Part shown: in pieces, positions 1 through 63,830 of the stretch | Numbering within the stretch: position 1 is the stretch's first letter | Layout of the letters: the number at the start of each line of letters is the position of its first letter | From: an uncultured Gammaproteobacteria bacterium | GTDB lineage: Bacteria > Pseudomonadota > Gammaproteobacteria > PS1 > Pseudothioglobaceae | Reading direction: 5' to 3' | DNA length: 63,830 nt | NCBI GenBank assembly: GCA_913057955.1 | Contig: CAJXOB010000004.1 | Coordinates: 1-63,830 of the forward strand | The notes under the pieces: generated by a model | Databases searched by the model: none | Seen by the model: only the letters and a program-made list of their open reading frames with translations | Told to the model about the DNA's origin: nothing | Translations under genes and position numbers: made by a program

Positions 1-2
1 TT

Positions 3-767
3 CTTAGACAGGAGTGTGGAAAGGATTTAATTGATCAGTGGGGCTGGATGGGCTTTATAACCAAAACCAATAACATTAATAGTGCTACGAATCAGCAATG
101 CCATTATGATTACTTCAAAGAAGCAAATGATAAGGAGTCTTGGGAGTTGTTCCAAGCAGCCTTAGGCGGAGCAAATTCTATACTAGACTATCTTCAAAAT
201 CCCAAGAAAATAGCAGCTAAACAAGATCAGGAAAAGGCTAATAATAGAGCTGCTATTCAAGCTGAAAAAGTTGCAAAATTAAAGGAAGAACTATCCATCT
301 TTGAAATTGATGGCGAAACCTTCAACTTAGCACTAGGCAAAGGAGATTTTATTGAAACTGGACCTTTTGAATTAGAGCGTTCAGAAGAATACCTTCAACC
401 TTATCAGCTGCATAAAGCTTTTGTACAGGGAAATCTAAGACTGAATAGTAATAAAAAAATTAAGTTCAAGAACTTAGTTTTTAAACATGCCGACACCAAA
501 GAGAAAAAACTAGTCATTCATGTAGGTGAAATGTCCCTGGAGCGACATAGTGACTCTCTTCAAAAGAAGTGTGGGCCGAAAGTAATGGAATGGGGATGGC
601 TAAGTTTTATTAGTCAAACCACTGACATTGTGAACGCTAGGAGCCAACAATGCATACATGATTACTTTAAAGAAGCGAACGATAAGGAATCTTTTGAGTT
701 ATTCAAAGCTGTTCTGAGTGGCACTGATTCAATATTGGATTATCTTAAAGCAGAAGTTATTGAATAA
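3..767 (+). CDS. Unknown protein with duplicated Trp/Cys module, 5'-truncated
   Basis: The frame is open from the first bases of the window, so the gene starts upstream; the first ATG at 48 lies inside a conserved module and is not a credible start. Two copies of one module are visible, at the N-terminal edge and at the C-terminus, offset by 552 bp (184 codons). Each has a Cys-Gly, a WGW motif, an FI..T..I segment, QC, then DYFKEANDKES and a hydrophobic SILDYL end. The linker is lysine- and glutamate-rich with likely coiled-coil stretches. No signal peptide can be judged because the start is missing. The family is not recognised. The 3' end overlaps the convergent recJ stop by 11 bp. The ORF and the repeat are certain; the function is unknown. 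Confidence 0.75.
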   Translation, partial: LRQECGKDLIDQWGWMGFITKTNNINSATNQQCHYDYFKEANDKESWELFQAALGGANSILDYLQNPKKIAAKQDQEKANNRAAIQAEKVAKLKEELSIFEIDGETFNLALGKGDFIETGPFELERSEEYLQPYQLHKAFVQGNLRLNSNKKIKFKNLVFKHADTKEKKLVIHVGEMSLERHSDSLQKKCGPKVMEWGWLSFISQTTDIVNARSQQCIHDYFKEANDKESFELFKAVLSGTDSILDYLKAEVIE

Positions 768-2451
768 GTATTGACTCAATCATGAGCTGTAAAGACTCAT
801 TTCCTCTAAACGAATTCACATTTAACTTATAAGCAACTTTAACCTGTTTCGTTTCAATCTTATCTTGAAAAAATGCAATCCCCTCAAAAATCGAACTAGC
901 ACCATCAAGTTTCAGGGTGCACTTGAGATGCTTTTCACCAACAATTTTTTGATCTATTAGTTCAAAGTCGCCATAAAAGACTGGCTCTTCAAAGCCCTGT
1001 CCCCAGGGAGACGCTCCTCGAAGTAGCTCTGCGTTCTTAAGCGTTATCTCAGAGGCCTCAAGCTCACCATCCGTCATTAGCTCAATGATTGGCTTCTTGC
1101 CCTCGAGATGTTTTTTTATTGCCTCTGAAAAACCATCACTAAACTTCTCAAAGCTCTCTGGTGAAAGTGCTAAGCCGGCAGCCATCGCGTGTCCCCCAAA
1201 CTTATCAATCAGCCCTGGGTTATCCCGGTCAACCAGGTCTAGCAAATCTTTTATATGCACGTCAGGAATTGACCGGATTGAGCCCTTTAAGACGCTCCCT
1301 GATTTTGCAAAAACGGCGCACGGGCACTGGTACGTTTCTTTGAGTTTCCCAGCAACAATGCCGACAATGCCCTCATGCCAGGTCTCGTCATAAAGGACGA
1401 TTGCAAACTGGCTCTCATCAATTGACTGGCTCTCGACAATGGCTAATGCCTCATCCTGCATTCGGGTCTGCTCTTCACGCCTTTTAACATTAAACTCTTC
1501 TAGCGTCTGGGCGTACCTTCTCGCGTCATTCATATCCTCAGATAAGAGGCAGCGGATACCTTGTGATATGTCGCTCAGCCGGCCTGCCGCATTAATTCTA
1601 GGTGCCACCGTAAATCCAAGGTCAGATGCTTGCAGCGTTTCGATTGGACGCTTGGTCAGCTCAAGTATCGCTAGAATGCCTTTTGAGCAGAGTTTTTGAC
1701 GAATACGCTTAATTCCCTCATTCACTAAAATTCGGTTGTTCTGATCCAGTTTTACGACGTCTGCAACGGTTCCAAGAGCAACAAGGTCAAGGAGTTCACG
1801 AAGATCTGGAACCTGGATGTTATGCTCTTCAAAATACCCCTTACCAACCAAGTGAGTCTTGAGAGCAGAAAACAAATAAAAACAAACGCCGACCCCTGCT
1901 AAATTTTTAGAAGGAAAGTCACAGCCACGTAGATTTGGGTTAATGATTGAGTTTGCATCTGGGAGAACTTTAGGAGGCAGGTGGTGGTCGGTAATGATAA
2001 CGTCAATGTCAAGTGACCTGGCAAGCGCGGCGCCTTCGTTACTGGATATGCCATTGTCAACAGTAATAATTAGGTTTGGATCTTTCTCAGTCTTTGCCTC
2101 CTGAACAATCTCTGGGCTTAAGCCGTATCCATGCTTAAAGCGGTTTGGAACCAAAAAATCAACATGCTTTGCCCCCATTAACCTAAGAGCCTTAATTGCT
2201 ACAGCGCTTGCTGTTGCGCCGTCCGCGTCAAAATCTCCAACGATGAGTATGCGCTGGTTATCTAGAATGCATTTCTCAAGAAGCTCAAGCGCAATGTTAA
2301 GCTGATCAAAGCTTGGCTTAAGAAGCCCTGGAAGGGCCATTGAAAGCTGTGATTCAGAAACAGCTCGTGCGGCGTATACCCTCTTAAGAATTACAGGTAT
2401 ATCGTCAGAGTACGACTCAAACAATGAATGATCGAGCTCTCTAGTCAGCAC
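757..2451 (-). CDS. recJ: Single-stranded-DNA-specific exonuclease RecJ
   Basis: RecJ degrades single-stranded DNA 5' to 3' in RecFOR recombination, mismatch repair and base excision repair. The 564-residue product has the DHH phosphoesterase motifs in order: GDFDADGATA at 72-81, VDNGISS at 131-137 and the name-giving DHH at 155-157. The DHHA1 motif GGHAMAAG lies near residue 420, and a C-terminal OB-like region follows. Length is normal for the family. Its start overlaps the stop of the upstream DUF1566 gene by 11 bp, so the two may be co-transcribed. The 3' end converges on the unknown ORF at the window edge. Confidence 0.95.
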   Translation of the reverse strand: MLTRELDHSLFESYSDDIPVILKRVYAARAVSESQLSMALPGLLKPSFDQLNIALELLEKCILDNQRILIVGDFDADGATASAVAIKALRLMGAKHVDFLVPNRFKHGYGLSPEIVQEAKTEKDPNLIITVDNGISSNEGAALARSLDIDVIITDHHLPPKVLPDANSIINPNLRGCDFPSKNLAGVGVCFYLFSALKTHLVGKGYFEEHNIQVPDLRELLDLVALGTVADVVKLDQNNRILVNEGIKRIRQKLCSKGILAILELTKRPIETLQASDLGFTVAPRINAAGRLSDISQGIRCLLSEDMNDARRYAQTLEEFNVKRREEQTRMQDEALAIVESQSIDESQFAIVLYDETWHEGIVGIVAGKLKETYQCPCAVFAKSGSVLKGSIRSIPDVHIKDLLDLVDRDNPGLIDKFGGHAMAAGLALSPESFEKFSDGFSEAIKKHLEGKKPIIELMTDGELEASEITLKNAELLRGASPWGQGFEEPVFYGDFELIDQKIVGEKHLKCTLKLDGASSIFEGIAFFQDKIETKQVKVAYKLNVNSFRGNESLQLMIESILIQ

Positions 2452-3022
2452 TTCTTACAAGCCTTACAAACGTGTCAATCGTTTTATCTCTTGCTGTTGA
2501 GCCGCCAAAAAAGAAGGGAATCTCATAAGCAAGAGATGGGCTGTCTTTTAAGGACGTTGAGGTCCAGTAAGTTTCCATCTGAGTGTTCGGAAAAAAATCA
2601 GTATTAATCAACGCATCACTATCACCATAATAATCAACGATCGAGTTTAACTCGTTTCTTGAGGGCAATCGCCAATCAGAAAAGCTGCAAAGCCCGGACT
2701 TATTAATATCTTCAATATAAGACTTTGTATTGCAGTTCTTACCCCAATAACAATTCTTAGTATAAGTCCCGCTATCTCTTCCGCTCTGCCCATCAAACCA
2801 GGTGTAAGTATTAAGGGCATATTGCAATCCCTCATCTTCACTTTTAACTTCCCAGACCAGGGAGCTCTTTTCATCTAGCACGCAGGACCATTCTGAGCTA
2901 TCAGACGTTAAGAGTTCACCATTAACCGACATCTTCTGTAGTTCAGCACTCACAGAAATGCTAGTTAACATAAGTAATGAAAGTAGGAGGCCTTTTCTCA
3001 TGAAAAAATAGTTTGTACTCAA
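2441..3022 (-). CDS. Secreted DUF1566 (Lcl C-terminal domain) protein
   Basis: This 193-residue protein has a hydrophobic signal peptide (about residues 8-26, ending near VSA). A DUF1566-like domain follows, recognisable by the WRLPS motif after a Trp/Asp/Cys-rich stretch, a NTDFFPNT segment, YWTSTS and a final FVRLVR strand. This fold is found in exported proteins of unknown role and is distantly related to C-type-lectin-like or formylglycine-enzyme-like folds. Several cysteines probably form disulfides in the periplasm. It lies upstream of recJ with overlap but has no functional link to it. The substrate or ligand is unknown. Confidence 0.7.
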   Translation of the reverse strand: MSTNYFFMRKGLLLSLLMLTSISVSAELQKMSVNGELLTSDSSEWSCVLDEKSSLVWEVKSEDEGLQYALNTYTWFDGQSGRDSGTYTKNCYWGKNCNTKSYIEDINKSGLCSFSDWRLPSRNELNSIVDYYGDSDALINTDFFPNTQMETYWTSTSLKDSPSLAYEIPFFFGGSTARDKTIDTFVRLVRSAD

Positions 3023-3071
3023 AGTAAATTAATATTCTACCAGCTGAGAAGATTTATCAAAGGCAATTGCC

Positions 3072-3545
3072 TTAAGCAGTTGATTTTCTCTCGAATAAAA
3101 TAAGCGCAACACCCAGAAAAATAAAGCTATCTGCTAAGTTAAAGACGGGCCAGTAGAAGCCGTTAACGTGCACATCAATAAAATCAATAACGAAACCATT
3201 TAGAGCTCTATCAATTAGGTTTCCAACCGCCCCAGAAAGTAACAAAAACTGACCGAATAACTTTTGTAGATGAAGAGGCGACGTTCTTTGAATCCAAAAA
3301 ATAAGCCAAACAGAAACTAAAACAGACACCGACAATAAGAAGGTCTTTTGGATAAACCCGCCACCCGCCAAAAAACTAAAGGCCGCGCCCGTATTTTGAA
3401 GATACGTCCAGCTAAGGTATGAATTAACGAAAACAGACTGGCCTAAATCATAAGAGGCCATAAAAACTTGCTTGGTAATCTGGTCAAGAGACACCAATAC
3501 TAGAAATAAAAGGTAATAAAGTTTGTGCTTCATTAGTAAGAACAT
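3072..3545 (-). CDS. lspA: Lipoprotein signal peptidase (signal peptidase II)
   Basis: LspA is an inner-membrane aspartic peptidase that removes signal peptides from prolipoproteins. The 157-residue product has four predicted membrane helices. Both catalytic aspartate motifs are present: GNLIDR around residue 110 and FNLADS around residue 136. Two in-frame ATGs compete, at 3545 and 3533 (MKHKLYY); neither has a clear Shine-Dalgarno sequence, and the shorter form may be real. It is divergent from fabI. A predicted client, the SLT lipoprotein, is encoded near 30 kb. Confidence 0.95.
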   Translation of the reverse strand: MFLLMKHKLYYLLFLVLVSLDQITKQVFMASYDLGQSVFVNSYLSWTYLQNTGAAFSFLAGGGFIQKTFLLSVSVLVSVWLIFWIQRTSPLHLQKLFGQFLLLSGAVGNLIDRALNGFVIDFIDVHVNGFYWPVFNLADSFIFLGVALILFERKSTA

Positions 3546-3671
3546 AAAAAATAGATTTATTAAAAAGGTTTACTTTAATTATCCACTAACATTGAGTAAG
3601 TAGCCATCACCACTGTAATCAATGTGTTTATAATTTATCAGTAATTGTATTATAAATATTGTGGAGTTTTT

Positions 3672-4457
3672 ATGGGTTTTTTAACGGGTAAAAAAGCACT
3701 CATTGTTGGCGTTGCTTCAAACCGCTCAATTGCTTGGGGTATTGCCGAATCTATGGCGGCAAATGGCTGTGAAGTTGCCTTTACCTATCAAACCGATAAG
3801 CTCAAAAGTCGCGTCGAAAAATGTGCTGAGATCTGTAACTCTTCAATTGTTATTCCCTGTGACGTCTCTAGTGATGAGCAAATCAATCAAACCTTTGCTG
3901 AGCTTAAAAAGTCTTGGAGTAGTTTTGACATTATCGTTCATTCGGTTGCATTTGCAGACAGAGCAGAGCTAGATGGCAATTATGTTGAAGTTACAACGCG
4001 TGAAGGGTTTCTTAAGGCTCATGAAATCTCATCGTACAGCTTTACGGCGCTTGCAAAAGCCGCCCTTCCAATGCTTAATGAAAATGGCGCCTTATTAACG
4101 CTTAGCTATTTAGGCGCACTTAGGGCAATACCAAATTACAACGTCATGGGCGTAGCAAAGGCCTCACTTGAGGCGAACGTTAGGTATATGGCTGCAGCCT
4201 TAGGAGGCGAGAAAGGTATTCGAGTTAATGCAATATCGGCCGGCGCTATAAAAACGCTTGCTGCAAGCGGCATTAAAGGTTTTGGTAAGCTACTTGATCA
4301 TGCTGCTGAAAGTTCAGCGCTTAAGCGCAATGTAAGCACCGAAGAGGTTGGCAATGCTGCTGCATTTTTATGTTCAGATTTAGCATCTGGAATAACTGGT
4401 GAAGTGACCTATGTTGATGCAGGATATAACTTTTATGAAAAGGGGCCAGACCTTTAA
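3672..4457 (+). CDS. fabI: Enoyl-[acyl-carrier-protein] reductase (NADH) FabI
   Basis: FabI performs the last reduction of each fatty acid elongation cycle. The ATG at 3672 is chosen over the upstream one at 3645 because a GGAG-like site precedes it and the protein then aligns with the family N-terminus. With this start, the catalytic Tyr146, Tyr156 and Lys163 fall in [21 protein letters not shown], the classical FabI spacing. The nucleotide-binding segment [12 protein letters not shown] is at residues 12-23. The C-terminal [14 protein letters not shown] is also typical. Length is 261 residues, normal. Monocistronic by spacing. Confidence 0.97.
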
Positions 4458-4508
4458 AGTCAGTGCATCTTTTTTAAGAAAAAAAGTAATACTAAGAAGT
4501 AGCTAAAA

Positions 4509-4547
4509 GGCCAAAAAGGCCAAAAAGGCCAAAAAGGCCAAAAAGGG
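4509..4547. repeat. 9-bp tandem repeat (GGCCAAAAA)n
   Basis: Four copies of a GGCCAAAAA unit and a partial fifth (ending AAAAAGGG) lie about 50 bp after the fabI stop. The period of nine would encode Lys-Lys-Ala repeats in one frame, but that frame has a TAA at 4504-4506 immediately before the array, so it is not part of a visible ORF. Copy number may vary between cells. Confidence 0.9.
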
Positions 4548-4609
4548 TAAAGAACTCATTAAGAAATCTACAACCCTTTTTAACTCAACAAGTCTTTACT
4601 CAAACTGTA

Positions 4610-4723
4610 CTATTTTTTATCTTCTTTCTCTATACGTTTAAATTCTACTACGGTCATTACAGCGCCAACTATAGCGAGAGCAAAGCAGAAAAAACCAGTA
4701 AAGAATATTAGTGAATCATCCAT
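4610..4723 (-). CDS. 37-residue single-span membrane protein
   Basis: This short ORF starts at 4723, two bases after the stop of the 57-residue ORF, with a strong AGGAAGGA ribosome site inside that upstream gene. The product begins MDDSLIFF, has one hydrophobic helix (about residues 5-27) and ends in a charged tail, FKRIEKEDKK. This is the layout of a small accessory subunit of a membrane complex; it resembles CydX- or symporter-small-subunit-type proteins only in general shape. No partner complex is adjacent. The gene is supported by the ribosome site, coupling and composition; function is unknown. Confidence 0.6.
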   Translation of the reverse strand: MDDSLIFFTGFFCFALAIVGAVMTVVEFKRIEKEDKK

Positions 4724-4725
4724 GA

Positions 4726-4899
4726 TTAGTCCTTCCTAGCTATTATTTTAAAATAAATAGCAAAAGTTAAAATTGATGGGATCCAGGTTGCAGTAAACAG
4801 TGCCTCTTGTTTTGTGTCTACGCCTTGAAACCAAAGAAAGGCAGTTGTTACAAATGCAACTGCAACTGAAATTAAAATACATATATCTGACGTTTTCAT
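4726..4899 (-). CDS. 57-residue two-helix membrane protein
   Basis: The ATG at 4899 is preceded by AAAGGA at suitable spacing. The product starts MKTSDICI and has two hydrophobic segments (about residues 5-24 and 37-53) joined by a short polar loop, FQGVDTKQEA, and ends in ARKD. It sits between the 62-residue and 37-residue ORFs in one orientation with almost no gaps, which indicates an operon after ppiD. The family is not recognised. Codon-like composition and the ribosome site make it a probable gene. Confidence 0.62.
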   Translation of the reverse strand: MKTSDICILISVAVAFVTTAFLWFQGVDTKQEALFTATWIPSILTFAIYFKIIARKD

Positions 4900-4923
4900 A
4901 ATAACGATATCCTTTATTAAAAA

Positions 4924-5112
4924 TTAATCTTCATTCCAAAAAGCCCAAGACCCTATTAGCAAGAAAATGACCGCTAATGAGGCATGCGCCCTAATACTTG
5001 TTTCCTGAGGTAACTCTATTAAAAATGGCACCATATTAAGCATACCAAGTATAAGCCAAATTACCGACAACGATGCTAAAACTAGCGCCGCTTTTCCAAT
5101 TTTTCTTTTCAT
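4924..5112 (-). CDS. 62-residue two-helix membrane protein
   Basis: This 62-residue product has a basic N-terminus (MKRKIGK), two hydrophobic helices (about residues 8-31 and 42-58) and a short acidic end (WNED). It begins 26 bp after the ppiD stop, on the same strand, and is followed by two still smaller membrane-protein ORFs. No family is recognised. Position suggests co-transcription with ppiD, but a role in envelope protein folding is only inferred from that position. Confidence 0.65.
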   Translation of the reverse strand: MKRKIGKAALVLASLSVIWLILGMLNMVPFLIELPQETSIRAHASLAVIFLLIGSWAFWNED

Positions 5113-5138
5113 AAAATTATTATTTTAGCGCTAATATT

Positions 5139-6983
5139 CTAAAGAAGATCAGAAAATATTTTTATATCAGCACTCTCTCTTAGTTGCTTAATAAGCGAGA
5201 CAAACATTTCGTTGTTTTCTTGTCCAAGATAAAGCGCCGCAATACCGGTATCGGTCTCTTCCTCTGGAAGCCTAACGCCACTTAAATCAACAACTAAAGA
5301 AGTTAAATTATCAACACTTTGAGCACTATAAGTGTGCTCTCCATCAATAGGCTTAGGTATCGAAAAGGCGATACTTGTTACGTCAAAAGGAAGCTCTGCA
5401 GCTCTTGAAATCCAGCCCTCAGCGTTCCACTCTAATCCATTATCAGCTAGTAGCTTATTGGTCATCAACTCATCACCACTCTCTAGAGCCGTTGCAATTG
5501 AAAGAGATAAGTCTTCAATCAGTATTTTCGCGCCAATATTACTTAAGATTGATGCAACCTGATCCTTAACCTCATCCAACTCTTTTTCGCGCTCAGGCTG
5601 AGAAGATGAAAGAGATAGAACGACAAATTTTTCAGCGCTAAGCTCAATTACTTCTGAGTTCTCACCGTCATCAATCACAGCAGCACTAAAAGCGGCAGAC
5701 ACAAAAGCCTCATCGAACTGCTGACTTGAATTTGCAAAGTAGTCACTGGTTTGAAGCTCTAGACCAAACTGATTGGCAACCATATCAAGCGACTCTTCAT
5801 AAGCCAGACTAGTAAACTCTTCCAATAAATCAAATAGCATTTTTTTACTAACATTGTTCTTATGAAGAGCAACTAACTGCTCTCTGACGTCATCAAAAGA
5901 TTGAACTGTTTCAATCTCAATATCAGTAAGCTTAATAATATGAAAATAGCCGTAGTCTGTAGAAACAATCTCACTAACCTCTCCTAAACTCATAGCAAAT
6001 GCAGCTTCATCAAATTCTGCACCCATTAAGTCTCTCTCAAAAAATCCTAGATCGCCGCCCTTCTCATTCGAAGATGTATCTTTTGAATTGGCAATTGCAA
6101 GCTCAGAGAAATCAGCGCCTTGGTTGATTTGATCAAGCAGGTCTTTGGCAATCTCTTCACTTTCGATTAATATATGTTGTGCACGTCTTCTTTCTGAATT
6201 GGTATAAAGCTCAGAGTTATCATCGTAAAGACTTTGAAGAGTCTCCTCATCTGGGTTTGCAGGCTCCTGCATATCCTCTAATGAAAGCTCAACAAAATCA
6301 ACTTTAACTTTCCGACTCTCTATAAAGCTTGATCTATTTTCGTTGAAATAGTCTGAAATTTCACTTTGTGAAACAGAAACCTGGCCCTCATAATCTTTAG
6401 TATTAAGAGCTATATATGAAACCTCTCTTTCTTGAGATGCGAGATCGTTAAGCTGTTTAATTTGCGTTGATGACATGAATGCAGAGCTACTCAGATTGCG
6501 TTTAATTTGGTCACGCGTTAGCGCCCTTGATTGGGCGATCTCGTATCCTGCTGGTGAATAGCTATTCAGTCTTAGAAGTTGGCTGTATCGATCTTCAGAA
6601 AACTCACCATCAACCTGAAACGCTTGATTCATCTCAATAACAGAGCGAACCTCGTCATCTAGCGTAACAATGTCCAATGAACTCGCAAAATTCTCAACAA
6701 GTTTTTCATTGATCATTGAATCAATAAGCGTCTGCTTTAATGCATTATCAATCTCTTGTGAATATGCGGCTCCTAATTGTTGCTGGAGATTCCTTTGCTG
6801 AGTGTTTAACTCTTGGTAATAAATGTTTATATCGATATCTTCACCATCAACTGTTGCGATCGAAGCATTTGATGACCCGCTTACATAGTCCTGGATACCA
6901 AATAAAGCAAATGGAATCGTTATAAAGCCAACTACAACATAAGCGACCCAACCTTTAGATTTATTTCTTATTGCACTTAACAT
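5139..6983 (-). CDS. ppiD: PpiD-like periplasmic folding factor (SurA_N/PPIC)
   Basis: PpiD is a membrane-anchored periplasmic chaperone near the SecYEG exit. The N-terminus reads MLSAIRNKSKGW, as in the family, followed by one membrane helix (about residues 13-31). A SurA-N-like region and one parvulin-type PPIC domain (about residues 265-355, with the QHILIES and GGDLGFFERD segments) come next, then a C-terminal chaperone-like region. The longer in-frame option would begin with TTG at 7001, so ATG at 6983 is preferred. Length is about 614 residues, normal. Three micro-membrane proteins follow it on the same strand. Confidence 0.9.
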   Translation of the reverse strand: MLSAIRNKSKGWVAYVVVGFITIPFALFGIQDYVSGSSNASIATVDGEDIDINIYYQELNTQQRNLQQQLGAAYSQEIDNALKQTLIDSMINEKLVENFASSLDIVTLDDEVRSVIEMNQAFQVDGEFSEDRYSQLLRLNSYSPAGYEIAQSRALTRDQIKRNLSSSAFMSSTQIKQLNDLASQEREVSYIALNTKDYEGQVSVSQSEISDYFNENRSSFIESRKVKVDFVELSLEDMQEPANPDEETLQSLYDDNSELYTNSERRRAQHILIESEEIAKDLLDQINQGADFSELAIANSKDTSSNEKGGDLGFFERDLMGAEFDEAAFAMSLGEVSEIVSTDYGYFHIIKLTDIEIETVQSFDDVREQLVALHKNNVSKKMLFDLLEEFTSLAYEESLDMVANQFGLELQTSDYFANSSQQFDEAFVSAAFSAAVIDDGENSEVIELSAEKFVVLSLSSSQPEREKELDEVKDQVASILSNIGAKILIEDLSLSIATALESGDELMTNKLLADNGLEWNAEGWISRAAELPFDVTSIAFSIPKPIDGEHTYSAQSVDNLTSLVVDLSGVRLPEEETDTGIAALYLGQENNEMFVSLIKQLRESADIKIFSDLL

Positions 6984-7209
6984 AATTATTTTATTTACCA
7001 ATAGCGTTGAGGCTAGAAGCCATCAAACATTTAAACTTAAACTCAAAATAAAATTTGAGTTCCCTATGAGGAGTTAATTTTTAACTCTCAATTATTTATT
7101 TACTAGCTAGGAGTGTCTTGCAATGTTACTCATCTCACTAAACTCGTTCAGGTGCATTATACAAGGCTAGACTCTTTATCTAAACAAAGTTTTTAATCCT
7201 TAGTTTGTT

Positions 7210-8238
7210 TTAGTATTTTTGAGCTAAAGTTTCCAAAAGATTATTAATATCCTTTAACTCAGAATTCCATGCAGTTACAAATCTAACTGCCTTGCCGTCG
7301 AGCTCTTCTTCATTAATATCGTAACCAGAATTATTTAAATAATCTATAACGTCGCGTGGAAGATGGACAAAAACTTCATTAGACTGCGTTGGATATGCCA
7401 GCTTAATGTTCGAAAATGAATCCAGCCCCTCACTCAGAATTTTTGCCATTGCGTTTGCATGGCGAGCGTTTCTAAGCCAAACATCATCGGTTAAATAAGC
7501 CTCAAGCTGCGAAGAAATAAATCGCATCTTTGAAAGCAGCTGACCTGATCTTTTATGCAGAAATGGAAAATTTCCAACCGCTTCAGGTTTGAAAAATACG
7601 ATCGCCTCAGCGGCAAGGCATCCATTTTTTGTGCCGCCTAACGTTAGAACATCAACTCCAGATTTCCAGGTCATCTCTGCTGGGCTCACGTCAAGAGAGA
7701 CAAGTGCATTTGCAAACCGGGCGCCATCCATATGAACGCTCATTTTATTGTCATGGGCTATTTTAGAAATAGCTTTTATTTCATCCAGCTGATAAACAGT
7801 GCCAGTTTCGCATGACATAGTAACGCTCACAACGGAGGGCTGCGTAACGTGAACATTACCAGACCCTCTTATAGCTTCAGCGAGATCACCCGCATCGATT
7901 CTTCCATTACTACTTCGCATAGGTATTAACTTAGCGCCGCCCGTAAAAAGCTCAGGGGCGCCGCACTCATCAGTATTAATATGTGACAACTCATGGCAAT
8001 AAATTTTTCCAAAGACTGGGGCAAGAGCAGAGAGTGCTAATGCATTTGAAGCCGTGCCCGTCACCGCAAGAAAAACCTCAACATTGGTTTCGAAAATCTC
8101 AGACAATCTCTTTTTTAGGGCTAAAGACCACTCATCATCGCCATAAGATCCAGCAATGCCTGAGTTGGCAGCAATAACAGCATCCATGACCTCAGGGCAA
8201 GCACTAGTTACGTTATCTGATGCAAATAATGCATTCAT
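7210..8238 (-). CDS. ltaE: Low-specificity L-threonine aldolase
   Basis: This PLP enzyme of the beta-eliminating lyase family cleaves L-threonine or allo-threonine to glycine and acetaldehyde. The 342-residue product shows the GTASNALAL segment, HINTDECGAPE, the HMDGARFANAL motif with the PLP-binding Asp, and LGGTKNG with the Schiff-base lysine. A good AAGGAG ribosome site precedes the ATG at 8238. The DoeB-like hydrolase gene lies 61 bp upstream on the same strand, so they may form an operon. Exact side-chain preference cannot be read from sequence. Confidence 0.88.
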   Translation of the reverse strand: MNALFASDNVTSACPEVMDAVIAANSGIAGSYGDDEWSLALKKRLSEIFETNVEVFLAVTGTASNALALSALAPVFGKIYCHELSHINTDECGAPELFTGGAKLIPMRSSNGRIDAGDLAEAIRGSGNVHVTQPSVVSVTMSCETGTVYQLDEIKAISKIAHDNKMSVHMDGARFANALVSLDVSPAEMTWKSGVDVLTLGGTKNGCLAAEAIVFFKPEAVGNFPFLHKRSGQLLSKMRFISSQLEAYLTDDVWLRNARHANAMAKILSEGLDSFSNIKLAYPTQSNEVFVHLPRDVIDYLNNSGYDINEEELDGKAVRFVTAWNSELKDINNLLETLAQKY

Positions 8239-8299
8239 TCAAAACTCCTTAAAGTGTAATTCATAAAAATACTCTTTTATCATTTAAACTGATTGAGCA

Positions 8300-9289
8300 T
8301 TAAACAGGCACTGCGATGACGCCAAGAAAATCACCATTGGCAACCAGTCCTGGAAAATGTCTGCCCGTATAAACACCATCAATTCCAGCAAAATACTCAA
8401 CTGGATTTGTTCCGGTTCGCTCTATATTATGAACTTTAGCGACAAGCTGTCCTTTCTTTACTTCATCGCCAAGATCAACACAATGTTCTACCAGTCCAGA
8501 GGTTTCACTAAAAACATAACAGCGCTCATCGGGCATATCTAGGCTCAGTGTTTCGTCGACTTCCATTTCACCCTTAGTGATGCCGGCATGACGAAGAATA
8601 TTTCGTATACCTTTTTTAGCAATGGCGACCGTATAAGCGGACGTCGTTCCGCCTCCAGCAAGCTCGGTGCTAATAAAAACTTTACCCATATTTTCTGCTG
8701 CAGTGTCGTACATGTTGGCCGCATCTATCTCTAAAAGCATTACGGAGTGAGGCGCATTAAAGGCCTTCATAGCAGCAATGCATTTAGCTTGCTGCTTTTT
8801 ATTCTCAAGCACATGAGCACAACAAAAAGGCAGAAAATCTAGTGTCTTGCCGCCAGAATGAAAATCCAGCACATAATCAGCAAGAGGAAGAAGAGTGCGA
8901 CTAAAGTAGTCGGCAATTTTTTCAGTAAATGTACCCTCAGGGTTACCAGGAAAAACTCGGTTCATGTTTCCACCATCAATTGGTGAAGTTCTCTTGCCTG
9001 CCTGAAAAGCTGGATAATTCATGCCAGGGATAATAATAACCCTTCCCGAAATATCTTCTGCTTTGATTTGATTCGCAAGATCAAATAATGCCACTGGTCC
9101 CTCATATTCATCGCCATGGTTTGCGCCCGTAAAAAGGATGGTTGGGCCCTTTCCAGTTTTAACAACCGTTATAAGAATAACAATTGACCCCCATGCAGAG
9201 GCGTCATGAGAGTGTGGAAGCTTTAGAAAGCCGTGCTGAATACCATCTTTCTCAAAATCGACTGTTGCGCTTATCGGACTGTCTTTCAT
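8300..9289 (-). CDS. DoeB-like N-acyl amino acid deacylase (AstE/AspA family)
   Basis: This is a zinc hydrolase of the succinylglutamate desuccinylase/aspartoacylase superfamily. The metal motif NHGDEYEG gives His58 and Glu61, and the second His is 144 in LDFHSGG. Overall pattern (the SPIDGGNMNRVFPGNP segment and a C-terminal barrel-like half) closely resembles DoeB, which removes acetate from N-alpha-acetyl-diaminobutyrate during ectoine breakdown. No ectoine hydrolase (DoeA) is adjacent; the M24 protein at 54.6-55.7 kb does not look like DoeA. The true substrate is therefore open. The threonine aldolase gene follows it. Confidence 0.75.
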   Translation of the reverse strand: MKDSPISATVDFEKDGIQHGFLKLPHSHDASAWGSIVILITVVKTGKGPTILFTGANHGDEYEGPVALFDLANQIKAEDISGRVIIIPGMNYPAFQAGKRTSPIDGGNMNRVFPGNPEGTFTEKIADYFSRTLLPLADYVLDFHSGGKTLDFLPFCCAHVLENKKQQAKCIAAMKAFNAPHSVMLLEIDAANMYDTAAENMGKVFISTELAGGGTTSAYTVAIAKKGIRNILRHAGITKGEMEVDETLSLDMPDERCYVFSETSGLVEHCVDLGDEVKKGQLVAKVHNIERTGTNPVEYFAGIDGVYTGRHFPGLVANGDFLGVIAVPV

Positions 9290-9396
9290 GCTAAATTAGT
9301 AAGTAAAAATAATAAAGAGTCATTGTACTTCAACACTTTAATATTATCAATCTAAGCTATTTTGCTTGAATAGGGATTAAGTATTTAAATACTTAG

Positions 9397-10758
9397 CTAC
9401 CTATCTCCTGAGATTACTTTTTCGGGGCTATACCCAATAAATAGAGCTAGAGCAAGGATAAAGGCAGCACCTTCTGCGATTGAAAGAGCGGCAATAAACC
9501 GGAAATCAGATACTAAGCTATAAAAAAGTATTAGAAGGCCAGTCGGAAGAATCAATCCGCGACTCAAAGCTAAAAGCGCAGACTGAAAAGGCAAATGAAT
9601 AGCAGTTAAGTAGCCGGTTATCATCATATTAAAGCCAGCAAAAATAAAAATCGGCCAAACATACGTAACAAACTCAAGGGCCAATATTACAGTTTGAGCG
9701 CTGTCCTTCTCATTAACAAATAGATAAATCAGGGGCCCGCTTGCTGTTACCAACACAGTTATAAAAAATAAACTTAATAAGGCAACTATAACGCAAGCAG
9801 TTTTTAGAAAAGCTTTAGTACGCTGAGCATTACGAGCCCCATAATTTTGAGAAATCATCACCTGGCTCGTGTCCTCGATGGCAAAGAACATCATAAAGCC
9901 TGTCATCAACATATAATTTACAACAGTAATCGCCGCAACGCCGTCAACTCCAGCACGTTGGATTAACATCCAGTTAAAAATAAAGGCAATAATAGCACCA
10001 GAAACTTCATTAATAAATTCAGAAATTCCGTTGTATGCCGCTTGAAATACTTCCATCCAGTTGTTCTGACGAAAACTAAAGCTTAAGGTCCTCTCTGGCA
10101 TGAAAAAATAAAACAGAATAACTAATAGCGACAGAACTTCTGATATGCCTGTTGCCCAAGCTGCGCCAGTTAACCCCCAATCATAAACTGCAATAAATAA
10201 ATAATCCAATGCAATATTAACTACTGCGCCAACTCCAAGCGCAATAGCAGCAAGATTAGGTAAACCATCCAAACGGATAAAGAAATACAGAGGGATAATA
10301 ATCAACTGGAAAATGACAAATGGCATGATGATGCGGTAATACTCACTCATCACTGGGAACAGCTCTTTAGTAGCGCCGAGACTCGCAAATATCTGCTCTT
10401 CAAATACTAGGGTCAGAGTAATAGATGCAATGCCATAGATAGACATAAAAATTAGTGACTTACTGAAAATTGAAGATGCAGCTGACTTATTTCCTTCTCC
10501 AAGATACTTGCCGCCTCGAACTGAGCCACCAATAGACATCATCATACTAACGCCGAATAGGAGAGTAATTATTGGAATAATAAGATTAACTGCAGCTAGA
10601 GCAGTAATACCCACATAGTTACCAATAAAAATGCCGTCCACCAATGAAGAGGATGTCATGGCAATTAAGCCAAGAACAGAGGGAATCAGATACCTAACGA
10701 ACGTCGGAAAAATCTCACCATTAAGAGCGTCATTATCTTTAGTTGTATCAACATTCAT
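9397..10758 (-). CDS. MATE family multidrug/organic cation exporter
   Basis: The 453-residue protein has about twelve hydrophobic segments in two similar halves. The N-terminal SSLVDGIFIGNYVG segment and the GGSVRGGKYLGEGN loop are typical of MepA/DinF-like MATE antiporters. It should export drugs or metabolites in exchange for Na+ or H+. It lies downstream of tRNA-Asp on the same strand, with no evident partner gene. Substrate is not predictable. Confidence 0.88.
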   Translation of the reverse strand: MNVDTTKDNDALNGEIFPTFVRYLIPSVLGLIAMTSSSLVDGIFIGNYVGITALAAVNLIIPIITLLFGVSMMMSIGGSVRGGKYLGEGNKSAASSIFSKSLIFMSIYGIASITLTLVFEEQIFASLGATKELFPVMSEYYRIIMPFVIFQLIIIPLYFFIRLDGLPNLAAIALGVGAVVNIALDYLFIAVYDWGLTGAAWATGISEVLSLLVILFYFFMPERTLSFSFRQNNWMEVFQAAYNGISEFINEVSGAIIAFIFNWMLIQRAGVDGVAAITVVNYMLMTGFMMFFAIEDTSQVMISQNYGARNAQRTKAFLKTACVIVALLSLFFITVLVTASGPLIYLFVNEKDSAQTVILALEFVTYVWPIFIFAGFNMMITGYLTAIHLPFQSALLALSRGLILPTGLLILFYSLVSDFRFIAALSIAEGAAFILALALFIGYSPEKVISGDR

Positions 10759-10841
10759 CGGAAGTCGGATCTATGTTTTAAATGAATGCCATTTTCACAC
10801 AATTGACTCAAAGTAATGAGAGCTTGTAATCTATTTAAAAA

Positions 10842-10918
10842 TGGCGGAGCGGACGGGGGTCGAACCCGCGACCTCCTGCGTGACAGGCAGGCGTTCTAAC
10901 CAACTGAACTACCGCTCC
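10842..10918 (-). tRNA. tRNA-Asp (GTC)
   Basis: Read on the minus strand, this 77-base sequence folds into a full cloverleaf: acceptor GGAGCGG pairs with CCGCTCC, the anticodon loop is CTGTCAC with anticodon GTC, the T loop is TTCGACC, and the discriminator is G. The 3' CCA is encoded. It lies seven bases after tRNA-Val. Confidence 0.98.
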
Positions 10919-10925
10919 AATTTTT

Positions 10926-11001
10926 TGGTGGGCGCTACAAGACTTGAACTTGTGACCCTCGCCTTGTAAGGGCGATGCTCTCCCAACTGAGCTAAGCGCC
11001 C
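10926..11001 (-). tRNA. tRNA-Val (TAC)
   Basis: A 76-base cloverleaf on the minus strand: acceptor GGGCGCT pairs with AGCGCCC, the anticodon loop is CTTACAA with anticodon TAC, the T arm is ACAAG/CTTGT, the discriminator is A, and CCA is encoded. Its first base directly abuts the T-tract of the upstream hup terminator, so there is no ordinary promoter spacer. Confidence 0.98.
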
Positions 11002-11037
11002 AAAAAAAATGCCCGAATCACTTCAGGAATCGGGCAT
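11002..11037 (-). terminator. Intrinsic terminator of hup
   Basis: On the minus strand an ATGCCCGA arm pairs perfectly with TCGGGCAT across a 13-base loop and is followed by eight T residues. It lies 21 bp after the hup stop codon. The T-tract ends exactly where tRNA-Val begins. Confidence 0.9.
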
Positions 11038-11066
11038 ATTATACTGACAAAAAACTGTTTAGTTAA
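11038..11066 (-). promoter_or_regulatory. Candidate promoter for the tRNA-Val/tRNA-Asp pair
   Basis: On the minus strand TTAACT (11066-11061), a 17-bp spacer and a perfect TATAAT (11043-11038) lie at the end of hup. Transcription would start near 11030-11032, inside the 5' arm of the hup terminator. This is the only well-placed promoter before the two tRNAs. It is a sequence match only. Confidence 0.5.
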
Positions 11067-11331
11067 CAGATTCCTTTAATAATTTTCCAGCTTTAAATGC
11101 AGGAGCATTTGAAGCTTTGATTTGAATTGTTGCGCCTGTTTGAGGGTTACGACCACTGCGAGCAGCACGGGCTCTAACCAAAAAGCTACCAAAACCAGTA
11201 ATTGCTACAGAATCACCTTTAGATAATGCACCTGTAATTGCGCTAGTTGTAGCATCTAAAGCGCGAGCAGCGTCTGCTTTAGAAAGTCCTGAGTTATCAG
11301 CAATCGCTGAAACTAAATCTGATTTATTCAT
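11059..11331 (-). CDS. hupB: DNA-binding protein HU (beta type)
   Basis: HU is a small nucleoid protein that bends DNA. The 90-residue product has the whole family pattern: N-terminal dimer helices beginning MNKSDLV, the GFGSF signature at the helix-strand junction, and the DNA-binding arm with RSGRNPQTG followed by the alpha helix AFKAGKLLKE. AAGGA lies before the ATG. It is followed by a strong terminator and two tRNAs. HU versus IHF: the arm and length match HU. Confidence 0.96.
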   Translation of the reverse strand: MNKSDLVSAIADNSGLSKADAARALDATTSAITGALSKGDSVAITGFGSFLVRARAARSGRNPQTGATIQIKASNAPAFKAGKLLKESVN

Positions 11332-11479
11332 TGTTCAAATTCCTTATATGTTTAAAAATTTAATAAAAACCATATATACATATTATGGCGTTCAAAATTA
11401 TTATACATCATTAAACCCATCTCTCAAAGGATATCTAGTAAAAACTATTGCATAATATGCAATTTTAATAAAAAATACT

Positions 11480-12001
11480 TTAACTTTCAATAGGGTTAAG
11501 ATGAACCGCAAAATTTTTATCCCAGACATTTTGATTAATTTCACCGATATGTTTATATAGAATCATGCCTTTTTTGTCCACTAAAAAAGTTTCTGGCGTT
11601 GCATAAACCCCTAAATCCATTCCAATCTTACCATCTGGATCAAATAAGATTTCATCAAAAGGATTTCCCATAATTTCTAAATACTGCGCTCCGTTTACTC
11701 GAGTGTCTTTGTAGTTAATGCCGATTAGCTGCAGATCTGTATTTTTAGCAATATTCATAATCATTTGATGCTCCTTTCGGCAGGTGGTGCACCATGATGC
11801 CCAAACGTTGACTAAGGTCATCTTATTATCAAGAAGATCCGCAACCTTAATAGTTTCATCAGTATAAAAGTCTTTACCTTCAATGCTAGGGAACATTTTT
11901 CCTAAAAGAGGAGAAGGCAGCTCTCCTTTATTTGAATTTAGACTTAAAAACAGAAATACTGCAATTACAATAAATATAATTAATGGAATTAATTTTTTCA
12001 T
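11480..12001 (-). CDS. ccmG: Cytochrome c biogenesis thioredoxin CcmG/DsbE
   Basis: CcmG is a membrane-anchored periplasmic thioredoxin that reduces apocytochrome c or CcmH. It has an N-terminal membrane anchor (about residues 3-20), then a thioredoxin fold with the active site WCTTC (Cys71 and Cys74) and the GINYKD segment typical of DsbE. The cis-Pro region is seen in VYATPETFLVD. Length is 173 residues. The start overlaps the ccmE stop by four bases (ATGA), so ccmF, which usually sits between them, is missing here. Confidence 0.94.
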   Translation of the reverse strand: MKKLIPLIIFIVIAVFLFLSLNSNKGELPSPLLGKMFPSIEGKDFYTDETIKVADLLDNKMTLVNVWASWCTTCRKEHQMIMNIAKNTDLQLIGINYKDTRVNGAQYLEIMGNPFDEILFDPDGKIGMDLGVYATPETFLVDKKGMILYKHIGEINQNVWDKNFAVHLNPIES

Positions 12002-12456
12002 TCTTTTTCTGCTGTAATTTTTAATGCAGCAGCAACTTCAGGCGGCATGTAGTTTTCATCATGCTTTGCTAATACATCTGTTGCCAGAAATATATATTTA
12101 CATTGCCTGCCAAACCAATTACGAGAACACTTTGAAGTTAATGAGCCACTCGTAACAACGCCCTGTCCCTCTCTAAACAGATCAGGCAGAATCCCTTCAT
12201 ACTTAACTTCAACCGATTCATTATTATCTGTCACCACAAAGCTTACCGTCATATCTTGCCTCTTAACACTCCCTTTTTCAACCAGTCCTCCCACTCTAAA
12301 GCTTTTTCCAGTCGGCACCTTTCCATTTGCAATATCGCTTGGTGTATAAAAATACAATAGATTTTCATTAAAAGCCTTGATACCTAAATAGCCAGCTGAA
12401 AATACCCCAAACACAAGAAGGGCAACAAGCAGCATTCGGTTCTGTCTTTTAGTCAT
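11998..12456 (-). CDS. ccmE: Heme chaperone CcmE
   Basis: CcmE carries heme covalently on a periplasmic histidine and hands it to CcmF/H. It has an N-terminal anchor helix (about residues 8-27) and a beta-barrel domain. The heme-binding motif KHDENYMPPE places the His at 132 and a Tyr at 136. Just before it, residues 107-120 hold a short two-cysteine segment, SKCSRNWFGRQCKY, which looks like an insertion compared with the usual family. The gene is coupled to ccmD (TAATG) upstream and ccmG (ATGA) downstream. Confidence 0.95.
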   Translation of the reverse strand: MTKRQNRMLLVALLVFGVFSAGYLGIKAFNENLLYFYTPSDIANGKVPTGKSFRVGGLVEKGSVKRQDMTVSFVVTDNNESVEVKYEGILPDLFREGQGVVTSGSLTSKCSRNWFGRQCKYIFLATDVLAKHDENYMPPEVAAALKITAEKE

Positions 12457-12623
12457 TATTTTCTTGAATACTTATTTTTAAGACTCATTATGGCTTTTTT
12501 ATGATTCCTTTTGGCGCTCACAAAAAGAATTATAACTGTTATAGCAGAAACTCCATATGCTAGCCATACATAAAATGCATACTTGCCATAAGGAAGAAAA
12601 GAGAAATACTCTACCATAGTCAT
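12456..12623 (-). CDS. ccmD: Heme exporter accessory protein CcmD
   Basis: This 55-residue ORF lies exactly between ccmC and ccmE. Its start ATG overlaps the ccmC stop (ATGA) and its TAA overlaps the ccmE start (TAATG). The product has the family pattern FLPYGKYAFYVWLAYG, one membrane helix (about residues 17-37) and a basic C-terminus. CcmD binds CcmC and helps release heme-loaded CcmE from the CcmABC complex. A second in-frame ATG at 12617 could also serve. Confidence 0.9.
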   Translation of the reverse strand: MTMVEYFSFLPYGKYAFYVWLAYGVSAITVIILFVSAKRNHKKAIMSLKNKYSRK

Positions 12624-13357
12624 AAGGATGCCCCGCTCACTTCATCTTGGACCCAGCGAGAATTCTGCTCACGAATTAAAACCTCAGTCTTAGCTTTAAT
12701 AGCTACCAATAAAGCATATAGAAAAATAGATGCCACAAACATTAGCGCAAGAGCAATTTGCATGTCAGGATCTTTTAGCCCGCCCGTGCCAACTGAATAG
12801 CCTTGATGGAGTGTGTTCCACCATTTCACTGAGTAATGAATAATAGGTAAATTTACCAATCCAACAATTGCCAAAATTGAGCTTGCTTTGGCAGCTGTTC
12901 TTGGATTATCAAATGCGTTATTGAGTGAAATATAAGCCAGATATAAAAACAATAAAATGAGCTCCGATGTGAGTCTTGCATCCCAAACCCACCAAGCTCC
13001 CCACATCGGCTTTCCCCAGACGGCACCTGAAACCAGTGCAATAATAGTAAAGGCGGCACCTATAGGCGCGGAAACCTTCGCGACCACTTCAGCCATTTTA
13101 ATTTGCCAGATAAGTCCAATACCGCCGGCAATAGCCATGATTGCATAAACCATCATTGATAAAATCGCACTAGGTACATGAATAAAAATAATTCTATAAC
13201 CATCTCCTTGTTGGTAATCTGCAGGAGACACAATAAGCGCCCAGTATAAACCGACTAATAGAAAACCAATAAATGGCCAAAAAAACCAAGGAGTTAAACT
13301 GGTACAGGTTTGGTAAAAAATTTTAGGAGATGACTGCCTTTGAATCCATTTCCACAT
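12620..13357 (-). CDS. ccmC: Heme exporter protein CcmC
   Basis: CcmC is the heme-handling membrane protein of system I cytochrome c maturation that loads heme onto CcmE. The 245-residue product has six membrane helices and the tryptophan-rich WWD motif WGAWWVWDARLTSEL at about residues 115-129. Conserved histidines lie in the FIHVPSA and HYSVKWWNTLHQG segments. It is 28 bp after tsaB. The expected ccmAB upstream and ccmFH downstream are not in this cluster. Confidence 0.96.
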   Translation of the reverse strand: MWKWIQRQSSPKIFYQTCTSLTPWFFWPFIGFLLVGLYWALIVSPADYQQGDGYRIIFIHVPSAILSMMVYAIMAIAGGIGLIWQIKMAEVVAKVSAPIGAAFTIIALVSGAVWGKPMWGAWWVWDARLTSELILLFLYLAYISLNNAFDNPRTAAKASSILAIVGLVNLPIIHYSVKWWNTLHQGYSVGTGGLKDPDMQIALALMFVASIFLYALLVAIKAKTEVLIREQNSRWVQDEVSGASL

Positions 13358-13385
13358 AACTAAAAAAAGCTGTAAAAAAAAGATT

Positions 13386-14045
13386 TTATTTTAATGATTT
13401 TTGGGCGACGTTGTTTCGTAAATATATTGGTTGAGGGAGTTCAAATGTTGGATTTTGCCCCGACTCAATTGCCTGAATAGATAAATCTACTAATTCACTC
13501 GATTCAGGGTAAATACTAAGGTCAGTGATCTTGACATTAGAGGCAGAATGTAATTGATCATGATGGGTGCTCCATCCCGTTCCAACACCTACAAAATTAT
13601 CACCTACATTATCAACATCTTCAGGGCTACAAATTTTCATATTATTAAGTGCTCCATGATCATAAACTGCCCAGTAAACCTCTCCCATCCTTGCATCAAG
13701 CGCAACAGCAATTTTTTCTGATTTAAGTATTTTAGACGCCCTAAATCCTAGCAATTCAAGAGTTGAAAAACCAATGGTAGGAATGCTGCAAGAAAGCGAA
13801 AGCCCTTGCACAACGCCGATACACATTCTCACACCTGTAAAAGCGCCTGGTCCTTTTGAATATGCAATCAAGTCAACTTCATTTAATTGCTTTCCAGACT
13901 CACTAAACACCTCATCACAAAGCCTCAGAATGTGGCCAGAACTTTTTTCAACATTGGTTAGCACTCTACTCGCCCTAACTCCAGAAGAGTACAAAGTAAC
14001 AGATGCTACCTCTGTACAAGTATCAATAGCAAGTATATTCATCAA
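13386..14045 (-). CDS. tsaB: tRNA threonylcarbamoyladenosine protein TsaB
   Basis: TsaB (YeaZ) is the non-catalytic partner of TsaD in the N6-threonylcarbamoyl modification of A37 in tRNAs. The 219-residue product has the ASKHA-type N-terminus LAIDTCTEVASV and the GPGAFTGVRMCIGVVQGL motif that is diagnostic of this paralogue. The second Met (14042) could be the start. It overlaps the transglycosylase stop by four bases, forming a cutC-transglycosylase-tsaB-ccm gene string. Confidence 0.94.
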   Translation of the reverse strand: MMNILAIDTCTEVASVTLYSSGVRASRVLTNVEKSSGHILRLCDEVFSESGKQLNEVDLIAYSKGPGAFTGVRMCIGVVQGLSLSCSIPTIGFSTLELLGFRASKILKSEKIAVALDARMGEVYWAVYDHGALNNMKICSPEDVDNVGDNFVGVGTGWSTHHDQLHSASNVKITDLSIYPESSELVDLSIQAIESGQNPTFELPQPIYLRNNVAQKSLK

Positions 14046-14707
14046 ATTATTTTTTTATAGTTTTTATGCATCGACAAGATCATTTCAACGCGCTTTTTAA
14101 GGCGATCAGGAAAATTAGTAGGATTGAAATAAGTGGGGCCTTTAAGCAAAGCAACAAGCGTAGCTATTTCCCTCAAATTTAAACTACTTACATCTTTGTT
14201 AAAGTAGTGCAAGCTTCCGCCAGCAAAACCGTGAAAAGCAGTAGATCCTTGTTGGCCTAAATATACCGTATTCATATATCTCTCAAGAATAAATTTTTTA
14301 TCATATGACAGCTCCAGTAGGATTGCCATTAGAGCCTCCTCTACTTTTCTTGACAATGTTTTATCTCTTGAGAGTAATGAGTTTTTAATTAACTGCTGAG
14401 TTATTGTGCTAGCACCTCTAAGTTCTTTGTCATCAAATAAATAGCCGTATAAAACTCTTATTATTTCCTTAAAATCAACCCCACTATGATTGAAAAATGA
14501 TTGATCCTCCACTAATAAAAGCATATTTACTAAATCTTCAGGATATTCATTAAAAGAGTATTGAACCTGAATGACATCCTCTATTGATTCAAAATCTGCA
14601 GAAAATTCAGCTTTCACTAAACTATTCAAATACCAAACATATGATATAAAGATACAAATACATAATAAAAGTATTCGTTTAATCCATGAACTAGTCATTA
14701 ATTTCAT
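14042..14707 (-). CDS. mtgA: Monofunctional peptidoglycan glycosyltransferase (GT51)
   Basis: The protein polymerises lipid II into glycan strands at the inner membrane. It has an N-terminal membrane helix (about residues 9-27) and a GT51 domain. The catalytic Glu is in VEDQSFFNHSGVD, followed by the RGASTITQQLIKN, RKVEEALMAILLE and TVYLGQQGSTAFHG motifs. No transpeptidase domain follows, so it is monofunctional; its motifs are as close to the PBP1 transglycosylase domain as to classical MtgA. The start overlaps the cutC stop by 17 bp; Met4 would shorten this to 8. Confidence 0.85.
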   Translation of the reverse strand: MKLMTSSWIKRILLLCICIFISYVWYLNSLVKAEFSADFESIEDVIQVQYSFNEYPEDLVNMLLLVEDQSFFNHSGVDFKEIIRVLYGYLFDDKELRGASTITQQLIKNSLLSRDKTLSRKVEEALMAILLELSYDKKFILERYMNTVYLGQQGSTAFHGFAGGSLHYFNKDVSSLNLREIATLVALLKGPTYFNPTNFPDRLKKRVEMILSMHKNYKKII

Positions 14708-15368
14708 TTTTTATACTTATAATTTTATTCGAATCAGTAAAAGAACTGTTTTCAAATGTGCCAGAGCAAGAAGAATGAATCCAGTTGAAGTTCGAACTCA
14801 TGGCAATTTTTTGAGCATTCTCTGGATTAACACCTGAGCCGGGCATTATTTCGATTTTACCCAAAGCCTTGGTATGCATTTCTTTGAGGACTGACAGGCC
14901 ATCATGAGCGGTTTTAGCACCTCCAGAGGACAAGATACAATCAAAACCTAAATCAGTTGCAATCTTAACAGCGCTAACTGGTTTAGATATAGTGTCAATA
15001 GCCCTGTGTAAAGTTTTTTTTAATTCAGATGCATGCTCGACAAGCTTCTCTAGAATAGCTTGATCAATACATCCATTGGATAATGTGGCTCCAAAAACAA
15101 CACCCTCAAAGCCAAAGGAGTGAGCCATATCAATATCCTTTTTCATTTGATCTAAATCTGAAGGTGAATAATGAAAATTACCACTTTTTGGGCGAACCAT
15201 AATGCGCAAAGGTATTTTAGATTCGGATGCTTGTTTCATTAATTCAACTGTTGGAGTTAGGCCGCCTTGGATAAGTGAGCTGCAAAGCTCTATCCTGTCA
15301 GCATTACCCTCGATGCATGCCTCAAGCCCAGCTAAATTATCAATACAAACTTCAAGTTTAGTTGCCAT
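14691..15368 (-). CDS. cutC: CutC family TIM-barrel protein
   Basis: The product matches CutC, a TIM-barrel protein once linked to copper homeostasis but with unsettled biochemistry. The start at 15368 gives MATKLEVCIDN, the family N-terminus, rather than the longer in-frame ORF. Motifs seen: ADRIELCSSLIQGGLTPT, RIMVRPKSGNFHYS, the HRAIDTI segment, ILSSGGAKTA and IMPGSGVNPENA. Length is 225 residues, near normal. It heads a minus-strand run through tsaB and ccmC and is divergent from the rpsF promoter. Confidence 0.88.
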   Translation of the reverse strand: MATKLEVCIDNLAGLEACIEGNADRIELCSSLIQGGLTPTVELMKQASESKIPLRIMVRPKSGNFHYSPSDLDQMKKDIDMAHSFGFEGVVFGATLSNGCIDQAILEKLVEHASELKKTLHRAIDTISKPVSAVKIATDLGFDCILSSGGAKTAHDGLSVLKEMHTKALGKIEIMPGSGVNPENAQKIAMSSNFNWIHSSCSGTFENSSFTDSNKIISIKNEIND

Positions 15369-15444
15369 GTAATAAATTATAAAATAGTGATTATTTAAAC
15401 AGTTTATCTCAATGCCTACATAATACGATAAGAAGAGCAAATAA

Positions 15445-15473
15445 TTGATAGATATAGATTAAAGTAGTATAAA
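15445..15473 (+). promoter_or_regulatory. Sigma-70 promoter of the rpsF operon
   Basis: TTGATA (15445-15450) and TATAAA (15468-15473) are separated by the optimal 17 bp. The start would be near 15480, giving a leader of about 58 nt before rpsF. Strong match, not tested. Confidence 0.8.
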
Positions 15474-15487
15474 ATACCCCCTTCCTT

Positions 15488-15519
15488 GCTTGATCAACAG
15501 TAGTTGGCAAGCTTTTTTT
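15488..15519 (+). promoter_or_regulatory. Terminator-like hairpin in the rpsF leader
   Basis: GCTTG and CAAGC enclose an inner CAAC/GTTG stem with an AGTA loop (15488-15512), followed at once by seven T residues. This is the form of an intrinsic terminator, yet it lies between the promoter and the rpsF start. A CCGTAAGG sequence, which also contains the ribosome site, follows at about 15522. It could act as an attenuator or as a regulatory site for S6-S18. The structure is seen directly; the role is inferred. Confidence 0.6.
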
Positions 15520-15537
15520 AACCGTAAGGAGATGTTA

Positions 15538-15921
15538 ATGAGACATTATGAAATAACTCTCATTGTCCACCCTGATCAAAGCTCTCAGGTAACGACAATG
15601 ATTGAAAAATACAAAGAACTAATCACTTCAGGTGGTGGCATGGTTCACAGAGATGAAGACTGGGGTCGCAAACACCTCGCCTACCCAATCGATAAAATCT
15701 ATAAAGCACATTATTTAATGATGAATATTGAGTGTGACAAAGATACTCTCGATAAATTAAACTATAACTTTCGCTTCAATGATGCCATACTTAGAAACTT
15801 AATAATTTCTAAGAAAGAGGCTATCACTGACCCATCAATTATGGTTACAGAATCTGACAAAGATAAAGCTAAAGATTATGGTAAAGATAAAACCAAAGAT
15901 CGTGATGCTGACAAGAAATAG
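15538..15921 (+). CDS. rpsF: 30S ribosomal protein S6
   Basis: Ribosomal protein S6 of the small-subunit platform, which binds S18. The start at 15538 is set by AAGGAG and the family N-terminus [12 protein letters not shown]. The [12 protein letters not shown] and the MNIECD and [11 protein letters not shown] segments are typical. The last 20 residues are a charged KDK/KDR-rich tail, which varies between species. First gene of rpsF-rpsR-rplI, behind a good promoter and a terminator-like leader hairpin. Confidence 0.97.
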
Positions 15922-15930
15922 GAGATTGTA

Positions 15931-16188
15931 ATGGCTAAAAAACAAGTAACTAAAAGACGTAAATTTCAAATCCCTATCAACCGCTTTTGTCGTTTTACAA
16001 AAGCTGGCGTTAAGGAGATTGATTATAAAGATGTCGAAACTTTACTCAGGAATATTGACGAGAGTGGAAAAATCACTCCATCAAGAATAACTGGCACAAC
16101 AGCTAGATTTCAAAGACAGCTAACTACTGCGATTAAACGAGCAAGGTTCTTGGCGTTAATTCCATATACAGACAAACACAAAAAATAG
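15931..16188 (+). CDS. rpsR: 30S ribosomal protein S18
   Basis: The 85-residue product has the S18 core: a basic N-terminus, the [17 protein letters not shown] segment, [17 protein letters not shown] and the [19 protein letters not shown] end. It binds S6 and 16S rRNA. GGAGATTGTA precedes the start, and nine bases separate it from rpsF. Length is slightly greater than the E. coli protein because of the C-terminus DKHKK. Confidence 0.97.
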
Positions 16189-16196
16189 GAGACCTC

Positions 16197-16652
16197 ATGA
16201 AAGTAATTTTATTAGAAAAAAATGAAAAATTAGGTAGCCTTGGTGATATTGCAAACGTTAAGTCTGGTTACGCTCGAAACTATTTAATTCCTCAAGGAAA
16301 AGCTAAGCCAGCCAACAAGGCTAATATGGCAACTTTTGAAACAATACGTGCAGATCTTGAGGCCAAAGAACTTGCAGCCATGACAGATGCACAATCAAAA
16401 GAAACTGCAATGTCAGATGTAGTTTGTACAATTACAGCAAATGCAGGCGAAGAAGGAAAACTTTATGGCTCTGTTAGCCCTGCTGATATTGCTGAAAACC
16501 TTCTTGCACAAGGCTTTGAAGTTGAAAAAAGAGACATTAATATGTCTGAAGCTATAAGAAATACAGGTGAATATGAAGTGACAGTTTCTCTCTATGCAGA
16601 TGTTGTTGTAACAGTTAAAGTAATAGTTATAGCCTCAACTGAAACAGAATAA
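16197..16652 (+). CDS. rplI: 50S ribosomal protein L9
   Basis: L9 has an N-terminal rRNA-binding domain (MKVILLEKNEKLGSLGDIANVKSGYARNYLIP region), a long central helix and a C-terminal domain. All are visible in the 151-residue product, with the GKLYGSVSPADIA segment at the start of the C-terminal domain. It is the last gene of the operon, followed by a strong terminator. Confidence 0.97.
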   Translation: MKVILLEKNEKLGSLGDIANVKSGYARNYLIPQGKAKPANKANMATFETIRADLEAKELAAMTDAQSKETAMSDVVCTITANAGEEGKLYGSVSPADIAENLLAQGFEVEKRDINMSEAIRNTGEYEVTVSLYADVVVTVKVIVIASTETE

Positions 16653-16683
16653 GTTAATTCAAATCACATAAGTAAGTTAAAAT

Positions 16684-16715
16684 AAAAAGCCCTTTTTGAG
16701 GGCTTTTTATTTTTC
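16684..16715 (+). terminator. Intrinsic terminator of rpsF-rpsR-rplI
   Basis: AAAAAGCCC pairs with GGGCTTTTT over a short TTTTTGA loop (16684-16708), followed by ATTTTT. It lies 31 bp after rplI and only about 13 bp before dnaB, so dnaB needs another promoter or read-through. The A/T arms let it work in both directions. Confidence 0.92.
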
Positions 16716-16727
16716 TAAAATGCACTA

Positions 16728-18170
16728 ATGGATATTGAAAACCCAAAAATACCACCAAACTCAATTGACTCAGAGCAATCAGTTCTTGGTGGCCTATTAT
16801 TGCACAATGATTCTTGGGACAATGTTGTTAACATAATTAGTTCTGATGATTTCTATCAAGCCTCTCACCGGATCATTTACGATGCAATAGTTATCCTTCT
16901 AGAGCACGACAAGCCTGCAGACATTCTTACCGTCAAAGAGCAGGTCATCAAGACACACGACGAGGAATCTATTGGAGGATTTGCTTATCTTGCTCAAATT
17001 GCCGAAAACACGCCAAGTGTCTCGAACATTGATGCTTACGCAAAGCATGTTAGAGAGCTTTCAATCTTTAGGCAGCTAATCAAGATTGGAAGAGAGCTAG
17101 CTGATACTGCCTTCCATCCAAAGGATATTGAAGTTAACAATTTATTAGACTTATCTGAAAGAAAAATCTTTGAAATTGCAGAACAAGTGAGTCGCAATAA
17201 GCAAGAAATTACAAATGTAAAAGACATTATCAAAGATGTTGTGAATCGCGTTCATGAAATGCAAGAAAAGAAAGGTTTTAAAGGAACAGAGACTGGCTTT
17301 GCTGAGTTGGATAAATTAACATCAGGCCTTCAAAATGGCGATCTAATTATTATCGCAGGAAGACCAAGTATGGGTAAAACAGCTTTATCAATGAACATTG
17401 TTGAGCATGTTGCAATTCATAATTCAACGCCTGTTGCAGTTTTTAGTCTTGAGATGCCGACAGAGCAATTAGTGATAAGAATGATTTCATCATTTGGGCG
17501 CATAGATTCAAGTAAATTACGTGATGGTGACATGTCTGAAATAGATTGGAATAGCTTTAATCACGCCGTAAGGGCCTTTGAAGAGAATACAATTTTGATT
17601 GATGAAACGCCTTCAATCACCCCAACTGAAATTCGCGCAAAATGTAGAAGACTTAAAAGAAAATATCCCGACCTTGGCTTAATAATGGTAGATTATTTGC
17701 AATTAATGACGGTCCATGGAAAATCAGAAAATAGAGTTCAAGAGATTTCAGAAATTTCGCGCTCACTAAAGGCACTCGCTAAAGAAATTAATGTTCCAGT
17801 GATTGCACTTTCTCAGCTTAATCGAGGGGTAGAGTCTCGCGCAAAAACTGGTAAAGGAAGGATACCTCAAATGGCAGATTTACGTGAATCTGGCTCAATT
17901 GAACAAGATGCTGACATTATTGGATTTATATATCGTGATGAAGTTTATCATGATGATTCCTACACCAATCCAGAGGAAGTAGGAAAGGCTGACTTAAGAA
18001 TTGCAAAGCATAGAAATGGAGCAACGGGTAATATAAAACTTGCCTTCGTAGGACAATATTCTAAATTTGAAGATTTAGCTTTTGAAGACAGATTTCAGAG
18101 TGTTAATGACGATCAAATGCATGCATCGTATGTTAAAAATCAGTCAAATTTTGATCAAGGTGACTTCTAA
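16728..18170 (+). CDS. dnaB: Replicative DNA helicase DnaB
   Basis: DnaB is the hexameric 5'-3' helicase of the replication fork. The 480-residue product has the N-terminal domain with the PPNSIDSEQSVLGGLL start and a C-terminal RecA-like ATPase. Walker A is GRPSMGKTAL near residue 215, followed by VFSLEMP, the VDYLQLM Walker B region and the RESGSIEQDAD motif. The position after rplI is a common gammaproteobacterial order. No intein is present. Confidence 0.97.
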   Translation: MDIENPKIPPNSIDSEQSVLGGLLLHNDSWDNVVNIISSDDFYQASHRIIYDAIVILLEHDKPADILTVKEQVIKTHDEESIGGFAYLAQIAENTPSVSNIDAYAKHVRELSIFRQLIKIGRELADTAFHPKDIEVNNLLDLSERKIFEIAEQVSRNKQEITNVKDIIKDVVNRVHEMQEKKGFKGTETGFAELDKLTSGLQNGDLIIIAGRPSMGKTALSMNIVEHVAIHNSTPVAVFSLEMPTEQLVIRMISSFGRIDSSKLRDGDMSEIDWNSFNHAVRAFEENTILIDETPSITPTEIRAKCRRLKRKYPDLGLIMVDYLQLMTVHGKSENRVQEISEISRSLKALAKEINVPVIALSQLNRGVESRAKTGKGRIPQMADLRESGSIEQDADIIGFIYRDEVYHDDSYTNPEEVGKADLRIAKHRNGATGNIKLAFVGQYSKFEDLAFEDRFQSVNDDQMHASYVKNQSNFDQGDF

Positions 18171-18203
18171 AGCCTCCATAAAAAAAATTCCAGTATAGTT
18201 TCC

Positions 18204-18905
18204 ATGACCAACTCCTTTATACAAATCAGCGATAGTCACATAGATGATGAAAAAAAAGTGTGGGGCGCTGACTCTCAAAAAAATCTAAGCTCTATAGTCA
18301 ATAGCATTACTAGTAGAAATTATGATGCACTAATAATTAGTGGTGACTTGAGTCACAATGGGACTGCGTCATCCTATTCACTATTAAAAGAAATAATCAA
18401 ACCAATCAGCGTCAATCTTACTATTGTTCCTGGTAACCATGACAATAAATTAAATTTGTCTTCGGCGTTCAGTCAAAATTATTTAACAACACTTACAATC
18501 GCAGACTGGGAAATAATTTCAATGGACTCTGTTCAAGATAACAAGACTAGTGGTTTGCTGACAAAAGATGAACTTAAACTGCTAGCGGAAAAAATTCTAG
18601 CTTCAACTAAAAAGTTTATTGTGCTTTGCCTTCATCATCCTCCAATTGCTATGGACAGTGATTGGGATGATAAAAAATCCTTAGAAAACTCAGATGATTT
18701 TTTTAATACCATCGACCAGTTTAGCAACATTAAAGCAGTTATTTGGGGACACGCTCATCAAGGCTCTGAATTTAATAGAAATGACGTCAAACTTTTCTCT
18801 TGTCCATCAACAGCCCTTCAATTTAATGGCTCTGAAATGATTGGTTATAACCACTACAATCTGAGTAATGAAGGCGAAATTAATTGCGAAACAGTGTGGC
18901 TATGA
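18204..18905 (+). CDS. cpdA: 3',5'-cyclic AMP phosphodiesterase CpdA-like
   Basis: This calcineurin-like metallophosphoesterase has all metal motifs: DSH at the N-terminus (residues 9-11), GDLSHNG, GNHDN, HHPP and GHAHQGSEF. The order and the 233-residue length match CpdA, which hydrolyses cAMP. The next gene is a DUF1249 protein that also neighbours cpdA in enterobacteria, supporting the assignment. Whether it acts on cAMP here is not shown, since no adenylate cyclase or Crp lies in the window. Confidence 0.85.
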   Translation: MTNSFIQISDSHIDDEKKVWGADSQKNLSSIVNSITSRNYDALIISGDLSHNGTASSYSLLKEIIKPISVNLTIVPGNHDNKLNLSSAFSQNYLTTLTIADWEIISMDSVQDNKTSGLLTKDELKLLAEKILASTKKFIVLCLHHPPIAMDSDWDDKKSLENSDDFFNTIDQFSNIKAVIWGHAHQGSEFNRNDVKLFSCPSTALQFNGSEMIGYNHYNLSNEGEINCETVWL

Positions 18906-19366
18906 CAAACGATCAAATACTAACAAAGCTAATGGATAAACAAAAAAAAGTATCCTACTCAAATATTTCTGATATTTTTGAGATTAACTTTAAAAAAATT
19001 TCGAGACTTATTCCACTTCTACCTTCTATTAAAAATGATTTTGTTGGAATAAAAAAACCATCTAACGACCTGTTTTTACTTTGTCATGACAAGGCTCCTT
19101 ATACTGGAAGCTATACATTAACCCACAAGATTGAGTCTCAAGAGAAAATAATTAATCGGCCAGATATTTGTTTCAAAATTTACTTTGATGCAAGGCTTTT
19201 AGAGGTGACCTCAATATGTAAAGAAACAAGAATTAATGACTCTCACCCTCTGATCAATGACTGCAGTGACCTAGCCTTCCAATTAGAGCTTAACCTGTTC
19301 ATGCTAAGGTGGCTAGATTATTGTTTGGATAGGTACAATGGAGCTCAATGGTCACAAAGCAAATAA
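18902..19366 (+). CDS. DUF1249 (YqiB-like) protein
   Basis: The start at 18902 overlaps the cpdA stop by four bases (ATGA), which is preferred over an upstream in-frame Met. The 154-residue product has the DUF1249 pattern, including the IDARLLEVTSI-like strand (here YFDARLLEVTSI) and a C-terminal NLFMLRWLDYCL helix. It is a small cytoplasmic protein of unknown biochemical role. The cpdA-yqiB pairing is conserved across gammaproteobacteria. Confidence 0.82.
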   Translation: MTNDQILTKLMDKQKKVSYSNISDIFEINFKKISRLIPLLPSIKNDFVGIKKPSNDLFLLCHDKAPYTGSYTLTHKIESQEKIINRPDICFKIYFDARLLEVTSICKETRINDSHPLINDCSDLAFQLELNLFMLRWLDYCLDRYNGAQWSQSK

Positions 19367-20250
19367 AAACTGAGAATTCAAAACTAGTCATTGCAATTTC
19401 TTCAAGGGCATTGTTTAACCTTGATCACTCCCATCAGATATTTAAAGACGAAGGTATTGAGGCGTATGCCAAACATCAACAAGAAAATGAACAAGAAATT
19501 CTTGAGCCAGGTGTGGGCTTCACTTTAGTGAAAAAATTACTTAAATTAAATAGCAAGAAAACTCCAATTGATGTAATCTTGCTTTCAAGAAATAGTGCTG
19601 ATACTGGCTTAAGAATTTTTAACTCGATTGAGCATTATGGTTTAAATATTTCAAGAGCAGCGTTTACTCGCGGAGAGAGCACCCACCCATTTGTTGGAGC
19701 CTTTGAAGCAGATTTGTTTCTGTCTAGTAACTATAACGATGTTCAGAAGGCTCTTCAGTCTGGCTATGCTGCAGCCTCAATTATTGAGTCAAAGTCAAAC
19801 CATAGTCATCCTTCGCAGCTTAGAATTGCATTTGATGGGGATGCTGTTATTTTTTCAGATGAATCTGAGAAAATATTTCAAGAGAAGGGCCTTGAGGCTT
19901 TCCATGAAAACGAAGTCCTGTCTGAAAAAATTAAACTAAAAGCAGGCCCATTTAAATCTTTTCTGGTCTCTTTACAAAAAATTCAATCAACATTTCCTGA
20001 AGAAAATAATCCTATAAGAACTGCATTAGTTACTGCAAGATCGGCCCCAGCTCATAAAAGAGTTATTCACACCATGAGAGAATGGGGGATACGCATAGAT
20101 GAGTCATTTTTTCTGGGTGGGCTTGAAAAAGGTGTCTTCCTAAGAGAGTTTGGAGCAGATATTTTTTTCGACGATCAGCAGCAGCATTGTGACTCAGCAT
20201 CTCAGTATGTTCCTACTGGTCATGTTCCAAGCGGCATTAAAAATATATAG
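19348..20250 (+). CDS. 5'-nucleotidase (PF06189 type)
   Basis: The 300-residue protein matches the cytosolic 5'-nucleotidase family PF06189. It has an N-terminal LVIAISSRALFNLDHSH segment, the VILLSRNSADTG motif, the RIAFDGDAVIFSDESE motif with likely catalytic Asp residues of a HAD-like fold, and TARSAPAHKRVI. It would dephosphorylate nucleoside monophosphates in salvage. It overlaps the DUF1249 gene by 19 bp and is therefore translationally linked to the cpdA group. Confidence 0.85.
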   Translation: MVTKQIKTENSKLVIAISSRALFNLDHSHQIFKDEGIEAYAKHQQENEQEILEPGVGFTLVKKLLKLNSKKTPIDVILLSRNSADTGLRIFNSIEHYGLNISRAAFTRGESTHPFVGAFEADLFLSSNYNDVQKALQSGYAAASIIESKSNHSHPSQLRIAFDGDAVIFSDESEKIFQEKGLEAFHENEVLSEKIKLKAGPFKSFLVSLQKIQSTFPEENNPIRTALVTARSAPAHKRVIHTMREWGIRIDESFFLGGLEKGVFLREFGADIFFDDQQQHCDSASQYVPTGHVPSGIKNI

Positions 20251-20336
20251 CATTTTTAATAGAACTTAATTATTGCTTAAACTCACCATGAGCTTTAATT
20301 GGTAAAATACATATTATTATTATTTAAAGTTTACTG

Positions 20337-21602
20337 ATGTCAAATAAAATTCAAGCCATTCGAGGAATGAATGATCTGCTACCAGCAGACTCTACCCTTT
20401 GGAGTTCTTTGGATGAAACTATTAGTAATCTTCTTATCTCTTATGGCTATAAATATTGCCGTACTCCAATTGTTGAAAGTACAGAGACTTTTTCTCGTGC
20501 AATAGGAGAAGTGACAGACATTGTAGAAAAAGAGATGTACACATGGGAAGACAATAATGGTAACTCTTTAACTTTAAGACCTGAAGGTACAGCTAGCGTA
20601 GTTAGAATGATGATAGAGCATAACTTGCCTCGTGAAGGAATACAAAAAGTTTTTTATACTGGCCCAATGTTTCGACATGAAAGACCACAAAAGGGAAGAT
20701 ACCGACAATTTCACCAAGTTGGAGTAGAGGTTTTTGGAGCTTCTGACGCTAAAATTGATGCTGAATTAATATCTATTACAGATTCACTCTGGAAGACTCT
20801 TGGAATCAACGCAAGATTAGAAATTAATTCTCTGGGCTCAAAGGAAAGTCGAGCCTCTTATCGAAATATTCTGTTGGCTTTTTTTAGTGCAAATAAAGGC
20901 CAGTTAGATGAAGATAGCCTTCGCCGATTAAAGACAAATCCTTTAAGAATATTGGATAGTAAAAATAAAGATCTGGATTTACTAATTTCTAATGCTCCTA
21001 AAATGATTGATCATTTGGATAATGAATCTAAAGAGCACTTTAATATTTTAAAAAACTATTTAGAGAGTCTGGATATTCCTTATGAGGTTAATCCAAAACT
21101 TGTAAGGGGCTTAGACTACTATAATCAAACTGTATTTGAGTGGATTTCAAATGATTTAGGGTCGCAAGGTACTATTTGTGGCGGTGGTAGATATGATGGT
21201 TTGGTTGAAAAAATGGGTGGCACCCCTACCCCAGCAATTGGCTTTGCAATGGGCTTAGAGAGGATAGCCCTTCTAATTCAAGACAAAAATAGTCAGCTTG
21301 TAAACAAGAGGCGCCAACTCTATTTTGTTGCCTTAGGTGATAAGGCACAAATTGAGTCAATGAAGCTGTCCAAAAAAATTCTCCAGGCACTGCCTAATAT
21401 CACACTTATTAATGACATAAGCATGGGTAGCTTAAAAAGCCAAATGAAAAAAGCAGATAAATCTAATGCTGACTTTGCTTTAATTCTTGGAGAGGAAGAA
21501 TTATCAAACAATCAGTTGAGTATTAAGCCCTTAAAAGGCCAAGGAGTCCAGCAATCGATTGAGCTTGAGGGTATCATTCAGCATCTTCAGGAGATATTAT
21601 GA
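20337..21602 (+). CDS. hisS: Histidyl-tRNA synthetase
   Basis: Class II aminoacyl-tRNA synthetase for histidine. Motifs: IRGMNDLLP at the N-terminus, TLRPEGTASVVR (motif 2 region), GRYRQFHQVGVEVFG, the HisRS-specific LVRGLDYYNQTVFEW, GGGRYDGL and GFAMGLERIALL (motif 3), followed by the C-terminal anticodon-binding domain. Length 421 is normal. It overlaps yfgM by four bases. Confidence 0.97.
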   Translation: MSNKIQAIRGMNDLLPADSTLWSSLDETISNLLISYGYKYCRTPIVESTETFSRAIGEVTDIVEKEMYTWEDNNGNSLTLRPEGTASVVRMMIEHNLPREGIQKVFYTGPMFRHERPQKGRYRQFHQVGVEVFGASDAKIDAELISITDSLWKTLGINARLEINSLGSKESRASYRNILLAFFSANKGQLDEDSLRRLKTNPLRILDSKNKDLDLLISNAPKMIDHLDNESKEHFNILKNYLESLDIPYEVNPKLVRGLDYYNQTVFEWISNDLGSQGTICGGGRYDGLVEKMGGTPTPAIGFAMGLERIALLIQDKNSQLVNKRRQLYFVALGDKAQIESMKLSKKILQALPNITLINDISMGSLKSQMKKADKSNADFALILGEEELSNNQLSIKPLKGQGVQQSIELEGIIQHLQEIL

Positions 21603-22216
21603 AAAATTTTATAGAAATTAGCGACACGGAAGAAGAGCAAGTCGACAAAATTAAAAAATGGTGGAATAGCAACGGCAAGCAAATTCTTGCTGGCGCGGCT
21701 CTTGGTCTTGTAGGAGTATTTGGTTGGAATTCATATGGTGATTATCAAGATAGTCAAGCTTTGAATGCTCGAACTTTATATTTAAGCTACGCATCAGACT
21801 CCACTAATATTGGAGCTTATGACAAACTGATTAAGGATCATTCTTCAAGTAGCTATGCTGACCAAGCAACATTCTTAATGGCTAACTATTTATTTGAAGC
21901 TGGTAATTACGCTCTTGCACTTGACTCTCTAAAGCCTTTAATAAGTCGTGAAAACGTTGTTATAGCTTCAACCGCAATTTTAAGATCCGCCTCACTTCAC
22001 TTACAGCTTGGTGAACATAATGATGCACTTGCAATTCTTGATGTTGATTCTGGAGAAGGGTTTTCTGGTTTATTTTATAATCTTACTGGTGATATTTACT
22101 TAGATCTTAACAACAAAGAAGAGGCTAAAAAATACTATAGCCTCGCAATCGAAAATATTACAGCAAACTCAAGCCTTACCCAACTAATTCAGATTAAGTT
22201 GGACGATCTGAATTGA
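21599..22216 (+). CDS. yfgM: YfgM-like TPR protein, SecYEG ancillary subunit
   Basis: This inner-membrane protein has a short cytoplasmic N-terminus with the family segment EEEQVDKIKKWWNSNGKQ, one membrane helix (about residues 30-46) and a periplasmic tetratricopeptide domain. In enterobacteria YfgM binds PpiD at the Sec translocon; a ppiD gene is present at 5-7 kb. The gene lies between hisS and der. BamB, which normally follows YfgM in this cluster, is absent. Confidence 0.88.
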   Translation: MKNFIEISDTEEEQVDKIKKWWNSNGKQILAGAALGLVGVFGWNSYGDYQDSQALNARTLYLSYASDSTNIGAYDKLIKDHSSSSYADQATFLMANYLFEAGNYALALDSLKPLISRENVVIASTAILRSASLHLQLGEHNDALAILDVDSGEGFSGLFYNLTGDIYLDLNNKEEAKKYYSLAIENITANSSLTQLIQIKLDDLN

Positions 22217-22236
22217 TATAAATTTCATAGAAAATT

Positions 22237-23628
22237 GTGAGCTACCCCATCATCTCATTGGTTGGCAGACCTAATGTAGGCAAGTCGACACTATTTAATC
22301 GTCTTAGCAAGTCTCGTCAGGCACTTGTTTCTGATTTTGAGGGGTTAACGCGTGATCGTCAATATGTTAATATCGAGCTTGATGATGACATTCACTGCAC
22401 AATTGTAGATACTGGCGGTATGACACACGAAGAATCTGTTATTGATTCTGGGATCCACGCTCAAGTACTCAATGCTCTTAATGAGTCTGATGTAATCTAT
22501 TTTATTGTCAGCAATAAAGATGGAGTAACCTCTCTTGATCTTGATATTGCTTCTCAGCTTAGAAAACTACGAAAAAATATTATCTTGGTATGCAATAAGG
22601 CAGAAGGATTAAATAAGAGTTCAGCTGCAGAATTTTATGAACTCGGGCTAGGAGATCCTTGCCTTATATCAGCTGAGCATAATCAAGGAATTCCAGATCT
22701 AATTGAAAAAACAATCCCCCTACTTCCTGAAGCTACAGAGGATGTAATTCCTGAAGTTAAGGGAATTGCAGTAGCAGTTCTAGGCAGACCTAATGTTGGT
22801 AAATCAACACTCATAAATCGAATATTAGGTGAAGAAAGGGTTATGGCGGTGGATCTTCCTGGAACAACTCGTGATTCGATCTTTATCCCTTTTGAGCGTG
22901 AAGGTCAGCAATACACACTAATTGATACAGCTGGAATAAGGCGCAAAAGAAGTGTAAGCCATAAAGTCGAAATTTTTAGTATTATTAAGGCTAAAGATGC
23001 TATTGAAGATTCACACGTTGTGGTTCTAGTTTTAGATGCGCACGAAGGAGTGACTGAACAAGATGCTACTCTTTTAGGAATGATAGCAGACAAAGGTCGT
23101 GCCCTTTTAATCGTCATTAATAAGTGGGATGGTTTAGATGATTATCAAAAAAGCGAAGTAAAAAGAAAGCTAGATATTAAGCTTTCATTTATAAGCTACG
23201 CTTCAGTTCATTATATTTCAGCGCTTCACGGTTCAGGTGTCGGAAAATTATTTGGGCCAATTAAAAGATCCTTTGAGAATGCTGGCGGAAGACACCCAAC
23301 CTCACAACTCAATAGAATCCTAGAACAAGCAAATAAAGCGCACTCTCCTCCCCCTGTTGCTGGGAGAAGACTAAGATTAAAATTTGTAAATCAGTCTGAT
23401 GTTTTTCCGCCTACTTTTACCTTTCATGGCAATCATGTTGATAGCGTTCCAAGTAGCTACGAGCGTTTTCTAAAGAATTTTTTTATTACATCCTTAAAAC
23501 TTACTAATACACCTGTAAAAATCCAGTATAAGAGTGGTGAGAATCCATTTAAAGACAGGAAGAATATTCTTTCAGCTCGACAAGTGCAAAAAAAGAAGCG
23601 CCTTATGAGATTTGTTAAAAAGAAATAA
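22237..23628 (+). CDS. der: Ribosome biogenesis GTPase Der (EngA)
   Basis: Der carries two tandem GTPase domains and a KH-like C-terminus and acts in 50S subunit assembly. Both P-loops read GRPNVGKST (about residues 10-18 and 188-196). DTGG and DTAG switch II motifs and NKAE/NKWD specificity motifs are present. The start is GTG at 22237, since no in-frame ATG precedes the first P-loop. Length is 463 residues. It lies 20 bp after yfgM. Confidence 0.96.
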   Translation: MSYPIISLVGRPNVGKSTLFNRLSKSRQALVSDFEGLTRDRQYVNIELDDDIHCTIVDTGGMTHEESVIDSGIHAQVLNALNESDVIYFIVSNKDGVTSLDLDIASQLRKLRKNIILVCNKAEGLNKSSAAEFYELGLGDPCLISAEHNQGIPDLIEKTIPLLPEATEDVIPEVKGIAVAVLGRPNVGKSTLINRILGEERVMAVDLPGTTRDSIFIPFEREGQQYTLIDTAGIRRKRSVSHKVEIFSIIKAKDAIEDSHVVVLVLDAHEGVTEQDATLLGMIADKGRALLIVINKWDGLDDYQKSEVKRKLDIKLSFISYASVHYISALHGSGVGKLFGPIKRSFENAGGRHPTSQLNRILEQANKAHSPPPVAGRRLRLKFVNQSDVFPPTFTFHGNHVDSVPSSYERFLKNFFITSLKLTNTPVKIQYKSGENPFKDRKNILSARQVQKKKRLMRFVKKK

Positions 23629-23664
23629 ACTTAACCTATAATAAAGTTAAAACTGTGATTATTC

Positions 23665-24903
23665 TTAGAACCTTTGGACTGAGAATTCAGAAATTGGGAG
23701 CGGTGGTTTAGATTTAGTAATAATTGACTCAACAATTTCTGCAGTGACTGGCGCCAAAGTTAGTCCAATATGACCATGTCCAAAGGCATAAATAATATCA
23801 TTACCTTTACTAGATTGAGAAATAACTGGTTTACTATCTGGAATTGATGGACGAAAACCCAGCCACTCCCTACTTGGTTTTCTTAGGTTTGGAAAAAAAC
23901 TTAAAGCTCCTTTTTCTAAGTGATTTACTCTATGCCTAGAGATTTCTGGGCTTAACCCTCCCAGCTCAACAGTTCCAACAACTCTTAATCTTCCAGTCAT
24001 TGGAGACATATAAAATCCACTCTCTGCGGAGCAACAAGGTCTATTTAACAAGGGGTCTTTCATATCATATTCAACATGGTAACCACGCTCAGCATCTAAG
24101 GGAATATGGTCTCCAGCCTGTTTTGCAAATTTCTTGGAGTATGCACCAGCTGATATGACTAGATGTTTTGATATAACTTTTGACTTGTCTGCCAGAGTTA
24201 CTTCAACCCCCTCACCAGTCCTCTCAATTCTATTGGCTGCTTTCTTAATAACTTGACACCCTTTTTTAACACTTGCATCTAACAATAGTTTTGTCATTTT
24301 TCCAGGGTCGCTCATATAAGCGCCATCTGGGAAATAAGACGCACCACCCTCAGAAAAATTCAAATTTGGCTCTAGCTTATTAAGCTCTGATGGATTTAAC
24401 ATTTCGGCATTTAAACCATACTTCTTCCGATTATTAATATCCTTCAAGCCAGATTCATAGGAAGAATCTGTTTTATACAAGTAAATATTGCCATTACTGT
24501 TTAGTATAGATTGGCCATTTATCTGATCTGCCAATTCTTCCCAACGAAGTCGTGAATTTGCCAAAAGATCTGTAATTGCCTGGGCGTTTTTAGCAGCTTG
24601 CTTGGGCATGGACTGATACAAAAATCTAATCAACCATGGCGCCAATGAGAGAATTTCAGAGCGCTTTACAGAAATAGGGCTATTTTTGTTAAACAATAAA
24701 GATGGTAGTTTTTTTATAATTTCAGGAGATCCAACAGGTAGAACCGCATATTCAGCTATTGTTCCAGCGTTACCGTATGAGGTTCCAGTTCCTGGCTCTT
24801 CAGGATCTAAAAGAATTACCTCTCTGCCAGCATTAAGCATCTTTAGGGCAATGGATAAGCCTATTACTCCTCCACCCAAAATAACTACATCAGTTTTTAT
24901 CAT
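23665..24903 (-). CDS. DadA-like D-amino acid dehydrogenase / FAD oxidoreductase
   Basis: The 412-residue protein is a glycine-oxidase-type flavoprotein: FAD motif VVILGGGVIGLSIALKML at the N-terminus, the GTSYGNAGTIAEYAVLPVG segment typical of DadA, and a C-terminal GHGHIGLTLAPVTAE motif. It would oxidise a D-amino acid or N-substituted amino acid such as D-hydroxyproline, passing electrons to the quinone pool. No racemase or transporter is adjacent, so the substrate is open. It converges on der and follows pyrG on the same strand. Confidence 0.82.
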   Translation of the reverse strand: MIKTDVVILGGGVIGLSIALKMLNAGREVILLDPEEPGTGTSYGNAGTIAEYAVLPVGSPEIIKKLPSLLFNKNSPISVKRSEILSLAPWLIRFLYQSMPKQAAKNAQAITDLLANSRLRWEELADQINGQSILNSNGNIYLYKTDSSYESGLKDINNRKKYGLNAEMLNPSELNKLEPNLNFSEGGASYFPDGAYMSDPGKMTKLLLDASVKKGCQVIKKAANRIERTGEGVEVTLADKSKVISKHLVISAGAYSKKFAKQAGDHIPLDAERGYHVEYDMKDPLLNRPCCSAESGFYMSPMTGRLRVVGTVELGGLSPEISRHRVNHLEKGALSFFPNLRKPSREWLGFRPSIPDSKPVISQSSKGNDIIYAFGHGHIGLTLAPVTAEIVESIITKSKPPLPISEFSVQRF

Positions 24904-24957
24904 TGAACAAGATTTTAATAACGATTAACAATGTTTAAAGTTTAATACAAATAAAAC

Positions 24958-26598
<1,641 letters not shown>

Positions 26599-26671
26599 CT
26601 AACAAAGTTTGAAATAGTTATGATACACAAAATTAGGTAGAATATGGGCACATCCAAACAAACAAATCACG

Positions 26672-28387
26672 ATGGGTTATAGACAATTCGTAAAGAGACT
26701 CTTTCCATACTTAAAAAACCATATTGGAAAACTTTTCTTTACATCATTAATGATGATATTTGCTACGGTATTGGAGACATCAATACCTGAGATTACAGGG
26801 CAAGTAGTCGACATATTATTCTCTAATAATCACTCCAGTAAGGCTGCACTTTCTTATTCAGCAGCTCTATTCATTGTAATCGCACTAAGTTCTGTATTCG
26901 CTTTGATATCGGTCAGTGCAAGCTCTTGGATTTCAAACAAAGTAATATTAGATCTAAGAGTTGATATGTTTACCAAACTTCTTAAGCTCCCTAAAACCTA
27001 CTTTGATAAAAACACAACAGGGGAGACACTTTCTAAGTTGACTTTTGACGTTGAGCAAATCTCTGCAGCTGCTTCAACAATGTGGCTGGCGCTTATTAAA
27101 TCTTCCTTCACCGTTGTAATATTAACGGGGTATTTATTCTATAAAAATTTCCTATTAAGCCTTACTCTTTTAGTGCTACTTCCGCTTGTGTATTTTGCAG
27201 TAAAACTATCCACGAGTAGAATCAGAAAAAGCTCAAGAAAAGTTCAAGAGTCAATGGGGAAAATGACCCATCTATTGAATGAAAATATTTCAGGTAATGA
27301 TCTTATTAAAATATATAACGCTCAATCTAGCGAACAAAATAAATTTTTTAATATTATTAATACAATACGCCAGCAAAGGTTCAAAGTTGATTTGGCTGCA
27401 GGCCTTAACACTTCGATTGTAAATGCTCTAATTGGCTTGGCTTTAGCGTGCGTTGTTTATTTTTCATCAACCCACTTAATGATGAGTGCTGGTGACTTTT
27501 TAGCTTACTTTACAGCTATGGGCATGCTAGTCAAACCTTCTAAAACGCTCATAAACATTAATAAGCCATTACAGCAAGCTTTGGTATCAGGAGCGAGTGT
27601 TTTTGGTTTAATTGATGAGAGGTCCGAGACCAATCTTGGGAGTACAAAAATGAAACAAGCAGGAGGGGATATTTACTTTGATAACGTTAGTTTTTCGTAT
27701 GCTAATGAAAAACCTTCATTAAAAAATATCACTCTAAATATTAAGAATGGAGAGACTATTGCTCTCGTTGGCTCAACTGGAAGCGGTAAAACTACTTTGG
27801 TCAACCTTCTTGCACGCTTCTATAATCCAACAGAAGGCAACATATTAATAAATGGCGAAAATATTAATAACTATGATCTAGAGTCTTTCAGATCAAACTT
27901 TTCTTTTGTAGATCAAAATGTGCGGTTATTTAATGACACTATTAGTGGCAATATTGCATTTGGACAAAAAGAAAAAATGCCAATGGATTCAATTGTTAAC
28001 GCTGCAAATATCTCCAACTCAACTGAGTTCATTGAAAAGCTTGATCACAAATTTGACTCTGACATTGGAGAAGATGGGGTTACCCTATCTGGCGGCCAGC
28101 GACAAAGACTTTCTATTGCTAGAGCAATTGCCAAAGATAGTGCAATTTTAATTCTTGATGAGGCAACCTCAGCGCTTGACTCTGCAACTGAAAAACTCGT
28201 TCAATCAGCAATCACTAAAATGCAGAAAGGCCGAACCACAATCATTATTGCGCATCGATTAAGCACAATACAAAATGCTGATCGCATTATCGTATTAAAA
28301 GAAGGTGCGATTATTGAGCAAGGATCTCATAAAGAGTTAATTAAAGCCTCTGGCGAATACGCAAAGTTAAACCAGCAACAACTTTAA
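26672..28387 (+). CDS. msbA: MsbA-like lipid A exporter (ABC half-transporter)
   Basis: The 571-residue protein is a fused ABC half-transporter: about six membrane helices (residues 20-310) and a nucleotide-binding domain. The Walker A is GSTGSGKTTL, the signature is LSGGQRQRL, the Walker B is ILILDEATSALD and the H-loop is IAHRLST. It best fits MsbA, which flips lipid A-core, but related exporters have the same architecture. No lpxK or kdo gene is adjacent. Monocistronic, divergent from pyrG. Confidence 0.8.
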   Translation: MGYRQFVKRLFPYLKNHIGKLFFTSLMMIFATVLETSIPEITGQVVDILFSNNHSSKAALSYSAALFIVIALSSVFALISVSASSWISNKVILDLRVDMFTKLLKLPKTYFDKNTTGETLSKLTFDVEQISAAASTMWLALIKSSFTVVILTGYLFYKNFLLSLTLLVLLPLVYFAVKLSTSRIRKSSRKVQESMGKMTHLLNENISGNDLIKIYNAQSSEQNKFFNIINTIRQQRFKVDLAAGLNTSIVNALIGLALACVVYFSSTHLMMSAGDFLAYFTAMGMLVKPSKTLININKPLQQALVSGASVFGLIDERSETNLGSTKMKQAGGDIYFDNVSFSYANEKPSLKNITLNIKNGETIALVGSTGSGKTTLVNLLARFYNPTEGNILINGENINNYDLESFRSNFSFVDQNVRLFNDTISGNIAFGQKEKMPMDSIVNAANISNSTEFIEKLDHKFDSDIGEDGVTLSGGQRQRLSIARAIAKDSAILILDEATSALDSATEKLVQSAITKMQKGRTTIIIAHRLSTIQNADRIIVLKEGAIIEQGSHKELIKASGEYAKLNQQQL

Positions 28388-28398
28388 AATACTTAACT

Positions 28399-29469
28399 TT
28401 ACTTATTTCTTATGCGATTTAATGCGCTTGATGCATCAAGCACGCCTCTAACTTTTTCAGAGGCGGAAAGTAATGTCTCTTCCCTACCAACGTGCCATAG
28501 AATTAAGCTAGCAGAATAGACTAAACCATCATAAAACATTCCATCTTTTCCAGAAAGAGCTGATTGACCTAATTCAGCAACATACGTTGCCAGAGAGTTT
28601 CTGTTTTGAGGACTTTCAAACTCCTTTGGAATACTGATAGCACGAAACTCACGATGGATTCCTATTGTCTTAGGGTCAATATCAACTCTGTCTTTTTCTT
28701 CGCCTTTATGATAAGACACCATCATTCCTTTTTGCCTCAGTGATGGAACTACTCCGCCCTCCACACCGCGTATTAATAGGCTACTTGAAAAGCCTGCTTG
28801 ATCTGCCAGAGAGGCGTATATTGGTGGGTAAGGTTTATGGACATAGCCCAAAATTGAATGAGTATTAATACCTTTTATAGGGCCAATTAATGATTCAACT
28901 GTATTCAGAACAGTTCTTTTAACTAATTTATTTCTAAGTGGGACCAGATCATGAAGTGGCTTACAATATTTACTTTGATCAATATAAGTCCAGCCAATAG
29001 ATCCATCCTCTATTCTATTTAGAGCATCATCAATTGACAAATCAACGTTCTGATTTATAGCTTTATAAATATGACGGTGAGTTAATCCAAATTTTGGAGA
29101 AACAGAATCCAAGCCATGAATAACAGTTGGAAAACCTAACTCCGCGAGCAATGGCGGTAAAAAAGAAGAAATGGGAATGGATCGATTAAATCCGCTATAG
29201 GGGTCCCCAATATCTATTAAATTCTTAACTGAAGATTGCCTGGAGTTAATTGAACTCAATAATGCCAATAAAATGCCAATATTTTCATCCAATGTTTCAC
29301 GCTTCATTCTCATTGCAATTAAAAAAATTGCACTTTGAACCTCATTAATTTCACCATTTAAAATTGCCTTCATTGCAAGTTCGGACTCTTTCAAGCTAAT
29401 ACTTTTACTAAGAACTGGACCCGTCGCTATGCGCTGAATAATAGAATGCATCAATTCAGCCGAATTCAT
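28399..29469 (-). CDS. TrpD2/YbiB-like phosphoribosyltransferase-fold protein
   Basis: The 356-residue product has the nucleoside phosphorylase/anthranilate phosphoribosyltransferase fold: a helical N-terminal domain (LKESELAMKAILNGEINEVQSAIFLIAMRMK region) and a glycosyltransferase-family-3 core, with DIGDPY and the RGVEGG segment. YbiB/TrpD2 proteins bind nucleic acid rather than acting in tryptophan synthesis; there is no trp operon here. It overlaps the Rieske gene by four bases, so the pair is co-translated. Which of the two roles applies is not known. Confidence 0.75.
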   Translation of the reverse strand: MNSAELMHSIIQRIATGPVLSKSISLKESELAMKAILNGEINEVQSAIFLIAMRMKRETLDENIGILLALLSSINSRQSSVKNLIDIGDPYSGFNRSIPISSFLPPLLAELGFPTVIHGLDSVSPKFGLTHRHIYKAINQNVDLSIDDALNRIEDGSIGWTYIDQSKYCKPLHDLVPLRNKLVKRTVLNTVESLIGPIKGINTHSILGYVHKPYPPIYASLADQAGFSSSLLIRGVEGGVVPSLRQKGMMVSYHKGEEKDRVDIDPKTIGIHREFRAISIPKEFESPQNRNSLATYVAELGQSALSGKDGMFYDGLVYSASLILWHVGREETLLSASEKVRGVLDASSALNRIRNK

Positions 29470-29783
29470 TTATCTGCTTCCTCAATTTGAATACTTACTA
29501 GCCCATCTTTAAGTTTAGCTTGGAAAGTTTTAAGCGGATGAATATCATCATCTACGCAGAGGCCAGAATCTAAATTAAATGTGTATCCATGAAGCGCGCA
29601 TTTAATTTCATTACCCTGAACACACCCTAGACTCAGCTTAATGTCTTCATGTGGGCAGCGATTCTCAAAACAATACAAATGCTTGTTGATAGAAGTAATA
29701 ACTAAATCAAGATCCTCAATATGGATCTCTTTCATCAGATTAGGTAGCGGAGGGGATTCTAATGTATTAAACCACATTAGCAA
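29466..29783 (-). CDS. Small Rieske [2Fe-2S] protein
   Basis: This 105-residue soluble protein has a complete Rieske cluster site: Cys43-x-His45 in CPHED and Cys62-x2-His65 in CALHG. It has no membrane anchor and no catalytic domain, so it should be an electron-transfer ferredoxin like those of dioxygenases or NirD. It is fused neither to an oxygenase nor to a reductase. The neighbour TrpD2-like gene overlaps it by four bases. Start may be Met3. Confidence 0.85.
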   Translation of the reverse strand: MLMWFNTLESPPLPNLMKEIHIEDLDLVITSINKHLYCFENRCPHEDIKLSLGCVQGNEIKCALHGYTFNLDSGLCVDDDIHPLKTFQAKLKDGLVSIQIEEADK

Positions 29784-29789
29784 AGTAAT

Positions 29790-30398
29790 CTAGAAAAGCG
29801 TCCATATTCGATTACTATCAAGTTCATCTCTGCACTGGGAGAGCTGAGTCTTATAGGTGTTAGATTTACTTTCAACTTTTTTTGCAATATCAAGCAACCA
29901 GGCTTTGCTTTCATAGCTTTTCTTATTAAAGCCGCCATGACCCTCATGGTATGCAAGATACTGGCGATATGCGTCTGTTTTACTAATCTTAGACCTTAAT
30001 GAAGACTGGTTAGCATACCATCCAACAAAATCAATCGCATCAGTGAAATCATCTCTTTTAGCAGTCTTGTTGCCAGTTTTAAGTTGGTACCACTCCCAAG
30101 TTGCTTTTTTAGCCTGGGTATAGCCAAATGAATCGGTTGGTCTTGCGCCAGGTATGATTCCAAAAATTTTATTACGAGGTGGCTTCGCTTTTGAAGCAAA
30201 GCGAGACTCTTGATGAATGATTGCCATCTGCAAGTGCATCGGCACTTTCCATTTCTCCTCACTCAGCTTAGCTGCTCGATACCAGCTCACCTTCTCATCT
30301 AGTAAATTACAGATGTTAGTAACTTCTCTAGCAGGCGTTGAAAGACAACCAGAAACAGAAATTACAACTAACAAGCTTAGGACAAACAGTTTTTTCAT
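29790..30398 (-). CDS. SLT-domain lipoprotein, putative lytic transglycosylase
   Basis: The product has a lipoprotein signal with lipobox VSGC (Cys18). An SLT-like lysozyme fold follows, with the candidate catalytic Glu in IIHQESRF, then the SFGYTQAKKATW segment and a YHEGHGG motif. It is 202 residues long. It should cleave peptidoglycan from the outer membrane inner face. It lies just after the cold-shock-like gene on the same strand. The putative LspA substrate status follows from the lipobox. Confidence 0.8.
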   Translation of the reverse strand: MKKLFVLSLLVVISVSGCLSTPAREVTNICNLLDEKVSWYRAAKLSEEKWKVPMHLQMAIIHQESRFASKAKPPRNKIFGIIPGARPTDSFGYTQAKKATWEWYQLKTGNKTAKRDDFTDAIDFVGWYANQSSLRSKISKTDAYRQYLAYHEGHGGFNKKSYESKAWLLDIAKKVESKSNTYKTQLSQCRDELDSNRIWTLF

Positions 30399-30704
30399 TT
30401 AAGCAATAAAAACAAAGTAGGCAATAATCAACTGAAAAACTAATAAAACACCAAACATTGCTTTAATGTCGTTATCAGTTAAAGGCTCTGACTCTTCAGC
30501 AACTTTCTCTAACTTAACGTCAATAGCAACTAGACCTTTATCAGAGTTTTCAACTTTAAATTTAACTCTAGTGTCACTTCTTAAACGTGATTTATTAAAA
30601 ACATTTTTCTGGTGAACGAAATACTTTTCATTATCGTCTCCCGTAATAAATCCATAACCTTTTGTACCAAATTGGGCGACTATGCCCGTCATTTTTTTAG
30701 CCAT
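30399..30704 (-). CDS. Cold-shock domain protein with C-terminal membrane helix
   Basis: The N-terminal 65 residues form a cold-shock domain: KKMTGIVAQFGTKGYGFITGDD (RNP1-like KGYGFI) and KYFVHQKNV (RNP2-like YFVH). A charged linker follows, then one hydrophobic helix at the extreme C-terminus (about residues 80-100). The start at 30704 overlaps the TPMT stop (TAATG), preferred over an earlier ATG. Typical CspA proteins lack the helix; longer DUF1294 fusions have several. The sole terminal helix suggests membrane tethering of an RNA-binding domain. Confidence 0.8.
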   Translation of the reverse strand: MAKKMTGIVAQFGTKGYGFITGDDNEKYFVHQKNVFNKSRLRSDTRVKFKVENSDKGLVAIDVKLEKVAEESEPLTDNDIKAMFGVLLVFQLIIAYFVFIA

Positions 30705-31366
30705 TACATTCTCACTTTTTGCAGACAATACACTGCTTTTTCAACAAAATCTACTCCTTCAAGTAGAAACATTGGCTCATTTTCAATATCATTAATATAC
30801 TCAAACTCTTGGCACTGAAAAGAACCACCATAAAGTGAATCAACCTCAGATTTACTAACAGCAAATGGTGGGCCAACCCGTTGATGTTGAGGATAGTTCA
30901 ACGTTAACAATAATATCCTTACATCTTTAGATATTATATCATTTAAATGATTCACATATTTTGGTCTTAATGCCTTATCTAGTGCAATAAGTGATGCTCG
31001 ATCATAAACAGCCTTGACGTTAACTAAGTGCCTCGGATTTAAAGTAAAGAAATCGCCACAGAATATTTGAATTCCTTTGCCCTCATAAAGTTTCAGCCCA
31101 TCAATTTTAGAAACAGAATACTCTAATTTGTTCTCGCTAAAAAACTGCTCGGCAGCAATCTCACTCATCTCTACGCCAACAACTTTAAGGCCTTTTTGCA
31201 AGAGGTATAACATATCAAGACTCTTTCCACAGAGCGGGACAAAAATCTTATCGCCAGTAACTAAATTCAGTTTAGAGAAATACTCAATCAATTGGGAATT
31301 AATTTGCTCTGCGTGCCAACCAATTTTATTGTTTTCCCATCTCTTGTGCCAGTCTGTCATATTCAT
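30704..31366 (-). CDS. tpm: Thiopurine S-methyltransferase family protein
   Basis: The 220-residue protein matches bacterial TPMT: the WHKRWENNKIGWHAEQIN start, FVPLCGKSLDMLYL (SAM motif I region), VGVEMSEIAAEQFF and the VYDRASLIALDKALRPKYV segment. In bacteria these enzymes methylate chalcogen compounds such as selenium or tellurium species, and thiopurines. It is coupled by TAATG to the cold-shock gene and divergent from ung. Confidence 0.9.
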   Translation of the reverse strand: MNMTDWHKRWENNKIGWHAEQINSQLIEYFSKLNLVTGDKIFVPLCGKSLDMLYLLQKGLKVVGVEMSEIAAEQFFSENKLEYSVSKIDGLKLYEGKGIQIFCGDFFTLNPRHLVNVKAVYDRASLIALDKALRPKYVNHLNDIISKDVRILLLTLNYPQHQRVGPPFAVSKSEVDSLYGGSFQCQEFEYINDIENEPMFLLEGVDFVEKAVYCLQKVRM

Positions 31367-31410
31367 TCCTTGATATAATAGAGAATCATATTAGTGAATC
31401 ATAAAACATT

Positions 31411-32082
31411 ATGACCAATTTTAAAAGTGGCTGGTCAGATTATTTAAGTCCAGAAAAAGAGAAGCAGTATTTTAGAGCTTTAGATTTTTATCTTAACTCA
31501 AAAAGGAATTTAAATATCTATCCTCCGAAGAATTCCTGGTTCAAGGCACTCGAATATTCAAGTTTTGAAAAAACCAAGGTAATCATACTGGGGCAAGACC
31601 CTTATCATGGAGAAGGTCAAGCAGAAGGTTTAAGCTTTTCCGTGCCAAAAGGAATTGCTATTCCGCCATCACTTAGAAATATTTTTAAAGAACTGCATAG
31701 CGATGATGTGGGCTTTACTAAACCCGAACATGGAAATTTAATATCTTGGGCACATCAAGGTGTGCTTCTTCTTAACTGCGTTCTTACAGTCGAAAAAAAT
31801 AAACCTGCATCACATGCTAATCAAGGATGGGAAAATTTTACAGACGAGATAATTAAAATCTTAAGTATCAATAAAAGTAATTTAGTATTTGTTCTTTGGG
31901 GCTCTTATGCAAATAAAAAATCTGAGTTAATTGATAGCGGCAAACACCTAATACTTAGTGCGCCCCACCCTTCTCCCTTTTCTGCTTATAAAGGTTTCTT
32001 TGGCTCTAAGCATTTTTCTAAAACAAACCATTACCTTAAATCAACAAATCAAGAAATTATTGACTGGAGCATTCCCCTATGA
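31411..32082 (+). CDS. ung: Uracil-DNA glycosylase
   Basis: Family 1 UDG removes uracil from DNA. The 223-residue product has the water-activating loop [18 protein letters not shown], the [10 protein letters not shown] segment and the [21 protein letters not shown] leucine-loop region. All catalytic residues (Asp in QDPYH, His in HPSP) are present. It overlaps pdxB by four bases (ATGA). Confidence 0.97.
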
Positions 32083-33122
32083 AATTAATGATTGATGATG
32101 CAGTTTGGGGTTATAAAGAAATATTTTCTGAGTTTGGAGAAATTAACACCCTTCCAGGGAGGGACATTAACCGGAAGAGTTTATTAGATTGCGAGATACT
32201 CATAGTACGATCAAGAACTAAAGTAAATAAACAACTCCTTGATGGAACCAAAGTTAGGTTTGTTGGCTCAACAGTTGCCGGACTTGATCACATTGACGAA
32301 AATTATTTACACGAAAATGGCATTTCATTTGCATCTGCTCAAGGATGTAATGCAAATGCTGTCGCAGAGTATGTAATCAGCGCAATTTCAAATCTAGCCA
32401 ATGATTATAGTTTTGATTTATCAACGAAAACGCTAGGAATAATTGGCGTTGGAAATGTTGGAACAAGGTTAGATTTCAAAGCAAAGCAACTTGGAATAAC
32501 CACCCTTCTTAACGATCCTATTCGTGAAATTAACGAAGGAAAGAATGAGTTTGTGGATCTTGATATAGCGCTTAGTGCCGATATTGTAACTTTCCATACT
32601 CCCCTAACTTTTTCAGGGGCTCACCCTACTCACAACCTCCTTGGAAGCCATAACTTTGAAATAATTAAAGAAGATTCTATTTTAATCAACGCAGCTCGAG
32701 GAGGAATAATTGATGAAAGCATTTGGGCAGTCACTAAAACAAAAGAAAATATAATAGACTGCTGGGAGAATGAGCCAAACATTAACTCTAAACTACAAAG
32801 TGATGCCTACTGGGCAACGCCTCACATCGCAGGACATTCAATAGATGCAAAATTTATGGGTAGTTTTATGATTTATAAAGAGCTGTGTCACTTTTTAAAA
32901 GCGTCATTTAACAATGAAATTGGGCAGCTTATTAATCCACAAGTGAGGGTCATTAATGACAGCACACTTCATGAAACTCTTAATGCAATATACTCATTTT
33001 TCAATGATCATGAAGCTATAAAAGAAACTTCAAATTTTGAAGATTATCGCCGTAATTATCCTGAGCGCTATGAGTGGCGTCACTTCAAAGCTCAATTTGA
33101 CTTACCTAAAAATGAACTTTAG
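32079..33122 (+). CDS. pdxB: Erythronate-4-phosphate dehydrogenase
   Basis: PdxB acts in the DXP-dependent pyridoxal phosphate pathway, oxidising 4-phosphoerythronate. The 347-residue protein is a D-isomer-specific dehydrogenase with an NAD motif ([12 protein letters not shown]), [11 protein letters not shown] and [13 protein letters not shown] with the catalytic His. The C-terminal dimerisation domain is typical of PdxB and absent from SerA. The window has many PLP enzymes, including LtaE and the DpaL-like lyase. Its stop is close to the aspA stop (convergent). Confidence 0.93.
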
Positions 33123-33130
33123 CTCTATAT

Positions 33131-34528
33131 TCAATGAATATTTGGTTTTGTCAGGTTGTCAACATGCAAAACTTCATTCACCTGATCTTCACTCATTAGT
33201 CCCTCTTTAATGATTATCTCTCGAACTGTCATTCCATCTTTTAAGGCTTTTTTAGCAATGCGAGCTGACTCTTTATAGCCCAAATGAGGAGTAAAGAATG
33301 TCGCTATTCCTGGGCTTTGTTCAACATATCTTGCGCACACTTCAACATTTGCAGTAATTCCGTCTACACACTTCGTTCTTAGCATTATCATTGCATTGGT
33401 CATATAGCGCAATGAACGCAGAATGTTGACCGCTAAAACAGGCTCAAAGGCGTTGAGCTGCATTTGACCAGCCTCAGCCGCTAATGTAATGACCAGATCA
33501 TTTCCAATTACTTGAAAGGCAGTTTGATTAACAGCCTCAGGAATAACAGGATTAACTTTGCCAGGCATAATTGAAGATCCAGCTTGAACGGCTGGCAGAT
33601 TTATCTCATTAAACCCAGCAATCGGGCCTGATGATAACAACCTTAAGTCATTAGATATTTTTGAAAGCTTTATGGCAACCCTCTTAAGAACAGAAGAGAA
33701 CGACACAAAAGCACTGGTGTCAGATGTTGCAGCAATTGGATTTGGAGCAAGAACTAAAGGCAGTCCAGACAATTCTGCCAAAGCCTCTACCGCTATTTTT
33801 GGATAATCTAGATGACTATTGATACCTGTGCCAATAGCTGTAGCACCTAAATTGACTTCCATGAATAATTGTGACATTTCGTTAAGCCTTTTAATGTCAT
33901 CTAATAAGGTATTACCGAAAGCAGTAAACTCCTGACCAAGACTCATTGGAACAGCGTCTTGCAATTGTGTTCGGCCCATTTTAATAATGCCAGCAAATTC
34001 AACTCCTTTAGCATGAAAAGAATCAGACAGGTCCTTTATGGCTTTTAATAAAGGGTCATACTCTTTTAAAAATCCAACCAATAAAGCAGTCGGGTACGTG
34101 TCATTAGTAGACTGCGACATGTTGACATGCATAAGCGGTGAGATGGCTTCATAATCACCCTTCTCTTTTCCTATCATTTCTAGTGCAACATTTGCAATGA
34201 CCTCATTAGCATTCATATTGGTTGAAGTTCCAGCGCCGCCTTGAATAATTTCTACAACAAACTGATCATGAAACTCGCCATCAATAATCCTCTCACATGC
34301 GCTAACTATAGGTTTATAAATTTCATCATCTAATAGGCCCAGTTTATTGTTTGCTCGAGCGCACGCAAGCTTAACCATGGCATAAGCTATAACTATGTTT
34401 GGATAAACTGAAATAGCGACATCGGCTATAGGGAAATTATCAACAGCACGCTTGCTATGAATTCCATAATAAGCATCATAAGGTATTTTCATTTCACCTA
34501 AAAAATCAGTTTCAATTCTATATTTCAT
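33131..34528 (-). CDS. aspA: Aspartate ammonia-lyase
   Basis: The 465-residue protein belongs to the aspartase/fumarase superfamily. The N-terminal RIETDFLGEMKIP and the active loop GSSIMPGKVNPVIPEA (with catalytic Ser) fit aspartase rather than class II fumarase. Further motifs: GGAGTSTNMNANEVIAN, MSQSTNDTYPTAL and GRTQLQDAVPMSLG. It deaminates aspartate to fumarate, reversible. Fumarase class II remains a less likely alternative. Convergent with pdxB. Confidence 0.9.
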   Translation of the reverse strand: MKYRIETDFLGEMKIPYDAYYGIHSKRAVDNFPIADVAISVYPNIVIAYAMVKLACARANNKLGLLDDEIYKPIVSACERIIDGEFHDQFVVEIIQGGAGTSTNMNANEVIANVALEMIGKEKGDYEAISPLMHVNMSQSTNDTYPTALLVGFLKEYDPLLKAIKDLSDSFHAKGVEFAGIIKMGRTQLQDAVPMSLGQEFTAFGNTLLDDIKRLNEMSQLFMEVNLGATAIGTGINSHLDYPKIAVEALAELSGLPLVLAPNPIAATSDTSAFVSFSSVLKRVAIKLSKISNDLRLLSSGPIAGFNEINLPAVQAGSSIMPGKVNPVIPEAVNQTAFQVIGNDLVITLAAEAGQMQLNAFEPVLAVNILRSLRYMTNAMIMLRTKCVDGITANVEVCARYVEQSPGIATFFTPHLGYKESARIAKKALKDGMTVREIIIKEGLMSEDQVNEVLHVDNLTKPNIH

Positions 34529-34647
34529 AATTTCAAATATTAAACAAAAGTTTTGTTAAATTAACTTAAAGATTGTGTAAATGATACGCTTATGAGTATT
34601 TAACTTTTGACAGCATTAGTGAATTAAGAGTCGACTATGAAGCAATA

Positions 34648-35409
34648 CTAAATGAGAGAATACAAATATCTAGCTAGCATTGAAATTGACATAATGACAA
34701 TTAAAAAACGAATCACAAGTGGATTCGCTTTTAATAAATAATGGGTACCAAAAAAAGCGCCTATTAACTGCCCTGCCATCATTATGAAGCCAATTAAAAA
34801 GCCTATATGGCCAAAACTAAAGAAAACTATAAACCCAGCAATGTTTGATGCAAAATTTAATGGCTTTGCTAGAATTGTCGCTTGGATAATTTCAAGTTTT
34901 TTAAGCATAACACCTGTCATTACAAAAAAAGATCCAGCACCTGGCCCAAACATGCCATCATAAAAGCCAACAACTGGAACGGCATATTTATCAAAGCGTT
35001 TGTCAGGTCCTTTGGTCTTTGAGGTAGTTTTGGGTTTAGGAGAGATAATAAAATAGATTGAAATAAAAACCAATACTATCGGTATCGCGTAAGACAAAGC
35101 TTTGGTGTCAATAAACTGAACAATAACCCCGCCGATTGCAGATCCAATAAAAGCCACTAGCATTAAATACTTAACTGCATTCCAGTTCAACTTTTTTTTG
35201 CGAAAAAGGAGCAATGTTGCAATACCTGTGCCCATACTGCCCTGAAACTTATTAGTACCAAGAACATAGATAGGCGGAATACCACTTAATAATAATGCAG
35301 GAACTGCCAGCAATCCTCCACCTCCAACAAGGGTATCAAGAAAACCTGCAACCATTCCAACTAGAAATAAAAAAGTTAAAATTTCCAAAGAGTAGTTTGC
35401 TAAATCCAT
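34648..35409 (-). CDS. TauE/SafE (TSUP) family anion permease
   Basis: The 253-residue protein has about eight hydrophobic helices. The first holds the family motif FLDTLVGGGGLLAVPALLLSG and the second half has the matching GFYDGMFGPGAGSFFV repeat. TSUP members move sulfite, sulfoacetate or related anions, a reasonable fit to a sulfur oxidiser, but substrate is not predictable. It is five bases after the PhyH gene, so both are probably one transcript. Confidence 0.88.
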   Translation of the reverse strand: MDLANYSLEILTFLFLVGMVAGFLDTLVGGGGLLAVPALLLSGIPPIYVLGTNKFQGSMGTGIATLLLFRKKKLNWNAVKYLMLVAFIGSAIGGVIVQFIDTKALSYAIPIVLVFISIYFIISPKPKTTSKTKGPDKRFDKYAVPVVGFYDGMFGPGAGSFFVMTGVMLKKLEIIQATILAKPLNFASNIAGFIVFFSFGHIGFLIGFIMMAGQLIGAFFGTHYLLKANPLVIRFLIVIMSISMLARYLYSLI

Positions 35410-35413
35410 AATA

Positions 35414-36211
35414 TCAATTACCCCAAATAACTGGAAACCAGTCTTCCCTTAATCGCTCTCCATTTTTTTGATTTATATTTGGAAAATTAGGAGAGGTGCG
35501 GCCTGTTCGATTGCGATAAACCACATCATCACCAAGTAAACGAAACGAAAGTGTGCGGCTTATATCATCTGTCTTATTGGCGCTTGCCCCATGTATTGTC
35601 TTAAAATTAAAAGCAATAACATCGCCTGGCTCTGTTTTCCATTGCTTGATTTCAAAATCACCATTATCAACATTTGGCATATCCATAAAAGCATCATCAT
35701 CTTCATAAAAGCTCTCATTATTAGCCCAGTTTGTTGGGCGAATTTCTTTTTTAAAACTATGACTACCAGCCAAAGATTTTAAAGAAACACTCTTTTCTCT
35801 TGGCTCAAGGGGGAGCCAAAAACTTACCGTTTGATGCCCTGAAACGCAGTAGTAAGGAAGGTCTTGGTGCCAAGGAGTAAGTGTGCCAGAGAGTGCTTCC
35901 TTGTAAAAAAAATGATCGTGAAAAAATTGTACGGATGTTGATTCCATTAATCCTGCGGCAATAGGAGCTAAAGGTGAGTTTAGTACAAAATCTGAATACT
36001 CAGGAATACGCCGCCAATTACAAAAATCCTCCAAAAATTTACCTTCATAATCTTTTCCTTTATGAGTCAAAGCGCTTTCACTTGGATTACCAATATGATG
36101 CTCAGCGCCCTTAGTTAACGTATCAATCCATTCATTAAAAACACCTCGAAGAATAACGACACCATCATTTTGAAAGTCTTGTATATCTGATTTATTAAGA
36201 AGTATTGTCAT
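35414..36211 (-). CDS. Phytanoyl-CoA dioxygenase (PhyH) family protein
   Basis: The 265-residue protein is an Fe(II)/2-oxoglutarate oxygenase. The iron triad is His115 and Asp117 in WHQD, and His207 in TIHGAS; Arg219 in SRTLSFRL is the likely 2-oxoglutarate ligand. PhyH-type enzymes hydroxylate small molecules, including ectoine (EctD), phosphonates and phytanoyl-CoA. The EctD signature is not evident. The gene is co-directional with the TSUP permease, so the two may handle one sulfonate- or phosphonate-like compound. Substrate unknown. Confidence 0.82.
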   Translation of the reverse strand: MTILLNKSDIQDFQNDGVVILRGVFNEWIDTLTKGAEHHIGNPSESALTHKGKDYEGKFLEDFCNWRRIPEYSDFVLNSPLAPIAAGLMESTSVQFFHDHFFYKEALSGTLTPWHQDLPYYCVSGHQTVSFWLPLEPREKSVSLKSLAGSHSFKKEIRPTNWANNESFYEDDDAFMDMPNVDNGDFEIKQWKTEPGDVIAFNFKTIHGASANKTDDISRTLSFRLLGDDVVYRNRTGRTSPNFPNINQKNGERLREDWFPVIWGN

Positions 36212-36377
36212 TAATATTGGTTCGTTGATATTACTATTTTATGATTCTATTTACAATGAACCTATGATAATGACTAAATCCCAGGATTTAGAATATAAAT
36301 ATAATAATTAATACACAGCAAGAGAGCGGGCAAAAACAACTGTATTATTACTATAATTTTTACAGCTACAACCATCA

Positions 36378-37073
36378 ATGAAATTTTCTAAAGAAGTCTT
36401 TACCATTAAAAAAATTCCCAAAGTTGTTTGGAGCTCTGAAGACTCTTTTAATTTAAAGCCTAAGCCGTTAACCTTTGTATTCTTAGTGTTTGGACTGTTT
36501 TTATTTGGTCTTGGTGAAAGCCTTCTTATTACTAGTGGGGCAGGTGTAGGCCCATACACGGTATTAGCTCAAGGAATATCTAACCTCACCGATTGGTCAA
36601 TTGGACTTTCTACTTTTGTTATTAGTATTTTCGTATTGGTGCTGTGGATTCCTCTCAAACAAAAACCCGGAATGGGAACAATCCTAAATGCTTTTATTAT
36701 CGCATTGACAATTGAATTTTCGGTCTATTATTTACCTTATCCAGAATCGTATCCATTGCAAGTATTGCAAGTTGTAATTGGGGTCCTCACTATAGGGCTT
36801 GGGAGCGGTTTTTATTTAATCTCAAATTTAGGTGCTGGACCAAGGGATGGGCTAATGATTGGCTTACAAAGAATAAGCAACATGCCAATATATTCAATCC
36901 GAACCACGATTGAAATCAGCGTAGTTATCATTGGTTCTCTTTGTCTTCTGAATAATATTGATAAATTATTAGGCGAGGTAGTTGGCCTTGGAACGGCAAT
37001 TTTCGCATTAGGGATTGGGCCATCCGTTGCACTTGGAATTACTCTAGTAGGAAAATTATCCAAGCAAGCCTAA
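36378..37073 (+). CDS. YczE/YitT-like membrane protein
   Basis: The 231-residue protein has about five hydrophobic segments and a polar N-terminus. It has the conserved LFGLGESLLITSGAGVGPYTVLAQGI segment and a second copy-like LGSGFYLISNLGAGPRDGLMIGL, which is the signature of YczE/YyaS. The family's transport or other function is unknown. It is 66 bp upstream of moaE but has no known molybdenum role. Confidence 0.8.
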   Translation: MKFSKEVFTIKKIPKVVWSSEDSFNLKPKPLTFVFLVFGLFLFGLGESLLITSGAGVGPYTVLAQGISNLTDWSIGLSTFVISIFVLVLWIPLKQKPGMGTILNAFIIALTIEFSVYYLPYPESYPLQVLQVVIGVLTIGLGSGFYLISNLGAGPRDGLMIGLQRISNMPIYSIRTTIEISVVIIGSLCLLNNIDKLLGEVVGLGTAIFALGIGPSVALGITLVGKLSKQA

Positions 37074-37139
37074 AAGTATTTGGCATTATTTTTGAATATT
37101 TAATTCCAGTCATAATATTAAAAAAGATAAAATCAAGTA

Positions 37140-37592
37140 ATGGATAAAATTATCGTTCAATCGGGTGATTTCGATTTATCAGTTGAAGTTAAGCTTGCTA
37201 AAGCCAACAACTCTAGCATCGGTGCAATTGTGAGCTTTGTTGGAACTGTCAGAGATCTCCAATCGAAATCGCTTAACACAATGACTCTAGAGCATTACCC
37301 AGGGATGACCGAAAAATCTTTGGAGTTAATTGCCAAAAAAGCAAGAGATAACTGGGAACTTCAAAGCATTACTATTATTCATCGTATTGGCACTCTTGAA
37401 GTTAACGATCAAATAGTATTGGTTATAGTAGCCAGCAAGCATCGCCAAGAGGCCTTTGATTCATGTAATTTCATTATGGACTACCTGAAAACCGATGCCC
37501 CTTTTTGGAAAAAAGAATCAACAGAAAATAAAGAAGAGTGGGTAGAGGCTAGAGCAAAAGACGAAAAACAAAAAAATCGCTGGAAATCTTAA
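37140..37592 (+). CDS. moaE: Molybdopterin synthase catalytic subunit MoaE
   Basis: MoaE converts cyclic pyranopterin monophosphate to molybdopterin with MoaD. The 150-residue product has GAIVSFVGTVRD, LEHYPGMTEK, the IIHRIGTLEVND segment, the SKHRQEAF motif and FWKKES near the active site. It overlaps the convergent mobA stop by four bases. It is separated from moaCAD by mobA and moeA. Confidence 0.95.
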   Translation: MDKIIVQSGDFDLSVEVKLAKANNSSIGAIVSFVGTVRDLQSKSLNTMTLEHYPGMTEKSLELIAKKARDNWELQSITIIHRIGTLEVNDQIVLVIVASKHRQEAFDSCNFIMDYLKTDAPFWKKESTENKEEWVEARAKDEKQKNRWKS

Positions 37593-38167
37593 AAATTAAA
37601 GTCTTCTGGGCTATTTAGATTAGTCAATAACTCTAAATGGCTTGAAACATTAACTCTTTCGGTGCGCTGCTGACGATACCAGAGAGCCATTTTCCGGCCT
37701 CCATCATCTAAAAATTTATCGAGACTTTCGCTAAGATTCGATTTCATAAGTGCAAACGTTGCGTGCATGATTTGACCGTCATGAGCAACACAAATATCTG
37801 AATCACTAATCTCCATCCGCTCAACCAATTCAGCTATTAAGGTTGAGTCAATCATTGGGCTGTCACAGGGTAGTACCAGTAAATAATTAGAAGAGCAGAC
37901 TTTTAAGGCTTTAGAAATTCCAGCTAATGGCCCTTGATAGCCCTCTAAATCATCAACAATTACTTTGCCATACTTAGAGTAATCTTCTAAACTTCTGTTG
38001 GCACTAATAAATATTTCATTTACCCTGTCCTTAGCAACATTGACAGCATATGCAATTAATGGAAGGTTGCGAAACTCGATGAGTCCTTTGTCTTTTCCGC
38101 CCATTCTTGAGCCTTTGCCGCCTGCTAAGATGACAGCTGAAATCTCATTTTTCGATATTTTATTCAC
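37589..38167 (-). CDS. mobA: Molybdenum cofactor guanylyltransferase MobA
   Basis: MobA attaches GMP to Mo-molybdopterin, giving the bis-MGD cofactor of DMSO-reductase-family enzymes such as nitrate reductase. The N-terminal nucleotide motif is VILAGGKGSRMGGKDKG, and the LPCDSPMI motif carries the metal-binding Asp. The length of 192 is normal. It is the only minus-strand gene of the Mo-cofactor region. Its presence implies at least one bis-MGD enzyme elsewhere in the genome. Confidence 0.93.
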   Translation of the reverse strand: MNKISKNEISAVILAGGKGSRMGGKDKGLIEFRNLPLIAYAVNVAKDRVNEIFISANRSLEDYSKYGKVIVDDLEGYQGPLAGISKALKVCSSNYLLVLPCDSPMIDSTLIAELVERMEISDSDICVAHDGQIMHATFALMKSNLSESLDKFLDDGGRKMALWYRQQRTERVNVSSHLELLTNLNSPEDFNF

Positions 38168-38200
38168 TTAATGCTTGTGCTTTTTTCAAGTTATTTGTAA

Positions 38201-38228
38201 TTAGAAAATTTACTTACAATTGTATAAT
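38201..38228 (+). promoter_or_regulatory. Candidate promoter for moeA-moaCAD-mogA
   Basis: TTAGAA (38201-38206) and a perfect TATAAT (38223-38228) are 16 bp apart, placing the start near 38235, about 24 bp before the moeA ATG. No molybdenum-cofactor riboswitch-sized leader can fit. Match only. Confidence 0.45.
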
Positions 38229-38258
38229 ACCTTATGAATATTAAATCTATATTACCCG

Positions 38259-39521
38259 ATGAGTCGTCAAAAAGTTAATTCAAGCTCGCCGATGTTTAGT
38301 GATTCGCTGATGAGCGCAGATGATGCTTTGTCATTTTTGATTGACGCAGCTATCATTACTAATAAGACAGAGACTGTTTCTTTGGATGACTCACTTGGTA
38401 GAATTTTAGCAAGCGATATACACTCGACAATAAACGTTCCAGGCTTTGATAATAGCGCAATGGATGGCTACACTATTGCATTAGATCATAATCAAACGAC
38501 GCAAGCCAATCAAAGCTTTGAGGTTGTTGATAGAATTGCTGCAGGCTCGACAGGCAATGACCTAAAAAAAGGTTGTGCTGCTAGAATATTTACAGGCGCC
38601 CCAATTCCAAAAGGGGCGAACACTGTTGTTATGCAAGAAGAATGCAAACTATCGGAAGATGGCTCTAAGATTTCTGTTGAAAGAGCTCTTAATTTGAACG
38701 AAAATATTCGACCGCTCGGTAACGACATTCTTGAGTCAGATGTTATTCTTTGCTCTGGTATACAAATCAAACCTCAAGATATTTCTCTTGCAGCGTCAGT
38801 TGGTGTTGGCGAATTAAAAGTCTTTAAAAAAATTAAAGTGGGTGTTTTTTTTACGGGCGATGAGTTAGTAGAGCCTGGAAACCCTTTGTCACCAGGAAAA
38901 ATTTATAACTCTAACCGCTATGCACTTGTCGTACTTCTAAAGCAGGTTGGTTGCGATGTGATTAACCTAGGAAATATAGAGGATAAGCTTGACGCAACTT
39001 GTGATGCACTTGAAACACTTGAGAGCCAGTGTGACTTAATTATGACGACTGGTGGCGTTTCTGTGGGAGAGGAAGATCATGTCAAGCCTGCCGTTGAAAA
39101 ACTTGGTGAGTTAAATCTTTGGAAGATTCGAATGAAACCTGGAAAACCTCTTGCTTATGGTAAAGTTAATAAGACACCATTCATTGGGCTACCAGGCAAT
39201 CCAGTATCAAGCTTTGTAACCTTTTGTATTTTTTCATTGCCATTTATTAAAAAAATGCAAGGAAACAGTAACTATGAATCTAAAATATCAAAGGTGAAAA
39301 CAAATTTTGAATGTAAGCGTGCCAAACCAAGACGTGAATATGCGCGAGTTCGTATAGACCAGTCAACTGAAGTCCCTTTGGCGAATCTCTTCTCAAAACA
39401 AGGATCAGATGTAATGAGTTCAGTTGTTTGGGCTGATGGAATCATTGAGATACCTGAGAATACAACATTTGAAGCGGGAACTGTACTCAACTATTATCCA
39501 ATGAGTGAGTTAACGAGATGA
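38259..39521 (+). CDS. moeA: Molybdopterin molybdenumtransferase MoeA
   Basis: MoeA inserts molybdate into adenylylated molybdopterin. The 420-residue protein has [15 protein letters not shown] near the N-terminus, the [19 protein letters not shown] motif, [23 protein letters not shown] and the GLPGNPVSS loop. The last ~75 residues form the C-terminal beta domain. Its stop overlaps moaC by four bases. No strong ribosome site precedes the ATG. Confidence 0.95.
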
Positions 39522-40000
39522 GCAAATTAACCCATATCAATGCTAATGGTGAAGCTCAAATGGTTGATGTTTCTGATAAAAATAATACTACTCGTGAAGC
39601 CAAGGCTGGCGCAAGAGTTGTAATGAAAGCTGAAACACTTGACTTAATCGTCTCCGGCTCAAACAAAAAAGGTGATGTTCTTGCCGTTGCGAGGATTGCT
39701 GGAATTCAAGCTGCAAAAAAATGCTCAGACCTTATTCCTCTTTGTCATCCACTGATGCTATCTAAAGTAAGCGTCGAGCTTAGCCCTAATAATGAAAAAA
39801 ACTGCATTGACATAATTGCTACAGCAAAGCTAAACGGTAAAACTGGCGTTGAAATGGAGGCATTAACTGCTGCAAGTATTGCAGCCCTTACTGTTTATGA
39901 TATGTGCAAGGCGGTCGATCGCTTCATGATTATTGACAATGTACAGCTATTAGAAAAGAAAGGCGGGAAGTCTGGACACTGGGTATTGGAAAATGAATAA
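39518..40000 (+). CDS. moaC: Cyclic pyranopterin monophosphate synthase MoaC
   Basis: MoaC performs the second step of molybdopterin synthesis. The 160-residue product has [20 protein letters not shown], the [13 protein letters not shown] segment, [26 protein letters not shown] and the GGKSGHW C-terminal motif. Catalytic Lys and Asp residues of these motifs are intact. It overlaps moaA by eight bases. Confidence 0.97.
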
Positions 40001-40988
40001 ACTAATTGATCCGTATAATCGAGAAATTACATATTTAAGAGTTTCAGTTACAGACCACTGTAATTATAGATGTCATTATTGCCGGGATGAGGATCATCAA
40101 ACTCACACCAAAAGATCAGAAGTACTCTCCTTCGAAGAGATTGCAAAAATAGTTCGTTTGTTTTCTGAATTAGGCGTTACTAAGGTCCGCCTTACAGGCG
40201 GCGAACCACTTCTTCGAAAAGATATTCTTGACTTGACTAAAATGCTTGGAAAAATTCCAGGTATTACTGATATTCCACTCTCAACGAATGCGCACCTTCT
40301 GACCCCAGTGGCAGATAAGTTAAAAGCCAATGGCGTTAATAGAGCAAATATTTCAATTGATTCACTTATCCCGGAGCGCTTTAAAGAAATTACTAGGGAT
40401 GGCGACTTAGAGACAGTTATTAAAGGTATCGACGCTGCAATATCTTCTGGAATGAGACCTATTAAGCTTAATATGGTGGTCATGAAAGGCATTAATGACG
40501 ATGAAATTGAATCAATGATAGACTTTGCTATTGATCGAGGAATTGACATTCGTTTTATTGAAACAATGCCTATTGGTCTTGCTGGCATTGAAGCTGTTGA
40601 TAGACATTACAGTGAAAAAGACATTCTTGAAAGGGTTTTTAAAAGGTTTGGAGGCAAACTTAAATCTAAAAAAGCACAACAAACCGATGGCCCGGCAAAA
40701 GCACTCCATATTAATGGAACCAATACCAGCGTTGCAACAATATCAGCTGTTTCTAATAATTTTTGTAGTAGCTGCAATCGTGTCCGATTGACAGCTAAGG
40801 GTGAGCTAATTTTATGCCTTGGTCAGAAAGACTCAGTATCACTTCGTGATGCCCTTCGATCGGAGATGAGTGATTCTGAAATCAAGCAATTGATCGTTGA
40901 TGCCATAACAAAAAAACCTGAAAAACATTTTTTTGACTCCGTGATTGATAATATTAGTAGTAGTCAAATGGTGGAGATTGGTGGATGA
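39993..40988 (+). CDS. moaA: GTP 3',8-cyclase MoaA
   Basis: MoaA is a radical SAM enzyme that starts molybdopterin synthesis from GTP. The N-terminal [4Fe-4S] motif has Cys23, Cys27 and Cys30 (CNYRCHYC). The C-terminal cluster is [18 protein letters not shown]. The protein ends in Gly-Gly, as needed for activity. Length is 331. It overlaps moaD by four bases, consistent with one moeA-moaC-moaA-moaD-mogA transcript. Confidence 0.97.
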
Positions 40989-41221
40989 AAATTATCTACT
41001 TTGCTTCCCTGAAAGAAAACTTAAAAACAAGCCACGACTTGATGCATTTTGACTCACCAGTTTCCATAACATTAATCAAACAAAAACTCATTGAAAAGCA
41101 TGGTGAGAGACACTTTCCCAATAATATCTTGTGTGCAGTTAATCAAGAAATGGCAGCAGCAGATACCATTGTAAATGAAGATGATGAGGTGGCTTTTTTC
41201 CCACCAGTGACTGGGGGTTAG
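40985..41221 (+). CDS. moaD: Molybdopterin synthase sulfur carrier MoaD
   Basis: The 78-residue product has the ubiquitin-like fold signature of MoaD ([13 protein letters not shown] start and EVAFFPPVTGG end). The C-terminal Gly-Gly is the site of thiocarboxylation. Coupled to moaA by overlap; mogA follows after 8 bp. The activating enzyme MoeB is not in the window. Confidence 0.93.
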   Translation: MKIIYFASLKENLKTSHDLMHFDSPVSITLIKQKLIEKHGERHFPNNILCAVNQEMAAADTIVNEDDEVAFFPPVTGG

Positions 41222-41229
41222 TAAATTAC

Positions 41230-41760
41230 ATGACTGATTCTAAAATTAAAATTGGATTTCTTACTATTTCAGATAGAGCAGCGCGAGGAATTTATGAGGA
41301 TATTAGTGGCCCTGCAATGCAGGAATGGATATCAAATGCGGTTACTAGTCCATACGAAGTAATTTCAAAAATAATTGAAGACGAGCAACCTTTAATTGAA
41401 CAAACCCTAAAAGATATGAGTGATAACCTTGGTTGTAATTTAATTCTCACAACTGGAGGGACCGGACCAACTACGCGAGATGTAACGCCCGAGGCCACAC
41501 AAGAAGTTTGTGAGAGAATCTTTGATGGATTTGCAGAGCAAATGAGAATTGTTTCACTTAGAACAGTCCCTACAGCCATTCTTTCGCGTCAAATCGCTGG
41601 CACCAGAGGCAATACTTTAATTATTAATCTTCCTGGGAAGCCTGTAGCAATATCAGTATGCCTTGGCGCTGTATTTTTGGCTGTTCCAAAATGCCTTGAA
41701 CTTCTTGATGATTCACTGATAACAATTGACAAGACATATGTCTCTCAGGTGTTTGAATAA
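41230..41760 (+). CDS. mogA: Molybdopterin adenylyltransferase MogA
   Basis: MogA adenylylates molybdopterin before metal insertion. The 176-residue protein has LTISDRAARGIYEDISGPAM, the TTGGTGPTTRDVTPEAT motif and the INLPGKPVAISVCL loop. These fit MogA better than MoaB because of the GIYEDISG segment and length. It ends the Mo-cofactor operon and is followed 15 bp later by a DUF1624 gene. Confidence 0.93.
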   Translation: MTDSKIKIGFLTISDRAARGIYEDISGPAMQEWISNAVTSPYEVISKIIEDEQPLIEQTLKDMSDNLGCNLILTTGGTGPTTRDVTPEATQEVCERIFDGFAEQMRIVSLRTVPTAILSRQIAGTRGNTLIINLPGKPVAISVCLGAVFLAVPKCLELLDDSLITIDKTYVSQVFE

Positions 41761-41775
41761 TTTATTTATGACACT

Positions 41776-42462
41776 ATGTCTAATCTAAGAGACACATCAC
41801 TAGATTTAATGCGGGGTGTTGCAATCATCATGATGGTTGCTTTTCACTTTATTTACGATCTTAATTCTTTTGGTTTCACTGATATTCCATTGTTTACTCA
41901 TTGGGCAGGCACAGCGTGGCGCACGTTGATTGTTTTTCTTTTCTTGAGTGCTGTTGGAATAAGCCTAGTTATTGCTCATAGCAAAACATTAAAACTTAAA
42001 AAATTTATTAAGCGCCAGATCTATTTAGGGGTTGCAGCTTTAATTGTTTCTGCTGGTACTTACGTAATGTTTCCTGATGGATGGGTCTATTTTGGCATTC
42101 TTCATTTAATTTGGGTTTCATCTTTAATAGCAATATTTTTCATAAACCTGCCAAAAACTTCTCTGTTAATTGCAGCAATAATTCTAATTAGCTCGACCTT
42201 AGGTCAGCCAAATTTCACTATACTTTCAAACATTTTTGAGCAATACCTACCTCTCAGCAGTGTTGATTATTACCCCCTATTTCCGTGGCTGTCTTTTGTC
42301 TTTATTGGGATTTATCTTGGGCATTACCCGCATTATCAAAAAATATTCACATTTCGATCAAATTGGCTTGAGGTTATAGGAAAACACGCATTAATAATCT
42401 ATCTAACGCATCAGATAGTATTATTTAGTGCAGTTAGCTTAGCCTATAACTTTTTAAATTAA
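41776..42462 (+). CDS. DUF1624 heparan-alpha-glucosaminide acetyltransferase-like membrane protein
   Basis: The 228-residue protein has about seven hydrophobic helices and the N-terminal SLDLMRGVAIIMMVAFHFIYDLN motif of the DUF1624/acyltransferase-3-like clan, with the His that is catalytic in related acyltransferases. The LFPWLSFVFIGIYLG and KHALIIYLTHQ segments also fit. Its acyl donor and acceptor are not known. Short spacing after mogA suggests read-through, not a shared pathway. A hairpin terminator overlaps its stop. Confidence 0.82.
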   Translation: MSNLRDTSLDLMRGVAIIMMVAFHFIYDLNSFGFTDIPLFTHWAGTAWRTLIVFLFLSAVGISLVIAHSKTLKLKKFIKRQIYLGVAALIVSAGTYVMFPDGWVYFGILHLIWVSSLIAIFFINLPKTSLLIAAIILISSTLGQPNFTILSNIFEQYLPLSSVDYYPLFPWLSFVFIGIYLGHYPHYQKIFTFRSNWLEVIGKHALIIYLTHQIVLFSAVSLAYNFLN

Positions 42463-42480
42463 TAGGCTAAGTTTTACTTT
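42439..42480 (+). terminator. Hairpin terminator at the end of the Mo-cofactor/DUF1624 operon
   Basis: TTAGCCTAT (42439-42447) pairs perfectly with ATAGGCTAA (42462-42470) and is followed by GTTTTACTTTT. The hairpin overlaps the DUF1624 stop codon. The 3' arm resembles the sequence at the end of hxlR and mcd near 43977. Confidence 0.65.
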
Positions 42481-42506
42481 TCTCTTAATAATTTGAAATA
42501 AAAAAG

Positions 42507-43514
42507 TTACTTTATTATATTCACAATAACTTTCCCCTTTGCATGTCCCTTGGATAGATAATCAAGAGCTTTAATACTATCTCCAAAGATATAAGCTTTA
42601 TCTACAATCATTTTGATTGAGCCTGACTCATATAACTTTGCTAGCTCTTTTAGCTGTGAACCACTCGAAGACATAAACAAAAATCTGTAAGAAGCGCCTA
42701 TTTTTGATGCAGCTTTAAGTACCTTTCTTGCTTGAAAAGCTAAAATTAAACTAACAAACTTGTTTAGTCCAAATTGTTTTGCAGTTATGCTATCAATAAC
42801 TCCTGCTATTGATACTAAGCGCCCACCATCTTTTAAAACTTTGAAGGAGTCAAGAGTGTGGTTTCCGCCAAGAGTGTCAAAAACAACATCAAACTTATTC
42901 TCTTCATCAAGGTAATTTTCTTTTGTGTAATCAATGACTTTATCTGCACCTAATTTTTTTACTAACTCAATATTTTTTGTACTGGTTGTAGTTGTAACCT
43001 TTGCCCCTAGATGCTTAGCAAACTGAATCGCAAACGTACCAACACCTCCAGATCCAGCATGTATTAGAATTCTTTCCCCTTTGGATAACTTTACGACGTC
43101 AGTTAGTGCTTGATATGCTGTTAGTCCTGCCAAAGGAACTCCTGCAGACTCTTCATGGCTAAGATTAGATGGAATATTCGCTGAATCACTAGCATTTGAG
43201 ATTACATACTCTGCCATTGTGCCGGCAAAACTTTCATCTATTCGAGAATACACTTTGTCACCAGCTTTGAATGTTTTTACCTTTTTTCCCACTTTTTCAA
43301 CAACTCCACTAACATCTTTACCAATTCCTTCAGGAAACTGTATTTTTCCCATTGCCTTAAAGTCGCCCCTGAGAAGTTTATAGTCAAACGGATTAAAGCT
43401 TGCTGAGTGAACTTTGATAAGTATTTGGTTATCGCCAACCTTAGGTGTAGAAACCTCTTGTACCTCTAAGCTAGATAGCGCATCACCGTATTTTGTCATC
43501 ATTAATGCTTTCAT
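42507..43514 (-). CDS. NADP-dependent quinone oxidoreductase-like MDR protein
   Basis: The 335-residue protein is a medium-chain dehydrogenase/reductase without zinc ligands. Motifs: PFDYKLLRGDF, the GKDVSGVVEKVG substrate region, the ILIHAGSGGVGTFAIQFAKHLGA nucleotide motif and FDTLGG. It should reduce quinones or enones with NADPH. It is divergently arranged with an HxlR regulator, a common pairing for quinone and electrophile response. Confidence 0.85.
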   Translation of the reverse strand: MKALMMTKYGDALSSLEVQEVSTPKVGDNQILIKVHSASFNPFDYKLLRGDFKAMGKIQFPEGIGKDVSGVVEKVGKKVKTFKAGDKVYSRIDESFAGTMAEYVISNASDSANIPSNLSHEESAGVPLAGLTAYQALTDVVKLSKGERILIHAGSGGVGTFAIQFAKHLGAKVTTTTSTKNIELVKKLGADKVIDYTKENYLDEENKFDVVFDTLGGNHTLDSFKVLKDGGRLVSIAGVIDSITAKQFGLNKFVSLILAFQARKVLKAASKIGASYRFLFMSSSGSQLKELAKLYESGSIKMIVDKAYIFGDSIKALDYLSKGHAKGKVIVNIIK

Positions 43515-43581
43515 TCTTATGTCTCCATATAGTTAATTAAATTTGTTAGAAAGATATATGGTGGTCTATAATAAAAATGCA

Positions 43582-43602
43582 AGTACACATTTTTTACATA
43601 CT
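43582..43602. promoter_or_regulatory. Candidate HxlR operator between qor-like gene and hxlR
   Basis: An AGTA...TACT inverted repeat (21 bp with a T-rich centre) lies between overlapping divergent promoters: TTGTTA-18-TATAAT towards hxlR (43543-43572) and TTGCAT-18-TATATC towards the oxidoreductase (minus, 43582-43553). The repeat starts at the latter's -35 and lies just after the predicted hxlR start. Binding by HxlR at both promoters is inferred. Confidence 0.45.
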
Positions 43603-43623
43603 ACTATTCAAAAACATACTATT

Positions 43624-43938
43624 ATGAATACAAATGACAATAAAGACTCGCCTACAATTGCTGCTATAAAGCTTATCGGTGGAAAATGGAAGTTATGCAT
43701 CCTATGGCAATTATCACTTGAAAAAAAGCGATTTGGTGAGCTGCAAAGATCAATTGGAGGTATTACTCAACAAATGCTCTCAAAACAATTAAAGGAAATG
43801 GAAAAAGACAAACTTATAAATCGCAAGGTTTATGAAGTTATCCCACCAAAAGTAGAATACTCATTAACATCGTATGGAAAGTCAGGAATTCCAGTCCTTA
43901 CGAATTTATGTGAATGGGCTAATCAATCAACTAAATAA
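43624..43938 (+). CDS. HxlR family winged-helix regulator with core cysteine
   Basis: The start at 43624 gives the usual HxlR length (104 residues) and places the promoter and operator outside the gene; the longer ORF from 43543 covers both. Family motifs: IGGKWKLCILWQL, RFGELQRSIGGITQQMLSKQLKEME and VEYSLTSYGKS. Cys25 sits in the first helix, close to where redox-sensing HxlR proteins (for example YodB and QorR types) keep their sensor Cys; Cys96 is near the C-terminus. It probably represses the divergent oxidoreductase gene. Confidence 0.85.
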   Translation: MNTNDNKDSPTIAAIKLIGGKWKLCILWQLSLEKKRFGELQRSIGGITQQMLSKQLKEMEKDKLINRKVYEVIPPKVEYSLTSYGKSGIPVLTNLCEWANQSTK

Positions 43939-43973
43939 GCCTGAAAAAGAGATTGAATCAATCAACCTATAAA

Positions 43974-45281
43974 TTAATAGGCTAAGATTTTTTTCTTATT
44001 ATTTTGAATAGATTTTGTAAGTTTTGGTGACACCGAAACTGGCTCTTGATTTGCATAGTCTTCATGGTTCTTAGCCACTGACTCTAGATCATATAAGTAA
44101 TTAACCATCACCCCCCAAGAATCATCTAGAGCACTCTGATTAACATTTGCATCTGCATGAATTTTATAAAGAGATGCGCCATTACCAAGATGAAAATGAG
44201 CAACAGGATTAATTGCTTGACCATTTTTACGTTTAATTTGAGTTAAGTAATAATAAGTTAAACGATTTAAAGCTAAAGGATTTGGCTTGGCATTTTCACA
44301 GCACTCGCTAATATCATTCATTATATTTTCAGGTAGCTGTTTATCTTCCAATAGGTTTATTTTATTAGACCATTTCTTGAGGCCAGGAACAGGAGAGAGC
44401 GTTACAAACTGCTTGATTTGTTTAAACTCTTTCTCAATTTCAGTTACTACTTGTTTAATCAAAAAACTCCCAAACGAAACACCCTTGAGTCCCATCTGGC
44501 AATTGGAGATAGAATAAAAAACTGCCGTTGTGGCGGTTAAAGGCTCAATTGGTTTAATGCTTGTATCAAGTATTGGCATAATTGAATATGGCGTTTCATT
44601 CATCAATGCAACCTCAATAAAAATGAGAGGCTCATCTGGAAGTGCGGGATGAAAAAAAGCATACAACCTCCTATCATCTGCAGCCACTCTATTTTGTAAA
44701 TCCTCCCAATCTGAAATATCATGGACAGCTTCGTACTGCATGATTTTTTCCAACACTCGAGCACTTGTCGACCAATCAATACGCTCAAGTCTTAAAAATC
44801 CTCTATTAAACCAGGACTTAAATAAATGTACAAAATCAGAATCAAGTGATTTAAGCTCGGGAGAGTCTTTAATGCGTTCTAGCAGCGACTCCCTCATCTT
44901 TAAAAGCACTGATGTTCCATTTGGGACTTGATTTAACCTTCTAAGAAGCTCATGGCTCTTTGGTTCAATTAATTGATGAAGTTTTCTGAGTTGCCCTTCA
45001 TCATCAATATTTAATTCAATGATAGCTTTTTTGAGAGTAGGTCGATCTACGCCAAACTGGTCAAGTAACTGTAAAAAAAATGACTTTTTTTGCTCTTCTG
45101 AAAGAGTATTAAAATCTTCTAAAATTATTTTTGCAAGAGAGAATAAAGTTGCCTCACCATTTTTACTTACTAGCTGATTGCAAAGCTTAATAATAGTTTC
45201 AGGACTGGATACTTTCTTACTTGACCGCCCCATACGGATACGCTGAATAAGAGAGTTTAAAAAGTTTTGATGCTGAGTCAT
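43974..45281 (-). CDS. Malonyl-CoA decarboxylase
   Basis: The 435-residue protein has the complete malonyl-CoA decarboxylase pattern: helical N-terminal domain, RRLYAFFHPALPDEPLIFIEVAL, KGVSFGSFLIKQVV with the likely catalytic Ser, and PVAHFHLGNGASLYKIHADA with the catalytic His. It converts malonyl-CoA to acetyl-CoA and CO2. It lies downstream of cbbLSQO and two unknown ORFs on the same strand, with a 96-bp gap that contains a TATAAA, so it may have its own promoter. No malonyl-CoA synthetase is nearby. Confidence 0.9.
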   Translation of the reverse strand: MTQHQNFLNSLIQRIRMGRSSKKVSSPETIIKLCNQLVSKNGEATLFSLAKIILEDFNTLSEEQKKSFFLQLLDQFGVDRPTLKKAIIELNIDDEGQLRKLHQLIEPKSHELLRRLNQVPNGTSVLLKMRESLLERIKDSPELKSLDSDFVHLFKSWFNRGFLRLERIDWSTSARVLEKIMQYEAVHDISDWEDLQNRVAADDRRLYAFFHPALPDEPLIFIEVALMNETPYSIMPILDTSIKPIEPLTATTAVFYSISNCQMGLKGVSFGSFLIKQVVTEIEKEFKQIKQFVTLSPVPGLKKWSNKINLLEDKQLPENIMNDISECCENAKPNPLALNRLTYYYLTQIKRKNGQAINPVAHFHLGNGASLYKIHADANVNQSALDDSWGVMVNYLYDLESVAKNHEDYANQEPVSVSPKLTKSIQNNKKKILAY

Positions 45282-45377
45282 ATCTAATCAATAATTTTCG
45301 CTTAATTTTATACTACTTTTTCTTTCTATCATCTTAGAAAAGATTAGTTTAAAACAATGAAAATATTTACTTAATAA

Positions 45378-45911
45378 CTATTCAATTGAACTGAATCGAA
45401 AAACATTAACAGCGATATAGTCATTGTATGCAGCGCCTGATTGGAGCCAAGTCTTTGCCTTTAGGGCTGAAATTTTAGGGCTTAAATTATCTTCAATGTT
45501 TAGATATAAGCCATATTTAAAAGTATAGTCTTCTTCGGTTAAGACCAATAAATCACCATTTGAACTAATAAGGCTTTTCTCTGGTACACCTCCTTGCTGA
45601 GATACAAATGCAGCCTGGCCATACTCATCCATTAGGCTAGATAACTTAGCTTCAAAATATTCCTTACTAATAGGGCTGTGTTTATAATAATTGACATGCA
45701 AATCTTCAGCCTCTTCTAACAAATAACTTCTTAAATCTTCAACTGAAGAAAATACCTCGCCTTCAATCCAAAAAATAACAAACGCACCATTTGAATTTCC
45801 CAAGCCAAGCGATTGATCTTCAACCATTACTAGAGCAGAGCCGTCAAGTATCGACTGCAAAAAATCTTTGTCTAAACTTGTTATCTCTTCATTGAAGTGA
45901 CTTAGATTCAT
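45378..45911 (-). CDS. Unknown 177-residue protein in the cbb operon
   Basis: An acidic, apparently soluble protein without signal peptide, membrane helices or recognised motif. Features seen: LSHFNEEITSLDKDFLQSILDGSALV at the start, an FVIFWIEGEVFSSVEDLRSYLLEEAEDLHV stretch likely to be helix-rich, a central VSQQGGVPEKS loop and a final VNVFRFSSIE. It begins 12 bases after the 86-residue ORF, which overlaps cbbO, so it is probably part of cbbL-S-Q-O-orf-orf. A link to RuBisCO assembly or regulation is inferred from position alone. Confidence 0.65.
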   Translation of the reverse strand: MNLSHFNEEITSLDKDFLQSILDGSALVMVEDQSLGLGNSNGAFVIFWIEGEVFSSVEDLRSYLLEEAEDLHVNYYKHSPISKEYFEAKLSSLMDEYGQAAFVSQQGGVPEKSLISSNGDLLVLTEEDYTFKYGLYLNIEDNLSPKISALKAKTWLQSGAAYNDYIAVNVFRFSSIE

Positions 45912-45923
45912 AATTATTTCATC

Positions 45924-46184
45924 CTATCGTGATTGGAAAAGAAGTGACTTTATAGTTTGATAATTTGTAGCAATATTTCTTAATTCTTCTTCTCCTAGTT
46001 TATTACTAATAGCGCCCTCTTCAATCTCTATTACTTTGTCAGCATACATTCTTTTAAGTGTATTTGTTGTTGCTAATATTTCGTAAACACTTGGGGAATT
46101 CTTTTCTTTCCAGTCTTCTGGCAAAACATAAGGGTATTTTGGATCAAAATCTATTAATTTATCATCTCTTTCATTAACCATCAT
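45924..46184 (-). CDS. Unknown 86-residue protein overlapping cbbO
   Basis: The start ATG at 46184 overlaps the cbbO stop (ATGA); a second ATG directly follows. The product is short and charged: DFDPKYPYVLPEDWKEKNSP near the N-terminus, then predicted helices with NTLKRMYADKVIEIEEGAIS and a C-terminal LRNIATNYQTIKSLLFQSR. No family is recognised. Strict translational coupling to cbbO suggests a partner or regulator of the CbbQO complex, which is a hypothesis. Confidence 0.68.
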   Translation of the reverse strand: MMVNERDDKLIDFDPKYPYVLPEDWKEKNSPSVYEILATTNTLKRMYADKVIEIEEGAISNKLGEEELRNIATNYQTIKSLLFQSR

Positions 46185-48544
46185 TTAGTTAATGAGATAA
46201 ACAATTGAGGCAGTCTCTCCGGCAATTTTTGAATATTATCAATTACCATAAAACGATTTTTACCAAAAATTCTCGCAACATACTCATCGGCATGAGGGTC
46301 TAAACTAATGCAGAACGTTACAATGCCATGGCTTCGCAATTCTTCAACTGCTTTTTTTGCATCCATACGAAGATGCTGCGGGTCATCAACATCAATATCT
46401 GCAGGTTCTCCATCCGTTAAGATTAAAAGAATTCTCTTGGCTGAGGATTGGGTTAATAAGTCTACTCCAGCATGCCTAATTGCAGCGCCCATTCTAGTTG
46501 ATAGGCCACCTTTTATTCCTGCCAAACGACCCTTTACTTCATCATTAAAACTATACTGAAACGGCTTAAAGCGATAGTACTGAACATCGTGTCTTGAATC
46601 CGATGCAAATCCTGAAATAGTTAACTTATCCCCAATCTTGTCAATTGCCCATGATAGAAGTGAAGTGGCCTCTTTCATTAGCTCCAAAATTGTTTTATCA
46701 CTACCAAGAACCATATCATTGGTAGATTCAGATAAGTCCATTAGTAAGTTAACAGAGACATCTCTAATATGCTGCACTTTCTTTACATAAATCCTATCAG
46801 ATGGGGTTATGCCAGATCTGATATCTGCTAAAGCTGTTACGCAGGCATCAAGATCAAGCTCACTCCCTTCTTGTTGTTTCTTTAGTTTGACGAGACCTTG
46901 AGGCTGCATTCGGTCAATCGCATTTTTAAGTTGATTGGCAATAGGTTTGTGAGTTTTTAAAATTTTATTAATTAACTCTGGATCCCCTTTTCTCAAACGT
47001 CTTTCATACAGAGTTGCCCAGTTTGGCCGATAGAGCTGAAGCTGATAATCCCACTCATTGTAATGAAAAGGCTCACTTACTGGCTCTTTGCCTTCGACTT
47101 CATTTAGGCTTACACCATCTAACTCATCAGGAAAATACTCTGACTCTAGAGTCCAAATTTCTTGTGCATCATCGCCAGCAGTTTCAACATCAAGCTCGTT
47201 ATACATTTCCATAATATTAACATTTTTGCGCACCTGTCTTTGACTAACAGGGACATAATCATTGCCCTCTGACAACCAATCAAGCTCTTCATACTCCCAA
47301 ATATATCTATTATCATCTCTATATATAATTGGCGTTGATACAAGAGCGGAAGCGCTTATTTTCACATCTGTTTCAGTCTTAAGTAGCTCGTAATAATTCA
47401 TACCCAACTCATAGCTCATTGCTGATGATTCAGGCATTTTGGTCATTTTTTTAATAAATAACTTAAGAAAATCACTATTAAATGACTGTTTTGCTGTGTA
47501 TTTTTGATCTAATGCAGCCCTTGAAAAATCAACCAAATCAACTATAAAAGGATTTAACTCTTTTAAGTCCTCATCATCAGGATGAAGTGCAATCCAAGTT
47601 TTTTTCATACCTGGAAATTTTTTTAAAGTGTTCAACTCAACTCTTAAGTCTTCTATTAGAGAAACGCATGCAACTTGCAAAGGATTTAAGTCATCTCCTT
47701 TAAAAGCAACCCTAGTTTCCATAATATGAGCTGCGGCATGAGCACAAACTGCTCTATAGCAATCAATACCTGGAACAATTCTTCCAGAAGCATGCTTATA
47801 GTCATCATAAGCATCTGGAATATGCATTACTCCATACTCAATATAGGGCCTTAGACCTTTCTTAGTTTCATAGTCACCTGAAGTGGGTCGTAGAAAAAAA
47901 TCACGGTTATAAAATGCTCTAAGATAGAACTGCAACTTTCTTTGATTATCAATAAATAGTGTTCCTCGCCTCTCTTGCTCAAGTATTTGAATTGACTCCA
48001 TGCTACTTAATTCAAAATAGGCGATTTGAGCTTTAAAATCTCGTTTAAATGTTTCGGCTCCATATAGAACCCATCTTCTTAAACCACCAAGAGTAAGCTT
48101 ACTAGTCAACTGATCGATATTATTGAGCATTGGCCTCATACCTCTAGGGGCTAGAGCTATCATTCGCTCCATTAACCTAAGGTAGCCTTTTAATAAATCA
48201 AAGTCACTCATCCGCCTTGCAACGTTTGGAAGACTTGCAATCATCAACACCAAGACAGAGGCGGATGTTTGTGAAGACATTTTCATAATTGAAAATACAA
48301 TCTCACCAATTATTGACTCACCAACCTCCCTAACGACCATAGGCGTCTCCTCCAAGAAGGAGATAACCATGTCTTCACCTTTACCCATTGCATGTAGCGC
48401 ACCAGCACCATCTAAATAGACTTTAAGTCCATTTGGGGACATTACCTTAGATGCCTCAACAAAGCTGCCTGCTAGCGCATCATGAAGAATGTCAGAGGAA
48501 TCTCGAAACTTTTGTTCAAAATCCGAAAGTTGGACCGCACTCAT
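46181..48544 (-). CDS. cbbO: RuBisCO activase subunit CbbO
   Basis: CbbO pairs with the MoxR-type AAA+ protein CbbQ in a complex that removes inhibitory sugar phosphates from RuBisCO. The 787-residue protein has a long helical N-terminal part and a C-terminal von Willebrand factor A domain. The MIDAS is LLMDLSESTND, with Thr/Asp partners in LILTDGEPADID. The CbbO length and the position after cbbQ fit. Start is ten bases after cbbQ, and its stop overlaps an unknown ORF. Confidence 0.95.
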   Translation of the reverse strand: MSAVQLSDFEQKFRDSSDILHDALAGSFVEASKVMSPNGLKVYLDGAGALHAMGKGEDMVISFLEETPMVVREVGESIIGEIVFSIMKMSSQTSASVLVLMIASLPNVARRMSDFDLLKGYLRLMERMIALAPRGMRPMLNNIDQLTSKLTLGGLRRWVLYGAETFKRDFKAQIAYFELSSMESIQILEQERRGTLFIDNQRKLQFYLRAFYNRDFFLRPTSGDYETKKGLRPYIEYGVMHIPDAYDDYKHASGRIVPGIDCYRAVCAHAAAHIMETRVAFKGDDLNPLQVACVSLIEDLRVELNTLKKFPGMKKTWIALHPDDEDLKELNPFIVDLVDFSRAALDQKYTAKQSFNSDFLKLFIKKMTKMPESSAMSYELGMNYYELLKTETDVKISASALVSTPIIYRDDNRYIWEYEELDWLSEGNDYVPVSQRQVRKNVNIMEMYNELDVETAGDDAQEIWTLESEYFPDELDGVSLNEVEGKEPVSEPFHYNEWDYQLQLYRPNWATLYERRLRKGDPELINKILKTHKPIANQLKNAIDRMQPQGLVKLKKQQEGSELDLDACVTALADIRSGITPSDRIYVKKVQHIRDVSVNLLMDLSESTNDMVLGSDKTILELMKEATSLLSWAIDKIGDKLTISGFASDSRHDVQYYRFKPFQYSFNDEVKGRLAGIKGGLSTRMGAAIRHAGVDLLTQSSAKRILLILTDGEPADIDVDDPQHLRMDAKKAVEELRSHGIVTFCISLDPHADEYVARIFGKNRFMVIDNIQKLPERLPQLFISLTK

Positions 48545-48553
48545 TACGGGCCC

Positions 48554-49357
48554 TTAATCAAAAAAAGTATCGATAGCTGCATTAAGAGTATCGACAATAT
48601 CTAAGTCATCAGTAATAGGATTAACCATTGCAATTTTACAGGCAGACTTTTCATTTACCTTATTAGCGATCAATTGTCCTGCATAAATACACAACCTAGT
48701 TGATATTCCCTCGTCCAGCCCATGACCAACAAGGTTTCTAGCTCTTTGAGCTATCTGCACTAGTTTCAGGGCTATTTTTGGATCAACGCCTGACTCTTTA
48801 GAGATGATATGCGCTTCAGTTTTTTCATCAGGATATTGAAAGTTAAAACCACAGAATCTCTGCTTAGTGGATTGCTTTAGGTCTTTCATTAAATTTTGAT
48901 ACCCAGGGTTATAAGATATAACCAATTGAAAGTCAGGATGCGCCTCAATCAGCTCTCCTTTCTTATCAAGCGGTAAAGTCCGGCGATAATCAGTCAGCGG
49001 ATGGATCACGACTGTTGTATCTTGTCTCGCCTCTACGACCTCATCTAGATAGCAAATTCCTCCATAGCGAGCAGCCATAGCGAGAGGCCCATCTTTCCAA
49101 ATTGTGCCTTCCTTATCAAGAAGAAAGCGTCCAACTAAATCACTTGCCGACATATCTTCGTTGCAAGCAACTGTGATTAAGGGCTTGTCTAACTTATACG
49201 CCATATATTCTACAAACCTAGACTTGCCGCAACCAGTGGGCCCCTTTAGCATTACCGGCATACGATTCATATATGCAGCGGTATACATTTCTATTTCATC
49301 TTTCTGGGGTTGGTAGAATGGCTCTTTTGCAATTTTGTATTGATCTAATTCATTCAT
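48554..49357 (-). CDS. cbbQ: RuBisCO activase AAA+ subunit CbbQ
   Basis: CbbQ is a MoxR-family AAA+ ATPase. The 267-residue protein has Walker A KGPTGCGKSRFVEYMA, Walker B CYLDEVVEAR, the HPLTDYRR segment with the conserved sensor region and the C-terminal RLCIYAGQLI. It is separated from cbbS by a hairpin with a T-tract, so it is likely made at lower level than RuBisCO. It probably works as a hexamer on CbbL with CbbO. Confidence 0.96.
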   Translation of the reverse strand: MNELDQYKIAKEPFYQPQKDEIEMYTAAYMNRMPVMLKGPTGCGKSRFVEYMAYKLDKPLITVACNEDMSASDLVGRFLLDKEGTIWKDGPLAMAARYGGICYLDEVVEARQDTTVVIHPLTDYRRTLPLDKKGELIEAHPDFQLVISYNPGYQNLMKDLKQSTKQRFCGFNFQYPDEKTEAHIISKESGVDPKIALKLVQIAQRARNLVGHGLDEGISTRLCIYAGQLIANKVNEKSACKIAMVNPITDDLDIVDTLNAAIDTFFD

Positions 49358-49374
49358 TTTTTTATATCCTCTTC

Positions 49375-49406
49375 AAAAAAAAACCCCTGCACTTAGACAG
49401 GGGTTT
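49375..49406 (-). terminator. Terminator hairpin between cbbS and cbbQ
   Basis: On the minus strand AAACCCCTG pairs with CAGGGGTTT over an eight-base loop, followed by an unbroken T-tract. It lies about 30 bp after cbbS and before cbbQ. A partial terminator would let cbbLS dominate while passing some transcripts to cbbQO; no obvious promoter for cbbQ is seen in the 80-bp gap. Confidence 0.88.
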
Positions 49407-49436
49407 ATCCAATCAAGCTAAGCTAATTTTACTTGA

Positions 49437-49796
49437 TTATTTAAATCCTTTGCCTCTGTAAATAACCATCGATGCGCCCTGTGATTGAGCGTAATTATCG
49501 TAACCAATTAATCGAACATGATTGTCTGGATTAGCATCATGGCACTCCTTACATTCAGCAAGAATTGTATCAACATCTGTCTCACCAAATAAAGGAAGTT
49601 TCCACATATACCAATAATTATCCATGGCATTTTCCACTTCAGTGTGCTCAACGCCAGGATTATAGCCCTGATCTACGATGTACTGAACTTGCTGACGAAT
49701 CTGTTTCTCGTTCATTGCCGGGAGATATGAAAATGTTTCAAACTTTCTGCTGGCATTATCACCAAGGCGTGATGGGTAGTCTTGAACTTTGCTCAT
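49437..49796 (-). CDS. cbbS: RuBisCO form I small subunit
   Basis: The 119-residue product has the family N-terminus ending [23 protein letters not shown], the [10 protein letters not shown] region, [40 protein letters not shown] and the terminal [12 protein letters not shown]. It lacks N-terminal or C-terminal extensions and the window has no carboxysome genes. It follows cbbL by 48 bp. Form IA type. Confidence 0.97.
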
Positions 49797-49844
49797 AATA
49801 TTTCCTTATATTAATTCTTATAGTAATAAAAATTGATTAATAGA

Positions 49845-51266
49845 TTACTTGTGTTGAATATCTAGCTTATCAACTGTATCAAACTCAAATTTAATCTCTT
49901 TCCATGTTTCCATTGCAATTTTAAGTTCAGGCGAGTGCTTTGCAGCACTAGTCAGAATCTCCTTTGACTCTTTTTCTAATTCTCGTCCCGCATTCCTTGC
50001 TTCTACACAAGCTTCAACTGCAACACGATTTGCAGCAGCACCTGCTGCATTACCCCAAGGATGACCTAGAGTGCCGCCGCCAAACTGAAGAACCGAATCA
50101 TCTCCAAATATATTCACTAGTGCTGGCATATGCCATACGTGAATTCCCCCTGAAGCTACAGGCAGCATCCCTGGCATTGAACCAAAGTCCTGGTCAAAGA
50201 AAATACCTCTTGAGCGGTCTTCTTTAATAAAACTATCGCGCATACAGTCAATCCAACCCAAGGTTGATTCACGATCCCCTTCAAGCTTTCCTACAACAGT
50301 GCCTGAGTGCATATGATCTCCGCCAGAAAGGCGTAAGCACTTAGCAAGTACTCTAAAATGAATGCCGTGGTTTGGGTTCCTGTCAACAACTGCATGCATT
50401 GCTCTATGAATATGAAGCAGCAAACCGTTATCTCGACACCAATTTGCAAGACCTGTATTCGCTGTAAAGCCAGCCGTAAAGAAATCATGCATAATGATTG
50501 GAGTTCCTAGTTCTTTAGCATATTCAGCTCTTTTGTACATTTCTTCAGGCGTGGGGGCTGTAACATTTAAGTAGTGGCCCTTCCTTTCGCCTGTTTCTTT
50601 TTCGGCTTTTTCGATTGCATCTTGAACAAAACCGAAACGATCCCTCCAACGCATGAAAGGCTGTGAGTTTACGTTTTCATCATCTTTTGTAAAGTCTAAT
50701 CCACCACGAAGTCCTTCATAGCAAGCACGACCATAATTTTTAGCCGATAAGCCAAGCTTAGGCTTAATAGTACAGCCCAACATTGGGCGGCCATATTTAT
50801 TCATCTTATCTCTTTCAACCTGAATTCCATTTGGAGGACCCCCACAAGTCATAACATAGGCAATTGGGAAGCGAATATCTTCAAGCCTTAGTGCTCTTAG
50901 TGCTTTGAAGCCAAATACATTTCCAACAAGCGAGGTAAGAACGTTAACGATTGACCCTTCTTCAAATAAATCAATTGGGTATGCAATAAAAGCATAAATA
51001 GCATCATCTGAACCTGGAACATCTTCAATCCTATAAGCGCGGCCTTTATAGTGGTCAAGATCTGTTAACAAATCAGTCCATACGGTAGTCCATGTTCCTG
51101 TTGAAGATTCGGCTGCTACAGCAGCTGCAACCTCTTCTCTTGGAACGCCTGGTTGAGGCGTAATTTTAAAGCAAGCAAGAATATCAGTGTCTTTTGGCTC
51201 ATACTCAGGCATCCAATATGTGTCGCGGTATTCCTTTACACCTGCATCGTAACCTTTCTTAGCCAT
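49845..51266 (-). CDS. cbbL: RuBisCO form I large subunit
   Basis: The large subunit fixes CO2 onto ribulose-1,5-bisphosphate in the Calvin cycle. The 473-residue protein shows the catalytic Lys168 in [11 protein letters not shown], the carbamylated Lys194 with Asp196 and Glu197 in [14 protein letters not shown], and the loop 6 [12 protein letters not shown]. Together with cbbS, cbbQ and cbbO it forms a form IA(q)-type operon. The N-terminus [23 protein letters not shown] is characteristic of form I, not form II. A LysR gene, cbbR, is divergent. Confidence 0.98.
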
Positions 51267-51319
51267 AATCGCTCTCCCTGCTTAATATTAAGATATAAAT
51301 GAAATCATTATAGTAGGTG

Positions 51320-51348
51320 AAATAAATAATGTAAAATAATATTTATTT
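51320..51348. promoter_or_regulatory. Candidate CbbR operator between cbbL and cbbR
   Basis: A perfect nine-base inverted repeat, AAATAAATA (51320-51328) and TATTTATTT (51340-51348), lies in the 103-bp divergent spacer. It contains the T-N11-A type arrangement used by LysR regulators. The region is very AT-rich, which lowers the specificity of the match. Confidence 0.4.
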
Positions 51349-51369
51349 AAATAATCATCAATTTATATT

Positions 51370-52266
51370 ATGATTAATTACACATTAAAGCAGCTCTACA
51401 GCTATGAATCAGTCATTAGATTAGGGGGATTTACAAGCGCAAGTAAAGAGCTTCATATCACTCAGCCAGCAGTATATATGCAGATACAACAGCTCCAAGA
51501 AAGCATTGGAGCAAAATTATTTGATATTAATGGAAAAAAAATCAGCGCTACATTTCTTGGAAAAAAACTTTATGAAACTGCAGTAAAAACTATTATCACA
51601 CTTGAAAATTCAAAACTTGAAATGGATGAAATACTGAGTCCAGATTCGGGCCATCTTCAAATAGCAGTTGCGACAACTGCAAATTCATTTATTAGCACCT
51701 TACTAGCAAAGTTTAAAAAAGAGTTTCCTAAAATGACCTTCTATATTGATGTTACAAATAGGAAGTCGCTTCTTAACAACCTAAAAAACAACAATGCTGA
51801 TCTCGTAATAATGGGAGAGCCGCCAAAAAATATTCCATTAATCTCTCAAGCATTTATGAAAAACCCTTTGATTGCAATCGCACACCCTGAGAATGAACTG
51901 TTAAATAAAAAAAAGGTCACAATTAAAGATTTAGCCAAAGAGACTTTACTTACAAGAGAAGTTGGCTCAGGCACTCGTATAACTATTGAAAAGTTTACCG
52001 GTTTAAATTTTAATTCAGATATTCAAATTAACTCGAATGAAGCTATTGTTGAGGCTGTTCAAGCAGGATTAGGGATTGGATTTGTTTCAATGCATTCTGT
52101 TAGCCTTCAGCTTAAAAATAAAATCATTAGACAACTAAATGTTGATCCATTCCCAATAATTAGGCAGTGGCATATAGTTCATCATGCTGATGCGGAGCTA
52201 TCTCCAATTGCTAGGAGATTTAAGCAGTTTGTGATTGAAAATACTAAGGTTGAAAAATATCTATAA
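51370..52266 (+). CDS. cbbR: LysR family regulator CbbR-like
   Basis: The 298-residue protein has an N-terminal LysR helix-turn-helix (TLKQLYSYESVIRLGGFTSASKELHITQPAVYMQIQQLQ region) and a C-terminal effector domain. GSGTRITIEKF, typical of CbbR ligand pocket loops, and GLGIGFVSMHSV are present. Its position divergent from cbbL is the canonical arrangement for CbbR, which activates cbb genes in response to NADPH or phosphorylated metabolites. The stop converges on argJ. Confidence 0.9.
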   Translation: MINYTLKQLYSYESVIRLGGFTSASKELHITQPAVYMQIQQLQESIGAKLFDINGKKISATFLGKKLYETAVKTIITLENSKLEMDEILSPDSGHLQIAVATTANSFISTLLAKFKKEFPKMTFYIDVTNRKSLLNNLKNNNADLVIMGEPPKNIPLISQAFMKNPLIAIAHPENELLNKKKVTIKDLAKETLLTREVGSGTRITIEKFTGLNFNSDIQINSNEAIVEAVQAGLGIGFVSMHSVSLQLKNKIIRQLNVDPFPIIRQWHIVHHADAELSPIARRFKQFVIENTKVEKYL

Positions 52267-52269
52267 AGC

Positions 52270-53454
52270 TTAACTGCGGTATTCCGCATTAATCTTTACG
52301 TAATCGTATGAAAGGTCTGTTGTCCATACACTCTCACTAGTAACCGCATCTCCCAAATCAATCCTAATTGTAATATCAGATTTTTGCATTTCAGCGCTTC
52401 CCCCAGCTTCTGTGTAGTTTTTACTAATCTCACCAGAAGAAATAATCTGTAAATCATTTAAGAAAATATCAATATTTTCAATAGAGATTCCATCAACTTT
52501 TGACCTTCCTACAGCAGCTAAAATCCTACCCCAATTGGCATCACTTGCAAATAATGCTGTTTTAACTAAAGGAGAATGAGCAACTGTATATGCCACCACT
52601 AAACAGTCCTCATTGGATGAAAGGCCGCCAACTTTTATTTCTACAAACTTCGTAGCACCCTCACCGTCCTTAACAATCATTTGAGCTAAACTCTTTGTAA
52701 CCTCATTAAGCGCATTTTGAAACTCTTCTTTGCACTCGTCAAGATCAACTCCAGATTGGTTTGTAGCGCTAAGCGTGCAGGCATCATTAGTCGAAGTATC
52801 ACCATCAACTGTAATACGATTAAAGGACTGATCTACTGCAATCTTTAGGCAGTTTTGAAGTGCGGCTTGAGAGGCGCCAATATCTGTAAAAATAAAACTT
52901 AGCATGGTTGCCATATCTGGACGAATCATTCCAGAGCCTTTTGCAATTCCAGATAGGGTAACTGTCTTTCCTGCATATTCGAACGTTTTAGAATAATATT
53001 TTTTAGTTAAATCTGTTGTTAAAATTCCCTTTGCAACATCTTTAATTGCATCAAAAGATAACTGAGCAGATGCGATTGGAATTGCTGATTCAAAGCTAGA
53101 TAAATCTAATTGCTTCCCTATAACGCCGGTAGAAAAAGGAAGAACCTGCTGGCCTTCAATATTAAGCTCTAATGCTAATATTTCGCATGACTTTAGAGTA
53201 TTTTCAATACCCTCTTTACCAGTTCCAGCGTTAGCATTACCACTATTAATTAATAAGGCTCTAGGAGATTTTTGAAGGTGGTTCTTAGCTACAAGTACTG
53301 GTGCAGCACAGAAAATATTTTGAGTAAAAACAGCGGCAGTTTCCGAACCTTCAATCAAAGACACTACGGACAAATCTAGATCTGCATTATTTTTGATGCC
53401 AGCATTAATTGAGGCAAAATTGATTCCATTAATAGGCAACAGAAGATTGTTCAT
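52270..53454 (-). CDS. argJ: Glutamate N-acetyltransferase / amino-acid acetyltransferase
   Basis: ArgJ recycles the acetyl group in arginine biosynthesis. The 394-residue precursor self-cleaves before Thr183 in DMATMLSF, giving alpha and beta chains. Further motifs: INSGNANAGTGKEG, the PFSTGVIG oxyanion site, VDGDTSTNDA, the GEGATK motif and the C-terminal YVKINAEYRS. It may be mono- or bifunctional. It converges on cbbR; no other arg gene is adjacent. Confidence 0.95.
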   Translation of the reverse strand: MNNLLLPINGINFASINAGIKNNADLDLSVVSLIEGSETAAVFTQNIFCAAPVLVAKNHLQKSPRALLINSGNANAGTGKEGIENTLKSCEILALELNIEGQQVLPFSTGVIGKQLDLSSFESAIPIASAQLSFDAIKDVAKGILTTDLTKKYYSKTFEYAGKTVTLSGIAKGSGMIRPDMATMLSFIFTDIGASQAALQNCLKIAVDQSFNRITVDGDTSTNDACTLSATNQSGVDLDECKEEFQNALNEVTKSLAQMIVKDGEGATKFVEIKVGGLSSNEDCLVVAYTVAHSPLVKTALFASDANWGRILAAVGRSKVDGISIENIDIFLNDLQIISSGEISKNYTEAGGSAEMQKSDITIRIDLGDAVTSESVWTTDLSYDYVKINAEYRS

Positions 53455-53580
53455 TTCTAATAATAAAAATTAAATTCTTAATATCGATTTTACTTACATG
53501 AAACCTTCAAATGACCTCTATTTGTCCCTAAGGTTAAAATGTGTTTCTTGAGGTTGTATCAGATCAATATCAATACATTA

Positions 53581-54405
53581 TTAGTTAGTAGCATTTTGCT
53601 TATTGTGCCAGACCCAGTAGCCAAACATGCTGAATGTGAAAACATATTGGACAATAAATTGAATCCATTCAGGCTTAGAATACCAGCCAAACATTACATG
53701 AAATGGAATACCAAAAATACCATCCTTATGACTTAGAAGAGTATTGGAGAAGTTAAACGCTTGTTCAAAAATATAGCTATCAGATGCAATCAATCCATAG
53801 CCTTTCAGAGCTGAAAACCCTTCATGTAAAGAATAGCCTATTAAAAAACCGGCTTGAAGAATAAGATATGCTAAAGTAATCTTAAATAATACTGAAAGGT
53901 TGACCTTGACAAGTGAATAAAAAATTAATATAGATAAAATTAACGCCGATAGAATTCCAAAGATAACCACTCCATATGAAAACTTTCCTGCAAAAGAAAA
54001 TATTGCAATTTCAGTCCCCTCACGAGCGATGATAATAAGTGCAATCCAAAACAAGGCATTTGTAGAAATATTGTTACTTAGTTCATCTTGAACAAACTTG
54101 GACATGTTAGTGCCATGCCGAATCATCCAAATAATAAATAAAGATACTAGAATTAAAGCAACCATGCTGGCTAAGCTTTCCCACAACTTCGTTAAGGTGG
54201 AAATACCACCAAGGTATTCAGAAAACTGGTTTAGTATTAAACCTAAAACTACTGAAATCACAAGACCTGCTGCAACGCCTTGGAAAACTTTATTTTTCAG
54301 ATGTCCTTTATCAATTTTAGTGATGTATTTAAGTGTTATTGCAATCAAAAGAAATGCTTCTAAACCTTCTCTGAAACCCATTATAAAGCTTGGTAATTGA
54401 GTCAT
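53581..54405 (-). CDS. FTR1 family high-affinity iron permease
   Basis: The 274-residue membrane protein has about seven helices and both iron-passage motifs: FREGLEAFL in the first helix and AREGTEIAIF in the fourth. It should transport ferric iron across the inner membrane. The usual partners (EfeO, EfeB, or a P19 protein) are not in the window. A Fur-box-like region lies about 60-90 bp upstream. Confidence 0.9.
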   Translation of the reverse strand: MTQLPSFIMGFREGLEAFLLIAITLKYITKIDKGHLKNKVFQGVAAGLVISVVLGLILNQFSEYLGGISTLTKLWESLASMVALILVSLFIIWMIRHGTNMSKFVQDELSNNISTNALFWIALIIIAREGTEIAIFSFAGKFSYGVVIFGILSALILSILIFYSLVKVNLSVLFKITLAYLILQAGFLIGYSLHEGFSALKGYGLIASDSYIFEQAFNFSNTLLSHKDGIFGIPFHVMFGWYSKPEWIQFIVQYVFTFSMFGYWVWHNKQNATN

Positions 54406-54461
54406 TTTTTTCCTATAATATCTGTTAAAAATAATATGTATCTTGCTTCTTTCTTATTTAA

Positions 54462-54495
54462 ATGATAATACAAATAAGAATGATTCGCATTATTA
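54462..54495 (-). promoter_or_regulatory. Candidate Fur box upstream of the FTR1 gene
   Basis: GATAATACAAATAAGAAT (about 54464-54481) matches three NATWAT-like hexamers, and an adjoining near-palindrome AATGATTCGCATT follows. It is placed where Fur would repress the FTR1 promoter on the minus strand. The match is imperfect and the region is AT-rich. Confidence 0.45.
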
Positions 54496-54573
54496 TAAAC
54501 AAGAAATTTACTTATGCAAGTAAATACTAATAAATTTTAATTTCTAGGGGTTTGTAAACTATAAAGTTTACTA

Positions 54574-55740
54574 TTATTGGATTATAGGTAGCTCCTCAGC
54601 AGCTCTAATACTAAGCCACTCAGGGCCGTTTTCAGTAATGACAATATTTTCTTCATGAACCATTTCTTTGCCTGGTAGAAATGCCATTCCTGGCTCCAAA
54701 GTTAAAACAACGCCTGGCTCAAGAACGGTATTATCGGTTGCCGTATTTGATGGCCACTCAGTTAATTGCATGCCTAGTCCGTGCCCAAGCCTACCAACCG
54801 TGTTACCTAAAGCACCACCTTTTTGGAGGATGTCGTTCATTGCATTAAAGATGTCTGATGTTGTATTGCCTACTTGTGCAGCATTAAAGCCTGCCTCAGT
54901 AGCGTTATAGGCAACTCTATAAGCTTTTCTAGCCTCATCACATATATGACCAAATGCATAATTTCTATCAAAGTCGCAGAAATAACTATCAAAAACTGAG
55001 CCAGTATCAATAATAAAAAGATCACCTTCTTCAATAATTTTCTCTGTTGGCCCCATAATAATTGAGCCATAGCCATCCTTGCCTGAACCTGAAACTATAT
55101 AGGGAGTGTCGTCTGCCCCCAAAGATAGAAGGTGTTGTTTGAATCTTTGACAATTTTCACGCTCACTCTCACCAGCCTTAAGGAAATCCTCTAGGTCAAT
55201 AAAGCCATTAGAAGTTATCTGGCAAATATGCTTAATCTTTGCAACTTCAGCTGCTGACTTTACAAACCTCACCTTTCTAAGAATTTTATTAGCATCTTTA
55301 ATTTCAATGCCACTTAATGAGCTGACTAAATACTCATAATCCCCCAATGGCATCCTTAGAGTGCTTTCGAGTGTCTTAGGAACGCCAAGACATTTATGAG
55401 TCCTCACTAAAGATTTAATCGAAGACAAAAGAATACTAATACCGTCATCCTCTGGATTAGGAGAAGTCCATGTCTGTATATCATCAATCCATGTCTCCCT
55501 CATTCCTGACTCACCTATCGTAGGAATAATGGCCTTAGGCTTGCCATTACTTGGCACTAAAACATACCAAGGCCTCGTTGGACTCTGAAAGAACTGAGTT
55601 TTAAATCCCGTGTAGTATTCAATATCAACCTGGGTAGTCAATAAAATAGCATCCATCTCAGATTCAAACATAAGCTTTTGAATATTATCAAGCCTATTTT
55701 CGTATTCAGAAACTTCAAATCCTCTTTTTGGGATGCTCAT
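54574..55740 (-). CDS. M24 family creatinase/Xaa-Pro peptidase-like hydrolase
   Basis: The 388-residue protein has an N-terminal creatinase-like domain (EYENRLDNIQKLMFESEMDAILLTT, YYTGFKTQFFQSPTRPW) and a C-terminal pita-bread domain. The metal ligands appear as Asp in IIDTGS, Asp in CDFDRN, His in GHGLGM, Glu in LEPGM and Glu in HEENI. Members cleave X-Pro peptides, creatine or ectoine. The sequence does not look like DoeA or DddP. It is 19 bp after a DpaL-like lyase gene, so they are likely one operon. Substrate unknown. Confidence 0.8.
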   Translation of the reverse strand: MSIPKRGFEVSEYENRLDNIQKLMFESEMDAILLTTQVDIEYYTGFKTQFFQSPTRPWYVLVPSNGKPKAIIPTIGESGMRETWIDDIQTWTSPNPEDDGISILLSSIKSLVRTHKCLGVPKTLESTLRMPLGDYEYLVSSLSGIEIKDANKILRKVRFVKSAAEVAKIKHICQITSNGFIDLEDFLKAGESERENCQRFKQHLLSLGADDTPYIVSGSGKDGYGSIIMGPTEKIIEEGDLFIIDTGSVFDSYFCDFDRNYAFGHICDEARKAYRVAYNATEAGFNAAQVGNTTSDIFNAMNDILQKGGALGNTVGRLGHGLGMQLTEWPSNTATDNTVLEPGVVLTLEPGMAFLPGKEMVHEENIVITENGPEWLSIRAAEELPIIQ

Positions 55741-55759
55741 ATCTTTATCTCCTATAAAA

Positions 55760-56968
55760 TTAAATGCCTCTCAAAACTTCAGATGAAGATCTGCCCACTA
55801 ATTCTTCATACATCGTTTCATCGGTGTCGCCCTCGGTGCCAAAAAATAAAACCCTTGAATTCTCATTAATTGATAGTTTTTCTTTCAGCTCACTGTCATT
55901 ACTTGCTATGAGAAATCCTGCTAGTCCAGTAACAGCAGACTCTCCAGCAACAATAGGTGTATCTCTATCAGCAAGAAGCTGCATTACTTTAGGGATAGAT
56001 TCATCAGTTATTGACATAAAGTGAGGAACATAACTCTCAAGGATTGACCATGCCAATACAGATACCTCTCCGCAAGCAAGACCAGCCATTATGGTATCAA
56101 GCTCACCATGAACAGCAGTTGGCTTCCCATTGACCGCACTCTGAAATAAACAATCAGCATTTGCTGGTTCTACCAATACGAAAATAGGAGGATGTTCAAG
56201 GCTTTCAACCAAAAAGGAAACTACAGCAGCTGGAAACCCTCCAACGCCTCCTTGTAAAAAAACATGTGTTGGCATTTCATCCATCTGTTTGAGAGCCTCA
56301 TCCACCATTACAGTGTATCCCTGCATTACATCTTTTGGAATATCTGTGTAGCCTTCATATGAGGTATCAGATACAACCGTATAATCATTGTTATCGGCAA
56401 CTTCGGCAGCTAAGCGCACTGAATCATCATAGTTCCCTTTAATTCGATTAACTTGCGCTCCATATTTCGCAATTGCCTCTTCCCTGCCAATGCTAACATT
56501 TCGATGAATATAAATCTCACAATTGCAACCAAACTGAAGAGCCCCCCAAGCAACAGATCTACCATGGTTTCCATCAGTAGCGCAGCAAACAGTAATTTTT
56601 GAAGTTTCGTGCTTGTAAGTCCCATCAATTAAATCGCGTGAGCTCGCATTGATGTCAATATCCTTTAATTTTTTTATTAAAAGATTAGCTACAGCATAAG
56701 CACCGCCAAGGGCCTTAAAGCTTTTTAGAGAAAAACGAAGGTTTTCATCCTTGTATGCAATTGATGAAACTCCGACATCTTTAGCCATATCAGAAAAAAT
56801 ATGTAGAGGAGTTGGTTCATATTTATCCCATGATGTAATCTCTTTATTTGCCAGTTCAAATGCCTCTAAACTCAATATATCTTGGTGCTTATATTCTGAA
56901 CCTGCTTGAATTCTTCTATTTTCAAAATGAGAAAATGATAAATCAAAGTCACTATATTTATATGTCAT
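55760..56968 (-). CDS. Diaminopropionate ammonia-lyase-like PLP enzyme
   Basis: The 402-residue protein is a fold-type II PLP enzyme. The Schiff-base Lys85 is in LKSFKALGG, and the glycine loop of the GGVGGFPAA type binds the phosphate. Asp132 in ATDGNHG and Asp201 in VSDTSYEGY are spaced by 69 residues, as are the two active-site aspartates of enterobacterial diaminopropionate ammonia-lyase, which are used for the D- and L-isomers. It should convert 2,3-diaminopropionate to pyruvate and ammonia; a threonine dehydratase-like role is the alternative. It lies between a transporter and an M24 hydrolase. Confidence 0.78.
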   Translation of the reverse strand: MTYKYSDFDLSFSHFENRRIQAGSEYKHQDILSLEAFELANKEITSWDKYEPTPLHIFSDMAKDVGVSSIAYKDENLRFSLKSFKALGGAYAVANLLIKKLKDIDINASSRDLIDGTYKHETSKITVCCATDGNHGRSVAWGALQFGCNCEIYIHRNVSIGREEAIAKYGAQVNRIKGNYDDSVRLAAEVADNNDYTVVSDTSYEGYTDIPKDVMQGYTVMVDEALKQMDEMPTHVFLQGGVGGFPAAVVSFLVESLEHPPIFVLVEPANADCLFQSAVNGKPTAVHGELDTIMAGLACGEVSVLAWSILESYVPHFMSITDESIPKVMQLLADRDTPIVAGESAVTGLAGFLIASNDSELKEKLSINENSRVLFFGTEGDTDETMYEELVGRSSSEVLRGI

Positions 56969-57000
56969 ATTTATATTTCTTGAAATTAGTAAATAGTATT

Positions 57001-57873
57001 TTATACCTTAGAACTCCTCCCCTGAGTTAACTGTCGCCTCTCAATAGTAATAGAAGCAATTGCAACCATGATTACGCCTAATCCTTGAGTCATAGTAATT
57101 GCATCGGAGTATGCCATAAAACCAAAAAATAGCACCAATAGAGGCTCTGTATAACCAATATTGGCCGTTCTTATAGGGCCATATTTACGAACTGACATAT
57201 GATAAAACATCATTCCTGTAGCAAAAAAAGTGCCCGAAATGAGAGAAAGAATTAACCCTTCGCTCTGGGGCCAATAAAAACCAGTTTCATTTATAAATAA
57301 GTACAAAAAGGTAAGCGCTGGAATAAGTGTTGTATATTTAACAATTTCCCAATTTTTTAATCCGCTAACTCTAGGCGTCATAATTAGTATTAAAGAATAG
57401 GCCAATGCTGAGAGCAAGGCTAAAACTATCCCAATAGCCATGCTGTAAAATCCTTCTGAGCTTTGAGAAAGCGCAGCAATTCCAAGAGTTGCAACTATGA
57501 ACATCAGTATTGTTATTAAATCAAGCGATCTTCGCTTTATGAGTGAAACTACTAAATAAGTAATTAAGGGATAAGTAAATAAAACTACACTGGCAAGCCC
57601 AACTGACATGTATTTTACTGCCTCAACATAAAGCCAGGACTGAACGCCAAATAAAACAGAGAGAAGAAGAATCCAGATGCCAAGCTTTTGACGCTTAACT
57701 TTGCTAAAAGAAAATAAACTTTTGGTAATAATTAATGAAGTAATAAAGGTTGTGCCAAAACGTATAAATAAAAATAAAAAAGCGCTGATCTCAAAAGTAT
57801 AAATTAATGGCAACATGCTTACGTTCAAAGCATAAAAAAAAGACGATAGAAGTGCAAATCGAATTACAAACAT
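57001..57873 (-). CDS. EamA/DMT superfamily transporter
   Basis: The 290-residue protein has ten hydrophobic helices in two EamA repeats. The FLFIRFGTTFITSL and the SVGLASVVLFTYPLITYLVV segments are typical of the family. It exports or imports small metabolites, often amino acids. The DpaL-like and M24 genes follow on the same strand after 32 and 19 bp, suggesting one operon for one compound. Direction of transport is not known. Confidence 0.83.
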   Translation of the reverse strand: MFVIRFALLSSFFYALNVSMLPLIYTFEISAFLFLFIRFGTTFITSLIITKSLFSFSKVKRQKLGIWILLLSVLFGVQSWLYVEAVKYMSVGLASVVLFTYPLITYLVVSLIKRRSLDLITILMFIVATLGIAALSQSSEGFYSMAIGIVLALLSALAYSLILIMTPRVSGLKNWEIVKYTTLIPALTFLYLFINETGFYWPQSEGLILSLISGTFFATGMMFYHMSVRKYGPIRTANIGYTEPLLVLFFGFMAYSDAITMTQGLGVIMVAIASITIERRQLTQGRSSKV

Positions 57874-58027
57874 TTTGAATCCAAAACAACAAAAATTTAT
57901 AGAATTAATTTTATAAGATAAATTTGTGGTTAATTTAGTTCATTTCAATTCGAAACTGGTATTTTTTTTCCAATTTTTAAACACTTTAGGATATCATTCC
58001 CGCTTCATTTTAAATTAAGGAGACGAA

Positions 58028-60043
58028 ATGGATTTTGATCAAAATTTAATAGCACCTGCACTAGGTGTCTTGGGCTTAATTATCGTTGTATTTATCTACC
58101 AATGGATAAGTAAGCAAGATGGTGGTAGCGGAGCTGTTAAAAAAATTGGTGAACAAATTCATATTGGCGCGATTGTTTTCATGAAGCGTGAATATCAAAT
58201 GCTAAGTATGTTTGCTTTAGTCTTATTAGTATTACTTTATATATTCCTTGGCCCTTTAAGTGCCTTGTGTTTCTTTGTCGGCGCTGTTACTTCAGCTACT
58301 GCTGGTTATATAGGTATGAACACAGCAACTATCGCTAATGTAAGAACTGCTCAAGCGGCTCATGATAGTGGAAGCTCTGCTGCCCTAACTGTTGCATTCT
58401 TTGGTGGCTCAGTAATGGGTTTATCAGTTGCGGCCCTTGGTTTATTAGGATTAGGTGGACTTTATTACTTCTTTGGTGCTGAGCATTCAGAAGCACTTCA
58501 TGGTTTTGCTATGGGCGCCTCAGTTGTAGCACTATTCTCTCGTGTTGGCGGCGGCATCTTTACCAAGAGTGCTGATGTTGGAGCTGACTTAGTTGGTAAA
58601 TTAGAAGCAGGGATTCCAGAAGACGATCCTCGAAACCCTGCAGTTATTGCTGATAATGTTGGTGATAATGTAGGCGATATAGCGGGCATGGGTTCAGATA
58701 TTTTTGAGTCCTATTGTGGCTCAATGATTGCAACAATTGCAATCGCCTCTACTCTTGCTATTGATGGTCTAAGTTCACTTGGTGGAAACCGATCTGAGTT
58801 AATGTCTTTGCCTTTAGCTCTTGCTTCACTTGGTCTGATTTGTTCAATCCTTGGAATTTTATTTGTTAAATTATCTTCAAATAAATCACCTGAATCTGCT
58901 CTTAGAATGGGTACTATTGGTTCAGCTGTATTATTTATTATTACGTCTTATTTTCTAATCGATTTTTTAGATGTCTCAAATTCTATTTGGGTGGCTGTTC
59001 TCATGGGTAGCTTTGGTGGAATCATTATTGGACTTGTTACAGAGTACTATACTGCAGGAAAGCCAATTAGAGATATCGCAGAGTCTGGAAAAACTGGCGC
59101 TGCAACAGTAATGATTAAAGGCCTAGCAATAGGAATGCAATCGGTTGTAATTCCAGTATTTATGATTTGCTTAATTATTTATGTCTCTAATCTTTTCGTT
59201 GGTTTATATGGCGTAGGTATTGCTGCAATAGGAATGCTTGCAACGGTCGGCATGACTATGGCAATTGATGCTTATGGACCAATTGCGGACAATGCTGGTG
59301 GCATTGCAGAAATGGCTGGACTTGGAGAGGATACACGTAAGATTACTGACTCTCTTGATGAGCTCGGTAACACTACTGCAGCTATTGGTAAAGGATTTGC
59401 GATTGGTGCTGCTGCTCTTGCTGCTCTTGCAATAATTACTGCCTTTACTGAGACGGTTAGTGCTAATTACGCGCGACAGGGTTTAAACTTTATACTCGAG
59501 TTAAATAGTGCAGACGTTTTAATTGGCTTATTTATTGGTGGAACGATACCATTCTTAATTGCCTCTCTGACGATGACTGCTGTTGGTGATGCAGCTTTTG
59601 AAATGATTGAAGAAGTAAGAAGGCAGTTTAAAGAGATAAAAGGACTTCTAGAAGGTAAAGCGGAGCCAGATACTGCTAAATGTGTTGATATTGCTACAAC
59701 GGCAGCACTTAAAAAAATGATTCTCCCAGGAGTCATTGCAGTAGCAGCCCCAGTTATAGTAGGATTTTTAATTGGTCCTGAAGCACTTGGCGGAATGCTC
59801 GGTGGTGCTCTTCTTGGTTGTGTCTTGATGGCCCTAATGATGGCTAATGCAGGCGGCGCTTGGGACAACGCTAAGAAGTATGTTGAAAAAGGAAACTTAG
59901 GTGGTAAAGGTACTGACGTTCATGCAGCTACTGTTGTAGGTGATACTGTTGGTGACCCGTTCAAGGATACTTCTGGTCCAGCAATGAACATTCTTATCAA
60001 TGTAATGGCAATTGTAAGTTTAGTTATTGCGCCGTTATTATAA
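58028..60043 (+). CDS. hppA: Membrane pyrophosphatase, K+-dependent type
   Basis: HppA uses PPi hydrolysis to pump H+ or Na+. The 671-residue protein has about 16 helices and the PPi-binding motifs [35 protein letters not shown] (about residues 183-217) and the second half [11 protein letters not shown]. At the potassium determinants it has Ala451 and Gly454 in [11 protein letters not shown], the K+-dependent signature, not the Lys/Thr of the K+-independent type. Glu227 lies in FESY. A good AAGGAG precedes the ATG. With the Calvin cycle, PPi use can save energy in sulfur-oxidising symbionts. Confidence 0.95.
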
Positions 60044-60053
60044 AAAGATACTC

Positions 60054-60083
60054 TATCAACCCTGCCTTCAGGTGGGGTTGATA
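60054..60083. terminator. Shared hairpin between convergent hppA and trkH
   Basis: TATCAACCC (60054-60062) pairs with GGGTTGATA (60075-60083) across a 12-base loop, in the 46-bp gap between two convergent stops. No long T-tract flanks it on either strand, so termination may be weak or Rho-assisted. Confidence 0.6.
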
Positions 60084-60089
60084 AATCTA

Positions 60090-61541
60090 TTAGTGTCTCC
60101 AAAAAGCCCTATGGAAAATAGCGATAATAGTCAGAACTTCTAGCCTTCCAATCAGCATTGAAAAACTCAAAATCCACTTAGCTGTTTCACCAAGTGTTCC
60201 ATAGTTTTGTGATACCTCACCAAGGCCTGGTCCAAGATTATTCATAGTTGCTGCTGTTGCAGAATATGCAGTTACCTGATCTAAGCCCGCAAACATTAAT
60301 AACATCATAATAAAAATAAAAGAAATAGCATAGAGTGAAAAGAAGCCAAGTACTGAAACTAGGGCCTTTTCATTTATACTAGCCTTATTTAACTTAATGC
60401 TAACCTGAGCATTAGGGCGAATAAACTTATGTATTTCTTTCATTCCTAATCTAAACATGACAAGCACCCGAACCACTTTAATTCCACCTCCAGTAGATCC
60501 AACACATGCGCCAATAAAACTAACCATTATTAGAAAAACAGGTATTGCTGCAGGCCAGTTACTGTAATTTTGTGAGGTAAAGCCAGTTGTAGTGGCTATT
60601 GAAATAGTTTGAAATAAGCTGTGCCTTATTGTTTCTGAAGCTGAGCCGTATTCTCCATTTAAAGAAAGAGCAATTACTACAATAACAGATGCAGAAAACA
60701 AGACCATTGCATAAGTTTTAAATTCAGAATCTTTAATATAGTCGACAAGTGACCGGTTATTCCATGCCACAAAGTGCAATGAAAAATTAATACCTGCTAA
60801 AAACATGAAAAACATAGCAACCGTTTCTATCGGTATCGAATTGAAATAGCCAATGGAGCTGTCATGAGTGGAAAAGCCTCCAATTGCAACCGTAGAAAAA
60901 CTGTGACTAATAGCATCAAAAATAGACATTCCTGAAAAGAAGTAAGCTAATGCGCATAAGACAGTCAGAGACAGATAAATTTTCCAAAGAGCTATCGCAG
61001 TATTGCGCAATTTAGGCGTGAGCCTGTCTTTGGCAATGCCGCTAGACTCTGCATGATAAAGCTCCATTCCCCCAACACCCAAAAGAGGAAGGACTGCAAC
61101 AGCAAGAACAATAATTCCCATGCCGCCAAGCCATTGAAGTTGTTGCCTATAAAAAAGAATACTTTTGGGTAAATCATCCAGCTGACTTAAAACCGTTGCG
61201 CCTGTTGTGGTTAAGCCAGACATTGACTCAAAAAATGCATTAGAGAATGAAAGATTACTAATTGACTCAGTAATTAGAAAAGGCAGTGTTCCAAAAAGTG
61301 ACAAAACAACCCAAAAACTAACAACTATTAAGACGCCCTCTCTAAGTCGAAAATCTTTTTTTGTTGATCGAAATGGCCACCAAAGGAGAAGACCTCCAAA
61401 TACTGTCAGAATAAATGAAAATACAAAAGTTAGATACTCCCCTTCTGAATAGACTAAATCCACCAATATTGGAGGTACCTGCGCTAAACTGAAAACCATT
61501 AAAAGAAGACCTAAAGTCTTTGCAACAATACTTAACTGCAT
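60090..61541 (-). CDS. trkH: Potassium uptake protein TrkH
   Basis: TrkH is the K+ channel-like translocating subunit. The 483-residue protein has ten or more helices and four pore-like segments; typical motifs are [11 protein letters not shown], the AIGGFSTHD filter, [10 protein letters not shown] and [10 protein letters not shown]. It works with TrkA, whose gene is 36 bp upstream on the same strand. K+ entry may also matter for the K+-dependent pyrophosphatase nearby. Confidence 0.95.
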
Positions 61542-61577
61542 TTAGCCAATACCTTTTTAGTATTTAATTTGAAGTAA

Positions 61578-62951
61578 TTACTGATCATTCTCTAGAAACA
61601 AGGCCTCAACTTCGTGAATTTTTCCAACATCCATTAGCACCATCAAAACGTGGTCCCCTTGCTCTATAACTAGTTTTTTTGAGCCCATCAATAATTCATC
61701 ATTTCTTACTATAGCGCCAATAACGACCCCTTCAGGCAAAGGTAAATCTTTAATTTGAATCCCTACTACCTCAGATGTTTTCTCATCTCCATGAACAACT
61801 ATTTCGATCGCCTCAGCCTTCCCATGTTGCAAAGAGTGAACCTTCATACAGTCACCCTTTCTTAGATGAGACAGAATGCCACTTACTGTAATTTGATCAG
61901 GAGAAACAATAATATCTACATCTCCACTTTGCTCAGCGAGGGCTGCATAAACATCACGCTTAACGAGTGCGATAGTTTTATGAGCACCCAGACGTTTAGC
62001 TAGAATTGAAACAATAACATTTACCTCATCTGAGTCAGTTAAAGCCAAAAATAAATCTGTATTTTCAATGCCCTCTTCCTTAAGTAAGTCTTCATCAGAA
62101 GCATTACCTTGAAGCACCAAAGTATTGTTCAGCTTTTCGCTTAGATATTTAGCTCTATCTTCGCTTAACTCAATGATCCTTATATTGTGAGTGTCCTCAA
62201 GAAGTTTGGCCACATTTAGACCAATACTTCCGCCTCCAGCAATGAAAATCTTGTGATAAGTATTTTCGGCGCGCCTAAACTCTTTTAAGGCTCTTGGAAT
62301 ATGATCTTTTTTAGCTAAAAAATAGACTTGATCACCTTCTCTTATAACTGTATCACTCTTAGCAGGAATTGCTTTTTCATTTCTATAAAGACTTACGATG
62401 CGTATTTGTATATCAGGCATGTGCTCATGAAGCTCTTTCACTGGCCTATTAACAATTGGAGTGCCGACGAAAGCACGCGTTTCGACAAGTTGGACCAATC
62501 CATTCTCAAAATCAAATACTTGAGAAGCACCTGGTTGCTCAACAATGCCCTGAATGTAATCAGTAATTAAGTTCTCAGGAGTAATTAGAAAATCTATTGG
62601 TAATGCCTCATTAGAAAATATCTCTGGTCTAAGCAAGTATTCAGTGGTCCTTATCCTTGCAATTTTTTTCTTTACGTTATATAGGGTATGTGCCATTCTA
62701 CAAGCAACCATATTTCTTTCATCGGATCGCATTACAGCAATAACCATATCCATAGATTTAATGCCAGCTTTTTCTAGAACGCTAGGATATGCACCATAGC
62801 CTATAACAGTTTTTATGTCTAAATGCCTTTGTAAAGGCGTCAACATCTCTTCTTTTTGATCAACAATCGTTATGTCATTATCAGAGTCTAAAGAAAGGTA
62901 TTTTGCAAGGGTTGAGCCAACTTGGCCAGCGCCTAAAATTAATATCTTCAT
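61578..62951 (-). CDS. trkA: Potassium uptake regulatory protein TrkA
   Basis: TrkA is a cytoplasmic NAD(H)-binding regulator with two RCK (KTN) domains and two TrkA-C domains. The N-terminal motif is ILGAGQVGSTLAKYL, and the second Rossmann motif is IAGGGSIGLNVAKLLE near residue 240. Length 457 is the two-domain form. It overlaps the NtrX-like gene by four bases (ATGA), a conserved ntrYX-trkA-trkH order. Confidence 0.96.
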   Translation of the reverse strand: MKILILGAGQVGSTLAKYLSLDSDNDITIVDQKEEMLTPLQRHLDIKTVIGYGAYPSVLEKAGIKSMDMVIAVMRSDERNMVACRMAHTLYNVKKKIARIRTTEYLLRPEIFSNEALPIDFLITPENLITDYIQGIVEQPGASQVFDFENGLVQLVETRAFVGTPIVNRPVKELHEHMPDIQIRIVSLYRNEKAIPAKSDTVIREGDQVYFLAKKDHIPRALKEFRRAENTYHKIFIAGGGSIGLNVAKLLEDTHNIRIIELSEDRAKYLSEKLNNTLVLQGNASDEDLLKEEGIENTDLFLALTDSDEVNVIVSILAKRLGAHKTIALVKRDVYAALAEQSGDVDIIVSPDQITVSGILSHLRKGDCMKVHSLQHGKAEAIEIVVHGDEKTSEVVGIQIKDLPLPEGVVIGAIVRNDELLMGSKKLVIEQGDHVLMVLMDVGKIHEVEALFLENDQ

Positions 62952-63523
62952 TTCTTATCGATCCCTAAATCTTTAAGTTTTCTGTACAAGGTTGTTCTCT
63001 CTAAGCCCGCAATCTCTGCAACAATTGCAATATTATTATCGTTAACTGAGAGGTGGTGAAGTAAATATTGACTTTCAAAAATATTTCGAGCCTCTTTAAG
63101 CTTGAGAGAATAATCTATACCGCTAACTTGCTGAGATGATTTTTCTGGCTCTTTACGAGTCATAATATTTCTCAATATTGGCAAGAAATCATGTAGGGGC
63201 TTTTTTAAAAAATCTACTGCGCCAAGCTTCATTGCTCTAACTATATCAATTGGCTCAGCGTGCCCAGACATCATGACTACAGGAGTTGAAAAGCCTTCAG
63301 AGTGCCATTCTGATAAAAGTGAAATACCATCTTGGCCGGGCATCCAAACATCCATTAATATTAAATCAAAAGTATTAGCAGCAACTATTGCTTTTGCCTC
63401 GATAGCACCTCTTGCGAGCATAGTTGTATAGTTTACGTCTTCAAGGATGTCTTTAATAATTTCAGTATTGTCTCTCTCATCATCAATGATTAATATTTTT
63501 CCAAATGTAGAGTCTTGTTTCAT
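62948..63523 (-). CDS. NtrX-like response regulator lacking the AAA+ domain
   Basis: The 191-residue protein has a receiver domain (about residues 8-120; Asp14/15 and phospho-acceptor Asp58 in LILMDVWMPGQDG, Lys108 in FLKKP) and a Fis-type helix-turn-helix at the C-terminus (about residues 141-188, AIVAEIAGLERTTLYRKLKDLGI). The central sigma-54 AAA+ domain of ordinary NtrX (about 450 residues) is absent, with no frameshift visible. Position between ntrY and trkA identifies it as the NtrX orthologue. It overlaps both neighbours. Confidence 0.88.
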   Translation of the reverse strand: MKQDSTFGKILIIDDERDNTEIIKDILEDVNYTTMLARGAIEAKAIVAANTFDLILMDVWMPGQDGISLLSEWHSEGFSTPVVMMSGHAEPIDIVRAMKLGAVDFLKKPLHDFLPILRNIMTRKEPEKSSQQVSGIDYSLKLKEARNIFESQYLLHHLSVNDNNIAIVAEIAGLERTTLYRKLKDLGIDKK

Positions 63524-63741
63524 TTCATCTCCCTTAGAGCGTCAATTATACTGAATTCAATAGTGATTCTAGCACCATGAGGCTTAACATTACTTGCAAA
63601 TATCTGCCCATCATGCTGCTCAATGATATTTTGAACTATTGCAAGCCCCAGCCCTCCACTTTTTTCCTTTGTTGTAATGTATGGCTCAAAAACCTTATCA
63701 ATAATATCTTCAGGAAACCCATTACCGTCATCAACTAATGT
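63520..63741 (-). CDS. ntrY: NtrY-like sensor histidine kinase, C-terminal fragment
   Basis: Only the last ~73 residues are present; the gene runs off the genomic part of the window. It encodes the ATP-binding core: VDDGNGFPEDI (N/G1 box region), VFEPYITTKEKSGGLGLAIV (F and G2 boxes; GG replaces the usual GT) and the final strand ending REMK. It overlaps the NtrX-like gene (ATGA). The start of the fragment at 63741 is the point where adapter sequence begins. Confidence 0.85.
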   Translation of the reverse strand, partial: TLVDDGNGFPEDIIDKVFEPYITTKEKSGGLGLAIVQNIIEQHDGQIFASNVKPHGARITIEFSIIDALREMK

Positions 63742-63830
63742 CTGTCTCCTATACCCATCTCCGACCCTACGAGATTAGGCATGATTACGTACGCCGTCGT
63801 CCTCTTGAAAACACACACTAATCCACATCC
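63742..63830. other. Illumina Nextera adapter read-through (not genomic)
   Basis: From 63742 the sequence follows, with several substitutions, the Nextera transposase end (CTGTCTCTTATACACATCT), the CCGAGCCCACGAGAC segment, an eight-base TAGGCATG that matches a known i7 index, then a diverged P7 flowcell segment, and low-complexity CACA-rich sequence. It should be trimmed. Confidence 0.92.

Follow-up and report, generated by a model that had tools for sequence, protein, structure and literature searches.

Marine SUP05-type bacteria use a carboxysome-free form IA RuBisCO for dark carbon fixation. The window analysed here is a contig of 63.8 kb from the 1.57-Mb genome of a marine sulfur-oxidising bacterium, and those of its close relatives that have names belong to the SUP05 cluster, Thioglobus and Pseudothioglobus. 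It carries a cbbLSQO operon in which two small open reading frames, ORF86 and ORF177, follow cbbO. The locus raises the question of whether their products serve the CbbQO activase, RuBisCO itself, or neither. A preliminary description had suggested that one or both may be accessory factors for CbbQO.

Two small genes downstream of cbbO

The genes and features of the locus are the following:

51370–52266, plus strand: LysR-type regulator in the cbbR position, divergent from cbbL
49845–51266, minus strand: cbbL, form I large subunit with the C-terminus KLDIQHK
49437–49796, minus strand: cbbS, RuBisCO small subunit
49381–49406, minus strand: terminator-like hairpin with a T-run between cbbS and cbbQ, a pattern match alone, with a scan count not above that of shuffled sequences
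48554–49357, minus strand: cbbQ, MoxR-type AAA+ motor (Pfam AAA_5 and CbbQ_C)
46181–48544, minus strand: cbbO, vWA-domain adaptor of the CbbQO RuBisCO activase (Pfam VWA)
45924–46184, minus strand: ORF86, 86 aa, its ATG start overlapping the cbbO stop as ATGA
45378–45911, minus strand: ORF177, 177 aa, 12 bp downstream of ORF86
43974–45281, minus strand: malonyl-CoA decarboxylase gene, next downstream of ORF177 and serving as an internal control

Pfam searches confirmed the operon order cbbL-S-Q-O, and the coordinates, strand, protein lengths, 4-nt ATGA overlap, 12-bp gap and acidity of ORF177 given in the preliminary description all held. An AGGA-like ribosome site lies upstream of ORF177. We assigned the cassette to form IAq because CbbL ends in KLDIQHK and cbbLS are followed directly by cbbQ and cbbO, with no carboxysome genes alongside; both the form IAq definition and the tie between CbbQO and a KLDxxHK or KLDxxxR end of CbbL come from PMC8718961. 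ORF86 and ORF177 thus share operon and strand with a CbbQO-type activase, known from form IAq and IAc clusters, for which the KLDxxHK motif seen in the window CbbL is required (PMC4660213 and PMC8718961). Unlike the activase subunits, the two ORFs belong to neither the AAA+ nor the vWA proteins, and hardly any other CbbQO cluster contains them. The hairpin between cbbS and cbbQ suggests that cbbQ, cbbO, ORF86 and ORF177 are probably made below the level of cbbLS. It is a strong hairpin and could also act as an attenuator setting the ratio of RuBisCO to activase.

Both ORFs are genuine protein-coding genes under purifying selection, with position and protein sequence conserved in many relatives. 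Pairwise NG86 estimates of dN/dS, over the pairs with usable dS, were ~0.11–0.27 for ORF86 and ~0.05–0.15 for ORF177, and cbbO and cbbQ gave values below these. Across 28 homologues of ORF86, with identity down to ~50%, 19 residues are invariant. The preliminary description was to be abandoned if conservation at the protein level were lacking; the dN/dS values, well below 1 for both ORFs, show that it is present. We attach next to no credence to the idea that the ORFs are spurious or decaying frames, which conservation and low dN/dS in two independent frames refute and to which an ORF86 pseudogene in two of 83 genomes lends no weighty support.

The description of both proteins as unrecognised also stands, as searches of Pfam, NCBIfam, PHROGs and the PDB yielded no credible match for either. 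ORF86 is acidic (pI 4.8) and has a conserved N-terminus, F-x-P-x-YP..LP.DW....P..YE, that is predicted to be disordered; AlphaFold2 places after it a two-helix hairpin (residues 33–55 and 61–83, pLDDT >90). Compared with PDB folds, this model proved a generic helix hairpin (best Foldseek E ~0.5) with no specific match. The predicted combination of a disordered, conserved N-terminus and a helical hairpin suggests that ORF86 is probably a binding or adaptor protein. ORF177 (pI 4.3, net charge −17) belongs to an unnamed gammaproteobacterial family with the conserved C-terminus FKYG...WLQSG.AYNDYIAVNVFRFSSIE, and its structure model was unusable (mean pLDDT 42).

Several candidate similarities were rejected. 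PDB sequence matches of ORF177 (galectin and others) covered only short stretches and were set aside. A Cpf1 REC2 domain reported for one ORF86 homologue (E = 2e-4) fell under the family cut-off, and the window protein had no such match. Seven tblastn matches of ORF86 to DsrK at 29% trace to a common LPEDWKEK peptide, within the YPxxLPEDWKEK sequence of the DsrK N-terminus; the two profiles aligned over just 17 columns with 47% probability, so that we treat this as a resemblance of motifs and not as homology.

Distribution in the window's family and losses of RuBisCO

RuBisCO and CbbO searches were run on the same 83 genomes of the window's order, all of one family (Thioglobaceae, to judge from the relatives that have names). 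Of these genomes, 30 carry an intact ORF86, and two, G040 and G080, a broken one. Form I cbbL and a type-A CbbO, in a carboxysome-free cbbLSQO cassette, accompany every intact copy, the cbbL of G063 being a contig-edge piece. Intact ORF86 was found in 30 of the 34 form IAq genomes and in none of the other 49, a split for which p = 1e-18 (30/4 vs 0/49) overstates independence, the genomes being related. The four form IAq genomes without an intact copy comprise G012 and G032, where it is absent; G040, where a pseudogene accompanies apparently intact cbbL, cbbS, cbbQ and cbbO; and G057, whose contig stops 230 bp past cbbO.

None of the 27 form-II-only genomes carries ORF86. At the form II loci inspected (L094–L097 and L100), cbbM-QO fills the same slot, between cbbR and moa genes, that holds cbbLSQO in relatives, and RuBisCO cassettes have apparently been swapped at this one site. 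Another type of unnamed small ORF follows the form II cbbO in L095 (5485–5874) and L097 (8192–8584). Intact ORF86 is likewise missing from the carboxysomal genomes of the family, whose clusters contain CsoS2, CsoSCA, EutN/CcmL and, instead of ORF86, a PCD-like gene.

The link to cbbO proposed in the preliminary description is conserved in many relatives, with no more than ~25 bp between cbbO and ORF86 in 25 of the 30 genomes; it is not strict, since an insertion or contig break separates the two in the other five. Where other genes have come to lie between the two, ORF86 is still intact. A MazE/PIN-type toxin–antitoxin pair occupies this position in L086 (9611–10284), L091 (4789–5417) and L093 (987–1615). 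A second ORF86 copy, broken and partial, lies far from the RuBisCO locus in one genome (G056:C1:1450351-1450434, L138).

Within the family, ORF177 is confined to the window's genus, where 13 genomes have it; 11 of these also carry ORF86. G012 and G032 keep RuBisCO, CbbQO and ORF177 without ORF86, and G009, G010 and G017 keep ORF86 without ORF177; RuBisCO has been kept without ORF86 in one clade of the window's order. Either can thus disappear singly from genomes that retain RuBisCO and CbbQO, so that ORF86 and ORF177 are separately dispensable.

Two genomes act as natural experiments. G016 and G008, the latter a single contig and 99% complete, have no RuBisCO anywhere in the genome, yet full-length cbbQO remains in the usual slot (L082, 4166–7356, in G016; L081, 5236–8409, in G008), while ORF86 and ORF177 are both gone. 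Trees of the flanking genes and of CbbQO keep the two genomes apart and put G016 among RuBisCO-bearing relatives, some nodes having low support, and for this reason two independent losses of RuBisCO are likely. Deletion scars record this history: G016 retains a cbbS tail before cbbQ (MVIYQGKGYK*; 129 bp, 81% identity, E 2e-28), and G008 an ORF177 3' tail after cbbO (VNVFRCSSIE*). A further genome, G080, no longer has cbbLSQO in the slot; its ORF86 is a pseudogene, next to a thioredoxin-TPR gene that is intact. The malonyl-CoA decarboxylase gene is retained in G008, G016 and the form II genome G022, which counts against a simple regional deletion. Taken together, the co-losses, swaps and scars indicate that the ORF86/ORF177 pair tracks form I RuBisCO through gains and losses within the family, and not CbbQO. 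Between G008 and G016, dN/dS was 0.025 for CbbQ and 0.09 for CbbO, on branches longer than in relatives, suggesting either slow decay of the RuBisCO-less cbbQO or a CbbQO role beyond RuBisCO.

Relatives in the wider class

Among 369 genomes sampled across the class, ~100 have a near-full-length CbbO (rows of at least ~840 bits, counted by hand), but ORF86 was recovered from only two, both Thioglobaceae, and, remotely, from G273. It is missing from nearly all other sampled gammaproteobacteria with cbbLSQO. Because only these two Thioglobaceae stand against ~100 CbbO genomes, ORF86 is not generally needed. When the ORF86 profile was widened over the class, it returned noise, with the exception of G273, where the remote homologue is unlinked to cbbO.

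The lead from G273 led to a remote ORF86-like family. In the family of G273 (f54, possibly Thiomicrospiraceae), ORF86-like proteins occur in 22 of 63 genomes. One of them, G458 (L226), has a true ORF86 orthologue adjoining cbbO, which may reflect transfer or a binning error; the other 21 have standalone proteins of 93–138 residues without common neighbours. These share with ORF86 71 homologous columns (hhalign 96.8%), the motif P-x-x-W-x(5)-P-[ST]-x-Y-E...T..T and the helix pair, but differ in an N-terminus 20–30 residues longer, a conserved Cys and a location away from cbbO. No relative of this remote family was found in plasmid records. In L238, L241 and L243, standalone ORF86-family genes lie beside genes for DabA/DabB-like inorganic-carbon transporters (judged from the sequence start), once also near cbbLS.

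Relatives of ORF177 were found in seven other genomes of the class sample, all CbbO-positive. The relative adjoins cbbO only in G273 (39% identity); the remaining six genomes, from several families, have standalone homologues with no neighbours in common. Homologues without a cbbO neighbour, which the preliminary description had taken as a sign against its proposal, therefore exist for both proteins among distant relatives, and not among close orthologues.

These standalone homologues, of ORF86 in 21 genomes of one other family and of ORF177 in six genomes of several, would fit an unrelated role in autotrophic or sulfur metabolism, with the ORFs as mere passengers of the cassette. We consider this somewhat unlikely, given the repeated loss alongside RuBisCO while the malonyl-CoA decarboxylase gene and cbbQO stay. 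In addition, all eight ORF177 genomes of the class sample have a near-full-length CbbO, compared with ~100 of 369 overall, although shared ancestry may explain this.

Other small genes were seen in RuBisCO operons of the class. Between cbbS and cbbQ, many gammaproteobacteria (L141, L142, L144, L146, L147, L149, L150 and L085–L093) have a conserved ORF of 104–125 aa (YVGI.NEINGGMT.IGKIIRDAWVF...), which is absent from the window and had no Pfam match in the two instances tested. Unnamed small ORFs of another type (MTTRIHDMPVY...) lie right after cbbO in other gammaproteobacteria (L142, 5036–5389; L144, 5207–5611; L149, 4732–5097).

Possible roles beside form IA RuBisCO

The distribution rules out ORF86 as a universal CbbQO subunit. 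Neither ORF is present wherever CbbQO is: both are absent with the CbbQO of form II, of carboxysomal form I, of the two RuBisCO-less lineages and of nearly all other gammaproteobacteria sampled. The proposal of accessory factors for CbbQO is therefore upheld in that the ORFs are real genes of a form I RuBisCO cassette, and is not supported for CbbQO as such. A narrower version makes ORF86, and perhaps ORF177, a dedicated partner of CbbO or CbbQ, for example a vWA-domain ligand or regulator tuning the activase on form I only. The ATGA coupling to cbbO, the position of both ORFs on the activase side of the terminator-like hairpin and the type-A CbbO that always accompanies ORF86 in the family (the G080 pseudogene excepted) are in line with such a partner; we nevertheless regard it as unlikely, given the same series of CbbQO clusters that do without the ORFs, most other cbbLSQO operons included.

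Small proteins encoded in RuBisCO operons include RbcX, Raf1 and the PCD-like acRAF of alpha-carboxysomes, to which the ORFs can be likened in this respect; RbcX is all-helical. ORF86 could be a small helical protein that assists the assembly or folding of the form IA L8S8 enzyme, similar to RbcX or acRAF in its work and unrelated to them. It follows cbbLS through losses and swaps, is missing where the carboxysome operon supplies its own acRAF-like gene, and is predicted to be all-helical. In some Thioglobus-type genomes it is also followed by a thioredoxin-TPR gene and groES/groEL (L012, 4614–7632; L172, 291–3045), a neighbourhood that would suit assembly, but this linkage is not general. RuBisCO moreover persists without ORF86 in G012 and G032, and neither ORF matches the Pfam families of RbcX, Raf1 and acRAF, nor does ORF86 match their sequences or folds in the PDB. 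On balance, an assembly factor of this kind appears improbable.

The reading that we prefer, and to which we give an even chance, is that ORF86 and ORF177 are accessory factors of form IAq RuBisCO that are optional, specific to this lineage and useful only when the form I enzyme is present. The ORFs are coding and conserved; in most genomes they are translationally coupled to cbbO or lie close to it, and their gains and losses go with cbbLS rather than with cbbQO. As accessory factors, they would be made at an activase-like, sub-stoichiometric level and would bind the form I enzyme or a RuBisCO-engaged CbbQO complex. ORF86 may dock as an adaptor through its flexible but conserved N-terminal motif and its helical hairpin, and help in the assembly, stability or reactivation of form I RuBisCO; ORF177 would serve the same system as another factor, dispensable independently of ORF86. 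Neither linkage nor co-loss is proof that either protein interacts with RuBisCO or CbbQO.

A more specific proposal, which we advance tentatively, is that ORF86 represents the RuBisCO-dedicated branch of an undescribed family of small helical-hairpin proteins which, in chemoautotrophs without carboxysomes, bind either form IA RuBisCO itself or its CbbQO-engaged state; ORF177 would then be another new factor. The searched passages of three papers on CbbQO (PMC4660213, PMC8718961 and PMC5506194) contain no mention of ORF86 or ORF177.

Genomes that have lost RuBisCO yet keep cbbQO also prompt one to ask what job CbbQO does there. Overall, the gain and loss of these two unnamed small proteins follow the carboxysome-free form IA RuBisCO rather than its activase. 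Apart from CbbQO, we know of no auxiliary or assembly factor described as dedicated to this enzyme; if the more specific proposal is true, ORF86 would be the first assembly or adaptor factor dedicated to form IA RuBisCO without a carboxysome, and ORF177 a second new factor.
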